From positions 9,056,209 through 9,120,208 of the forward strand of contig CM057003.1 of assembly GCA_029891345.1 (NCBI GenBank): a stretch of DNA of 64,000 nucleotides, read 5' to 3'. The stretch comes from Dryococelus australis. Its lineage: Eukaryota; Arthropoda; Insecta; Phasmatodea; Phasmatidae. Within the stretch, counting starts at the first letter, position 1. Every line of letters begins with the position of its first letter. The position numbers were made by a program, and so were the translations under genes. Of this stretch, positions 1 through 64,000 are shown piece after piece. Below the pieces are notes generated by a model. That model did no database searches, was not told the origin of the DNA, and worked only from the letters and a program-made list of their open reading frames with translations.

Positions 1-612
1 AAATAATGGGCGTACAGGTAGATCTTAAGGGGACTACCCACCAAATCTACATCTACAGAGGTCTGAATGGACAGTCAATGTTAAAGAAATTACTTTTTCA
101 ACACGATCGTTTCAAACAAAACGTGACATTTCTCAAAGAATACTTGCACGTTTTTAGGTTGAATATAGTTTTTTTTCTTAAACTAAAATTAAAATTAAAT
201 TTAAAAAAAAGTTAATTAAATGAATATAATTTTTTTTGAAAATTCCTTAACGTGTCACTATTCTCTGAGAAAGTTGCGTAGAATATATCCATATTTTTGT
301 TTGAAACAGTTATCTTTTAAACTGATGTTTTATTATAGAATATTTAAAACTTACTAGTAGTTTAATATTTGTGTATCTAATTCTCACTGTGTGTATTTCC
401 TGTTTGCAAAAAGGCAGATGTTTATTGATAAAATATTTATATGTTCCTGACATTTTGCAACTAGCCGATAACACATAACAAAAATGAACACAAAAATATT
501 AAACGACTCGTAAATGTAAATTTTACATGATCTTACATTGTCAGTAATTACTCTGAATGCCAAATTATCACACGGGAACGAAGAATATCCACAAAAGAGG
601 CGAGGCCAAGTC
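1..612. other. AT-rich upstream intron stretch
   Basis: This is intronic sequence 5' of the first visible neuroligin exon. The first 31 bases resemble the internal segment of the Harbinger-like MITE copies near 3205-3222 and 52985-53010, including the same CTTAAG site, so the window probably opens inside a broken MITE. I see no coding signal in the remainder. Confidence 0.4.
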
Positions 613-942
613 TTAAGGGGCAAGTATCCTCGCTATCTTGGATTTACGTATTTTCCTCATTAACTTAATTTTCGGAGTCAATATTTAAAAATCAAGCTAG
701 TCATGACACAGGGAACATTTTTACAGTTACTTCTAAATCCCGCTTGTTTTTCTTACATTATTAGTGTCATATCTGTAACCGTAATCGAACATTATCTAAT
801 TATTTAATAATTCCAGCCCCCCGTGGGAAAATAAGTAGTCGTCCATGCCATGTCTAGCTTTGATTTTATATTTCTGGTCATACATTTTCACTATGAAGGT
901 TTTTAAGAAAATTTGAAGATGGAGTGGATACTACCCCCTTAA
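613..942. mobile_element. piggyBac-like MITE with TTAA ends
   Basis: The element is bounded by TTAA at 613-616 and 939-942. The left end reads TTAAGGGGCAAGTATCC; the reverse complement of the right end reads TTAAGGGGGTAGTATCC, and similarity continues through a CATCTT-type block. TTAA duplication with short inverted repeats is the piggyBac signature. About 330 bp with no coding capacity, so non-autonomous. Confidence 0.65.
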
Positions 943-1306
943 GTGTAATGGTGCACGAAAATCGTAAATTTATATAATTTTTGTCAAAATTTGTTTTACA
1001 CGAGATTTTTCGACACTTTCGGTTTGACAAGACGTAAATAACAACTTTGAACATCTTGTTACATCGTTAAAAATGCCCTGCGTTTGTTATTCTCGGAGCT
1101 CTGATCAAGATAGGAAAAAAATTCCTTTCATTTCTTCCATCAGTGCTCCGAGAATCACGAAGGCAGTGAAAATATAACAACGTAAAAAGGCGTTGAAAAA
1201 CTATTATTTACGTCTTGCCGAGCTGAAGATTTCAATAAACTATTTGGAATACTACTTATATCGAAAGTTGGGTGAATATACTGCTTTAATGAGCCATTCC
1301 CCTTAA
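939..1306. mobile_element. second TTAA-bounded MITE, abutting the first
   Basis: TTAA occurs at 939-942 and 1303-1306. The left end TTAAGTGTAATGG matches the reverse-complemented right end TTAAGGGGAATGG, and an inner inverted pair (near 1026-1040 and 1205-1220, AAGACGTAAATA) supports a palindromic element. It shares its left TTAA with the element at 613-942. A small stem near 1090-1155 lies at its centre. Confidence 0.5.
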
Positions 1307-1835
1307 GCAGGGCTGTCACAGATGCTTGGTTTGCTATTAACGGAATGAACGGCGTAAAGGACAGTATTTACAGCGTAGCCCTGGAGCTCGGCACCTACCC
1401 CCTTTGTTGGTCCTTGCGTCGCAGGGGGTGGTGTTTCGACGCCGGCAGTCGCCTCCGCCATTACGTAATGGGCGCCTCCTGTTTCCTCGCCGCTGATGCG
1501 TTGTCAGGTGGCGTCGCTTAGTTGGCGCCGTGCTCTCGGGGGGGGTGTATCTCGCGCGGAGCTACTGGCTTTCGCCTCGCCGCCTTTGTGCATTAAACGT
1601 GCCATCCTGCGCATTTTTTCCTGCTTCGCCCATTCAATGATTCCCGAACTTATGAGTAGTGACATGGCCAATCTACCCAGATCAAAGTCAAAAGTTGGCA
1701 TGCGTGTATGTAGGCCCTATGTTTAATCCTTATTCAATTTCACACCTTTCGACGGATATGTTAACCACACTGAGCAGGGATGAAATACAGTACGCAACTT
1801 TAAATACAATGTGTAGTCTATTCACACCTACACGC
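1307..1835. other. Non-coding stretch with GC-rich block at about 1370-1660
   Basis: A CpG-rich block at about 1370-1660 contrasts with AT-rich flanks. Open frames exist on both strands here but show no recognisable domain and overlap each other, so I treat it as a repeat fragment or CpG-rich intronic segment of unknown origin. Confidence 0.3.
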
Positions 1836-2035
1836 GGGGCCACGGTGGCGGAGCAGTTAGCCTGCTCGCCCCCCACTATGGCGATCCGGGTTCAATCCCC
1901 GACCGGGCCAGTCCGGATTTTCGCTCGTGAGAATCGTGCCAGACGATGCCGTTGGTTGGCGAGTCTTCTCCGGGATCGTGTATGTCCCCCCGTCCCACTC
2001 ACCTCATCACCCTCATCGGCTCTCGAGACCTCTTC
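1836..2035 (+). mobile_element. tRNA-derived SINE (family S1)
   Basis: The 5' head resembles a tRNA: a box A-like GTGGCGGAGCAGTTAG and a box B-like GGGTTCAATCCC about 50 bp later. It continues into the shared body (reverse complement of the CCCCGAGAAAACCCGCCGACC block seen in other copies, here diverged) and ends with GGCTCTCGAGACCTC. Same family, mostly minus strand, at 8929, 9518, 32296, 53722, 54875 and 61154. It is inserted in the T1 transposon just inside its left end. Confidence 0.75.
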
Positions 2036-2277
2036 ATTTCTCACCTTCACAGTTTTTCAATCAAACCTTTGAAAAAAATCGCCCTACGCATAACGTGTTT
2101 GTTTCTTTCCTAAATATCTTACGAATGACAAGCTTTTTATAATTATCTTAGTTTAAAACTAACATATTTTTCGTTAAATTTCTGTTTTGTTTATATTTTA
2201 TCTTTAAATTATAATATTTCGTTGAGAAAATAGGTCTTTCGGTAATATCTAGTAAGAAATAGTTCTTATGCAATATA

Positions 2278-2560
2278 TAGGGATAGGAAAAATTTGCCCA
2301 TTCATTTCAGGACAAGATAGATTTCAAACGCGTGTACACTGACGTCACATATGTAACTGGATCAGAGTTTATTAGACACGCCCTGGACGACTCCGCGCCA
2401 ATAGCCGACTCGCAAGGGAACAAGAAGCGAATCCCGCACTGTCAAATGTGGTGTAACACTGGGGTGAGAGCCGATGAAAAAATATCTGAGGTTCGACTAT
2501 ACAAAGGATTGTGGAGTCTAGCACACAGGTCACTGAACTCGCGAAATTTTCCTATCCCTA
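2278..2560. mobile_element. hAT-type MITE with 8-bp target duplication
   Basis: The terminal inverted repeats are TAGGGATAGGAAAA at the left and its complement TTTTCCTATCCCTA at the right. They are flanked by an exact 8-bp direct repeat, GCAATATA, at 2270-2277 and 2561-2568. An 8-bp duplication with TAGGG-type ends is typical of hAT elements. The 283-bp body has no coding capacity. A second, more diverged copy is at 31402-31693. Confidence 0.85.
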
Positions 2561-2861
2561 GCAATATATTATTACACTGAGTGCGCACGAATGCGGTTCG
2601 TTGTTTCTTTTGGTGTAATTTTTTATACTCGATTAGGTTTTATTTGCATGAGGTGGAGGATTGTCCTGAAAGCAGAAGTTTAGCAGGGCTTCAGTCAAAT
2701 TGGAAGTAACCGTGAATGGACTATAGGTCAAAGTGGGTCCCAGCCCCCAAATTTTGGCCTGTAACTCCTGAAAACGGTTCTTGAATCTACGGGCTCCCCC
2801 ATAAAACGGGGTCATGTATGTCTTCCCCTATACCCGTGCAACACCTCGTAGTTTTGCTAAA

Positions 2862-3632
2862 AGCTTTCACGATAAAGTGGGCACTTTTGAAATCAACCTT
2901 TAAAAAGTCACTGCCTCTGCTCGCATATATTTTAACGGGTGCACTGGTTGGCATTCACCCAGTAAAGTTGGCATCGATGGATGGGAAAGTAGTTCCATAT
3001 ATTAACGTCGAATAAAAACTGTGATAATTAAATTATTTCTCTCGCTTCCTGTTTTTTTTAAAGCATCGAAGTGTAAAAATGAGAAAATTTGTACAATATT
3101 TACTATTTTAATAATTTCACAGTTCCACTTGACCGACGCATGAATAAAGTGATGAGACCCATTTCTATGTTAATTTTAAATAAGGCGTAATAATAGGCAA
3201 CGTGCATACAAGTAGATCTTAAGGGGGCGTGGGACATAGATTAACACCAAATACGTAAATTGTTGTTTACTGGTTTTTGAAAGCCAGCATAGAAAAAAGC
3301 AAAAACGGCAATCCTAGATAATAGGTTTTGCCAACTTAACGGCCAAGTATTTTGCAGTATTACTGTATCAATTTGGCATAATGTCTTGCGCCACGAAAAC
3401 ACACAGAAATTGACGGCGACAGAAATATCTCGACATAATAACGTCACTCAGGTAAAATATTTGCTCTCGTAGTTAGTAAAAACTATTCTGTATCGTTGCT
3501 CTTTATTTGTTTTCTCTATTAGCTTCCATAAAATTGGTAAATTACTATAAACCTCAATGTCATTAATTTTATGTCCCGCGTCCTCTTAAGGAGGGGATTC
3601 AAAAGTGCTCATTTTACCGTGAACAGCCTATA
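2862..3632. mobile_element. Harbinger-like MITE (family H1), interrupted
   Basis: The left end (TTTCACGATAAAGTGGGCAC) and right end (GTGCTCATTTTACCGTGAAC, complement of the left) are the terminal repeats seen in the H1 family. The interior matches the copy at 52694-53055. A TTAA element (3219-3589) is inserted within it; without that insert the host is about 400 bp. Confidence 0.7.
3219..3589. mobile_element. piggyBac-like MITE nested in H1 MITE
   Basis: It is bounded by TTAA at 3219-3222 and 3586-3589. The left end reads GGGGGCGTGGGACATA and the reverse-complemented right end GAGGACGCGGGACATA, a 13/16 match. The host MITE sequence resumes immediately outside, as shown by comparison with 52985-53055. 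Confidence 0.65.
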
Positions 3633-5480
3633 GTTATGAGATAACACTGAAGACTTGTTACACGAATAGTGGATAAAAAATCTGCGGTCAATCGGGGAAA
3701 TGATCAAGTGTCCCGAACATTACCCGCTCCCAGAAAAAAAAAATTAATTTAATTTTATGCATTCAGGTTATTAGTAGAATTGCTGTTCCAATAAACATGT
3801 ATTTGGTTGTCTGCATATTAATACCCTGTCACCACCGTTCTTTTGTTACTTGTAAACGAAACATTCACCTTGAAAAACTACTGTCATTCTTCATAATTTC
3901 CATACTCAACACGTTACCATTCCCCGCGCAACCTTCTATACAAAGTAATTCTCAATACGTCCCTTTAAAAAACCTTTTTGAAAACATATTTGTATTTATT
4001 AAATAATTCCATTCTTTAACATTGTCAATCACGTTTACTTTTTAACAAAAGATCTTGTATAAAACCTTATATACCCTACTGTGCCCGTCAACGTAGGGTA
4101 TTATCGACTTAAAAGTCGCTCAGCTGGCAGCTTTCAAGTAGCACAAATTATGAAAGTAGGACTTGTTTTGTTATTATATTAAAGTAATTTTTAAAAAAAA
4201 TTTCGTGTGACAACATGCGCACATCGATAACATTCAACATTTTTCCTCGATAATTCCCTGTGTTTTTTTTTTTTTTTTTAAAGAGTTATGGAAGCTGTGC
4301 TCATGACATCATGAAACATGATAGTGACAGGTAGGAGTTTGAAATATGAGGAGAAAAGAGCAAACGACGTGTATTAATCGGTTCTTCTAGCAAATCCAAT
4401 TATCAATTCATAATCAGCTTCAAGTTTCGTATTTGAGTAGAAGCTTAATTTTTGGTTCCCACATTAACAGATATAATTTTTCTCTCATGGCCTTAATGCT
4501 TTGTCATGTGATATTTATTGTTCTGAAAATATTCACAAATCTTAATTTTTGTCTCAAATTGTTACTATTGGCTAGAACCGGTAGTACAATACCTAGATAT
4601 AAAAATGATTATTGCTTTAATGTAGACGGGGATCATACAGGAGACATTTCTTCTCACAACATTTCAATTTTTCCTGCACACACACCAACGAGCGTCTTTC
4701 TGACAGAAGTTCCTTTTTTTAAGTGACATCCATAGGAAAAACAAGCACTAGGGTTTTCCAGGAATTTTTTGAAGCCTTTGATGGATGTTGTAATATTAAA
4801 ACCACCGAGTTAAAAGAAATACGCCAAGACTTTGAAGATTTGATACACAGGCAATATTTGTTTGTCGAAATCAGGCTACAGGGATTTCTGTAAACTTTGT
4901 TCGAACTCACGAAATGACGATGAAGACCTACTGACCGCAAATCATACACAATGAAACAGCAAAAAAATGAAACGTTGAAATAACTGCGGCTGTATTCATC
5001 TCAGTGCATGAATTTTAAACATTTGATGTGGTTTATTTCCGCTCTAATTCTTCTCGTAATGTGTGCAGCGCTAACATGAATCACTGTAAAAAATGATCGT
5101 ATGCTATGTATCTATCACTGGAATAATGCCTGGTATTTAGCATGAAATTACTTCATGAAAACAATTCACGTAAAAATATGGAATGAATGACACAGCTAAC
5201 TGAGCTCTTTTAAATCCATGTTTTTCTTTATTTTGTGCGTATGTAGTATTAATGAGCTGTAGGTGAAAATAAACATTATACAGCTAATATATGTTACTCG
5301 TGCGCTGGTTAAATTAGACTGTGCAATATTTAGAAATTTTTTTGTGTAACTGTTACAGAAAGTCTTACTCAACTAGCCAGTTTCAATGACCAAAAATTTC
5401 GTTACGCCTTTGATAAGACGTTTGGTAAATACATTTCTGTAATGATATATATTGACATATATTGATATATTTGTGTATAC
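3633..5480. other. AT-rich intron, nothing recognised
   Basis: I see no coding, RNA or repeat signal beyond poly-T runs (for example 4263-4279). Open frames here are short and have random composition. Confidence 0.4.
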
Positions 5481-6073
5481 CGGGTGAGTCGCCCGCGCCT
5501 ATCATTTCGTATCTATGCAACCCGCACACAGTATTACCCATTTAACACAAAATCTCCTCCGCTGAGAAATAATCGTCTTTTGCGTAGTCGAGTCCCGTGC
5601 CGTGTATGTACTCGTTACGGCGCCTCGCCTAGCTAAAAATTTGACGTCATCGTCAGCTTACATACAACCAATCAGCAGCGCGAAAATAGAGAATCGCTAC
5701 AAAACAGCGCGGGCGCGTTGATTCCTTTCCGTCAATACAGCAAGCGGTGACTGTGACTTTGCGACGCATAAAGAAACCCAATGGCTCGAAGCGAGACACA
5801 CGTGTGTGTTGCTAAGGACGCAATCGTCACGTACCAACATATTCGGTAACCATAGCAACAATCTGTTCCAACACAATAGACGGATGTGCATTCGTCACGA
5901 ACGTGACTGCCCCTCAGCGCATTGCCAACATAACACCATACGTTCACCGCGCACTGCACTGACGACGACGAATCGACGCGCACATGGTGTTCTGCAACGA
6001 TGGATCTTTTGTTAGAGTAGTATAGTTTGCGGGTTGCATACAAACGGGAAAATAGGCGTTGACGACTCGCCCG
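5481..6073. mobile_element. GC-rich TIR element of about 590 bp
   Basis: The left end CGGGTGAGTCGCCCGCGCCT resembles the reverse-complemented right end CGGGCGAGTCGTCAACGCCT. The interior is clearly more GC- and CpG-rich than its surroundings. Overlapping open frames on both strands show no domain. I read it as a non-autonomous DNA transposon of undetermined superfamily. Confidence 0.5.
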
Positions 6074-8661
6074 TGATATGTTGCTATCAAAGTTAATTTA
6101 CAAGCAATTCACGGGTAGAAAATTTTCGGATGTCGTTTTCAAAAGTGCTCATTAAACTTCAATTATAGGAGAAATCAAGCACCTATCTTTAACGATCACC
6201 ATGCAATACAGATATAATTTATAACAGCTTCAGAACAATTTATTTCGCGTGAATTATCTAGCAGGCGTCTTAGCATACTTTCGGCATTTCGTCAAAACAA
6301 TTAACTGGTGCAAATTATTAGGATTTCTTTTAGTAAATATGCATTCAGCATCAATTGCGAGCATTGAGGTAAGTTCATACTTGCCAGTAAACTGGGCTCC
6401 TTGAATTTATTAGTTTAGCAAGTCATGTCCAGAAATAAGAAACCTTCAACAATAATAAAGTGATAAAAGTGGGACCTTTTGAAGACCGAAGTTTTCCTTA
6501 AAAATTAAGAAAATTCGAAAGGAAAAAAAAGGATCCCTTAGTGGCACTTGATAATTGCCATAGTTTTAAAACATTTCTCTATTTACAAATAAATTTTTGT
6601 ACTAGATTGATTCTCATGCCGCTGAAATAAGTAAAATTAATTGCTCGCAGAGAACTTTCTAAGTAATGTGTTCTACGTTTCACATCAAACTGTGTAACCA
6701 ATTATGGCATAGTTTGATAAAGCTACCTTAACGTTTTTTGGTTCAATTTCAACAATCACTACTGTTAATACGTTTTATTATATGACTTTTTATATATAAT
6801 ATTATTAATAGTTGTAAATTAGAATGGGCTTGTTCATGAATTTAAAATTGCTAAGTGAATTTGGATGAAACTTTATCCTCGTGTGTAAATTTACTTTTGT
6901 AGGGTACGCATTAATTGCTCCGATGTGTAGACAACACAAGTCAGTAAAATAGGCAGAGTAAGGGGAAAGTTGCCTATGATATTTCAGTTTTGTCTATTGC
7001 AGACATTATTTTGATGAGTTTAAAGTACGTTTGTGATAAATAAGCCGGGTCATGAACTAGACCAGTGTTTGAATAAGTGACCATTTTTTTAATTCATCTA
7101 TTAGGCACTGCAACAAATAAGTGTTAATTGGAATAATTTTTGATGTAACCATATGAATAACAAGTAACATATATGTATCTCAATTGTCTGGACAATTTGA
7201 CTGTTAAATTTGAAGAAGGAATCCAAGCCAAACGTAGGTAAATATTTTGCACTATCTCTACTGGTTTCGTGTATTTATAATATTTCTTCAGTCAATAAAT
7301 TCTTATCAACTTGTTTTATTTCTCAGGCAACACATCGCCATGCTCGACATTTACAAAAAAAAAAAAAAAAGACCAATGGCTGAGGATGATAAAATACGGT
7401 GAAAAGTTCATATTTATAAGTTTCGCATCACTCTATACTTTTAACCTTTCTGAGAAGTATCGCTGTCAAATATTTGACAGTAATGCACGCAAAATATAAA
7501 ATAAAACAGTGAAAAATGCAACGCCAGGAATTACGAGACGCTTCGACCTCACTATAATTCGAGCGATTTTAATCGATTTTTCCTATTTTAAGAGTACTTA
7601 ACGTTGGTATCGGTGGACATTCACGCTAGGTGTTACGTTGGGGCGAAGAGTGAGTCAAGCTATGATTGGCGCCAAATTGTTAGCGTGAATTACGTTTATA
7701 ATACTGCACGTGAACCCATCGTCTTTGACCTTCATGTGTAAAAATTAAACACAAATAAAGATTCCCTTCTTATAGCGAAATAAACAGAGTCGCTAGTTAT
7801 ATTTATCTGAATCGCTGACAGAATTTACAGTTTTAATTGTCCATACAAGACTAGGTATTTTGTCTACGCCTACAAAGGCAACAAACTCATTTTAGTCCCT
7901 TTGACACAAGATTTCTGACAAACTTATTCTTATTTAATGAGGTTATAGACCAGAGTTTACCTGAGGGTAAGGGATACTATTGATACAGCACCAATTTTCG
8001 ACATTACTAATGTATAAAACTTCAAGTAGTAATCGAAAAATGCTACGTATGCCACATTTTCATAAATCAATGCTGCTACAAGAAGGTGGTAGGCGAGTGG
8101 CGAAAACGTCAGGGTTTTTTTTTTATGTTTCTTACAGTGCGGGCAGTCAGCGGGATTTTCCAACATAATGAATTATTAATAATTTTGAAATATAGAATAA
8201 CAGTAATGATAGTTGTCATTACTTTCAATTTGGAGCCATGTCTCACAATCCCTTAAATCATTACAACAAATTCGATCCGACATCCCCTTTAAAATGCACT
8301 GCTAAAAAATGGGAAACTTACATAAAAATTCAGATTTCTTCATTTTGATCTGCAGTCCCTCAGCGATGCATCCGAATGAAAGGACGCGCAATAAACTCTA
8401 GACTCTTGTCTCGAGATTAAGTTCAAATACGGAAATAAGCACACAATGCGATTGGAACTCATTCAAGGAACATACTTTCACTTCGTTCGTAACAGACGTT
8501 TAGCCGTACCTTGTAGTAGACATCTAGAGTTCTTCAAACTAGACCGGAAGCGAGAAACTGGAAGAGGCTATTTATATCTATGTCAGCTTTCAGAGGGACT
8601 CGCCTGTTATTGGCTCGTGGCACGTAGACACGTGGAATGAGTAAAGAGATCTGGGCGGCTC
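6074..8661. other. AT-rich intron, nothing firm
   Basis: A short GTGCTCAT fragment near 6140 resembles an H1 MITE end. Otherwise no gene, RNA or repeat structure is evident. Confidence 0.35.
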
Positions 8662-8922
8662 TTAACCCATTCATACCCAGTGTGCACACTTGTGTACATT
8701 AAGCAAGTATGGGTAGTTTTTGGTCTGTACTGCACACAGCGAAGCTCAATGACCAATGATGTTACATGTGTGTAAATGATTAGCAAACCGTCTTACTGGT
8801 CTAGGTCATAATTGGTTCATATGACGGTAGCCGAATGTACTGTGTACTAATGTATAGCACACATAATAATTATTTTTGTGTGCAACAACTGAAACCCTAA
8901 ATTAAAATGAATCTGAAAGGTC
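8662..8922. repeat. TTAACCC-ended interspersed repeat, copy 1
   Basis: It starts TTAACCCATTCATACCCAG and shares most of its length with 18450-18745 in direct orientation (for example a GCAAACCG motif, then TCATAATTGGTTC). The TTAACCC end suggests a piggyBac-like origin, but I could not match an inverted right end. Confidence 0.5.
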
Positions 8923-8928
8923 TAACAG

Positions 8929-9151
8929 CGAGGTCTTGAGAGCCGATGAGGGGTGATAAGAGGTGAGTATGGAGTGGCGCCTGAATGCAAGGGCGGAGGA
9001 AACGAGAGATCCCCGAGAAAACCCGCCGACCAGCGGCACCGTCGGGCACGATTCCCGCGTGTGAAATTCAAAGGAGCGACCCCGCTGGGAATCGAGCCCG
9101 GTTCGCCCTGTTAGGAGGCGAGTAGTCTGACCACTATACCACCGCGGCCCC
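8929..9151 (-). mobile_element. tRNA-derived SINE (family S1)
   Basis: Read on the minus strand it begins GGGGCCGCGGTGGTATAGTG (tRNA-like box A) and has box B GGGCTCGATTCCC, then the family body (CGGCGGGTTTTCTCGGGGAT) and ends with GGCTCTCAAGACCTC. It is one of the best preserved copies in the window. Confidence 0.85.
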
Positions 9152-9517
9152 AAGCACACATGGAAATTCATGGTTTGAAGCTGAACACTCCTGGAACAAA
9201 CTTCGTCCGTATTTTTTTTTTTCGAAGCTCCTCCTGGTCGGATGTCGAGCCCCCTCCCGGAGGGAAAGAGAGAAGGGGTGGGAGACTTTGCCTCCCGACT
9301 CCGGGCATCCGGAGCGGCGGGAGGACATCAATAACCCGGAGCGAAGAATGGCGGCTGCCGGAGGCCGCGACCCGTAGCTTCCGGTGGCGAAGGCATCTCC
9401 GTTCCCTTACCCGCGAAAACCCCTCGTTTTCTAGGGGTTGCAAGTGACGCCTGGCATCGCGACAGTTTCATCCCCCTCATTGAGTTCTAGAGCACGGTGC
9501 AGTGGAGAGTTTTCTAC
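9152..9517. other. CpG-rich spacer between two SINEs
   Basis: This GC-rich segment separates two same-orientation S1 SINEs. Overlapping open frames occur on both strands, with no domain. It may be part of a composite repeat. Confidence 0.3.
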
Positions 9518-9714
9518 GGTCTTGAGAGCCGATGAGGGAGGAGCGAGCTGAGTACGGACCAGCGCCGGAATGCAAGGGCGGGGTAAACGGGATATCTCTG
9601 AGGAAACCTGCCGACGAGCAGCACGATTCCCACGTAAGAAAAGGGATTGATCTCGCCGGTAATCGAACCCGGTTTCCCCTTGGTGTAGGGCGAGTGCTCT
9701 TTCAATTGCGCGCA
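9518..9714 (-). mobile_element. tRNA-derived SINE (family S1, variant head)
   Basis: It shares the 3' tail (GGTCTTGAGAGCCGATGAGG on the + strand) and body with S1, but its tRNA-like head has a different anticodon-arm region (minus-strand box B GGGTTCGATTACC), so it may be a subfamily with another tRNA head. Confidence 0.75.
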
Positions 9715-10230
9715 GAGCACAGTGTATCACTCCTGCAAATCTGTTTTGACGGTCCGCCTCTAACACCCAAACTGTTCAGCTGGGCTCGTGAGAGTTTATT
9801 GAGTAATGGCTGACGCATGACGTGCGTCGCTGAGGTTTAATAGAAAACAAGAGATTGAAAAACGGTTGGATATTTTGTAGCTGTCTCCAAACACGAAATG
9901 CACCTGAGACAAGTTTTGTTTCCAAAAACAAGTTTCAATTTTTCATTTCAACTCCAAGGATTAGCATATTTTTGGCCATGGAAATGGTTAAAACGGCCAT
10001 TACTAAACGTTGTTGTAAGTCGCATAAAAACTCAAGAGACAAGAAAAGTCTGTGGATTTTCCCTAGACTGTGTATGTGCGCTGAAGACGGGAGCAATTCA
10101 CGTCTGGATTTTCTTTGTTGTGCTGTCTTAATAAGCATATATTCTGGCCGTAGTGTTTGTCTTTGCAGTCCTCGTCTCGTCTGTATATAAATTTGTTCTA
10201 GCCAATGCGATACTCTGCTTGATCCTCGTT
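9715..10230. other. Intron leading into minisatellite
   Basis: The last 90 bp contain degraded versions of the 57-bp unit found downstream. No gene is visible. Confidence 0.35.
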
Positions 10231-10914
10231 GTATCGTCTGTGAATGCATCTGTTCTAACCACTTGGTTCGTCCATGCTGTTATCATTGTATCGTCTGTTA
10301 ATACATATGTTCTGACCACTTGGTTCGTCCATGCTGTTATCATTGTATCGTCTGTTAATACATATGTTCTGGCCACTTGGTTCGTCCATGCTGTTATCAT
10401 TGTATCGTCTGTTAATACATGTGTTCTGGCCACTTGGTTCGTCCATGCTGTTATCATTGTATCGTCTGTTAATACATGTGTTCTGGCCACTTGGTTCGTC
10501 CATGCTGTTATCATTGTATCGTCTGTTAATACATATGTTCTGGCCACTTGGTTCGTCCATGCTGTTATCATTGTATCGTCTGTTAATACATATGTTCTGG
10601 CCACTTGGTTCGTCCATGCTGTTATCATTGTATCGTCTGTTAATACATATGTTCTGGCCACTTGGTTCGTCCATGCTGTTATCATTGTATCGTCTGTTAA
10701 TACATATGTTCTGGCCACTTGGTTCGTCCATGCTGTTATCATTGTATCGTCTGTTAATACATATGTTCTAACCACTTGGTTTATCCATGCTGTTATCATT
10801 GTATCGTCTGTTAATACATATGTTCTAACCACTTGGTTTATCCATGCTGTTATCATTGTATCGTCTGTTAATACATATGTTCTGACCACTTGGTTTGTCC
10901 ATGCTGTTATCATT
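10231..10914. repeat. 57-bp minisatellite, 12 copies
   Basis: The unit begins GTATCGTCTGTTAATACATA and ends with TGCTGTTATCATT. Twelve full 57-bp copies run from 10231 to 10914, followed by a degenerate copy, with weaker copies on both sides (to about 11110). Because 57 is a multiple of 3, long frames stay open on both strands. Copies differ at few sites, mainly CTGGCC/CTAACC and ACATGTG/ACATATG, with like variants in neighbouring copies. Confidence 0.95.
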
Positions 10915-12300
10915 GTGTCGTGTTGTTGTTCATAGCTTGTAGTCATTGTGGTTTCGTCAAATTATTTTGATGTTTCCCACGTACATCGTTGTTTGTCCGT
11001 TGGCCACTCATATTGAAGTCCTCGTGCCTTAGGCATGTACATCTTTTTCTGGCCATTGTGTTCGTCTGTGTTACCTTTATTGTTTCGTCCAATTATCCAA
11101 CTATCGAATGCACACCATCCTCATGGTTCGTCTGTTGGTTACTCGTAATGTTTCTGTGCATTTTTCTTGTAATATCTGGCTATATTCCTTCCGTGGAAGG
11201 ATTTCTTGACAGTAGCCAAAAATTACCTATTTTATTTTTATTATTTTTGTCCTAGTTATTATGCCATTTTGTAGGTTTTCCGCTACTAGTAGCAAATTAT
11301 TGTAGTAGCTAACGTTCAACTTGATGATTCAGTTAATTATACTTGTGTTATTGCATTAAAATTTTTCATATCTTATAACACTATCCACTTTTACAATTGT
11401 TTAGTGTTACGAAATAATTAACTATCTACCGAGGTATTAACGAAGTCTGCACTCCTGTCTTCCCCGGAGTCTAAGGCTAAATGACACTCTCGTCACGAAA
11501 GATGATAAATGGAAAATAAAAATAATAAGAAGTTGAGAAAAAATATCATCACGAATGCGACATTACTTATAAAGTAGTGAAGAGTAATAGTTGTCCATAT
11601 AAGGTACTATATGGTAATAGATATGTATTTAATAGAGGATGCTGAAATGAGATCAAGCAAGTGCCCTGTTACTTTCGGGTAGTGGGGTAGGTACAGTTAA
11701 GATCTACCGGGGCAGCATCCAAAATCTTCGCTAAAGTATGTTTCGGACGAGGATACGGCAAAATGCTGGGAGAGTGTGCCATATTTTACGTCTAAGCGTT
11801 GCAAATAAGAACTAAACGCTGCGGAGATTCCCACCTGCTTTGCGGTCTCAAGCAAACTAAAGTTACTAGACGAATGACGAGTTGAAACAAGGGAGGAAAA
11901 TTCAATATGTGCCACATTTACAATCCGAGAACAATGAATGTTGGTAATGCAAAACGAGGTATCTGTTTTTCAAGCGTGTGCGATTTATCCACAGCTGTAG
12001 TATTGGCACTTTTTGTTTCTAGGTTAAGAGAATTTTTTTTTTTTTTTTTGCCCAGAAGTGCTTGCCATTTCAAAGGTAAGTACTTTACGTATGATGTCTG
12101 CAATATCGCGAGAAAGTAAAACATTTTCAGAGCTCCTTTTTCTGTGCTCGCGCTCACAAGAGTTGAACGAGCCAGAAACACGTGTTAGAGAAAGGCATTA
12201 TTAAGTTAGGAAGGAAGCCAGAACGAATTAAGGATAAAATGGTGGCTGCTACGCTAGAAGACACGCTCCCTTGCTCTCTAACTATTTGATGCAAGTTCAG
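10915..12300. other. Intron with degenerate minisatellite flank
   Basis: Up to about 11110 there are decayed fragments of the 57-bp unit (GTTCGTC, TGGCCA motifs). Beyond that the sequence is AT-rich with nothing recognised. Confidence 0.35.
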
Positions 12301-13100
12301 AATACTACGCGGGGTGAAAAAGGGGGGGGGGGGGGTGTCCAATTTGCCCACCTCGCACTCGGCGTTACACCCTGTATCGTTGAGGGGTCGGAGAGCTGTT
12401 TCTTTGGCAAGGCGATAATGGCCCAACTTTGCCCCGATATTTCTAGTCCTTTAACACCCTTTGCCCCGTTCCTCGCCAACCTTCCTACACCGCCATTGTC
12501 ATCGTCTCCACGCCAGAACTTTGTATCGCCAGTCGCTTTGCATCCTTCCCGCCATCCCCCCCCCCACCCCATGTCCCTTCTCCTTTTCCGACCCAACCAC
12601 CTTCCAAGGCAAAGGCTAGGAAGAAAATAAAACAAATGAAGAAGTTCCGAATGAACGCCGCAGTTAAATTACGCGCCATTTGCCCTGATAAATTCCCGCG
12701 TACGTAAACTTTTCGCGGGCGATAAATCTACCAGCTTTGTCGCGTCGTAATTTGTACGGGCTACCTTTTCCCTCCTCGGCAACCCAAAACCGCGCGCCGA
12801 GCATTATATTTCATTTTTCATCTTCGTCTTGCGCCGTGTCGGTGTGAAGTTCATTTTTTTCCCCCGCGCTGCTTGCATTTTTAACTCCCAGTGGTGGGGA
12901 ATATGTGCATATATACATTTTTTTCCCCCCCAACGTGGGGAGGGCCGCACGGTGTAAATAAACGCGAGCTAGGGGGATATCGCAGCTCACAAATCATGCC
13001 GGAATTAGGAGCCTGAAACATCTGCGCGGAACAGCGCGGGGGGGGGGGGGGGCTTCAATGCGTTTAAAAACGCGCGCCCATCGCTCGCTATGCGAAATGA
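12301..13100. other. CpG-rich intronic island with G/C homopolymers
   Basis: This block is GC-rich with many CpGs, in contrast to its flanks. It contains a G14 run (12322-12335), C runs near 12558-12575, and a G15 run (13038-13052). No exon or repeat is recognised. It could be an unmethylated regulatory region of the neuroligin intron; that is inference only. Confidence 0.35.
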
Positions 13101-15304
13101 ATATGTGACATTTACCGAATGTTTTTGTCATCTCTCATAGCTTCGTGTAGCGGCACATATGCTCTTTTATTTACATGTATTTTCTGTCCTCGCGAGGAAT
13201 AAAAAAAAATATCCCATTATTGAGGAGGGAAAAAATATATATGTTGCCAATATTCTCAATGCTTTTCGGTATCATCCGGTGAACATGTGCGCGTTATCAA
13301 AATTGATCGCTCGAAGAGTTCATTGTTTGGAAACTAAATATTAAAAGTACTGAAAGAATAACTGCGTTGGTAGGACTGGTTTTGTACGCGCTGTTAAGTT
13401 GTATAACTGCCTGTATAAGTTAACGTTTAAAAAAAGCACATAGCGAAATTCCATTTAAAAATGCCTCCATTAAATTATATATTAAACTTACTGAAACAAA
13501 CCAAATAATAAAAATGGAAATAAATTTTTTTTAAAGTTATGTTAACGTACCATGCCGTATAGTTAATTTATTGTTCTTATATTTTGTAATTTTACAACAT
13601 CTTTTAAGACCTCTATGAGACGCCATACAAAATACCGTTTTGTATTACGTCAAAACTAACAAATTAAATTTGCACTACTACATCCTCACAGTCCTGAATA
13701 TATTCTTGTAAATGCAGAACTCAGGTAACACAGTATTTTAAACTTTGTCACATTGAACATTGCTCTATCATTGAAAGTCACGAGCGAGTCTCTAATTCGA
13801 TGGTAGTCTCGCAGTTAGCAAAAAAAAAATTAAATAACCATTAAAAAAAATTACCTGGACTTAACAGGACATCCCATCTTTCCAGGAGAACTACAAAACT
13901 AACAATAAGTTCATTTACTTCATAGCTGCTTACGCAATTGTTGTAGCAATAAAAGTAATACAACGTTAGACATGATTTAAGAATTTCCACTGAAGATGTG
14001 CACATTTCCCTTGAAAATCGTTCTCCGAAAATAGGCTCTAGAGGTGGTTTGATCTCTATCTCGAAGAATAGGGGCGTTAAAATAGTTCATAATCAGACTG
14101 TATTTTTTTACCAGTTTTTAGAGATTGCTTCTTAAACAAGAGTGATAGCACATTTAATATAATACAAAGGTCATTGCTAACTTTGCAATACTTTTATTCT
14201 TAGAGTTATAATAAGTATGCCATGAATTAATTCGGGGTTTTGTATTGGCCCTGGAACAATGGAATGGAATGGTATTTGAACTATACATTAAAAAAAATCC
14301 TGACAAACTTTTCTTTGAGGCTGTTTTGTTTACAGCCACACAATATCGTTTAAATTCAAAGACAGGTATACAGGGACATAGTTTGGCAGTTAATACATGT
14401 TGCATGTATATGTTCTTGTTTTATATCAATATTACCTTCCTTTATGACAAAGAAATAAACAGTCTATGAGCTGTTTAGTTCACAGTAAAGAAATACTACT
14501 TCGCACCGAAGATAACGGCTAAGCGATGTTAAAAGTTTCCTCCCATACATTTTAGTTTTCAGTTCGTAAATCCTGTCCTGACGCAAACATTCGTAAGCCT
14601 ATATATTCTGCAGTTGCACCGCAAACGAGCAAATATGCAGTTATCATGCAGAATTTTAATGTTATTCTGAAGTGCAGTGGTTCTCCAAATCACTTACACC
14701 AATTGTTCACAAGAGATGATTTTATTTTCTAGCACATGTTACATTCTGACACATAGAAAGTAATCTGAATACAATAAGGCAAAGTGGTATCATGATGAAG
14801 GGTCCTCGGCTAGAAACAAGGTGGGGGCTGGTTCGAGTCTTGGAGCAGTCCTGGTTACCTTTTTAGTGAATATAATTTTAAAGGTTTTATTGATTATCTC
14901 GTATTTAATTAACACAGTTGTTATTCAGAGCTCCAAATAATTCACAGTGTAACAACACTACCATGAAGATTTCTGTAGAACAATAGTAATGACAGTGAAA
15001 GTTAATCATAGTCATTAACATAGAGTTCAAACATAGATTATATTTGTGGCAAACACACTTCGCAATGGTTAACATTTAACCAGCATTTTCTTTGTGGCAA
15101 CATATAATGTGCCCCAGCAAATAAAGTGGTTTTTAGTGTATACGTATTTTAAGACACGGTGACTCTTATGCTACTGGTAAGGTTGGCTGCGCGTTCAGAT
15201 ATAAAAGCAACTCATTCATAATAGTTTTATAAAAAGTTTGACATTTAAATAAGAAGAAGTTAAGTAGGTTTGCTTCTTTTTCTGCTTGTTTCGTAAGACT
15301 AATA
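13101..15304. other. AT-rich intron; possible SINE remnant near 14810-14870
   Basis: A GGTTCGAGTCTT motif at about 14832 looks like a decayed Pol III box B preceded by a tRNA-like segment. The rest is unannotated. Confidence 0.3.
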
Positions 15305-15540
15305 CCTACTGTGGTGGGGCAGTGGTAATCCACTGGACTGACATTCGGGAGGACAACGGTTCGATTCCCAATCCGGCGACCCTGACTTCGGTTTTCTATG
15401 GTTTCCCGAAACCCCTCCATAAGGATGCTGGTGTTGTTTCTTTTCACAAGTTATTTCCGACTCCTTTCCAGTTTCTGCTTCGTTGAGCGGCTTGCTCCGT
15501 CTCTAATGGCCTCCGTGCCAGAGAGACGTCAATCCATACA
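15305..15540 (+). mobile_element. tRNA-derived SINE (family S2)
   Basis: The head carries a box A-like GTGGGGCAGTGGTAATCCAC and a box B-like CGGTTCGATTCCC. The body (TGGTTTCCCGAAACCCCTCC) and tail (CGTCTCTAATGGCCTCCGTG) are typical of a widespread insect SINE type. A detached tail of the same family is at 28405-28447. Confidence 0.75.
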
Positions 15541-15634
15541 CACACAAATAGTTCATAACAGCAAAAATTATTTCATAAGTAAGATATGCAACACTTCATC
15601 GGCGCATGGATGTAAAATATAGTCCGTGGCAATG

Positions 15635-16047
15635 TTAAGTGGGAACAGTCCCCACCATCTTGGATTTATCCATATTTCACCATAACTTTCATTTAAGGTG
15701 TTTTAACGAAATTTTTCAAACGACACAGCATAAATAACAGCTTCTCAATCTTTACCAAGTGGTTTCCCCCCCCCCCCCCCCGGGCTGCTTCATCATGCAA
15801 ACTAAACACAAGCAATAACAACTTCATCATGCAAACTAAACACAAGCAATACCAACTTCATCATGCAAACTAAACACAAGCAATACCAACTTCATCATGC
15901 AAACTAAACACAAGCAATACCAACTTCAGAAAATGTACAAAGTAACGTCCTGTGTTGTGTCGTTTGTAAAATTCAATACAAACTCTATAATACAGGTTTT
16001 CGCGAGAAGTCTGAAAACCCAAGATGGCGGGGACTGAACCCCCTTAA
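15635..16047. mobile_element. piggyBac-like MITE with internal tandem repeat
   Basis: TTAA occurs at 15635-15638 and 16044-16047. The ends match as inverted repeats over about 33 bp: left ...CAGTCCCCACCATCTTGG, reverse-complemented right ...CAGTCCCCGCCATCTTGG. The interior has a C16 run (15766-15781) and a 34-bp unit repeated four times. Confidence 0.75.
15788..15923. repeat. 34-bp tandem repeat, 4 copies
   Basis: The unit starts CTTCATCATGCAAACTAAAC, at 15788, 15822, 15856 and 15890. Copies are nearly identical (one base differs in copy 1). It lies inside the TTAA-flanked MITE. Confidence 0.95.
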
Positions 16048-16131
16048 TACCACACGTAGCGAAAGGATAGAAAATGGGTCAAGAAATCGACGCAGAACTA
16101 TACTTTCAAACGTTCCCATCCAACCGCGTAT

Positions 16132-16134
<3 letters not shown>

Positions 16135-16186
<52 letters not shown>
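16135..16186. repeat. (TA)n microsatellite
   Basis: About 26 uninterrupted TA dinucleotides, directly upstream of a Helitron-like tail. Confidence 0.95.
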
Positions 16187-16191
<5 letters not shown>

Positions 16192-16632
16192 CTTCTGTGC
16201 GTGTGTATGTCACTCAACTCCTCCTAAACGGCTGGACCGATTTTGATGAAATTTTTTGTGTGTGTTCAAGTGGATTCGAGAATGGTTTAGATTCACAATT
16301 CGGTCCACTACAAAATGTTTTTTTGATAGATTTTTTATTTATAAGTTATTGTTGATCTTGGAATGTTTTACATTGTATCCGGCAGACAGCGCTGCGATCG
16401 CGGTGTCGAATATCCAAAAATATTTCATTTTACTTCCAGTTTGTCCCGATAGTGGCGCTGCGATCAGATCCAGGAGAATTTCGTAACTTTGAGTTGTTAT
16501 TGTGTTAAAATAAATAGCGTGCTAATTGAAACATTACATTCAGATGTAATTAGTGTGTGAAGGGTTTTGAAGTGTAGATAAAAACTATACATTGTGCAAA
16601 TGTACAGGACAACGTCAGTCGGGTCCGCTAGT
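16187..16632 (+). mobile_element. Possible Helitron-type 3' segment
   Basis: It contains the arthropod-repeat phrase CGGCTGGACCGATTTTGATG and ends GTCGGGTCCGCTAG followed by T, matching the CTRR-type 3' terminus of Helitrons after a short GC-rich hairpin. No replication or helicase coding sequence is present. The 5' end is not identified. Confidence 0.45.
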
Positions 16633-16904
16633 ATAATATAAAACTGTCAGAGAAGTTTCAGTATTAAAGCTTGTTACTTTCACTCGTGGTTCAAGTAATA
16701 TCGCTGCTTCTGCATATGTATGTACACACTTTGTAAACATAAAAAAAATACTTCTTCGTATTTTTTGAATATTTTTAGTATCGTTTAAATTTTTTTTTAT
16801 TACGTACATTTGTTACAAACCAAAATTACTTATGCATAAGGATGAGCTCTAAACAACTGCTCATATTTATTAGAACAGAAGCTAAGAAATAATTACTCTT
16901 TAAG

Positions 16905-17600
16905 CCCCTGTCACACTGTAAAATTTTCCCATCAAACGGCTTCTAATAAGTTTGCTCAAATAAAGTTGATCAGTTATGACGTCATTGAAACGTCATAAAT
17001 GCCGCCATATTTGTCTGAGAAAGTTGGATGGCTTCAGCTATCATCAAACATTTGAAGATTGGGCCAGTTCTAAAATTTATTTGATTTTTGACGTTCTCAG
17101 CCGATCACAATCGTGCACGAAAAAAGTAGACATCAAGAAATTTTAAATTAACGAACAATGTTTTGGAAATTAAATACGTAATGAAGATCATTATTTATGT
17201 AGAAGATGTCTGAGCATGAATGATACTATAAGTGAATATTGCACACAATATTAAGAACTCAGAGGCATTAAATTTCATTGTGCAGAAAATATTTCCGATA
17301 AAATTTTTTTAAATTTAATAAAGAAGCGAAAATAAATTACGATATTCCGCAAATTTCTTCCTGTAATGGACTGCATTGAAAAACAAAAACAATATCTCAC
17401 TATGGAAATAATTTTTAAATGATAATTCGAATTAGATTCTCCCAGTAAAAAAAAAAAAAATTGACAGTGTAGTACATTTTCGAACACGTTCAAGATTATT
17501 TGATAACATTTGTTGGAGGGAAAAAGTTGATGCCCCTACTTTATCTTCGAATTTTATTGTCAAATTTAGTTGGAGGCGAAAATTTGACAGTGCAACGGGG
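16905..17600. mobile_element. TIR element of about 700 bp
   Basis: The left end CCCCTGTCACACTGTAAAAT and reverse-complemented right end CCCCCGTTGCACTGTCAAAT are similar over about 33 bp. The interior is AT-rich and non-coding. No clear target duplication is seen, so the superfamily is open. Confidence 0.5.
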
Positions 17601-18249
17601 GATTTGCGTGGAGAATTGCTTCATGTTCACAAAAGCTACCAACTAAATATATTTTTCCATTTATTGTGACACAATAACACCAAACCAATGTCATGTACAC
17701 AATCGTATTTAGTTTTCAATATTTTAATTTGAATATTTTAAGTGTAACAAAAGAGTCGGAACGTGTGATATCAACTGTTACGACGTATGGAAAAATACTC
17801 CAAATTGATCTATTTAGATGTTAGCAAAAATTATAATTTACCTAACGAAAGATATGATCTTTATGAAGTTATGTTACACGTTGATGTGATGACACATTCA
17901 TGAAGTTTTGATGGTAATAATACCATCTGTGACATTTAAAATAAAATAATTATTTTTTGTTATGTTACGGAGCTGAAACCTTAATATCTAGAGGGGTCGG
18001 AATGCAAGGGTGGACGAAACGGCAGCATAAAAAAAAAAAATCACCCGGCTAACGCCAACGTTCTCCCAACTTCTCAGACGCGAAAAGATGGGAGGGGTGT
18101 TGGAAGGCCAACGCTGAAACTAGGAGGTGATGCTCTGAAGAGTCTATTTTTAGTTTATGGCTCTATTTGTTTACAAACTGCAATAAATAAGTGTAAATAG
18201 TTGGTATTGTACCTATTAAGAAGGTGGGACAATGCATTTTAAATGGGAA
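17601..18249. other. Intron with a decayed S1 SINE fragment at about 17996-18125
   Basis: GGAATGCAAGGGTGGACGAA at about 18000 matches the S1 SINE body (minus strand), followed by degraded sequence with an A-run. The rest is AT-rich. Confidence 0.4.
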
Positions 18250-18422
18250 TAAGCGGACGTAACTGCCGACCACCTTCGGACACGTTCTACAGTCCTGAAT
18301 CGACGGCTTCCGAGCACCTCTGAATCGAGCCGAAGATTGCCGAGCTCGTCGGAGTCTAGCCGAAGACCGCCAGCCAGAGACACACAGTTCCTATTCAATA
18401 TACATTGTCCCAGTTTCGGCAT
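18250..18422. repeat. GC-rich interspersed repeat, copy 1
   Basis: It is shared in direct orientation with 34003-34175: both have a GAGCACCTTCGG-like block, GAGCCGAAG, and GACCGCCAGCCA followed by CACACAG. It is about 170 bp and of unknown class. Confidence 0.6.
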
Positions 18423-18449
18423 AGGTACGCTACTATAGTTGTTAATATC

Positions 18450-18745
18450 TTAACCCATTCAGACCCAGTGCACACAATTGTGTACATTACGCACGGGAAT
18501 GACATTTTTTGTGTGTACTGCACACTGAGAACCTCAATGTCCAATGTTCTTTCATGCGGGTAAATGATTCGCAAACCGCCTTACTTGTCTAGGCCATAAT
18601 TGGTTCTCATTACATTAGCTGAACATATGGCCTACAGCTAATTGACTGTAACAATGAAACAAATGTTGTGTTGAGTAAATCACACATTATGAAATTTCTT
18701 GTTTGCAACATCTGAAACAGTAAATTAAAGTGAGTCTGGACGTGT
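18450..18745. repeat. TTAACCC-ended interspersed repeat, copy 2
   Basis: It starts TTAACCCATTCAGACCCAGT; direct-orientation copy of 8662-8922 with scattered substitutions. Confidence 0.5.
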
Positions 18746-19599
<854 letters not shown>

Positions 19600-19869
19600 G
19601 CTCATTCACGGGGTACCTTCACACTGTTTGAATATAACATATAAAAAATCGTCTTAAAACTTGTTATAGGTAGAGCCGCGAGTATTTCGCGGACTGAGTT
19701 GGCAGCAAGCTAGGCTGGACAGCCCTCTATACGCTCGAGACATTATCGTTTGCTTATTGGTTGCTGTGATCAAGTGAGGACTCTTTACAATACTCTTGGA
19801 GAAAAGAACAAGTGTTTGGAGTCTACTTCGCCTTCGATTGAGTTCGCGAAATACTCGCAGCTCTAATTA

Positions 19870-20290
19870 TAGGTGGTTCACGGTAAAATGAGCACTTTGA
19901 AAGTCCTGTTTTCAAGCTCTCCTTGTATGCATATTGTGTATTCTTTTGCCTCGTGCAAAGTAAACATCCCCATGGGCTCGTCATTTTATTCATGCGTTGG
20001 TGAAGTGCAACAGTCAAATTATTGCAAAAGAAAATCCTTGCAAATCTGCTTATTTTTACACTGCGAGGCATTAAAAAAACATTAAGTAAAAGAAATAATT
20101 TAAGTCATCACAAATGGTTACCTGACACTATTTATTCGACGTTACTATATGGAATTACTTTTCATTCATCGTTACCAACTTTACTGGGCGCATGTCACTC
20201 AGTTCGCCCGTTAAAATATATCCAGGCAGGGGTAGTGACTTTTTTTTCTGAGGGTGATTTCAAAAGTGCTCACTTTATCGCGAACAGCAT
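19870..20290. mobile_element. Harbinger-like MITE (H1 long form)
   Basis: It starts TAGGTGGTTCACGGTAAAAT and ends TCACTTTATCGCGAACAGC, inverted to one another. It is collinear with 58104-58522 across the full 420 bp. Confidence 0.75.
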
Positions 20291-20375
20291 TTACATAGGC
20301 TATAGGTATTACAGGCGGTTTATTCTTCCGTTAACTTTGATATAACTTCGTTTTTTGTTAAATGAAACATTCATT

Positions 20376-20493
20376 TATATCACATCAGTATATTACACAC
20401 ACGCACACACACACACACTTACTATATATATATATATATAATATACTATATATATAGTATGTGTGCGTGTGTGTAATATACTGATGTGATATA
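20376..20493. repeat. Microsatellite-rich perfect hairpin
   Basis: ATCACATCAGTATATTACAC on the left is mirrored by GTGTAATATACTGATGTGAT on the right. (AC)n and (TA)n lie between, so the whole 118 bp folds on itself. Confidence 0.85.
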
Positions 20494-22020
20494 TATATAT
20501 ATATAATGCAATGCTGGAAACCTCTTAAATTATTATTTAATTTAAAAAAAAGTGTTATATTTTCCTCCTGTGGTCTCTTGGGCGCACGAATACAGTGTGT
20601 TGATTTCTTTGGCGCGTTCTTCGAGATGTGTTTACCTTTTGTCTCCACGTGGCCTGGTAGGATTACTGATGAGTAGCCCGACAGGAGAACTTTAGCAGTG
20701 CTTTAGAAAAGTTGCAAGCTAACACAAAAGGATTCTTAAAAATTGACTTTTTCACTTAACTGGCGCAGTACTAAAGTCCCTAAGCCAATGACAATGTAAA
20801 TGTAACATATGCCGGAAGGATGCCAAGCGATGAGGAACGTATATGTTAAGAAGGGCATTCAATAGTTCTCAGTTATCGGGAAACAGCCTGCAGGTGCCTA
20901 GAACAGTATCATGGTTACAAATCACTTAAGCACAAGGAACATAATTGGGTACTGAACATCACATTGTGCAGAACCAGCCGAACATAACCTTCATGTAAAA
21001 CAACTACACAATTGCAGCATATTGTATCTGCATGGGTTACGCTCTTTAACGGGCAGTCGAGACAAATATAACTTGAACATTGTTTGCATGTGCTCAGTGT
21101 GTGATCTCATACTGAGGGGTTCCTGAACAACGCCGAGAAACTCCAGCAGGCAATTCTTCACGATGATATAAGTGAAAATTGAATTTATATTTTCCTCGTA
21201 AAGTAATTCCCCAAAAAATTAAAAAAAAAAAAAAGTCCTCTTGAGTACTTTGCATTGCCTACCCGGCAGGCGTCAGACATTCTGTTTTCGGAATTATGCA
21301 TGGAATTCTCGAAATTTGCTCACCCGAGAATATTCTCGCGATCTTCGTATGTTAACTTACACTTGTTGACCCGAAAAATGTCTTTAAAAATCGCGTACTT
21401 GTAAGGGTTGCAATGATTCGCCCAAAAAATAAAATGCCAACCCCCATTTTAACCATGAAAGGGTATGAAATTGCAACTGCATTTCCAGATATCGCCGTTC
21501 CACAAAACACCATTCACTTATTTGTTTCTTAATTCCAAGTAGTTTGTGATATTTTGAACGAAAATAATTTTAAAATTCTACTTTTAGGGGCACATAGCCC
21601 CTTTAATAATTCCTTCAGGGGAATAGTGATACACATATTTCCGTCTTATATTTTTCGTAAGGCAAAAACCTGTTCGAACGTTAGTCTGTAGTGCATCTGC
21701 TCGTATGTAATCAGTTGTTGGTAGCGCATTGCTGGGTAGTAAACGTTTGTGCGCATACAATGAAAATAGGAACACGCTATGTAAGAAACAAGGTTGCGCA
21801 TACTTTAGGTAATCTAAAGGCATCTTTATACAGTTGCATTGCGCAGAGTAACTGGATACAAGCAGCTTGCGGCAATAATTTGCCAGCTTGCAGGTACGTT
21901 ACAATTAGTGTATTACATTGGAGCGTACAGCACCGGCGGAGGAGATACAAGCATGCCACTTCTATTCTTACAGCATATGGGATACGCAATGAGTCAAGTA
22001 TAGACTATTTACAGGTCAAC
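20494..22020. other. AT-rich intron, nothing firm
   Basis: I recognise no coding or repeat structure. An A-rich run sits near 21221-21234. Confidence 0.3.
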
Positions 22021-22021
22021 T

Positions 22022-22233
22022 ATAGGCTATTAACGGTAAAGTAAGCACTGTTGAAAGCCCTCTCTTTTGGAATAACAATCAATAAATATATTTTATATTT
22101 TAACTTTAGACGTTAACTTCCGAGTGCGGTGGAATGTACACACTCTGTTTATTACTTACATGACAATATTTATTTGAAAAGGATAAAAGTAACTAGGATC
22201 TCGAAAGTGCTCACTTTACCGCGAACAGCCTAT
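22022..22233. mobile_element. Harbinger-like MITE (H1 short form)
   Basis: It starts ATAGGCTATTAACGGTAAAG and ends CTCACTTTACCGCGAACAGC. The interior is an inverted-orientation relative of 55937-56140 (AGTGCGGTGGAATGTACACA). Confidence 0.65.
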
Positions 22234-22269
22234 TGTAGGCCTATGTGATGATGGTACGCAAGGCGGTTG

Positions 22270-22456
22270 GTCCGATTGGATTGGATGGAACTTATTGACG
22301 TCTGCCAGTGATACGCCTGAAGGATTATCAAGGGACGGTTACAAACTAACTTCTGGCTTAAACTAACACCCATGCCTGACCTGGGATTCGAACCCAGAGC
22401 CTTCCGCAGCCCAGATTAGCGGCGCATTAGGCAACTCCACCACGGGAGGTTGACGC
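22270..22456 (-). mobile_element. tRNA-related SINE (family S3)
   Basis: On the minus strand it begins with CCTCCCGTGGTGGAGTTGCC (box A-like) followed by box B GGGTTCGAATCCC, then a body distinct from S1 and S2. It ends near a GATTGGATTGGATGG tail. Confidence 0.65.
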
Positions 22457-25215
22457 TTGTTTCGAGTTTATCAAAGCCGTGTGTAGGTATAAACAGAGCA
22501 TTTAAATTGTGAAGCAGACGTCTGTATATACGAGTTTTGAAAATAGTCCCATCGGAATAATTTTGTGTCGCATTTCATTCGAAACCAAGCGGCAAAATTG
22601 ACCGAATTAGAACGATGTTATTGTACAGCAAATAATCAAAAGAAAAACATATAAATGAAAAATGGCATTTCTGTTTAGGTATATTTATATACAATTAGTT
22701 TTATGTGTGATTACGCTTCAGCCTCGTGACCTCTAAATATGAGACTACGTTACGCGTTAGTTTAACATGAAATCTTAACAATTTGTGTTCGCGAATGCTT
22801 ACATTTATAGAGTAATTTTTCTTTTAACATTTTTGAAGTAGTTAGGCCCTACTGGTATGAATTTGGCATGGTTATTCAAACCGCTCATTTCTTCTACAAA
22901 AGGGATTCTATTAGCATAGGTTAAGAAGATTGGACGGGAACTTAGAAAGCATAGTATTAAAAGCCAAAAAAGAAGACAAACCCAATCTCGTATTGCGTAA
23001 GTACATCAATTTCGTTTCAACAAACTCGTTAATCACGAGATTGTCAAATTCAATATTTATAAATTTTACTTCAAACTTCAACAATTTCTCACTGTGCAGT
23101 TTATTTCGTAGTGGTGCGAGGGGGGGGGGGGGGGACAAATTTAGATAATTATATTTGATATATGATAAACCATGAATATTTCGCATTCAAGATATTGATA
23201 GATGAATACATTTTTACAACCGGTATGTAGGTAATTCAAACCAGTTGTCTTTCAGACAAGAAGAAAATATTTTTTATTATTATATTAACACTGAATATTT
23301 TGGTTACTAACGCACTTTTCGTGTCTATCTGTTTAAAGTCTGATCATCTCCTCCCATGTAAATATTTGTAGAACGCATATGCTTTTAACAAGGCCCGGTA
23401 TTTTTTTTCTGCGAAAAACGGCAAAAAAAAAAGTTTTTTTTTACCGTGGTGGTTTTGTCGATGCGATATGTGTTAGCCCTCACAAATTCGTGAGAGCTTT
23501 ATTTGACTTGAAATACGGAAAACATATTGGTCACTTGTAAACAAAACGGGCAGAATTCGCTCCCATGTCATATTTCGGCATTTAAACTCTTTTGTGTAAA
23601 TACCTTCTATTGTAACGTACTATCCACCCACTTTTCTGAATCGCAATAAAAGTTGTCATGGAAGCGAATTTTTGCTATATTGACTGTAATAACCTTATGT
23701 TTATAACGAGTAGAAGCTGGAAATACTTAGGTAAATATAATTTGAATCCTTTCAATCATGCACTGTGCGTAAGATTTGTTCTCGTACATGTTACATGATG
23801 GTTGTTCTAAATACATCATCCCGCAACTGACAAAACTATTACATGCAGTGATTGTATAGCTTAAATAAAGAATTTTAATTCCTCACGTAAGCCATGTATT
23901 ATAGTAAAGGGCAGCTTATTGGATTAGTTTTATGATACAAAATTTAACTTTCTTATTCGTAGCTGTTTTTGACGTAGATGTTAAAGATTAATTTTCTTGT
24001 GTTTTTGGCGTGATCGTTGTCACTTGAGCGGAGCCAAACTGCTGAAATTACGCTGTTGAAGTTTCATAGACATACAAAAAATTTGAAACTTACTAGTTGA
24101 GAGCCACATATGCCTATTTTAGTGACCCTAGCCGAATTTGGCCAAAGATTTTTGACATCGACGTCAGCTGCCAAATCTCACTGATGATATACTGCTTCCT
24201 AGCGGCCTCCAACAAATCATAATTAATACGTGGTGATAGCGCCGCCCTCCGATTTGTACATGGATTCATTGTACAGTATTATTCTGCAGGCAACTAGCAT
24301 GGTATAGTTTAGTACATCATAGGGCTGAAGAGTAAATATCTCCTTTAAAGATATAAATTACCTGTAAAACCATAGATATATTTTGATTTTAGAATGTGGT
24401 TTTGAAATTCTCCATTTGGCTAAATTGGCTGGTGTAAAAATTTCGATAGTTATTATAATTACATGGAATATATAAATTTTTAAGCAGGTAATAGCAGAGT
24501 AATTATTTTGTACGTGCGTATAAAAAGGTAATTGTAACATAAGCACTGATATCAATCTAGCCTTTGGTGATTAAGAAATGCAAGCAAGCGAACAATAACC
24601 GACAAGACGAGTAGATAACATTAAAAACAACTATATCTAAGAACAACAATAATGTAAAGTAGCTGAACAATATTCTCCGTATATGAAAAAATCGAGAAAA
24701 CACGAGGATGTGAGTAAATCCAATAATTTATCTTCTTTCACTTTCGACAATGGGGTTAGTAACATCTAGAGTTTTTTTAAATTTCTGTTTCGCACTGGAG
24801 GAATTTGGTCAAAATATTTTTAATGCTTGTTTCGGTTTATTTCCTGCTTTGTTGATATCACGCAATTGCCAACGCATGAATTATATTGATTTATTATTGA
24901 TCATTGTTGTTACCCACATTATGTCTGTAGCCAAGTGCTGCTGGCACTACTAAGCTAAAATCAATTCGCAACGCCGGAAAATTACTGTATCTGGATGCGA
25001 TATTCCGTGCCGCAACCAAACTCAGCGTACTGTACCACCGGAGTCACTGACCGGAAATATTTTCCCAAAATCAACATTTTCGCCAGTCGCCACGGGTCCC
25101 CACCCGTGCATGCGCGGTGCCAACTTATGCACTCTTAAAATATTTTTTTGTACTTTTACAAGAAAAATTCTTGGAATCCCAGTTGCCAAGAAAATCCTTT
25201 GTATATTCAAAGTAT
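22457..25215. other. AT-rich intron
   Basis: A G14 run lies at 23121-23134. I recognise no gene or clear repeat boundary. Confidence 0.3.
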
Positions 25216-25530
25216 AAAATTATACTTTGAACATTTTTAAGTTATTCTCTGTTATTAATTCATCACAAATGTTTTCTAAAGCAAGAAGAAAAATAATTTT
25301 ATATACACTTACCAACAATGTAGGATGTAATACAAGGCTATCATTTGTAATACTGTAAAATTATGTTATTTCAGATTTTACAAGAAAACAAGATTTTACA
25401 AATGATAGCCTTGTATTACATCCTACATTGTTGGTAAGTGTAAATAAAATTATTTTTCTTCTTGCTCTAGAAAACATTTGTGATGAATTAATAACAGAGA
25501 ATAACTTAAAAATGTTCAAAGTATAATTTT
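25216..25530. repeat. Long hairpin: two 135-bp arms, 45-bp loop
   Basis: The arms 25216-25350 and 25396-25530 are near-perfect reverse complements with only a handful of differences (for example TTATATACAC versus GTGTAAATAA, and CTAAAGC versus GCTCTAG). The loop contains ACTGTAAAATTATG. It is probably a recent palindromic MITE. Confidence 0.9.
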
Positions 25531-26109
25531 TAAAAAAATTTCATTGCCATGGGGACAAGAACTCACACCACTTGCATTACTAGTCTACAACCTTAAGCAC
25601 AAGACCAACTTGACTTACAAATGTTAGGCTTATTTTTATAATAGATCTAAATCCAAGTACTTATAAAATATTAAGCAACTTACTTTATTTAAAAGAATAA
25701 ATTTATTTAATTTTAAAGAGTTCTGTGTAACTGGGAAACATTAACATTTAATGAGTAATACGATAGCGTTTTATTTAAATTGTCGTATTATCATTATTTA
25801 GTTTCTTTGTTATAAGTTTTATACATTATTTAAACTTGCAATACATTTCTAATACATACAAACACATATTTTTGCACAGAACTATACATTTATATCACCC
25901 ATAGTTTTTGCACAAACAGCCATATATGGTTTTACGTTGTTGAGTGTCCGCCATTCTGCTGAGGCTCGTGGACACGGGTCAGTATAACAGAAACATTTAT
26001 TGAGGTATATTACAAACATGGCCCTTGTAGTTTGTGACAGTTGTCATGAATGTCCTGATTTTCAACTTTAAAATACCCCTGCCCACCCGAATTAAGAAAA
26101 CTACTGCTG
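25531..26109. other. AT-rich intron
   Basis: Nothing recognised. Confidence 0.3.
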
Positions 26110-26445
26110 TTCCACGTACCTGCGGGCTGTGGGAGCGGCCTTGTTGGCGGCGAGCGTGCGGCTGCTGGCGGCTAGCAGCGACGCCCTTGGGCGTGAGCCA
26201 CGAGCAACAGCGATACCACACTAGGCAGTTTTTCTCATATAGTGAGCGGCCGGCTGGCCCTGCCTCCTACGCACGGCAGGCCAGCTGAGGTGGCGCGTGT
26301 TGCGGCCACCCTCTGTACTACCACCAGTGATGTCATCCTGCCAATCAGTCAGTGATAGCAATCTCTGCGTCCTCTGTGTGCGCACGCCGATGGCGCGTCG
26401 CGTCCAGCACGACGTCAGTATCGCCTACGAAATTTCCTGTGTGCT
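26110..26445. other. CpG-rich island of unknown nature
   Basis: It is abruptly GC-rich (GGGAGCGGCCTTGTTGGCGG and following). Open frames read through on both strands, with no domain. Candidates are a solo LTR fragment or an intronic regulatory island; neither is proven. Confidence 0.3.
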
Positions 26446-28404
26446 GCCTTATTGGGACAAAAGTTTCCTGATTCGTCAGTGAACTCAAGCTACCCCTATA
26501 ACAAACATTCATGTCCACTTCTTTAATTTGACACATAATTATTGATTGGTTGAACAGTGATACTACCCCGATAGGTCGTATTGCTTGCTTTGCTGTATAA
26601 ATAAGGTCCTCACTTGCAGCTCGAGGTTGATTCACCACCTTCGAGGACAGCAGAAACAACCTTTAGATAAGTGAGACTTTGTAACGAAATTTAACTTGGT
26701 AAGTCAGTATGGCGAAAATTAGGCATATCACATTTTGTGATTTTAAATACGAGCTGTAAGTGCCATGTAGGTGAGAAATTTTAAAATTTTATTCTTCATT
26801 TGAGCTTGCTACCTAAAAGAAAAAAGTCTATCATAAAAACTTTAGAAAAACACATAGTTTCTCTGTGAAGTATTAATGAAAGATCAACTTATTTGAAATG
26901 TTATAAAGTTTCCAAAATATATAATGTAAAGGTGCAAATTTTCAGGCTAGGCATTTTAATATGCTTTGCAAATGCAAATGTGCATGAATAATTTTAATGT
27001 AACCTTTTAAAATTTTGGTTGGTCACCTGACCTATGGTTTAGCCAGGCCCAACTTTCGGATTAATTTATTGATAGATTTTGAAACCTCATGTAGAGGTAA
27101 AAGAATGGTCTACAAATACGTTTTGATCATTTTGGGCAAAGGTCTGGAAATGTTTGGCTGGTCATGATAGTTTTATATTTGGGCAAAAGTGCCTTGCAAA
27201 ACCCAATGTCTGCTCAAAGAATTAAAGTGTAACGGAAGTTGGGAAATATTGCCATTTAGTATATGGCAGAACTACTCTACTACAGTTTTTTTGCGAAAAT
27301 ATTCATATTAACACACACTTATTACGTTTTTCGTAACTGTCTGAATGTCAGTAGAATTGCTGTGTGCAATATTTTCCCCCTTTTGTAAAACCCTCGTTTT
27401 TTATTCTGGGGAATTTGTAGGCCAAATATTAATAAACTAGTGTAAATTGCGTATTGTGATATCGTTTTAAGTCTAACTATGGAAGATATTGTATTTTACA
27501 TAGTTTGCAGTCCTTTTAGACATATATTAATTTATAAGTTGGTATGTAACCAAACAAATTTCATATTGCTTAAAACATTATTGCCCATGTTTGGTGCTAT
27601 TCTATTGATTAAAACGAATGGAACGGAATAAAATAAAAAGAATATTTACAGTATTTCATGGATTTTCTGTGTTCTTATTTATGCTATGGTTTTAAATTTT
27701 GATCTGATTATGAAGTTTCTCTGCTCAACGAGGGTTCCCTTTGTGTGTTAAAGGTTTTTTTTTTAATTGCAGACGTGTTAAAGTCCACTTTGCAACGCCT
27801 TTGTGGGGACAAGGGAGTAGCAAGTTTTACAAACGAGTAGTTGTACAAGAGAAATATTTGTACTTTTACAAGTATTTGTAAAATTACAAACAATTTCTAA
27901 TTAAAAATTACAATCTTTTTACAGTGTGGTAATGACTGCTTCGTAATCGTATACCCAATCTAAGGAAACCACATAATTTCAATCTTAATTTAAGTCACGA
28001 CTAGTTACAGTGTCAGAATAGATCACCCTTTAAACGTTACTTTGCCGTTCCCGTTCTGGCATCTCATGAGTAGGTTTCATTTCAAGATGTATTCACGTCA
28101 AAACAGAACCGAAATAAATTAAATTTCGTGTCGACAAATTTAAAGGCACGCCTTAAATACGAATTTGATACATGGAACTACTGCTATCACTTCGCTGTCA
28201 ACATTTCAGAAAGCGTGCCTCTTAATAGTGACTTATTTTCAAAGGTTGATTTTAGAGGTGCTCATTTTACCGATTTGCAACTCTAACTCACCATGTCCAC
28301 CACTTTAAAGAATATCAGCTGTATTTTGTGCAATACGACTTGCAGGTATCCTATAAGTCGACACTTTACGGATAACGTTGACTGTACTGTGTAACCTCCA
28401 TTAC
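26446..28404. other. AT-rich intron
   Basis: An H1 right-end fragment (GTGCTCATTTTACCG) lies near 28258. Otherwise nothing firm. Confidence 0.3.
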
Positions 28405-28447
28405 TAGTTCCGTCTCTAATGACCTTCATGTTGACGAGACGTTAAAA
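28405..28447 (+). mobile_element. S2 SINE tail fragment
   Basis: CGTCTCTAATGACCTTCATG followed by TTGACGAGACGTTAA is the 3' tail of the S2-type SINE; no tRNA head is present. Confidence 0.5.
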
Positions 28448-29734
28448 ACCACCTGCCTATCTACGTACCTTCATCACTGGCCAGCTATCAGCCAATATAA
28501 CGCCTAGTTGACGGTGTTCCAATGTAATGTTCCTTCGGGTGAAGTTACGTGCAATCCGTTCTGATCGGTTGAGTAATTTTTCACTTCCCCTCCATAGCTA
28601 CAGTCAATTGCATAAACTTAATTACTCCTCCTTTATTACAAATAGTACTCACCAGATTTCAAAATAGTTACGTCACTAACTAACTGCTTAATAACAAGTG
28701 AGAAACAGGTGTATTTTCATTTTAAAAAATTGATATCGATATGAGTACCTAATTACATCTCGGAACAGACATAGACGGTGTCTTGTGGAACCCTTAGTGT
28801 CATTTACGAATTCGAAACATTTGGATAAATATTATTAATGAACAACTTTGGAAAACCCAGATTAGGATCTATTTTCTTCAAATTCTGTATCCTTCCGCAA
28901 TAAGTGTAATTAACATTTTAATGGATCTGAGCACGTTATTCATGCGCTGTCCAATAAAAACTGTGGAATTGTTAGGGAATATATAGTCTGTTCGCGGTTC
29001 CTTCACACTTTTCTGATTAAACCTTTGAAATATCAGCTCTTGTATAACATGTTTCGATTTTTTTTTTGTAATTAAGTTATTTATCACAAGTGTTTCATCC
29101 TTGCATTAATGTAAAAGTAAATTATTCTTGGTTAGGTTTAAATTTTATGTATGAATGTCAGGAGATCCACGGTTGCGGACTGCGCCATACGAATCTGTGA
29201 ACAAAACTGAGTAGAAAATACTCTTCGATAAAAATGCATAAGACCCTTCGTTTACGGAAAAAAAACGACATGAAAGGCCCAAAAACCACAGTAGCAAACA
29301 TGTGGTGTTCCAATTAGATAAATGTGAAGTGATGTGGCAGTGCTGCAACTAATGTGTCGGTCGTAAGACATACTGTAAGAGAGGCCACATGGAGTTCACA
29401 TGCAGTTAGTACTGGGATGTGGCAATGGCCATGGGTGCATCCAGCGGCCAAGCTCCATGCACGCTGCACGCATCCAACACGAGGAAAAATGCATAGCTAT
29501 GGGCAGAGCAAACTTCGAACACCTGGTGTAACGTTTAGACGTCTTGTACGCTGATGCTGTATGCTGTGCTTAAAGTGAAATAATGCCATTTTATCTATTT
29601 TAATGTCTTTTTTCTCGTAAATTAATGGGCTAAGCTTTTTTACCAAACGATATTTTCTACTTAGTTTTGATCACAGATTCGTGTCATGTAGACTGTATCT
29701 GCGAATTACATGACATTCTGTATTTTTGTAGTAT
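28448..29734. other. Intron with T1 transposon fragment at 28978-29060
   Basis: TATAGTCTGTTCGCGGTTCC at about 28981 is a T1 left end followed by matching sub-terminal sequence. A segment at about 28590-28700 resembles repeat R3 (63105-63425). The rest is unannotated. Confidence 0.4.
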
Positions 29735-29945
29735 TTATAGGGATGATGGAAAATCGCAAAAATGTTTTGAGTCAACATATGTTCTGTAACACTCTTAACT
29801 AGTTCATTCGTTCATGATTGGATGAGCAAGGTTCTGACTCGGCTATGTTATTTGCAGACCAGTCTTAACAACTTTCTGCCTTATAGTATCAGAATCCTCG
29901 TTTTCCCAGTGAAATGGGGTATTAGTTTCAAATACGCATGACAGC
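29735..29945 (+). repeat. Interspersed repeat R2, copy 1
   Basis: It is shared in reverse orientation with 51246-51465: GATGGAAAATCGCAAAAATG, then CTCGGCTATGTT, TTTGCAGACCA and TATCAGAATCCTC. Unknown class. Confidence 0.6.
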
Positions 29946-30054
29946 CAACAAGGAAATAAAACTGTCTGGCTTGTTTACAGTGCGTTCATTCCTAGCAAAC
30001 AGTCAACGTTTCCCGCGATAAACCATTATCTCTAAACATTTTATATATCATCAA

Positions 30055-30135
30055 CTAGCGACCCGCCCTGGCCTCGCTCGGGTGCGATTTACAAATATGG
30101 CGTTGTTTAGGTTTACAGCAAATATATACACTAAA
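30055..30135 (-). mobile_element. Possible Helitron 3' terminus
   Basis: CTAGCGACCCGCCCTGGCCT followed by CGCTCGGGTGC is, on the minus strand, a GC hairpin ending in CTAG next to an A/T pair. This matches a Helitron-type end. The body to the right is not defined. Confidence 0.4.
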
Positions 30136-30508
30136 TGCTTAAGGTAACTAAAATAGGATTAATAGTGTGTTCAAAAAGTCTTCGTAAGTGAACTTTAAAA
30201 GACAAAAATGTTTACTGTGGGTCATCCTTAAAAGATAAAATATGCTGTCGTGGACTTTTTGTAGACCTTTTTGAAATCTACAATTCTGTAGTACATTAAT
30301 TTGGTGTATCTCTTATGGTTTAGTTAGCGTAAGCCATGTAAGCGCCCGAAAAAGCGGCATTTTCCAACTTGATTAGAAAACGTCAACATTTCTCTACTAT
30401 CCTAACGTTAAATATCAACGTATTATACACCTAGACCTTCCACAAAAAATGCACTAAATGATGGCGAAAACCCAATCAAATTACATAAAGTAGTTTAGAG
30501 TACACAGA

Positions 30509-30919
30509 CAGGGTTTCCACCGGTCTGGAAAACCTGGAAAATAGGTAAATGTCAGAGAATTTGAAAACTGTCAGGGAAATGTCAGCAAATTCAAACAAGT
30601 TAGCTAAATGTCAGGGAATTCTGTGATATGCATGCTATATTTGGCAGTTCTGTAAATCATGCAACGCTGCCAGGATTAAATAATTATTTTTTAAATGACT
30701 GTGGACTAAATGCTTAGGCATTTTTCTGTGCAATCTATGTGGTGAGCAATTTTGTAAGATCAGAGAAGTATTTTGGTGTGAAAGTGTGTTATAATCCAAA
30801 GGCGACAGCCCTCACAGGTAAATAAAATGTTAGAAAAAGGTCAGGGGAAAAAGGATTTACTTGTCTGGAGATTAAGGAAATATCAGGGAATTTTTCCGAT
30901 GGAAATAGGTAGAAACCTG
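30509..30919. mobile_element. hAT-like TIR element
   Basis: The left end CAGGGTTTCCACCGGTCTGG resembles the reverse-complemented right end CAGGTTTCTACCTATTTCC. The interior is rich in TCAGGGAAAT motifs. No exact 8-bp duplication is seen; TACACA occurs on both sides. Confidence 0.5.
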
Positions 30920-31044
30920 ATATACACACGCGGCCGGGCGACTTTGTCTTATATTACATATAGGGGTGAAGGGTTTTTGAAATGTAGCTCACGTGATTGT
31001 TAACGAGTGTGTGTGCGGGGTGGGGTGGGGGGTGGTGGGAACAG

Positions 31045-31327
31045 ACCTGTTCCAGCGCGCCATCATGATGAGCGGCTCGGCGCTGTCAGACTGGGCGCTC
31101 ACGACGAACGCCATCCAGACGACGGCGCAGGTGGCCCAGGCTCTCAATTGCCCGCTCGCCGAGAACGAGATGGCGCAGTGCGTACGACGCAAGCGGCTCA
31201 GCGAGCTGATGGCAGTGCGCGTCGAGTCACGGCCCTTCACCACGCCCTTCGGACCCATCGTCGACGGCAGCGTCGTCGTCAACGACCCCGAGCAGCTCAT
31301 GAGCGTCTACCCGGACCAGTTCAGCAA
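31045..31327 (+). CDS. Neuroligin exon B
   Basis: This internal exon of 283 nt (phase 1 to phase 2) continues exon A directly: the G|AC split codon gives DLFQRAIMMSGSALSDWAL, the segment after the nucleophile elbow. It then carries a Cys pair (ALNCPL and MAQCVRR) equivalent to the first conserved neuroligin disulphide loop, and FGPIVDGSVVVNDPEQLM, the core of the esterase fold. The donor CAA/GTACGT leaves AA, completed by the G of exon C (Lys). The acceptor GGAACAG/AC is preceded by an unusually G-rich tract (GGGGTGGGGTGGGGGGTGGT) instead of pyrimidines. A diverged hAT MITE begins 74 bp after the donor. Confidence 0.95.
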
Positions 31328-31401
31328 GTACGTACTGTCACGTTGTCATACAGCTCGGCATCTCGGAACAGGATCAGGATCTCTGGCTAATCCTCTTTAC
31401 G

Positions 31402-31693
31402 TAGGGACAGGATCATTTCGCGAGTTCATTTCAGGACATGATAGAAGTCAAACACATGTACTGAAGTTGACTTTACAATTCGATCATGGTTTAATATACA
31501 CACCCTGGACGACTCTGAGCAAATAGCCGACTTGCAAGGAAACAAGCATCGAGTGTCATACTGCGAGGTGTGAATTAACACTGGCTACTCTATTGGGCAG
31601 CAGGCAATGAACAAACATCTGAGGCTCGAGTATATACATGACTGTGGAGTATAGCCTACAGGTCATTGAACTCGCGAATTTTTCCTATCCTTA
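31402..31693. mobile_element. hAT-type MITE, diverged copy
   Basis: It is a copy of 2278-2560: left TAGGGACAGGATCATTTCGC, right GCGAATTTTTCCTATCC. Shared interior words include CACCCTGGACGACTC and AATAGCCGACT. Its target duplication is no longer clear. Confidence 0.75.
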
Positions 31694-32295
31694 CTCTGGG
31701 GGAATAACTCATAGGTAGCTTAATGATACAAGGCAATTACAAAAACTACTAAATATTTTATTTTCCAGTCTTGTATAAAAATTATCTGAAATATCTTGTA
31801 CAAACAACTCTGAATAATTACTTGGCTCTTCCAAGCTAGTATTAACGTTATCAATAATTAAGAATCTTTAACAGAGGATCTCTAGGGTTCTCTGCGCGTA
31901 GGTTCGTTTCCGGATCTATCCTGCACCCAGAACCAATAATCTCCTTACCACTGATTCTTGACGACGCCGGGCCGGAGCTCCTCCACCTCATGATGTCGTG
32001 TAGTCGTGGTGATTGGTCGTTCAGGTCAACGTCTCTCTAAGACGTCGTTCAAGGATCTCGGATCGCTCTGCTGGGTTGCCCTCAAGCTTGGATGGCCCAC
32101 GATGTGGTACCGACAGAGTGGGTCAGAGAGTGGGATGTGTCGTCATGCACCAGCGGCCTTATATACTGTATGGCTGGCCGACATACAGCAATGTTTTTTT
32201 CCACCCTCGCGGCTCCCTAGCTCCCCTCTCCACGAGTGCACCAAGACAGCGCTCGGTCAGCGAGGTGCGGGATCAAGCCCCGCGTCCATAACACA
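31694..32295. other. Intron with GC-rich block at about 31900-32290
   Basis: No domain is recognised in the overlapping open frames. The GC-rich block may be an LTR or SINE-related fragment preceding the S1 SINE. Confidence 0.3.
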
Positions 32296-32478
32296 ATGGA
32301 GCAGAGCCGAAATGAAAGGGCGGGGGAAACGGGAAAATCCCCGAGAAAACCCGCCGACCAACGGAATCTTCCGGCACGATTCTCACATGCGAAAATGCGG
32401 GAGTGACCCGGCCGGGGATTGAACCCGTATTGCGTTGGTGGGAGGCGAGCGGGCTAACTGCTCGGCCACCGCGGCCCC
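32296..32478 (-). mobile_element. tRNA-derived SINE (family S1)
   Basis: On the minus strand the head GGGGCCGCGGTGGCCGAGCA and box B GGGTTCAATCCCC are intact, followed by the shared body (CGGCGGGTTTTCTCGGGGAT). The 3' tail is truncated. Confidence 0.8.
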
Positions 32479-32739
32479 GACGTGAAATCGCGTATGTCAT
32501 GTACGAGTAAATGCACGCCTTCAACGACTGACCACAAATCACATGGAAAACAATGATGTTTCTGTTCCAAGTCTTTCAGTAAAATGTGCAATGCACGTCG
32601 ACATGAGAAGAGTGACTGTTGAAGAACCCATCTCGTGTGATTTATAGCTCCAAAAACTGTCTTAGACAGTTCACCCGACGTGATAACTCAAATAAACACA
32701 TCAAGGCTAATATATGTAGTGTTTTTTTCGCCCAATGTG

Positions 32740-33210
32740 ATGACTTCGGTACCTCCTGTCAATACACTACGTAAAATGTTTGCATATGACGTGGGAACTC
32801 GCATTTTAAAGCATTGCGACAATGACCACATGCAATTTATGCAAGGCGATACTTTGAAAGAACACATCGAGATCTGCAAGGGTTCGTCTACTGCGAGCCA
32901 GCAAGTGATGTTGACAATACCGCCTGCTACATCGATGGGTACTGTTTCCGCAGACGATAATGACGACACAGATAACGCTACTGGCGGTGCGAGAGACCTA
33001 GAAGACATGATAAAGTCGGTATGTGTGGAATGTACACTTGAAAGGTGTTCGCGTGAGTTCTATGAACTTCAAAATAAACCGTTGTCAGCTCTAAATACTG
33101 GTGGGCATACAACTCATGCTTCAAAGAGAAGCAAACTTGATATTGAGAACGAAACAGGAGATGAAGACTCTCTGTCACCTGTCGAATCAGACGAAGAACT
33201 GAGCCGATGA
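32740..33210 (+). CDS. Open frame of 156 aa with a degenerate C2HC zinc finger
   Basis: Starting from the ATG at 32740 the frame is open to TGA at 33208-33210. I do not recognise the protein as a whole. An early segment HCDNDHMQFMQGDTLKEHIE followed by IC follows the C-x2-[C]-x3-F-x5-L-x2-H-x3-C zinc-finger pattern, with the second Cys replaced by Asp. The middle is Thr/Asp-rich; there is a Cys-containing stretch (CVECTLERC), and the C-terminus is acidic (ETGDEDSLSPVESDEELSR). Composition looks protein-like, unlike most frames here, but it lies deep in a neuroligin intron, next to an S1 SINE upstream and an interspersed repeat downstream. It could be a transposon-borne gene remnant, a retroposed pseudogene or a nested gene; no promoter or introns are visible. 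Confidence 0.4.
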   Translation: MTSVPPVNTLRKMFAYDVGTRILKHCDNDHMQFMQGDTLKEHIEICKGSSTASQQVMLTIPPATSMGTVSADDNDDTDNATGGARDLEDMIKSVCVECTLERCSREFYELQNKPLSALNTGGHTTHASKRSKLDIENETGDEDSLSPVESDEELSR

Positions 33211-33224
33211 ATTTCAATTTTTTT

Positions 33225-33420
33225 TTCTAACTACCATATTACTAAGTGTTAAGTGTATCCCGAAGATAGGACGGGAGCTAATTGCGTCTCAGGGCGAACC
33301 CCTTACGCCTACAAGGAAGGGAAATCATGCAAGGAGACATGCATCGCGACGGAGAGGGATTAGGCAGCCATGACTACCTCCTTAAGTGCACTTATAGCTA
33401 AAACTATACCTATGAAGAGG
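33225..33420. repeat. Interspersed repeat R4, copy 1
   Basis: It is shared in direct orientation with 58825-59060: ACTAAGTGTTAAGTGTA, ATTGCGTCTCAGGGC, CCCTTACGCCTA and a CATCGCG/GAGAGGGA block. Unknown class, starting just after the stop of the 156-aa frame. Confidence 0.6.
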
Positions 33421-34002
33421 GCTGGGAAAAAACTGGCATACACACCGTAAAAAACCAGCTGCCATGAAATAATTCAAAATTATTGCATGCATTGAATATA
33501 AATGCTATGGGAGAAAGAAGTGGACATTATTCTTTATTATCAGTAGAGATGAAATGACTAGTACAGAGATGGGCACTGTAGATGTAGTTCGGGAATGGCG
33601 CTGGTTTAACCAGTGATCCGATGCGCGAATCTGTCCGCCTTATACACCCCTAGAGACCGGGATGTCACGTGATCAACAGGCAATCACAAGAGAGCAATGT
33701 GACGGCACTCTTAAGAGAAAATTCTGAAAACACGAGTTACCTGTGCACTCTTCAACGAAATGATGGAAACTATAGCAGCTGTACCATAAATTGAGGAATG
33801 CAATTGAGGAATATACTGGAAAAAGAAATAGGGGAATGAAAAACGCGTTATGCTCCGCATCATTTAATAGGTATGGGATGTTTATTTCGAATTAAAACAA
33901 AATAACTCTTAAAAAACAAAAAATATTAATGTTTTATCATACCCAAGCATATAAAACCTAATGGCTACCAGAAATAAACATATGCTTGAAGAATTAGAGA
34001 GC
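33421..34002. other. AT-rich intron
   Basis: Nothing recognised. Confidence 0.3.
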
Positions 34003-34175
34003 TTAGCTGCCGAGCACCTTCGGGTACGTTAGACGAACCCGAGTCGACGGCTCCCGAGCATCCGCCGAGTCGAGCCGAAGGTTACCGAACTCGTCCGAGA
34101 CGAGCTGCAGACCGCCAGCCACAGCAACAGCCACACAGCTCCCATTAAAAAATACATTGGTCGAGACTACCCATT
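34003..34175. repeat. GC-rich interspersed repeat, copy 2
   Basis: Direct-orientation copy of 18250-18422 (GAGCACCTTCGGGTACGTTA, GAGCCGAAGGTTACCGA, GACCGCCAGCCA). Confidence 0.6.
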
Positions 34176-35007
34176 GTTCTACTACTTGTCTTCATCCATA
34201 ATAATTTCTCACTGCAATATCTGCTGTGCGCAGGTCATAGCCATTAGTAGTTTCACAATTAAGAGTTAACTTCATTCGTGACGTGGTATCTGGAAATGAC
34301 TACGGGAAGTTGAAGGTTGAGAATAGCTCTCGTAACTCCCAAACTCTCGTTGTTGCGCATCTTGAATGTTCATAAGGCATTCGTTAAAACTTCCAACATC
34401 TCTGAAGTTACGGCGTTTAGTATATAATTAGTCTTGTGGCCCAGGCCGATATAGTTAAACTTCTCCATTGTGTGCATCTATCTTTTGAGTGTCACATTGA
34501 GGAACATATACCGTTACCAAGAAGCAAAAATATGCATTTTTTTTTCTTCAAACTTTAAAAATATTTTCTCTAGCAAGAAAAATCACTGAAAACTAGTGGG
34601 AAAATTATAAATAAGGCTTTTAATATAACTAAAACTTTTGATTACTCAGCGTAATTTTTGCTACTAGAGGTAATGTGACATAAATTGAGGTGACACACTT
34701 TTTTACTTTTTCCATAATTTTTAGAGATTGAATACTTATGAGGAAAAAAAAACGACTTACCACGACTACGAAAAATATCACAAATACCGTGACTTACGTG
34801 TAGTTGCCTTACCTCTGACGTAGAATGAGCTGCCCCAAAAATTTGACAAAGCAAAGGGAAGAAATCTTTTATTTGAGTCCTATCATCTCAATGCGTTCGC
34901 TAACTTGGCAGTTTTCTGATTATACCGTTATGCTGCTGTTTCACTGAGTTTCTCAATTCGCTCTCACTATATACATGGCCGTCAGTTTTCGAACCAAGAC
35001 ATACCTG
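34176..35007. other. AT-rich intron
   Basis: Nothing recognised. Confidence 0.3.
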
Positions 35008-36979
35008 AAGATGATTATTAAAGTTTCTGGCACATCATTAGATCATGGGGGTGTTTGTTATGGTCAAACTGTTCACTCTGAAGATGATTATTAAAGTTTC
35101 TGGCACATCATTAGATCATGGGGGTGTTTGTTATGGTCAAACTGTTCACTCTGAAGATGATTATTAGAGTTTCTGGCACATCATTAGATCATGGAGGTGT
35201 TTGTTATGGTCAAACTGTTCACTCTGAAGATGATTATTAGAGTTTCTGGCACATCATTAGATCATGGGGGTGTTTGTTATGGTCAAACTGTTCACTCTGA
35301 AGATGATTATTAGAGTTTCTGGCACATCATTAGATCATGGGGGTATTTGTTATGGTCAAACTGTTCACTCTGAAGATGATTATTAGAGTTTCTGGCACAT
35401 CATTAGATCATGGGGGTTTTTTGTTATGGTCAAACTGTTCACTCTGAAGATGATTATTAAAGTTTCTGGCACATCATTAGATCATGGGGGTGTTTGTTAT
35501 GGTCAAACTGTTCACTCTGAAGATGATTATTAAAGTTTCTGGCACATCATTAGATCATGGGGGTGTTTGTTATGGTCAAACTGTTCACTCTGAAGATGAT
35601 TATTAGAGTTTCTGGCACATCATTAGATCATGGGGGTGTTTGTTATGGTCAAACTGTTCACTCTGAAGATGATTATTAAAGTTTCTGGCACATCATTAGA
35701 TCATGGGGGTGTTTGTTATGGTCAAACTGTTCACTCTGAAGATGATTATTAAAGTTTCTGGCACATCATTAGATCATGGGGGTGTTTGTTATGGTCAAAC
35801 TGTTCACTCTGAAGATGATTATTAGAGTTTCTGGCACATCATTATATCATGGGGGTGTTTGTTATGGTCAAACTGTTCACTCTGAAGATGGTTATTGGAG
35901 TTTCTGGCACATCATTAGATCATGGGGGTGTTTGTTATGGTCAAACTGTTCACTCTGAAGATGATTATTAGAGTTTCTGGCACATCATTAGATCATGGAG
36001 GTGTTTGTTATGGTCAAACTGTTCACTCTGAAGATGATTATTAGAGTTTCTGGCACATCATTAGATCATGGGGGTGTTTGTTATGGTCAAACTGTTCACT
36101 CTGAAGATGATTATTAAAGTTTCTGGCACATCATTAGATCATGGGGGTGTTTGTTATGGTCAAACTGTTCACTCTGAAGATGATTATTAAAGTTTCTGGC
36201 ACATCATTAGATCATGGGGGTGTTTGTTATGGTCAAACTGTTCACTCTGAAGATGATTATTAAAGTTTCTGGCACATCATTAGATCATGGGGGTGTTTGT
36301 TATGGTCAAACTGTTCACTCTGAAGATGATTATTAGAGTTTCTGGCACATCATTAGATCATGGGGGTGTTTGTTATGGTCAAACTGTTCACTCTGAAGAT
36401 GATTATTAGAGTTTCTGGCACATCATTAGATCATGGGGGTGTTTGTTATGGTCAAACTGTTCACTCTGAAGATGATTATTAAAGTTTCTGGCACATCATT
36501 AGATCATGGGGGTGTTTGTTATGGTCAAACTGTTCACTCTGAAGATGATTATTAAAGTTTCTGGCACATCATTAGATCATGGGTCTGTTTGTTATGGTCA
36601 AACTGTTCACTCTGAAGATGATTATTAAAGTTTCTGGCACATCATTAGATCATGGGGGTGTTTGTTATGGTCAAACTGTTCACTCTGAAGATGATTATTA
36701 GAGTTTCTGGCACATCATTAGATCATGGGGGTGTTTGTTATGGTCAAACTGTTCACTCTGAAGATGATTATTAGAGTTTCTGGCACATCATTAGATCATG
36801 GGGGTGATTGTTATGGTCAAACTGTTCACTCTGAAGATGATTATTAGAGTTTCTGGCACATCATTAGATCATGGGGGTGTTTGTTATGGTCAAACTGTTC
36901 ACTCTGAAGATGATTATTAAAGTTTCTGGCACATCATTAGATCATGGGGGTGTTTGTTATGGTCAAACTGTTCACTCTG
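35008..36979. repeat. 73-bp satellite, 27 copies
   Basis: The unit begins AAGATGATTATTAAAGTTTC and ends AACTGTTCACTCTG. Twenty-seven copies run head to tail with very high identity. Two main variants, ATTATTAAAG and ATTATTAGAG, occur in blocks. One copy (starting 35373) has a 1-bp insertion, and copy 13 is the most diverged (GGTTATTGGAG). A period of 73 with in-unit stops argues against coding. Confidence 0.98.
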
Positions 36980-37961
36980 AAAAGTAGTTTTTGCCGCTTG
37001 TGTTCTTCTATTATTTAAGGAATTATATTTTTGTATCTATATATCTGTATCTTAAGCAATTGCATGCAAAATGCAATAGTACCAATCATTTAATAATAAT
37101 ATTTTATAGGCTATCAGTAAATTACAAAATTTTCTCTTATAATTATATAAAATTGATGAACCAAATATATTACAAGATATTTTTGTGATGAAAAAAGGAG
37201 AAAAATTATACGTAGCTCTTCAAATTTAGAAAAGTAGAGAATTATTGCAAGTAGGTGTGATATTTCTCCTTGAAATCCGAGTTAGTGCTCAGGAAAAACT
37301 AGTTAATACTAAAAAAAAAATTCGAAATAAGAGAAATCCGTAAAGATCTGTTACAAAGGTTATTTTTGTAAATAATAAGTTAAGGAAGTGTATAGATGAG
37401 ATAAAAGTGGGGATGGAATAAAACTTCCATGCCTAGTATACATTCACCGCAAACGTGTGTACTCTTTTAGCAGAAATCACCACAGCCGGTAGAGAGCAAA
37501 ACTCCTCAAATAAGAGTAAATCTCAAAAATGGTAAAGTGTTGCCAAAAAATGAGGTGGCCTTATTGGAATGATTTTAAAGAAACCTGGAAATAACTATCG
37601 TTTCGTAATACGTCATTTATTAATTTTAACATGGAATTTTTTTATGGAGGTATTTCGCCATATATAAATTTCAGTTATTGCGAAAAGAATACTTGGCTTC
37701 ATTAAAAGTTACAGCTGAACAAGCAAGAATATTACTTGTCTTCGCAACCGTAATTCATGTCTTGATATCAAAGCTCTGCTCTCACATAACGCGACTTAAT
37801 GATAACTACTCTACAAATGGAAATAAGCAGTTCGTTAGGTATACACTCCTTCAAATAGAAATTACACTAGTTACTAAAATTTACTCCCAGAAGTGCCGTA
37901 ACTGTGTAATATAACTGTAAAATATTTCTTCGTTATACTGGTTAATTTTTTTGTAGTAAGA
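36980..37961. other. AT-rich intron
   Basis: Nothing recognised. Confidence 0.3.
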
Positions 37962-38125
37962 TATAGTTTATTCACAGTATATTCACACTTTTTGAATAAA
38001 AACTTTGGAAAATCACGCTATGTATGATGCGTTTGATTGTTTCCTAAATATACCATGAATCAAAGACGTAATATATGTATACTAAGATAAGGATATCTTA
38101 TTTTTGTTAAATTTAATTTTAACAT

Positions 38126-38131
38126 AATTTT
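38126..38131. repeat. 6-bp target-site duplication, left
   Basis: AATTTT immediately before the element's AGTAGTG end; identical copy at 48808-48813. Confidence 0.85.
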
Positions 38132-38149
38132 AGTAGTGTAATTGAGTTC

Positions 38150-38930
38150 GTTCTGGAACAGGAGGCCAGGACTGGGGCTGACTGCCGCCATATTGGGTTA
38201 CGTCATTTTTGGACGCCATCTTGGATTCCCAGACTTTTTGCTCTGCCATTCCGATCATGTGACGCCATCTTGGATTACGACATGTCCGGTCACCATTTTG
38301 TTAGCCAGCATACCTCCATATTGGTAGCCAGTATGTTAAATTCCTTGCTCTAACAAGCCATATTGCTTTTATAAGTCCGAGTATTCTCTCCAAGTGCTCT
38401 AATTATTTCATGCTCTTGCATTTCATTCATGCGACTTCCATATTTGATACACAGACTTCCTCCTCTATCATTCAACCTCGGCATCCACCAACTTGGATTA
38501 CATTTCTCATGCTCCATCATTCCACCTTGACATCCACCATCTTGTATTTAATTTCTTCATGCTCTATCATGCCACCTCGGCATCCAGCATTTTGGATTCC
38601 CAGACTTCCTGCTCTATCAATCAGTCATGTGACCACTATGTTGGATTCAGCCATTTTGGATTCTACCATCTTGTTACCCACTTTCATTCGATTAGTTGCA
38701 TTCTCTCCACCGCCATGTTGTGCTTGAACTTCACGATATATCAATACATGTAGCCTCTCTTGCATTTCAAGGGTTTTCTTCGAGTGCTCCAATTTTTTCT
38801 CTCTTGCACTCTTTCTCTTTCTTTCCTCTCATCCTTTCTCTTTCTTTCATCTCTTCCTTTATCTTTCTTTCCTCTCACCTTTGTTCGATTAGTCGCTCCA
38901 CCGCCATATTGTAAATTTGCCACCTAAAAA
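38150..38930. repeat. Subterminal array of CCATCTTGGATT-like motifs
   Basis: At least a dozen variants of GCCATCTTGGATTCC (such as CCATATTGG, CCATTTTGGATTC, CCATCTTGTA) occur here, irregularly spaced and often followed by a T-rich CTCTATCATTC segment. The reverse-complement series is at 48050-48760 (AATCCAAGATGGCGG). The motif resembles the YY1/Pho core (AAnATGGCG). Confidence 0.7.
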
Positions 38931-39149
38931 AATTCTATTGATGCCATATTAGATTTATATTAATTCCGCTAGTTAACTTTCGGACCTCATATTTTCTGCT
39001 TCACCTCTTTCGTCCGATTCTTTATCAACAGATCATGCAGGTTCGGACAGGTTCGTCACGACCCAGACTTAGTATTGCCATTAGACTATCGCGACTTGCA
39101 TGTCGCTCCGTACACCCCTCGGTACAAGCCCACACCATATTTGTTCAAA

Positions 39150-39990
39150 AAATATTCAAAAGTAACCAGAATGTGTTCTTAATGTGTATTGAAAGTTTTT
39201 AATAATGTAAATTTTGAATATATATTGTCTGAAGAATTCTGGTTTTAAAATAATTACTCCCATGTTTTTTAAATTGTGTTTATGTCTTTAAAAATGGTAA
39301 AGTGGCTGTTAAATACTTTTGATACACTTTAAAAGCACTTTGGTTGGTATTAAAAACTTTCAATACACATTAAGAACACATTTATGACCTTTAAATATTT
39401 CGAAAAATTGACATATAATCAGTCTGGTTAATTTTATATATATATACATACATATATATATATATATTTGTGTGTGTGTGTGTGTGTAATCTGATCGACT
39501 CTATGAAATCAGCTTACTATTTGTTAAATTATGTTTGGAACCAGTGGGTATTCGAGCCCAGCTTTTTGTCGAGATACTTTACCATTAAGTTATGGGCCCA
39601 AACACACAAACTCAATTATTGATATGCTATATGAATTTTTTTACCAAGTCTGTACACTACTCAGTACAGGTACTGAGTTTCTATAATATTTTTTCAAAAA
39701 ATATTTAAAGGTAATCAGGATGCTTATAAGGGCGATTTTCCAAATTCTTTAAAGGTCGTAAATGTGTTCTTAATGTGTGTTGAAAGCTTTTAATACCAAC
39801 CAAAATGCTTTTAAAGTGCATTAAAAGGTTTTATAACCCACTTTACTATTTTTAAAAACATAAACACCATTTAAAAAACTTGGGGGTAATTATTTTAACA
39901 GTAAAATTCTTCAAACAATATATTCAAAATTATGTTGTAATAAAATATTCTCAAACAATAAATTTAAAAGAAAAATTGCCACACTATATA
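39150..39990. repeat. Inner inverted duplication in left arm only
   Basis: 39190-39390 (TTGGTTGGTATTAAAAACTT, TCAATACACATTAAGAACAC) is repeated inverted at 39700-39950 (TTAATACCAACCAAAATGCT). The right arm has only one copy (47550-47800). The loop contains a (TA)n/(TG)n tract and a tRNA-like segment. Confidence 0.75.
39537..39602 (-). other. tRNA-like segment
   Basis: On the minus strand it reads like a decayed tRNA: box A-like TAACTTAATGGTAAAGTA and box B-like GGGCTCGAATACC. The acceptor stem does not pair well, so it is more likely a SINE or pseudo-tRNA remnant than a tRNA gene. Confidence 0.4.
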
Positions 39991-40166
39991 TATGTGTATA
40001 TCGATTGATCTTCTGAACATCATAGGATATACAACAACATAATAAAACTGGAAGTATAAGGAGCAAAAAAATTGTTTTATTGTATGTAAGTTACAAACAC
40101 ACATCTATTGCTGCAGTTCATTTCCACCACATATAATATTATTAGTAAAACAACACATGTCTTTGA

Positions 40167-40548
40167 CATTCATTTTGTATCATTACTGTAGCAAGGGTCT
40201 CTTGCAGCCCATGCAGCTCCTGTACAACACCATCCATCACAGTAGTTTACTCTTCAATCTCATGGTTTATGGAACATATTTTCGGGTTCTATGGAAACTT
40301 GGCAAGATTTCTTGGTGTTGATAGGCACTGTGATTCTCGCGTACAGCGTATATCATCATTGTTCGATGATGGTGTCCATGATGCCGAATCTACAGTGGGC
40401 ATGTTTTTGGGTGTATGTAGTCGATCGGAAAGCAATGGTTCAATCATTGAAGGCGATGTCACCGGTGACTCTGCTGCGAAACACTTCGCTAAGGAACTGA
40501 TTCAGTTCTCCATCAAAAATCTCATCGTGTTATGCACACAAGAATGAC
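40167..40548 (-). pseudogene. Decayed element gene, left-arm copy
   Basis: Reading the minus strand, a Ser/Thr/Pro-rich stretch (TVDSASWTPSSNN) is followed after stops by TTVMDGVVQELHGLQETLAT and VMIQNECQRH, ending at a stop near 40167. The same peptide with a few changes is encoded in the right arm (47042-47376). Conservation between arms of a protein-like, amphipathic C-terminus suggests a real former gene downstream of integrase in the same orientation. I cannot name it. The plus-strand frame across 40269-40547 is its antisense shadow. Confidence 0.45.
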
Positions 40549-40622
40549 CATTTGAAATAACAACCCCTGCTATATTGAACCCCTCCTTCCATCGACAATC
40601 ATTACATAGTTCAAAGTTAAAG

Positions 40623-40955
40623 CTACTTGACCCTTATATCTTTCATACCCACCCAGCTGACTTTAGATTTTAATAGTCCCAACCTTCTTGCCAGTATTAT
40701 TCCTTTCTTGCGATGTAAGACTTTCTCAACCAAATACATATCACGAAATTTCGTGCCCTTTAATTCTTTTGAGGAGAAGGTGCTACATCTAGCTACATTA
40801 TCCATATGTTAAAAATAATATGTGCAATGATAGTAATGTCATATGTGCACAACACAGAAGAGCACCGTAGACTTTTTTTTGCAATGAGTTGTCTTTCACA
40901 TCCTTGGGTCACATGCCTATCGTTTGATGAATAGAAGAATAATATTCAGCCACCA
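40623..40955 (-). pseudogene. Polinton-type integrase C-terminal remnant, left arm
   Basis: On the minus strand a core-end signature YYSSIHQTIGM (typical YN.S.HRTIGM of retroviral-like integrases) is followed by PKDVKDNSL. Then comes a frame with STFSSKELKG (the G.FY..EL block) and a chromodomain-like end YLVEKVLHRKKG ... SWVGMKDI. Stops and deletions make it non-functional. The catalytic D,D,E core is absent: a (TA)n tract (40959-41031) replaces the upstream part. The family's role is transposon DNA integration. Homologous, independently decayed copy at 46516-46896. Confidence 0.7.

Positions 40956-40958
<3 letters not shown>

Positions 40959-41031
<73 letters not shown>
40959..41031. repeat. 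(TA)n microsatellite, left arm
   Basis: About 36 TA units abutting the integrase remnant; mirrored by 46412-46499 at the equivalent place of the right arm. Confidence 0.95.
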
Positions 41032-41034
<3 letters not shown>

Positions 41035-42275
41035 CATACTTCACACTACAACCATAAAAACTGAAACCTTACATTTTCCCGCACCTATCATGTAGTCTCT
41101 TTACACCAGTATGACCACTTTTCACCAAGAGAATATAATCTGCTTAAACACAGCTCAAGGCAGTCTATACTATCAAGTGTCCAACCAGAACCCGTGCCCA
41201 TGTATATTCTTCTTCACAAACAAATTCCACGACTGCCACTGTCAAACTAAGCTTCCTAACTGTAACCTGGCTGCTTACATAGGTACCACACCAGCCTATG
41301 TAACTCATTAACACCATCAGCTCTATCAATCAACAGCAGACTAAATATACTCATCGTTCATATTACAAGTCAAGCATATCTCAGCCTATGCCCATTAAAG
41401 TATACAAAAGTCGTAACATAAACATGTTTGTCATTGCTATCAGACAATAATCAAATATATATATATAGGAAAAGATATAACTCAACATACCAGCCATGTT
41501 AACCCAAGCTTACCAAGCAGATTCTATAATCCAGGCCATCCAACAATGCAAACATTCTAACCATCTGCCAAACAATCATTACTGACTGATACCAGACCAA
41601 ACTACATACCATCACCTATAACCTAGGAAAAACTTAATCCTACTCCATCACCCAATACACCAAGATATATATCTATCATAGTTCGACCAACTCTACAGAT
41701 CAGATCAGCCAATAAAGTAACATCCATACTGCCTGTTCTGCCAATCTACACCACCTTTACCTAACAGCAATACCACCCACTGTATATCTAGCATACCTCA
41801 ACCATTCATCTACCATGCTTACTAGCACTTGTCAAAATACACTGACCACCCATTTCAAACACATTTTTTAACTCAAGCACACGTTAGCCTCATGGTACTC
41901 GTCGACACACACATACTGTCCATGTAATTTGATATATACCGGCAATCACAAGACAGATACACTAGGAAACATATCATGCCACATACCATACATGATTACC
42001 CAAGCATACAAAGTCAATTTATAGACCAGACTAACCTGCAACAAAAACAATCTTACCATCTGTTAAACCATCATTACTTTCCAATACCAGATTATCAAAC
42101 ATCCCATCACCTATAACCAAAGAAAAACTCAATTCAACTATATCACCCAACACATCAATCATATTATCCGTCATAACTCAAGTTTACAGAAAATATAGAG
42201 TTCAGACGAACCGAAACACAAATGTCCCTACCATTTGTCCTACCAACTAACACCAGACTAAATATACTCATACTG

Positions 42276-45135
42276 TAACTCGAACACGAATATAATATCT
42301 ATAAGATATTAATATATACATGACTGTAATATATATGATATAAATGTGTACCTACTTATCTAAGATATATATAATTGTATATAAGATAGGACTATAAATA
42401 AAATGTGGTTTCTTCTGAGTGAATATGCCCTTGGGGTTTCTCAGAGTGCTCCCAATGGCGAAAATATTATAAATTTTTTCTGCATATTTAAAATGTTGGT
42501 AAAATGTTATGTTTATTTTTATCTTGAATGGAAGATTTTGAATAGACAGTATGTAAGTTGAAGATCCTATGACATCATTCAATGATAAGGTTAAGAGTTT
42601 TCATTATACAATCTTTTTCTAACCTTGGCAGGTTGTCGAGCAGTCTAAGACGTTGCATTTAAACATTAGTTTCTTGTAAGGGCAGTGCAGGTAGTTCTGT
42701 TCCTCTTACTGAGTTTGAGTGGCATGAGAATTAGCTACATAATATTTATACATATGAAAGCAGCATATGTGTCTTACTACAAATAATCCAAAACATCTTT
42801 CTCTTAACGCGAAGGTGTAAAAAATGGTGGTTTGTTGTTTTAGTAGTCAGATAATTTTTATCAGCTAATGTGATATATGGAAAGCTTAAATCACTTGTAG
42901 CAGCCTACACAGTTACTGAACTTGCATACCTACCTACCTACATACCTAAAGAATTCCTTCCGATGTATGCATGATGTGAAATATAATGGGTTTACTAGAG
43001 AAATAAAAAAAGAAGGTGAATCCGACATTGAATTATGTATAAGTGTTAAGACAAATGGTTGTTTAATGGTTGGATTCGCAGGTTAGATAATGAACGGGGT
43101 TAATTATCCTTAGTATAACACTTCATCACACATATTGCTTTTCTACTTATTCATACTCAGCTGACCTATAGTGAGATAGTTGAAATGGGTAACATGTACC
43201 AGTTGTTCTGCTGTGAAAACAGCACATAAGCTTGCATCTTGTAAGAATGTTTTTAACCTTGCCTACGACCATGGAGGAAGACAGATTGTCATGAGTGGAA
43301 TTATCTACTATGACCGTGTACTCTGCTAAAGATGGCATCAGTGGTTGAAGACTTACTATAACACCACCAGAATCGGCGACAGCAAGCATTTGTAAAGAGT
43401 CGCTACAAGCATTGCGGTATCAGTGTTGTTTTTGTGGAAATACTTTTAGCCAAAGTTGTAATGCACACCGACATGAAAGGTGCCATTGCCTTTTCAGTCC
43501 AGCATACTAGTCGTTCCAATGTGTTTACCCGCATTGTTAATCTGCATGTACATACCAAGATTTGTAAAGGTAATTGTCGCCCACTGCACCAATGCCAAAT
43601 GTCATGAAGATAGGAACTACCCATTTGCCACTGTCTACAAGACCTAACCATGCATTAACTGCCATATGGTATTTGCGAATAAACATTCATTGAATGTTTA
43701 CAGAAGGAATTGCATGAATGAAAACTTAATTGAACATGCAAGATGAACAAATGCGAAGATATTGTGAGGCAAACCTCACAGGCTAGACAGCGATCGACTT
43801 GATAAGGTAACATATTTCAGTCTGGCAATCATGCTGATGTTTGCACCAAGCAGTGATCTACTGAGGTTGGAAACACAAACTAGCATGAAGTATGAACAGT
43901 ATTTAAACCAGCACCATTGAACTTACAAAATTTTCTTATCCCTACCTATAACTAAAGTAAAACTTAATTCAACCATACCACCCATACCATCTGCTCTACC
44001 AACCATCGTCAGATGAAATATACGCACTACTCAAACCAGAATTGAAGCATACCTCAGCCCAGACTCACGAAAATATACCAAAAATCATAACTCCAAAATG
44101 TTTGTTTTATCATCAGACACCAGCCAAAATATTATTCCAGACATTAATATAAATCGCTCTATCAACCATCCATACCAATAAAACATGCTAACCAACACAC
44201 CTCAGGCATACAAAAACAAAATATGACCAACCCTGCTGACCAGGATTACTGGGTACTAAATCAGACATAACCCAGAATATTTCAGTTATATCACACAGCT
44301 CAGATTGTATATGCAACATAAGAACTATCCATTTAATACCACCACACACCATCTATTACCATCACCAATTATATCATACCAGGTAATATACCTCCAGCAT
44401 ACTTAATAATCATATAAATAACCTATTGGTACTGAATACCAAAACAGATATAATAACTTTCAACATGACTTTAGCTTTCCTCAGCCACGCATCGTCGAAA
44501 GGCATACAACTCAGCATACCTACATACTATTCCATCTGATTATATCACCAAACCCCCACAGCAGGTAACCATTCAACCAAAACATACAGCTCCAAACCAT
44601 ATTGTTCACTCTAACCCCAAGCATACCTCATTCATGCTGTTAACAATACAGACTATATCAACCACCATACCTCAGACTTACTATTGTTTGGTATGCATGG
44701 TCAGTGTATTTTGATTGGTGTCAGTCAGCATTGTGTCATTGGTATGGGCCTTATTTTTGCTTTATGTGTCCTGTGTGGATGAATGATAAAGGTATGCTAG
44801 AATTATAGTGGGTGGTATGGTCAGAAGGTTTAAGTGGTTTTGGTTGGTAGATTTTGCAAAATGGGTGTTAGATTGTGGGCTAGTCTCAGCTGTATAGTTG
44901 CTAGGGTTATGATGGATATAGAGCTTCTTGTATTTGGTGGCATGGCTGAATTGAGTTTTTATTTGGCTATAGGAGATTGAGTGTTGGGTGGTGTGGTATG
45001 ACTTGGTATATGCTGTTATGTATGGCAGTATAGCGACTAGTATATATTTTAGCTGGTGTCGACCAGTAGAGCAGACAGTGTGAGCAGTGAATAAATTTTT
45101 GGTATGCTCAGTGCAGGCTAAGGAGCATTCAAGGT
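42276..45135. other. Spacer of the giant element
   Basis: Not part of the main inverted repeat. 42276-43400 is AT-rich; 43418-43746 has zinc-finger-like remnants; 43900-44690 is C+A-rich and switches at about 44690 to G+T-rich sequence, where motifs such as GGTATGCATGGTCAGTGTAT echo the right arm. A more ancient palindrome centre may therefore lie near 44690. Confidence 0.5.
43418..43746 (+). pseudogene. Frameshifted array of C2H2/C2HC zinc fingers
   Basis: Three finger-like pieces lie in three successive frames. 43418 onward: YQCCFCGNTFSQSCNAHRHE ending CH (C-x2-C-x3-F-x5-A-x2-H-x3-H). 43521-43565: VFTRIVNLHVHTKIC (F-x5-L-x2-H-x3-C). 43648 onward: PCINCHMVFANKHSLNVYRR ending NC (C-x2-C-x3-F-x5-L-x2-Y-x3-C). 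Regular spacing and repeated pattern argue for a former zinc-finger protein gene of the element or its host, now broken by frameshifts and stops. Function cannot be given. Confidence 0.5.
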
Positions 45136-45946
45136 ACAGTATGAGTATATTTAGTCTGGTGTTGGTTGGTAGGACAAATGGTAGGGATATTTGTGTTTCG
45201 GTTCGTCTGAACTCTACATTTTCTGTAAACTTGAGTTATGATGGATAGTATGATTGATGTGTTGATTAGTATGGTTGAATTGAGTTTTTCTTTCGTTATA
45301 GGTGATTGCATGTTTGATGGTCTGGTATTGATAAAAATGATGGTTTACAGATGTTAAGATTGTTTTTGTTGCAGGTTAGTCTGATATATGAATTGGCTTT
45401 GTATGCTTGGGTTATCATGGATGGAATGTGGCGTGATATGATTTCTAGTATATCTGTCTTGTGATTGCCGGTATATATCAAATTACATGGACAGTATGTG
45501 TGTGTCGACGAGTACCATGAGGCTAACGTGTGCTTGAGTTAAAAAATGTGTTTGAAATGGGTGGTCAGTGTATTTTGACAAGTGCTAGTAAGCATGGTAG
45601 ATGAATGGTTGAGGTATGCTAGATATACAGTGGGTGGTATTGCTGTTAGGTAAAGGTGGTGTAGATTGGCAGAACAGGCAGTATGGATGTTACTTTATTG
45701 GCTGATCTGATCTGTAGAGTTGGTCGAACTATGATAGATATATATCTTGGTGTATTGGGTGATGGAGTAGGATTAAGTTTTTCCTAGGTTATAGGTGATG
45801 GTATGTAGTTTGGTCTGGTATCAGTCAGTAATGATTGTTTGGCAGATGGTTAGAATGTTTGCATTGTTGGATGGCCTGGATTATAGAATTTGCTTGGTAC
45901 GCTTGGGTTAATATGGATGGTATGTTGGGTTATATCTTTTCGCATT

Positions 45947-45950
45947 TATA

Positions 45951-46003
<53 letters not shown>
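45947..46003. repeat. (TA)n microsatellite
   Basis: TA-rich tract in the right arm. The left arm has only a short TA tract at the equivalent position (41456-41468). Confidence 0.9.
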
Positions 46004-46007
<4 letters not shown>

Positions 46008-46411
46008 TGGTGTCTGATAGCAATGACAAACATGTTTATGTTACAATTTTGGAATACTTTAGTTGGCGTAGGCTGAGATATGCTTGAATTCTATTATAAA
46101 TGATGAATATATTTAGTCTGGCATTGGTAGGTAGAGCAGATGATGTTAATGAGTTACATAGGCTGGTGTGGTGCCTATGTAAGCATCCAGGTTCCAGTTA
46201 GGAAGCTTAGTTTGACATGAAATTTTCTGTGAAGAAGAATATACATGGCCACAGGTGCTGGTTGGACACTTGCTAGCATAGACTGTCTTGAGCTGTGTAT
46301 ATCAGATTATATTCCCTACGTGAAAAGTGAACATGCTGGTATAAAGACTCTATATGAAAGGTGTGGGAAAATTGAAGGTTTCTGTTTTCATTATTGTCAT
46401 GTGAAGTATGT

Positions 46412-46417
46412 GTATAT

Positions 46418-46499
<82 letters not shown>
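46412..46499. repeat. (TA)n microsatellite, right arm
   Basis: About 44 TA units with one shift at 46429; counterpart of 40959-41031. Confidence 0.95.
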
Positions 46500-46508
<9 letters not shown>

Positions 46509-46515
46509 TTTGGTG

Positions 46516-46896
46516 GCTGACTATAATTCCTCTATTTATCGAACGATAGGCATCTGGTCCAAGGATGTGAAAGACAACACGCTGCTAAAAACAGAGTATA
46601 AGGTTGAAAATATTTTGGGTTCTCGCAAACCAAAAGATAAAATTGATGATGTGTGCATAAGAAGACAAAGGTGTTTATTTACTTAAGGATATTCAGGGAA
46701 CTGATCTACAGAGCTCTTGTGTGTTGTGCACATACAACATTACTGTCATCGCACATATTATTTGGAAGATATGGATCATGTAGCTATATCTGGCGCCTTC
46801 TACCCTGATGAAATAAATTTCAGGAAATTTCCTGATACATATTTGCCAAAATCCAATGATAGCTGGGTGGATATGAAAGACATAAAGGACAAGTAA
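46516..46896 (+). pseudogene. Polinton-type integrase C-terminal remnant, right arm
   Basis: The frame 46516-46683 reads ADYNSSIYRTIGIWSKDVKD then KTEYKVENILGSRKPKDK, matching the end of the integrase core (YN.S.HRTIGM.P.DV) and the start of the C-terminal SH3-like domain (Y.VGD.VRISR.K..F). After a stop, 46753-46896 reads TYYLEDMDHVAISGAFYPDE ... FPDTYLP ... NDSWVDMKDIKDK and stops, matching the P.TY.LED..G..I.G.FY..EL block and the chromodomain-like tail. It is broken by at least one stop plus a deletion relative to the left copy. The catalytic core is missing. Confidence 0.72.
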
Positions 46897-47041
46897 CTTT
46901 AACTTTGATTTTTGTGTTGATTGTTGCTGGAGGCAGGGGTTTATATTAGCAGGGGTAGTTATTTACCAACATCATTCTTGTGTTCGCAACAAGACGAGGT
47001 TTTTGATGGAGAGCTGACCCAGTTCCTTAGCCAAGTGTTTC

Positions 47042-47376
47042 GCAGCAGTCACCAGTGACATCGCCTCCAACGTTTGAACCATTGACTTCGGATTGACTAC
47101 ATTCACCTGAAGATCTACCCACTGTAGATTCGGCATGGTGGACACCATCATCGAACAATGGTACTGTATGAGGTGCGTGGGAAATCACAGTGCCTATCAA
47201 CACCAATAAGTCCTGCCAAGTGTCTGTACAACCCGGAAGTATGTTACATAAGGCATGTGATTGAAGACTAAACTACTGTGATGGGTGGTGTTCTACAAGA
47301 GCTGCATGGGCTGCAAGAGACCCTTGCTACATTAATTATACAAAATGAGCGTCAAAGACATGGGTTGTTTTGCTAA
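47042..47376 (+). pseudogene. Decayed element gene, right-arm copy
   Basis: A Ser/Pro-rich stretch (PSVSQQSPVTSPPTFEPLTS and TVDSAWWTPSSNN) is followed after stops by TTVMGGVLQELHGLQETLAT and LIIQNERQRHGLFC, then a stop at 47374-47376. It is homologous to the left-arm copy at 40167-40548. Same direction as the integrase remnant. Confidence 0.45.
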
Positions 47377-48807
47377 TAATATTATATGTGGTGGACATGA
47401 ACTGCAGCAATAGACATGTGTTTGTAACTTACATACAGTAAATATTTTTTTTAGTATATATACTTCCGGTTTTATTATGTTATTGTAGATCATATGCTGT
47501 TCATAACATCGATCAGATTATATATATACATGTTTGGCAATTTTGGTCTTAAAATATATTTTTTGAGAATAAGTCATTACAACATAATTTTGAATATATT
47601 GATTGAAACATTTTGGTTTAAAATAATTACTCCCATGCTTTTTAAATGGAGTTTATGTTTTTAAAAATGGTAAAGTGGCTATTAAAAATGTTTGATATAC
47701 ATTAAAAGAACTTTGGTTGGTATTAAAAACTTTCAATACACATTAAGAACAAATTTACGACCATTAAAGGTTTTGGGTAATCGCCCTTATAGGCATCCTG
47801 GTTACTTATATATATATATATATATATGAACAAATATGGTGTGAGTTTGAACCAAGATGTGTACAGAGGGACATGCAAGTCGCGATAGTCTAATGGCAAC
47901 ACTTAGTCTGGGTCATAACGAACCTGTCCGAACCTGCATGACCTATTGATAAAGAGTCGGGCAAAAGAGGTGGAGCAGAACCTATGAAGTCCGAAATCTA
48001 ACTAACAGAATTAATATAAATCCAATATGGCACCAATTTAATTTTTTTAGGTGGTAAATATACAATATGGTGGTAGAGCGACTAATCAAACAAAGGCGAG
48101 AGGAAAGAAAGAGAAAGGAAGAAAGGTAATAAAGAGAAAGAATGGGAGCACTCGGAGAAAACCCTTGGAATGCAATATATGCTAAAAGGGGTGATAGAGC
48201 ATGAAGTGCAAGCACGAAATGGTGGTGGAACGAATGCGACCAACCGATTGATAGAGGGTTTCAAAATGCAGAATCCAAGATGGTGGAATCCAAAATGGCT
48301 GAGTGAAACATGGTAGTCGCATGACTGGAATGATAGAACAGGAATTCCAGGAATCCAAGATTTTGGATGCCGAGGTGGAATGTTAGAGAATGAAGAAATG
48401 TAAACCGAGATGGTGGAATAATAGTGCAGGAAGTCTGTGATTCAAATATTGTAGTCACAAGAATGGAATTATAGAGTATGAAGTCCAAAAACAGGATGGC
48501 AGTCGCATAAATGTAATGCAAGAGCATAAAAAATGGGAACACTTGGAGAAAACACTCGGGATTGTAGAGGAAACATTGAATGAATCATGGAAATTGAATT
48601 CTGGCTACCAAGAATGTGCCATACTGTCTAACAAGATGGCGACCAGAAACTACGTAATCCAAGATGGCGGTCACATGACCGGAGTGACAGAGCGGGTAGT
48701 GCGAGAATCCAATATTGTGGCCATAAATGATGTAATCCAAGATGGCGGTAGTCGGCCCTGCCCCCGCTTCCTGACTCCTGGCCCAGAACGAACTAAATTA
48801 CACTACT

Positions 48808-48813
48808 AATTTT
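48808..48813. repeat. 6-bp target-site duplication, right
   Basis: AATTTT immediately after the element's CACTACT end; identical to 38126-38131. Confidence 0.85.
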
Positions 48814-49070
48814 ATCATCAAATTATTCTTAATTTATAACGATTATGAATAAAACCGAGAGACGATAGGTGTTTAGGTAATGCCTAGTAATAAATAGTGT
48901 TCATGCAAAATGTATTAAACTGAATTCGCACAAATGCGGTGCGTTATTTATTTGGTGTAATCTTCTGTGTTTAGTTATGTTTCCGCTGTATAAAGCAGAG
49001 GAATATGCTGAAAGTGGATCATTAGCCGGTCTTCAGATAAGATGAAAGTAACCATGAACGGACTGTAAGT

Positions 49071-49322
49071 TGTGGTAGCGTACCAGTCCTGGCCCACTTT
49101 TGACCTTATCGACATTGCGTATATGTGATTAGGAAGAGATCTCGCTCAGTAGAGAAAAATTGTTGGGTCGCGCTTAATGATATTTGGTGTCCATTTATTC
49201 AAGGGTGGCGATAAGGGCGACTCAACAAAATTTTCTATACTGAGCAAGATCTCTTCCAGGTTAATCACATAGATCCGATGTCGATAAGGGCGAAAGTGGG
49301 CCAGGACTGGTACACTACCACA
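49071..49322. mobile_element. Palindromic MITE, about 250 bp
   Basis: GTGGTAGCGTACCAGTCCTG at the left mirrors the right end (CAGGACTGGTACACTACCAC). Inner arms (CCTTATCGACAT, AGAGATCT, TTGTTGGGTCGC) also pair with GCGACTCAACAA and so on. The arms are about 105 bp each. It abuts the right end of the split T1 transposon. Confidence 0.8.
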
Positions 49323-49799
49323 GCTATTATAACACTGTTATTGTAAGATCTAACGAGTGAAATAATACGAATATGGCCTTCTGGATCATGAAGCGCTAGT
49401 TACTGCACTACGAAATACTTTTAACGTATCGGTAATCTCAGAGACTTCGGTAAGGGGTTGAATAGTGTTATCCTCCCTTAATCTCACCAAGGGTTGCCCA
49501 ACACTTCACGTTTTATAACTGCAGTTTGTATTACATTACGTATACTTAGTAAAGTTTGAGGTTACTGTATATTGTTTTGCGGTATTGTTAACAATTTTTT
49601 GTGTAAAATGTGTGGTCATGAAGCAACATGAGTGTATTAACAATAGAATATTTTGTTAAGATTGTATTTTGGGAATGATTGTTTGTCTAGCTCCATAATC
49701 ACCTAATACTCGACATGCTTTTGCGTTCACCACCATCTAAATCTCAGAGAGATTCCGACATCCTTGACTATTCATCGTCTTGTTCAAAGCTGCAATCAT
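49323..49799. other. AT-rich intron
   Basis: Nothing firm. The segment from about 49690 may include very decayed units of the pseudo-exon array that follows. Confidence 0.3.
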
Positions 49800-51235
49800 T
49801 TTAATGGCATGCTGGGGCGAAAAAGCTCTCACTTGAAAACCACATCGGCTCTTAGTTTCTTGACATATTGAAGTGTAGTAAAAGTAGTGCTAGATGAGGA
49901 TGTCTGCTAACAGACACGATTTGCTATATTGCGTCAAGGAGCTGGACAGGTAGCTATGATTGTATGGCGTAACATTTAGTGGTGGTTTAATGGAGTGCAA
50001 ACGGCGCCCGTTGCTAGTCTCAGGGTGTGATGTAGTCCAGAGATCAGGATAACATGTGAGGATGTCAGCCAAGCTGTTACTGCATGGAGTAACATTCAGT
50101 TATGGTGTGTGAAGTGCAAACGCCATCAATTCCTTGTCTAGTGGCATGCTGAAGTGCAGTAAACAGAGTGTTAGGCGAGAATTTTTTATAAACAAGTACA
50201 TCCTACTGTATGCCGTGTTGGAGCTGGAGAACCACCACTTGTTGTGTGGAGAAATATTCAGCTATGATATTTTGAACAAATCACATCAGCGCCTTGTCCC
50301 ACGACGTGAGTTAAAATGCCATAAACATGGTTTTGAGGTATGGCGTTTGCCGACAGGTGTGACATGCTTTACAGCATAATGGAAATGGCGAGGTAGTACA
50401 TAGCATAGGAGTTACATTTATCTATGGCCTTTTGGAGTTCAAATTACATCAGCTCCTACACTCATCGTATGTTTAGAGGCAGTGAGCATAGTGTTAGATG
50501 AAGTTCAAATATGGCCTTTAGGAATACAAATTTCGTCAATCACTTGTATCATTGTGTGTTGAAGCACAGTGAGCAGAGTTTTTAGTCACTTGGCTGCCGG
50601 CAGGTATGACCTGATTTATAGCATAATGGAGTTGGAGAGGTAGCACTTAGTAAATGGGGTAACATTCAGACATGGGATTTTGGACTGCAAATGATATTAG
50701 CTCCTGGTCTCATGATGTGATTATGTGCAGTCACCAGAGACGTAGATCAGGTAGTCTGGTTACAGGCACGACCTGTTTTACGGAGTGATGGTGTTGGATA
50801 ATGTGGTAACATTTAACCATGGACTTTTGGAGGGTAGTCATCGCCAGTTCCTAGTTCCATGGTGCATTAAAGTCCAGATATCAGAGTAATAGATCAGGGT
50901 GTCTGCCAAACAGTCATTCTATGGACTAATAATCAGCCATAATATTTGGAAGTACGAATGATGTCAAGCTGTAGTCCAGAGATCGGAATAAGAGATCAGG
51001 GTGTCTTCCTAGCTGGAACTGTAGGGAATAACGTTCAGGTATGGTCTTTTGTAGAGCAAATGACAACAGCTCATAGTTTCATGGTGTATTGTAGTCCAGA
51101 GATCAGAGTGATAGATCGGGGTGTCTGCTAAGCTGTTACTGATTGGAGTAATGTTCTAATATTATCTTTTGGAATGAAATATGCATTATTTCCTTGTCTC
51201 ATGGTTAGAGACGTTTGTTTATAGCGGGAAAAATT
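49800..51235 (+). pseudogene. Array of decayed tandem copies of neuroligin exon C start
   Basis: About eight to ten units, roughly 100-160 bp apart, each match the exon C acceptor side plus about 100 bp of coding sequence. Starts of exon-like parts: about 49911, 50075, 50199, 50357, 50500 (partial), 50615, 50763, 50915, 51015 and 51132. Peptide echoes of RYDLLYGVTELESYHLLGGV include RYDLIYSIMELER (50615), HDLLYCVKELDR (49911) and HDLFYGVMVLD (50763). Some keep the acceptor word TTTGCCGACAG (about 50346) or GCCGGCAG (about 50607). Units share derived words absent from exon C (GTAACATTCAG, CTTTTGGA) and a linker (AGTCCAGAGATCAG, GGTGTCTGC), so one duplicate was amplified in tandem and then decayed with stops and AT drift. 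Confidence 0.8.
50197..50379 (+). pseudogene. Best-preserved pseudo-exon copy
   Basis: This unit is still open: KYILLYAVLELENHHLLCGE then IFSYDILNKSHQRLV. It aligns without gaps to the start of exon C (YDLLYGVTELESYHLLGGVA, LSYGLLERERDQLL). Its acceptor (AACAAG/TAC) lacks the G needed for the phase-2 junction, so inclusion would shift the frame. The frame runs on to a stop at 50377-50379. Confidence 0.7.
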
Positions 51236-51245
51236 GACTGTTGCA

Positions 51246-51465
51246 AGGGATTCAACGTACTGTACACATGTCCATGTATGAAGCTACTACCCCAATCCAC
51301 TGGGCCATTGAGGATTCTGATACCATAAGGCCGAACGTTCGTAATTGGTCTGCAAACAACATAGCCGAGTCAAAACTATGTTCATCCACTCATGGAAGAA
51401 TTAACTAGTTAAAGTGTCATAGAAGATATGTTGACTCAAACATTTTTCGCGATTTTCCATCATCT
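51246..51465 (-). repeat. Interspersed repeat R2, copy 2
   Basis: Reverse-orientation copy of 29735-29945, inserted between the last pseudo-exon unit and functional exon C. Array-type linker sequence (TCATGGTGTATTG) resumes after it at about 51470. Confidence 0.6.
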
Positions 51466-51515
51466 CTACTCATGGTGTATTGATGTGTACTAGCACATAC
51501 GCTGTTTGCCGACAG

Positions 51516-51873
51516 GTACGACCTGCTGTACGGCGTGACGGAGCTAGAGAGCTACCACCTGCTGGGGGGCGTGGCGCTCAGCTACGGCCTGCTGGAGCGC
51601 GAGAGGGACCAGCTGCTGCACTCCTACTTCCAGGACAAGTTCCAGTTCAAGCCCGACGTGGCGCTAGCCGAGACGCTCAAGGAGTACACGGACTGGCGCC
51701 AGTCGCAGTCGCGGCCAATGGCCGAGGAGCACCGCGACGTGCTGCTCGACATCCTGAGCGACGCGCGGGTCGTCGCGCCGCTCGTCAAGACGGCCAACTT
51801 CCACTCGAGCGCCAACCCCAAGTCGTACTTCTACGTCTTCACGCACAAGAGCTTGTTCGGTGACTTCGCCGAT
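51516..51873 (+). CDS. Neuroligin exon C
   Basis: This internal exon of 358 nt (phase 2 to phase 0) completes Lys from exon B and continues YDLLYGVTELESYHLLGGVA through the lid/helical region. It includes FQFKPDVALAETLKEYTDWR, a linker, and VAPLVKTANFHSSANPKSYF then YVFTHKSLFGDFAD. YTDW and the SYFYVF strand are neuroligin/esterase landmarks. Where acetylcholinesterase has its acid (KDEGSY) this reads TELESY, so by ungapped alignment the Glu is Leu. Borders are GCCGACAG/G and GAT/GTGAGT (near-consensus donor). GC-rich. Decayed partial copies of its 5' part lie in tandem upstream, and a possible hAT-like insertion starts about 28 bp past the donor. Confidence 0.97.
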
Positions 51874-51901
51874 GTGAGTGTCCCACCTTGCATCCGATGA
51901 G

Positions 51902-52320
51902 TATGGATGTTTATATGGGAAAAAATATCTATATTATATGTATCGGTTATTTCTAAAACGAAACGATAAATCGAAGGAAAACTAGATTTTCGAATCATCG
52001 GAATCCGATACTTTAAGCATTAATGGATTTGAGAAATGTAAAATTGTTTGGAATTCTTCATACTGAGAACACGAGGCATTACTAAAAAATAAGGTGCGTG
52101 TTTTGGCGCATGTTGCCAAAGTAAACATAGAAATCTTTAAATTAAATTTTTGTATGAAAACAGAGAATTTTAAAAGATCATTTTTAATTTTTTTTTCTTA
52201 TACCTGGTAAAAGAAACTGTTTTCAATCAAATATGGTTGAAATAAATCAATAATTTATATCGATATACCGTTCATAAAATGTAGTATTTTCGTTACATCG
52301 ATAATTGTCAACATCCCTAC
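51902..52320. mobile_element. Possible hAT-like element after exon C
   Basis: TATGGATGTTTATATGG at the left and reverse-complemented TAGGGATGTTGACAATT at the right are weakly inverted, with ATCGATA-rich flanks typical of some hAT MITEs. No target duplication is found. Confidence 0.3.
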
Positions 52321-52693
52321 CCATCAGTTGGGTAAGAGGAAGGTGGGGTGGGGGGACCGCTGTGGGGTGGGTTGGAGGGGGCTATAGAGTCGCTAATCGC
52401 ATTCGGTTCACACGCAGGCGACACGTGGATAGAAATTCGCGAGTTTCTAAATTGTTTCTGTGACAGACTCGAAATAAGGAAAGTAAACTCTTTTTGCTAC
52501 TTTCGTGATCGGAACACAGTCGTTAGGACATGCCTTGCACGATGGCTCAGCAAGTAATGAACAGAAAAAAATATTATCTCCCTGTCACGCGCAGTCAAGT
52601 AGAATTAAAGCTCGGAAGCCTCTCAACATGGCAGCAACCAAATAAATGAATAGTTGTTGCTCGAGCATGCTTAGGACTGACAAGTTTAGGATG
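52321..52693. other. Intron, unannotated
   Basis: A G-rich patch at 52340-52380 and otherwise nothing recognised. Confidence 0.3.
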
Positions 52694-53055
52694 CTAGAAA
52701 CTGTTCACGATAAAGTGAGCACTTTTTAAATCAACCTTAGAAAAAAGTCACTGCCTCTCCTTACATATATTTTAACAGTCGCACCGGGTGACATGCGCCC
52801 CGTAAAGTTGGTATCGATGGGTTATTTATTTAGCTTTCAGTTATTTTTTTCATGCATCGAAATGTAGAACTGAACAGATATGTAATATATTTACATTTAT
52901 ATTAATTTCACAATTTTATTTGACCGACGCATAAATAAAGAGATGAGGCCCATGGCAATGTAGATTTCACATGAGGCAGAAGAATACACAACGCGGGTAG
53001 AAGGAGATCTTAAGCAAGGCTTTCCAAAGTGCCAATTTTACCGTGAACTGTCTAT
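52694..53055. mobile_element. Harbinger-like MITE (H1), uninterrupted relative of 2862-3632
   Basis: It starts CTGTTCACGATAAAGTGAGC and ends CAATTTTACCGTGAACTG. The interior is collinear with 2862-3219, including TTTGACCGACGCATAAATAA. Confidence 0.7.
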
Positions 53056-53258
53056 ACAAAAATAATTTGGGAAATCCACGTGAATCTGGACGTGGATTAC
53101 CTCGAAATACTTATTTTTACCTAACCAGTAATGGCTTGTCTGCACATAGCTTCGCCTTCATCGGCAATATAGAGCTCAGCTATTGAGCGCTATCCAAATG
53201 CGTTATTTTTTGTGGTTACCCACCGCATATCTCTTGACCGACTTATGGTACAAGGGAT

Positions 53259-53669
53259 TATACTCTGTTCGCGGTATCTTTACATATTCTGAATAAAACC
53301 TTTGGAAAATCATCCCATGTATGACGTGTTTGGTGTTTCCTAAATTCCTCACGTATACAAGGGTATTATGCTTTCTCTTAACATAAAAGTACATTATTTC
53401 TTATTAAAATGAAATTTTATTTTATATTTTATCGATAGATCATGATATTTTATTTAATATTAATATTAATAAAAACAGTGAGAAAATAGGTATGTAGGCA
53501 ATGCCTAGTAAGAAATAGTTCTTATGGAAAAAGTAAACTGAGTACGCATGAATGCGGATCGTTGTCACTTCGTTTTCTATACTTTGTTTGCATGACGCGG
53601 AGGAATATCATGAAAGTAGAACTTTAGCAAGGCCTCAGAAATTTTGGAAGCAACAGCGAATCGCCTAAA
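53259..53669. mobile_element. T1 TIR transposon, uninterrupted copy
   Basis: From TATACTCTGTTCGCGGTATC to CAACAGCGAATCGCCTA. It serves as the empty reference for the copies at 1812-2726 and 37962-49067. Confidence 0.65.
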
Positions 53670-53721
53670 CACACGGTCTGGAAGTGACTGAGAGGGGCAT
53701 TTAAGTATGCTTAGTAGCTGA

Positions 53722-53945
53722 GGTCCTAAGAGCTGATGTAAGATGAAGATGGAGCAGTTATGGAATTAAACGGCGGGGGGGGGGGGGGGGGGGGGCTGAA
53801 GCACTCCGAGAAAACGCACCAGTAAAGGGCAACTGATGTTAGGTTTGACACATATGGGAATCTGAGTTTGACCATGTCAAGGATCGAACCAGGTTTATTT
53901 CGGTTGGTGGCCAGTTGTCAGATCGATCAATCATAGCGGGCCCCA
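53722..53945 (-). mobile_element. Decayed tRNA-derived SINE (family S1)
   Basis: It keeps the tail (GGTCCTAAGAGCTGATG on + strand), the CCGAGAAAACGCACC body and a box B-like remnant (GGATCGAACCAGG), and is interrupted by a G21 run (53775-53795). Much older than the 54.9-kb copy. Confidence 0.6.
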
Positions 53946-54874
53946 ACGGGCTAAAATTTACGGATTCATTTTCGAATATTGTGCATACGGCCTACGAATA
54001 CTCTAGAAAGTAAATGCAAACAAAATGAGATAGCTGTTAATCGTTAATTAAGGTGCCCTACTCATTTGACGAGAATACCAAAATAATGACGGTTCGAACA
54101 TAAAGTAGATTACGAGGCCTAATAGTCATTCACATTTCATGTGATTTTTCATACAACATAAAAGCCTGAAAGACTCAGATCCTGTTTACAATTAAATCAC
54201 CATTCAAACACCAGTAGTATATTTTCTAAGGTTTTGAAGTTATTTTATTACTTATGTTAAACTCAGTAATCTAGTAGCATTGCCCTCTTTACAGAAAGCG
54301 TATATGAAATACCCGTGTTTCGGAATTTTCGCAATGATCTTATAGGTCCAAACTACGAATTGCTGTCTTTGCAAGAAGCTTAGTGTAAAATACCTAAATT
54401 TAGGATTCTTCACAATGGTCTGTATGTCCAAAAAATGTCTTTATTTACTGACTGCCAATATAAAATTCAAATACTTTCCCTAAATTTTTCACAACGATTT
54501 TACACGTCCAGATCGAATATGGAAGTCGTTTTCGTTTCGCGCAGATAACCATGCTTACGCCAGCCAGTTGCCTGTTCAACATCTTAGAAAAAACACGTAG
54601 TCAATAACAAAATTTTAGTCGATCGGAAAATTCGGCAACGCGTTGGGTGATCTATTCATACGTCTGTCGCTGAAATGTAAAAAAGTATGTTTCTTAAATA
54701 TTTTTTATCTATTGTTAATGTTAATATTAGAATATTCATCGCTAGTTTTTTTTTTTTTTTTGTATTTGAGATTCGTCACTACCTCTGTGGCAGTTTCATC
54801 ACGATATTTTGGGTCGCGACAGGAGATACGGAAGTGAGGTGCAATGCAGAGACTTGGGCGGCTCTTGACAACGG
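53946..54874. other. AT-rich intron
   Basis: Nothing recognised. Confidence 0.3.
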
Positions 54875-55094
54875 GGTCTTGAGAACCGACAAGGGTGGGG
54901 TGAAACGAGGCGAGTATGGAGCAGCGCCGGAATGAGAAAAGGTGGCTGAAACTGGAAATCCCCGAGAAAACCCGCTGACCGGTGGCACCGTCCGGCACGA
55001 TTCCCCCCTCCCCCTCCCCGCGCCGGGGATAGAACCCGGTTCCGCCTAGGTAAGGTGGACACGAGTGGTCTAGCCACCGCACCGCCGTGCCCCC
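54875..55094 (-). mobile_element. tRNA-derived SINE (family S1) immediately before exon D
   Basis: On the minus strand the head GGGGGGCACGGCGGTGCGGT, box B GGGTTCTATCCCCGG, body CAGCGGGTTTTCTCGGGGAT and tail GGTTCTCAAGACCCC are present. The SINE ends about 40 bp before the exon D acceptor, so it borders the branch-point region. Confidence 0.85.
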
Positions 55095-55133
55095 CCACGT
55101 GGTTGAAGATGGCCGTTCTTTTTCTTGCCGCAG

Positions 55134-55291
55134 GGGAGGCAGCACGAGAGCATACACGGCGAGGAGCTGCCGTACGTGTTCGGCGTCGCCGTCGACGGAG
55201 ACGACTCTCACTTCCACCAGGCCTACAACCTGTCCGAGAATCTCTTCTCCGAGGCAGTCATGACCTTCTGGACCAACTTCGCCCACACCGG
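55134..55291 (+). CDS. Neuroligin exon D
   Basis: This internal exon of 158 nt (phase 0 to phase 2) encodes GRQHESIHGEELPYVFGVAV, the HG[DE]ELPYVFG landmark of neuroligins and cholinesterases. Its His (codon 55155-55157) is the residue equivalent to the catalytic His, kept although the Ser is lost. It continues with a likely N-glycosylation sequon (NLS) and LFSEAVMTFWTNFAHTG. The acceptor is TTCTTTTTCTTGCCGCAG/GGG with a good pyrimidine tract. The donor CCGG/GTTAGC leaves GG, completed by the first G of exon E (Gly). The second vertebrate neuroligin disulphide is not evident here. Confidence 0.96.
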
Positions 55292-55936
55292 GTTAGCACT
55301 TCTGCGATGTTGCTGGCTCCACGCTGATTCAATCACACGTTTTCACACTTGGCATTCTACTAAAGCTAGTCTTACCATAATTTCTCGACTCCAAACCCGG
55401 ACATTTTTTTGAAGAGGTTGTTTTTTAGTAAATAACATAAAACAATAATTTTTTTTGTTTAGGTATTAATAATTTTTCCTTCTTAGTTAAAACACATTGG
55501 TTTACAAGTAACGCAATTATTTTCTACATTATTATTTTAAAAATAAATATGTCAACCAGAAGGAGGCACACAAACGTCCACTGCTGTTTATAATCACTTT
55601 GAAGTTTTTCATTAAACGAACACTTTCTTTTCGGGCCCATTTCCAGCAACTAACTGAGAATTCACCGCGTAATAGTACAACTACAATTTTAATCTTAAAA
55701 CGTACGAAGCGAAGAACGGCTTGTCAACGAGCTTGTCTAGTTGAGCCTCGCTGCATGCATGGTTGCCAACCGCTAAATCAAAACAGAGCGAAATTTCCCG
55801 GACGCCCGGTCTTCCACTTCGATATCCAAAAATCCTGGACATTCGTTAATCATGGACGCTTTCCCTGATACATACTTGAATCCCGGACTGTCCGGGATAA
55901 CCCCGGATGTATGGTAAGCCTGACTAAAGCCAATGT
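55292..55936. other. Intron, unannotated
   Basis: Motifs such as GTCCGGGATAACCCCGG near 55888 hint at a decayed TIR element (CCCGGAC/GTCCGGG words recur at 55795-55910). No boundaries fixed. Confidence 0.3.
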
Positions 55937-56140
55937 TATAGGTTGTTCACGGTAAACTGACTACTTTTGATTCCATGGTTACTTTTTTTTTTTTTTCCTT
56001 TCGCTCATTTCTTTATTCTTTAACCTCCTTTTCAAATTAAAATTACCATTTGAGTAATAACCAGTGTGTGTATTACATCGCACTCAGAAGTTAAGTGAGA
56101 GGGATTTCAAAAGTTCTCACTTTACCGTGAAAAACTCATA
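55937..56140. mobile_element. Harbinger-like MITE (H1 short form)
   Basis: It starts TATAGGTTGTTCACGGTAAA and ends CTCACTTTACCGTGAAAAAC. Related to 19363-19599 and 22022-22233. Confidence 0.65.
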
Positions 56141-57924
56141 CATACTTGTACAAGAAAGTCTACATCTTTCTTCTTCAATCCAACTTGCATCGTGTGACGG
56201 GCTAACTGGTTTGCAAGAGGCGTGCATGCAAGGTCTCGCGTGCTGGCTATAATCATGTAGAGACCGTTCTATTTTCCGTCCTCCTTTTACAAGTAGTTTG
56301 TTTACATTTGAGTTTATGTACGTTTATATAGTTCCAGTGCATTTACTTATGCTGAAATTGTTAATTTTATAGAGTAGAAAAAAAAAACTTTTAATTCTGT
56401 ACTACTCATTTGTTAGATTTGTAAAATCCTTGTGTGTTGTGGCGGAAATGAGTGGCTGACATACTGTAACACGGAAGTACTATTTCTGTATGTACATGGG
56501 ACTTGAATTCAAAAGGGTGATTACCTTCTTGTCCACCAAAGATATCCGCCTCTATCAGGCTTAACGCTCGCGAGTTGTCACCCGTATTGACCCATTTAGT
56601 TCCTGAAATAACCTCACGGCGCTGTACCAAAAAGCAGCGTTGTGCATTATTTGTATAGGGATAATACCACGGCCACAGAATATATTTATCTCTCGCGTCC
56701 CCTAACCATAGACTGAATATGAGGTAGACCGATTATTCGTCTTCTGCGCATGTACCCAACATTGACCTATCCCAAACCAATACAGGTGTCAAGTCACATG
56801 ATCAGCAGTAATAAACGTGTTAGTTTATACTTTAATTTTTAAAAGACAAACCTGTTTATGCGAATGAGACACTTCTGCCAATTTGAATTGAATCTAATCG
56901 CATTAAATATTGGTTGGAGGAAGTATAGAAATATGTTGGAGTGCTTGTATACGTAAACTGTGGTCTGGTCTAACCTTTAATCCTGAGTGCACATCGTTTA
57001 TGATAGTCGTATTGGCAGGAAATCAGTCCATTGTTGCGACGTTTATGATAGTCGTATTGGCAGGAGATCAGTCCATTGTTGCGACGTGGAGTGGCTAGCT
57101 GTGCAGTTTGGGTGCGCAATATTTTACCTTTACGCCTTTAAACCCAAGCCTACCTGCCAATATTTACATCCATTCCGTCGTCAAAAATGTACTCTTATTG
57201 TTTTCAGTAATCTTCCAAGATTGTATTAATATGACGTTTCAAATGCAGACAGTTTGAAGATATTCTCAAATAATTTATATGGAGATTAAAAAAAAAAAAC
57301 ATAGCCCTATACTTGGCACGTCAAACTAGCACTATTTTCATAACAGTGCGCTGCTATTTCATGAACCAAATCAGTCGATAAAGGTTGCAGTTTTTCATTT
57401 CAGAATCACTATCGACACCTGGCCTAATATGACGACCGGGTTCCCTATAACAGCTTCTTCGCAACTCCGCTTGTCCTAAAAAAAAAAACGTATTTTTATT
57501 AGTTTTGCACGAGTTGTTTTCACTTTATAGAACAACATTCACGACAACAGAAAATTAATGCAGAAGTAGAGCAGATTTCAGCTGAGCGCTTCAACCGATT
57601 GTACAAAATACAGAACTCTTTTGAAAAGTAGCGTAACCACTACAAAAAAATGTTGGAAAGTGCGATTTACGTCGCATGTGAGAGAAGAATTAAAATAATT
57701 TATAACACTGTAAAATATTGGCTACAATTTAACATATATAGTTGTAAGTAGTCAATAAATAAAATTTATTTTTTCTTAACTTTCTCTTATTAATGAAATG
57801 CAAAATTTATAAGTATAATTTATAAAACCTACAATAAACATTTGTTTTATATGTAGGTGCAATATGTTACAATCAATATTTACATCTAAGCTACAGTATT
57901 ATTCAGCTAAGATGTTCAATCCAA
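56141..57924. other. AT-rich intron with a 45-bp tandem duplication
   Basis: 56997-57086 is a 45-bp unit (starting TTTATGATAGTCGTATTGGC) present twice with one difference. The rest is unannotated. Confidence 0.5.
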
Positions 57925-58640
57925 ATAATTTCGAAACCAATGAAGGTATCAAAATTCTTATTTATTATTCGTAAATTGCACTACGAAGCTCATAAAACAC
58001 AGTCTGTGTCGGTTCCGAGATGTAATTTAGTAATATATCGATATCAACGCAGGTTTTTAAATTTAAATATACGCATTTCTCCCAATAGCATAACATGTTA
58101 TTATAGGCCGTTCATGGTAAAATGAGCACTTTTGAAAGCCCTGCTTAAAATCTACTTGTGTGCACGCTGTGTATTCTTTTACCTTGCGTAAAATTAACAT
58201 TGCCATTGGCCTCATTACTTTATTTATCTATCGGTCAAGGGAAACTGTAAAATTATTAGATAAGTATCTTATAAATTTGCCAATTTTTACACTTCGACGC
58301 AATAAAAAAACAGAAAGCGGCGATATAAATAATTCATATCTTCACAAATGGTTAACTAACACTTTTCAAGTGATGTTAAGATATGGAACTACTTTCCATA
58401 CATCGTTACCAACTTTACTTAGCGTATGCCACTCAGTACGCCCGTTAAACTATATGCAGGCAGGGGCAGTGACGTTTTTCTATGGTTGATTTCAAAAGTG
58501 CTCACTTTAACGTGAACAGCCTTTAAGCGGCGAGTTCAGTGACGTGAAAATTTTGGAAACCCGACCAATACATTTTGTGATATAAGGGTTGTTCATAGGT
58601 GCATGAATTTGACTGTAGCTGTGGCGGGGTTGTTTACTTC
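57925..58640. repeat. Repeat R3 copy interrupted by an H1 MITE
   Basis: 57925-58103 and 58526-58640 together are the reverse complement of the continuous R3 copy at 63105-63425 (words: AAAACACAG, AATAGCATAACATG, GAGTTCAGTGACGTG, ACTGTAGCTGTGGCGGGG). Confidence 0.7.
58104..58522. mobile_element. Harbinger-like MITE (H1 long form) with TTA duplication
   Basis: It is flanked by TTA at 58101-58103 and 58523-58525. The uninterrupted repeat at about 63227 has a single TTA at this point. The ends TAGGCCGTTCATGGTAAAAT and ...TTTAACGTGAACAGCCT are inverted. A 3-bp TTA duplication fits PIF/Harbinger. Confidence 0.8.
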
Positions 58641-58824
58641 ATCCACTGGTCTGTCCAGCGGATTATTCCTAGACAGATGAAGCATGTGATACAGTAACAC
58701 ACATGGCGGTATGATTAAAGAAGGTAGGCGCGCGCGCATGTTAGATGGGGAAGGGTGGTAGTTGATGACGTCACCATCGAGTCACTGCTCCCAGCGGACC
58801 ACAACACTAGTGCACTTTTTTTTT

Positions 58825-59060
58825 AAAACTACCTTATTCTAAGTGTTAAGTGTAAGTCCGAATGTAGGGTCGGGTTCTAATTGCATCTCAGGGCTGAGTC
58901 CCTTACGCCTAAAGGAGAGGGAGTTGAATACAAAGGAGGCGGGCATCGCGGCCGAGAGGGAATGGGTAGACATGGCCATCACTTTGGGGCCACGCCTACC
59001 ACCCTAAGTGTAGTGTAGTTAAAGCTACATTAAGAAGGGGTATAGTAAAATCCATACCGA
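58825..59060. repeat. Interspersed repeat R4, copy 2
   Basis: Direct-orientation copy of 33225-33420 (TTCTAAGTGTTAAGTGTA, ATTGCATCTCAGGGC, CCCTTACGCCTA). Confidence 0.6.
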
Positions 59061-61153
59061 CAGCAAAGGAGTTAAACTCGTGGGAGCACTAGTGAAAATG
59101 CTAAAAGAGATAGCAGGTGTGGAGTCCATGCTGTTGAATATTGGAGTGAAGAATATAGTAGAGAGGCGGTGGGGATTTGGGCCAGCATAATGTGGAACAG
59201 CCATCCATGTTCCTGCGTGGGCAGCCTGACTACCCGCACAGCAATATTGACAGCAGTGACTTCAGGCAGGGTCCTTAAGCCTCCAGAACACTAGTGCAAT
59301 ACACTCTGCGGGGGATGTCGTTTCTTGCTGAAAGAAACATGCCTTACTATGCTGTTGTGGGCGGCGGAACCAGTTGGGCAGGGGGGTCATATGACCCCTA
59401 ATAATCTACTGTAAAGGTCAGTTTCTCAGGATAAACAGTAAATCCGCAATAAAATTAAGACTTTTGTTGTTAAATTAATACCGCACGTAAATAGAAATTT
59501 GAGTATTATTATCAAATATACTTCCAGTAGAATGGTGTAGTATTTCAATAATGTGTATGATCCGAGATTTGTTGTAGCAGTTATGATGTATTAAATGTAT
59601 ACTTGTTAGGCCTATGTAAGTTTTGGGCAAGCCTCAATAAGTTAGTATTTTTCTGTGATATTATGATACTCACTGCTGTTAATTTTTATTTAAACTAATT
59701 TTTTTTTTTTTCGGCTTTTGACCTCCTGATGACAGACACCATCCACCGCCCCCGTGTGCTGTATATGGCTGTATTAATAGGAACACTGCGAATGCGAGTA
59801 CCTGCACATTCCCGAAAAGAGGAAAACTGGCAGATACTATGGATAAATGCTTGTAGACAGCTGCGTTGAGAGGTTTAGGTAGAGGCGCTTAAGATCGAGG
59901 TCTTGATCGCCGCACGCCGCTGGGGGTGAAGTGAGGTGGAGCTGGAGATGCAAAGATTGGTACTTAATTAATATACTGCACGCCCCACGTGTGGTCAGCG
60001 ACACTTTTCCTGTGACAACTTTGGGCGCTACTTTTTCTGAGGCGGAGAAAGGCGAGAGTTTTAACTTTCACTTCCCAAACGTCACAAATTTAATTTTACT
60101 ATATAATTTTGCCACAGCTAGCTTCGGGACCTTTGAAAAGTGAGAAAAATAATTCCTCATTCAAGTGTAGGTAACACTACAATATGGAAACTAGACATAG
60201 AGATCGTCAATACGACAAGAGACTAATGGAACCCTTCTTTAAATTACCAACTGTTATTTTAATTAATATCAAAAAGAACAAACTATTGTGTCGTCATTAT
60301 CAAATATTCATGTGGACAAAGTGACATATGTTTACAATCCAAGCCACATTCAAAAACAACATTTTACTAAAATAACAATGAAGAGAAGACACAACTTCTT
60401 GAAGATTAGATAAGAAATAATAATTTACCTAACATAGGGAGAAGAAAGAAAAAAAATACTCATTTTCAGAAACTTCTAAATTATCCTTCAATTAACGTGT
60501 GGCTAACTAACTATACGGCCATATAGAACCTTGAATGTAATATCGACTAGCGATGACGATGATCCTCCTTCAGTGTACTTTGATCACTCAAGCTCTCTCT
60601 GCTCGAACACTGGTTACTGGACTTCCGCGGTGGCTGGAAGTGTTGATATGCCGTTACACTCCAGAGGCAGCGATGGATCCCTAGCAGTGTCATATGATCT
60701 TCCTTCCTCGGGTCATCATCAGTTCCTGGAGTGAAGTTATTCCTTCACAGTTCTTCATTAAATCATATGCTGTCCAATTTTAATATCGACAGTTGATGTC
60801 GTAACCATCAATTCTATAAATCAGGGCTGGACAGCAGAACAAAAAAATATTAACTTTCTATATCAGATTGGCCGACTTCTCAACTTTCTTTTTGCCCTTC
60901 TGAAAAACGAATCATCGTATTCCTAACAAACAAAAAAAAAATCAGAACAAAACAAAATTTGTCATAAGAAGTGTCGCCTCTCTACATTTGCAATATATCT
61001 CTAATTTCATAGAGGTGAAAGCAAACATTCCTGCATCAACAACAAATTATAATAACTTTGAAAACATAGAGAAATGCAATAAATTATTATTTAATCCTAT
61101 CTAAAATTAACAAATCAAGTATCCAAAATATGTACAAATTACCAGGTGTTACA
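59061..61153. other. Intron, unannotated
   Basis: Short open frames (for example 60531-60734) show no domain. No repeat boundaries are recognised. Confidence 0.3.
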
Positions 61154-61292
61154 CGGTGGAATGCAAAGGCGGTGGAAAACGGGAGTGCCTCGAGATAACC
61201 CGCCAGCCAACGGCGACGGCCGCCACGTTTTCCGAATGCGAAAATATTAGTGTCTTGGCCGGGAATCAAACCCCGTTTTTCTTGATGGCATT
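61154..61292 (-). mobile_element. Truncated S1 SINE
   Basis: GGTGGAATGCAAAGGCGGTG, a GAGATAACCCGCCAGCC body block and box B-like GGGAATCAAACCCC are present; head and tail are lost. Confidence 0.6.
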
Positions 61293-63104
61293 GTAAGGGA
61301 GGAAACAGGTAGACAAAATGTTGGCAGTCTAGTTTCGAAATATTCGTTATACTCTGCACAGTTCACAGCAGCTATCATTTAAGTTTCACTGTTTAAAATG
61401 ATGCAAAAAAACCCATTTAAGATACTTTAAAAAATAAAAGTAGAAACCATTGTAGATATGTATAAATTACATCACATCAGTATGTTTCATATACTTAAAG
61501 TAAAATACATAATGTCATTAGATCCCATGACATGGAGTGAGTGATTGGATGTCCCCTCTCAACAGTACCTCTGAGGATAGCAATCGTATGGAGGAAGTGG
61601 TTTGGAGGTCAAAGAACCAGTTGCGCGAACTTGAGAAAGGGAGCAAGGCAGCCGACAGGAGCTACCAGTTCTTCAGTGTACGTCGGATGAGTATCCAGCC
61701 ACAACCTCCAGCATCCCCCGCAAGGGCCAGCGCTTTTCAGATTGGTAGACATGGTCTAAGGGATGATGCAATGGGGTATTCTGGAGTTGCTACATCTTTT
61801 CAAACCGATAATGAAATGATTAATCCTTCTGTAAAACACAACGACCATATAGTGGCAGGATGAAGACCCGGTAGGAGAGGAGATTGTCGGGCAAAGTATT
61901 TGAAGAAGGTGTGACTGTACAACCCACAGAGACGAAAAGGGTACTCGAATCTACAGAAATGTTGAGAAGGCCCCGACAAGGATTCTGAAGAAGATCAGTG
62001 ATGTGATCTTTCGGATTTGTCGTGAAGGCTCTCGGACGGAGCCGAAGGATGTCCACGTCAACCTTCTGGCACTCTACGATGGTCTGGATGTTGCAGTGTC
62101 TGTTCGGGACGAACAGCCTTGAGATGAGGGCCGCGTTACGCTCTCGCTTCTTAGCCTCCCGCGCGAGCGAGTGAAGAGGAAGAAAGAGAGTCTTTACATG
62201 GCAACGATGGTGGAGGCAAGTCAATGATGGGTTTCGAATCACAGACACGCGCTGCTGATCCTGGCTGAATTGTTTCGTGTGTTTATCTGAAGAACGCTCT
62301 ACATTACTGACCTCGTTCTCTCATCACGACTCGGGGTATGTCGAATCTTCAAGATGGTCACGAACAACACTATATAAATATTGTGACAGGCCTCTGCGCC
62401 GGGAGTTGAGTTGGAGTTGAAGAGTGAATAAGTGGCTGAGTTCAGGGCTAAAAAAAAAAAATGAGCAGCGGAAGAAGTGACCAGTGGCTGGACTATTGGC
62501 CTAGATGCGTGAGTGGTAGGCATTATAAATGATGGCAACATATAGACTGAATACGTGTTAATAATGAGTATGAGTTAATTGCGTGTTACCAACAGAGACA
62601 ATTAAGAAGAATGTTAGAGTTGAAATTGGCATTAAATATTGCGCCCACTGTTAAATATAAAGGTTAAAAGTGGATACAGATAGTTTATGATGTAAATAAT
62701 ATCAGAGTGAATAAATTAGAAAGCACATTTAGTTTCTTTTATTTTTATTAAGATCTCCATCCCTCACGAACTCACATGCGTCCGTCAGGGGTCCCCATAT
62801 AACAATACATATGTTTCAAGCATACACATGCAACTGAAAAAGCGAAAGTATGCATTTGAGTCGCTTTTATTGCCAGCCGGTGTCCCGACAGTGACGTCAT
62901 GCGGGAGACACACTAAACATGTCGCCCGTTAGCACCTACCTCCTCTAATCATAGTGCCATGAGTAACACAAGTATTGAACACATGCGAAAGGTTGTTTGT
63001 TGTTGATATTACAGACAAAAAACCGCAGGTTTAATTTTATGTTCATAGCTTGATTAAAATCTATCATGTCTTTGTCACAGTCCACACCAATGTAACATCT
63101 ACCA
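61293..63104. other. Intron; moderately GC-rich segment at 61537-62250
   Basis: Two overlapping open frames occur (plus 61537-61863, minus 61820-62248) with no recognisable domain. The minus-strand frame may derive from an unclassified repeat. Confidence 0.25.
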
Positions 63105-63425
63105 GTGAAATATGTACTTTACCCCGCCATAGCTACAGTCAAATACATATACGTATGAAAACCCCCTTATATCTCGAAAAGTCCTCGCCGGATTTTCAGT
63201 ATAATCACGTCACTGAACTCGTCGCATAAAAGCATGTTATGCTATTGAGAGAAACGAGTGTATTTCAATTTAAACAACCAAAGACGATATTGTTATCTCA
63301 GTAATTAATTTAATTTCGGAACATATACTGTGTTTTATGAGTCCCATACTGCCAATTACACATTGGGAATAAAAATTTCGATACCTTCAGCGGTTGGGAA
63401 GATATTTGGTGTGAATAACTTAGCT
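63105..63425. repeat. Repeat R3, uninterrupted copy
   Basis: Reverse complement of 57925-58103 plus 58526-58640; it shows the empty site of the 58-kb MITE. A weaker relative is at about 28590-28700. Confidence 0.7.
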
Positions 63426-63488
63426 GAATAATTATGTATAATGTTAATTTTTTGCGGATGGTAAATGAAACGAAGTGAATGTTTTCAG

Positions 63489-63604
63489 GAATCCTAACGC
63501 CCCGAAGAGGTTCTCCTACCTGACCCATAGCAGAAAGGAATGGCAGCAGTATGACATCGACTGGCCTGAATATGATGTCAAAAATCAATCATATATCACC
63601 CTTG
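63489..63604 (+). CDS. Neuroligin exon E
   Basis: This internal exon of 116 nt (phase 2 to phase 1) follows exon D through a Gly codon (GG|G): NPNAPKRFSYLTHSRKEWQQ then YDIDWPEYDVKNQSYITLG. The TG(N/D)PN...W..YD...YL.(I/L)G pattern is the C-terminal end of the neuroligin esterase domain, just before the K-R..HYR segment. A possible sequon NQS is present. Acceptor TTTTCAG/G, donor CTTG/GTAAGT (consensus). The remaining exons for stalk, transmembrane helix and cytoplasmic tail lie beyond the window. Confidence 0.95.
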
Positions 63605-64000
63605 GTAAGTAGCAGTTTAACTACAGATCAGATTCTAAGTTTCCGTTTTTTTAAGACAAGGTCTCAATTCCTATATTGAAAGTTTTCATTTTAGTTAAGT
63701 AGCATTTCTTATGGTATTTATGGTGATTTCAATAATGGGAGAATTTTGTAGGAACTCCAAACTTGAACCAGCAACAAAGTAATGAGTTTATTATGGTAGG
63801 GTAGATGCAGCATTAAGTAAATTATATTATTTATTTTAATATTCACTATAGTATGTAGTTTAATAACATAAGCGTATAAATCTAAGAGTCATTAAACCAT
63901 TTCTAAAAAGTTGTTCTACGTTTATAGTTTTTTTTTTTTTGGGTGATGGATATAAAACTGAGCTAAATTTTCTCTATCACGTACCACTTTTCACGTCATG
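63605..64000. other. Start of the next neuroligin intron
   Basis: AT-rich, nothing recognised. Confidence 0.4.

Follow-up and report, generated by a model that had tools for sequence, protein, structure and literature searches.

The intron upstream of exon C in a neuroligin gene of Dryococelus australis contains a row of about eleven decayed copies of the border of that same exon. The array is very probably a minisatellite that grew across the 3′ splice site of exon C; on this reading it makes no product and persists as a fossil of the exon border. We analysed a window of 64,000 nucleotides (C11:9056209-9120208) and searched the genome to which it belongs (3.4 Gb, 646 contigs).

The host gene and its exons

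We identified four neuroligin exons on the + strand of the window:

19143..19343, +, neuroligin exon A, joined open reading with B, C and D
31045..31327, +, neuroligin exon B, ending AA before GTACGT, continued by exon C
51516..51873, +, neuroligin exon C, 358 nt, supported by Pfam COesterase and neuroligin structures
55134..55291, +, neuroligin exon D, peptide HGEELPYVFG...

The exons join in frame and give an open reading of 333 amino acids, which we compared with solved structures. The best match was NLGN4X (E 1e-57). Among the best 60 of 155 matches, the top 14 were neuroligins (1e-57 to 7e-53) and cholinesterases followed from 8.9e-42. The host gene is nearer to neuroligins than to cholinesterases. 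Exon C has its acceptor AG at 51514-51515 and its donor GTGAGT at 51874. The original prediction placed the R of RYDLLYG in this exon and has to be corrected, as the G at 51516 is the first exon base and the junction codon is AA-G (K). Neither profile search nor self-comparison found same-strand echoes of the borders of exons A, B and D within the window (the uniform self-comparison took 31048 as the start of exon B and 55290 as the end of exon D).

The window contains other repeated sequence. A large imperfect inverted duplication lies in the intron between exons B and C (38400-48530), and its arms, at about 38.4-42.3 kb and 45.1-48.5 kb, are about 73-87% identical in long blocks and up to 96% identical over 617 nt towards the centre. 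Two little-diverged tandem arrays occur at 35005-36981 (73-bp unit × 27, 98%) and at 10229-10921 (57-bp unit × 12, 97%).

Anatomy of the array

A direct-repeat search detected five direct-repeat families at 49837-51573, one of which takes in the border of exon C. The array comprises a half unit at about 49833-49864 followed by units U1-U10 at 49865-51205, and it lies directly upstream of exon C once a 263-bp inserted element is discounted:

49833..49864, +, U0, 3′ half unit at the 5′ edge of the recognisable array, weak nhmmer matches to later units
49865..50023, +, U1, long, intron tail and exon head, profile E 1.9e-38 (U1 itself in the profile)
50024..50142, +, U2, short, 42-nt deletion over the acceptor, alignment and profile
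50143..50302, +, U3, long, open frame throughout, alignment and profile
50303..50465, +, U4, long, alignment and profile
50466..50552, +, U5, partial, large internal deletion, alignment and profile
50553..50713, +, U6, long, top profile match (E 4.9e-41)
50714..50860, +, U7, long, 15-nt deletion, alignment and profile
50861..50965, +, U8, short, alignment and profile
50966..51082, +, U9, short, alignment and profile
51083..51205, +, U10, short, last before the element, its final 8 nt (51198-51205) being the left CTCATGGT
51206..51468, no strand assigned, 263-bp hAT-like miniature transposable element with imperfect terminal inverted repeats (TAGAGA...)
51469..51622, +, exon unit, made of intron tail and exon C head, last in the array and under constraint, exon-blind profile (envelope 51474-51625)

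The array had been drawn from 49800 to 51235; its units do extend to 51205, and 51206-51235 belongs to the transposable element.

Five units are long (U1, U3, U4, U6 and U7), four are short (U2, U8, U9 and U10) and U5 is a remnant. Full units measure 147-163 nt and join the last 42-54 nt of the intron to the first 95-110 nt of the exon; the intron tail is 49-54 nt in the long units and, counted to the same start, 42 nt in the exon unit. As in the minisatellites known as mirages, the repeat unit spans the splice site and holds both intron and exon sequence. Full units stop near one point in the exon and resume at one point in the intron. The acceptor AG is in place in four of the five long units and was removed from all four short ones by their common 42-nt deletion. 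In U3 the aligned AG is now AA, and another AG lies one base downstream. Polypyrimidine tracts are weak in the units (7-9/16, compared with 10/16 in the exon). We also observed that U3 lies inside an 88-aa open frame at 50113-50376 of the window, with an exon C-like reading (YILLYAVLELENHHLL).

The copies hold about 107 of the 358 exon nucleotides or less. No unit has a donor or the 3′ 250 nt of the exon, and the sequence of exon C from 51641 and of the downstream intron to 52000 has no match in the array. Tandem Repeats Finder (TRF) called no array at the unit positions. The strongest autocorrelation within the array was at lag 222 (0.334; the highest of 100 shuffles reached 0.314), and the signal is weak since the units differ in length. 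The statement that all units share derived words was too strong: GTAACATTCAG is exact in two units and CTTTTGGA in three, the latter occurring once elsewhere in the window as well, and AGTCCAGAGATCAG is exact in two units and present with one mismatch in four. When up to two mismatches are allowed, the window has no excess of GTAACATTCAG over shuffles (27 vs a mean of 25.2). The linker, with up to three mismatches, is commoner in the window (10 vs 3.6; 0 of 100 shuffles).

The copies derive from the exon border

We built a profile from ten copies aligned without the exon. This exon-blind profile recovered every unit and matched the border of exon C at 51476-51622 (envelope 51474-51625; E 8.8e-15, 49.9 bits), taking intron tail and exon head as a single piece; once the array was masked, the window gave no other match at E ≤ 1. 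When the exon was included in the alignment, the border scored 50.2 bits, compared with 3.9 bits for the best of 1000 dinucleotide shuffles, and the coding part alone scored 29.6 bits, compared with 2.8 bits in shuffles. All ten leave-one-out profiles recovered the border (E 1.1e-15 to 1.3e-12), as did a profile of the five long units alone (E 4.1e-16); a profile of the four short units alone returned nothing at E ≤ 1. The array is derived from the border of exon C. The original prediction, in which tandem units echo the acceptor and first part of exon C (here ~107 bp), have decayed and resemble the exon more than shuffled controls do, is borne out on these points.

A transposable element separates the array from the exon

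The 263-bp element between U10 and the exon is flanked by perfect 8-bp copies of CTCATGGT. We take this duplication, together with the TAGAGA ends, to mark the element as hAT-like. Another copy occupies the − strand at about 29738-30033 (K80 of 0.23 between the two), with five of eight positions agreeing between its flanks as read by eye from the alignment. No further copies were found in 200 kb upstream. At the empty site, with the element removed, the spacing from U10 to the exon is 152 nt, within the range of the units, and both neighbours match the profile. Exon C was thus the last unit of a continuous array, as had been proposed, and the array ran without a gap up to the real border as its outermost unit. 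A junction between units would likewise produce the left CTCATGGT, and the register is the same whichever origin applies. The element landed later, separating the array from the exon.

Decay and age of the copies

The array is probably old, because its units are only 48-71% identical to one another; identity between copies and exon is 43-60%. Mean K80 is 0.59 among long units, 0.44 among short units, 0.65 between long units and the exon and 0.98 between short units and the exon. Assuming about 3e-9 neutral changes per site and generation, we arrive at ~1e8 generations as a rough guess for the divergence. Length instability between haplotypes is not expected at such divergence. The tree of units is star-like and weakly supported, its best node (89.7/82) joining the four short units with U5, and the short subfamily occupies two places in the array. 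In view of these two features of the tree and the layout, a single duplicate that was later amplified, as first suggested, agrees with the array only roughly.

Stops in the exon frame occur in seven of the ten copies, U2, U3 and U7 being without them, and 1-bp indels occur in the exon parts of U2 and U4. Of the four long units that keep codon 13, three (U1, U4 and U6) have a TAG there and U3 does not; U7 lacks the codon. CpG decay as the main cause of the difference between copies and exon was considered and is unsupported (in the exon head, CpG bases kept at 63/138, other G/C bases at 189/449). Changes at CpG bases of the exon head were transitions somewhat more often than changes at the other G/C bases (56/75 vs 140/260).

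A weak coding-like signal in the long copies

In the long copies, changes were about twice as likely at sites where they can be synonymous (odds ratio 2.03; permutation p 0.009, neutral simulation p 0.010), and the odds ratio falls to 1.56 without U4. Their pooled pN/pS was 0.51 compared with a neutral median of 0.83 (p 0.005), and the other two frames gave 0.68 and 1.52. A stratified column permutation on the long copies yielded p 0.09, and the test on all copies together p 0.08. Short units have no coding-like pattern. Codon-model omega was 0.32 for long units with the exon, 0.38 for long units, 0.68 for long and short units and 4.0 for short units alone (stops masked). The frame of U3 is open, yet in U3 alone the changes are not concentrated at synonymous sites. 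With p between 0.005 and 0.09 across tests, the long copies give a weak indication that a single ancestor followed by plain neutral decay does not account for them. The exon may have re-seeded or converted the copies repeatedly, or they may have passed through an early coding phase.

We also compared the majority sequence of the copies with exon C. Differences number 7, 2 and 15 of 26 sites at codon positions 1, 2 and 3. When ties were resolved in favour of the exon, the excess of synonymous changes at G/C sites was 16/32 vs 5/20 (Fisher p 0.09). The comparison leans towards an exon that kept changing mainly at silent sites and an array that retains the older version, a difference that is not significant when base composition is allowed for.

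Origin of the array and alternative explanations

We propose a mechanism that builds on the observed unit anatomy, the register with the exon at the empty site, the missing donor and 3′ exon part, the decay and the arrays at paralogous exons described below. A stretch of ~150 nt, made of the intron end and the first ~107 exon nucleotides, would have been duplicated in tandem and amplified, probably by unequal exchange or slippage. Only the copy adjoining the rest of the exon would keep a donor, and splicing would define that copy as the exon; the others, upstream of the true acceptor and without a donor, would be left in the intron. Since exon definition would exclude the copies, such duplications should be nearly neutral, which would account for both their recurrence and their decay. 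Unconstrained copies would have accumulated stops, 1-bp indels and deletions, exchange among them would have ceased once they had diverged too far, and the transposable element would then have inserted between array and exon. The original prediction had left a choice between a minisatellite grown from an exon border and a failed cluster of mutually exclusive exons; the former is favoured by a unit that spans the border and lacks the donor and the 3′ exon part.

The array presumably has no function. The predicted RNA fold of 50240-51216 is unremarkable (z −1.39; 1 of 20 shuffles as stable). Rfam gave no gathering-level match in the window and two sub-threshold matches on TA repeats, no tRNA was found in the window, and a search of viral contigs found no relative. 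A scan for bacterial-type promoters and terminators, which is ill-suited to this genome, found nothing beyond shuffles. It is very unlikely that the array works as a regulatory element whose leftover acceptors act as poison or decoy sites tuning the inclusion of exon C. The AG kept in four of five long units would suit such a role, as would the stop at codon 13, which would truncate a product, but five units are too few to show excess conservation of the acceptor, the tracts are weak, the fold is ordinary and the short units have no acceptor.

We consider it very unlikely that complete alternatives to exon C once existed here and decayed as a failed mutually exclusive cluster. The gene does encode an adhesion protein, tandem copies do precede one of its coding exons, and the open frame of U3, the weak coding-like signal of the long copies and their surviving acceptors agree with this idea. 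It is nevertheless largely refuted because part of the exon is missing: the array has no match to the 3′ 250 nt (from 51641), to the donor or to the start of the downstream intron. The shared points at which full units break off in the exon and return in the intron, the codon-13 TAG common to U1, U4 and U6 and the weak polypyrimidine tracts also count against it. Mutually exclusive clusters are tandem homologous exon copies, as here, and the search criteria of PMC3228551 require copies of roughly the same length that conserve their splice sites and maintain the frame; the array departs from this in length, in acceptor and donor per copy and in reading frame. Alternative splicing has been reported for honeybee neuroligin, and the main text of that report contains neither ‘mutually exclusive’ nor ‘tandem’ (PMC2570956).

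An origin of the units in a dispersed repeat family, resembling the exon by chance or having supplied its 5′ end, can be set aside: the units resemble a diverged repeat and a transposable element adjoins them, but the exon head aligns with neuroligins of other animals and with paralogous exons, neither the remainder of the window nor 200 kb upstream gave the copies profile a match at E ≤ 1, and part of U6 (50595-50720), searched as DNA against the 3.4-Gb genome, matched only itself in a search that is insensitive to copies this diverged. The occurrence of the units genome-wide as an unrelated repeat, raised with the original prediction, is covered in part by these searches.

Boundary-spanning arrays at paralogous exons

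A protein search with exon C retrieved the exon itself and nine other places in the genome (29-46% identity; 15 candidates scored). We recorded arrays there by TRF and unit listing in orientation-corrected loci, reading splice sites from consensus and homology. Boundary-spanning arrays are present at three of the nine paralogues, three on the donor side and one on the acceptor side, with L029 carrying arrays on both sides of its exon:

L024 array, donor side, 84-bp units, 5.8 copies, 90% matches, 34 nt of exon tail, GTGAGC kept
L032 array, donor side, ~101-bp units, 4.3 copies, 96% matches, 58 nt of exon tail
L029 donor array, donor side, 99-bp units, 4.8 copies, 68% matches, 32 nt of exon tail
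L029 acceptor array, acceptor side, 43-bp units, 4.1 copies, 91% matches, about 13 nt of exon head

At L031 there is an intronic array that does not span the border of its own exon, and L025, L026, L027, L028 and L030 have no border-spanning array by TRF or self-comparison. The peptide QHQSGETDY is echoed in the intron at L024.

We then compared 33 exons, each with 600 nt of flank, to themselves. The set holds exons A-D of the window, the nine paralogues and 20 other esterase exons, hand-picked from 85 rows, nearly all one short exon, and so a non-random sample. Three exons were flagged (L024, L029 and L032); exon C of the window was missed, its copies being so diverged that a profile is needed. 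A control with exchanged flanks flagged 3 of 95, which we suspect are matches between homologous neuroligin exons. Arrays accompany 4 of 10 exon-C homologues, the window included, compared with 0 of 23 others (Fisher p 0.005, computed by hand on a non-random sample). The p value is 0.02 for 3 of 10, the window itself having been chosen for its array.

The paralogue arrays look younger than the array in the window, with repeat matches of 96, 91, 90 and 68% compared with about 60% in the window. We suggest, tentatively, that neuroligin exon C borders in this genome could be a recurrent birthplace of boundary-spanning minisatellites, several of them arising independently, at different times and at donors as well as acceptors, and decaying to ordinary-looking intron.

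A separate observation concerns introns. In L029 (oriented 1320-1497) and L031 (oriented, near 1484) an intron interrupts the exon C homologue before YHLSE/YHQSE, a position at which L024, L025, L028 and L030 are continuous; the upstream exon halves of L029 and L031 were not found within 1.5 kb. The acceptor of this internal intron in L029 bears the 43-bp boundary-spanning array, and it is possible that the intron change in L029 is linked to a mirage.

Comparison with known arrays and implications

In the amphioxus globin gene BflGb6, PMC3087553 describes a ‘mirage’ minisatellite in which the 3′ end of an intron and the 5′ part of the next exon are tandemly duplicated. Unit lengths are alike (150-160 bp in BflGb6, 147-163 bp in full units here), and unit numbers are 3-6 in BflGb6 compared with ten or eleven here. 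Splice signals are kept in many BflGb6 copies, as the AG is in most long units here. The amphioxus units are 81-100% identical and vary between haplotypes, whereas ours, from one assembly, have diverged far more. RT-PCR suggested normal splicing in amphioxus. Unlike that of BflGb6, the present array is split from its exon by a transposable element. Other amphioxus mirages, or repeats at exon borders, are given in PMC3087553 and PMC3902484 for Adh3, troponin C, BflGb9 and PGBD5 (the latter source names Adh, troponin C and PGBD5), and those of Adh and troponin C are said to yield no aberrant mRNAs. A donor-side case is also described in amphioxus (PMC3087553), and the arrays at L024, L029 and L032 are mostly donor-side, as in BflGb9. 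The amphioxus mirages belong to another lineage and to other gene families than the neuroligin arrays.

Human internal tandem repeats at exon-intron boundaries, according to PMC2812944, alter gene structure and may create introns. They are likewise minisatellites at exon-intron borders, but have units of 30 bp on average, are recent and lie in segmental duplications, unlike the array here. At the level of titles and the openings of abstracts, the literature on neuroligins and their exons yielded no such array. As far as these sources go, arrays named mirages are known from amphioxus (PMC3087553, PMC3902484), and the present array fits that kind.

The array represents an end state, barely recognisable by age and still in register with its exon. 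Together with the younger-looking arrays at paralogues, it suggests that tandem duplication across splice sites has been tolerated repeatedly, presumably because every added copy is missing either the acceptor or the donor that exon definition requires. Comparison of these paralogues, and of related species, offers a test of how intronic sequence originates and of the mirage route proposed for new introns. If neuroligin exon C borders do recurrently give rise to such minisatellites, they would form an age series from fresh mirage to fossil, in which the mirage route to intron growth, border shift and intron gain could be watched within one gene family.
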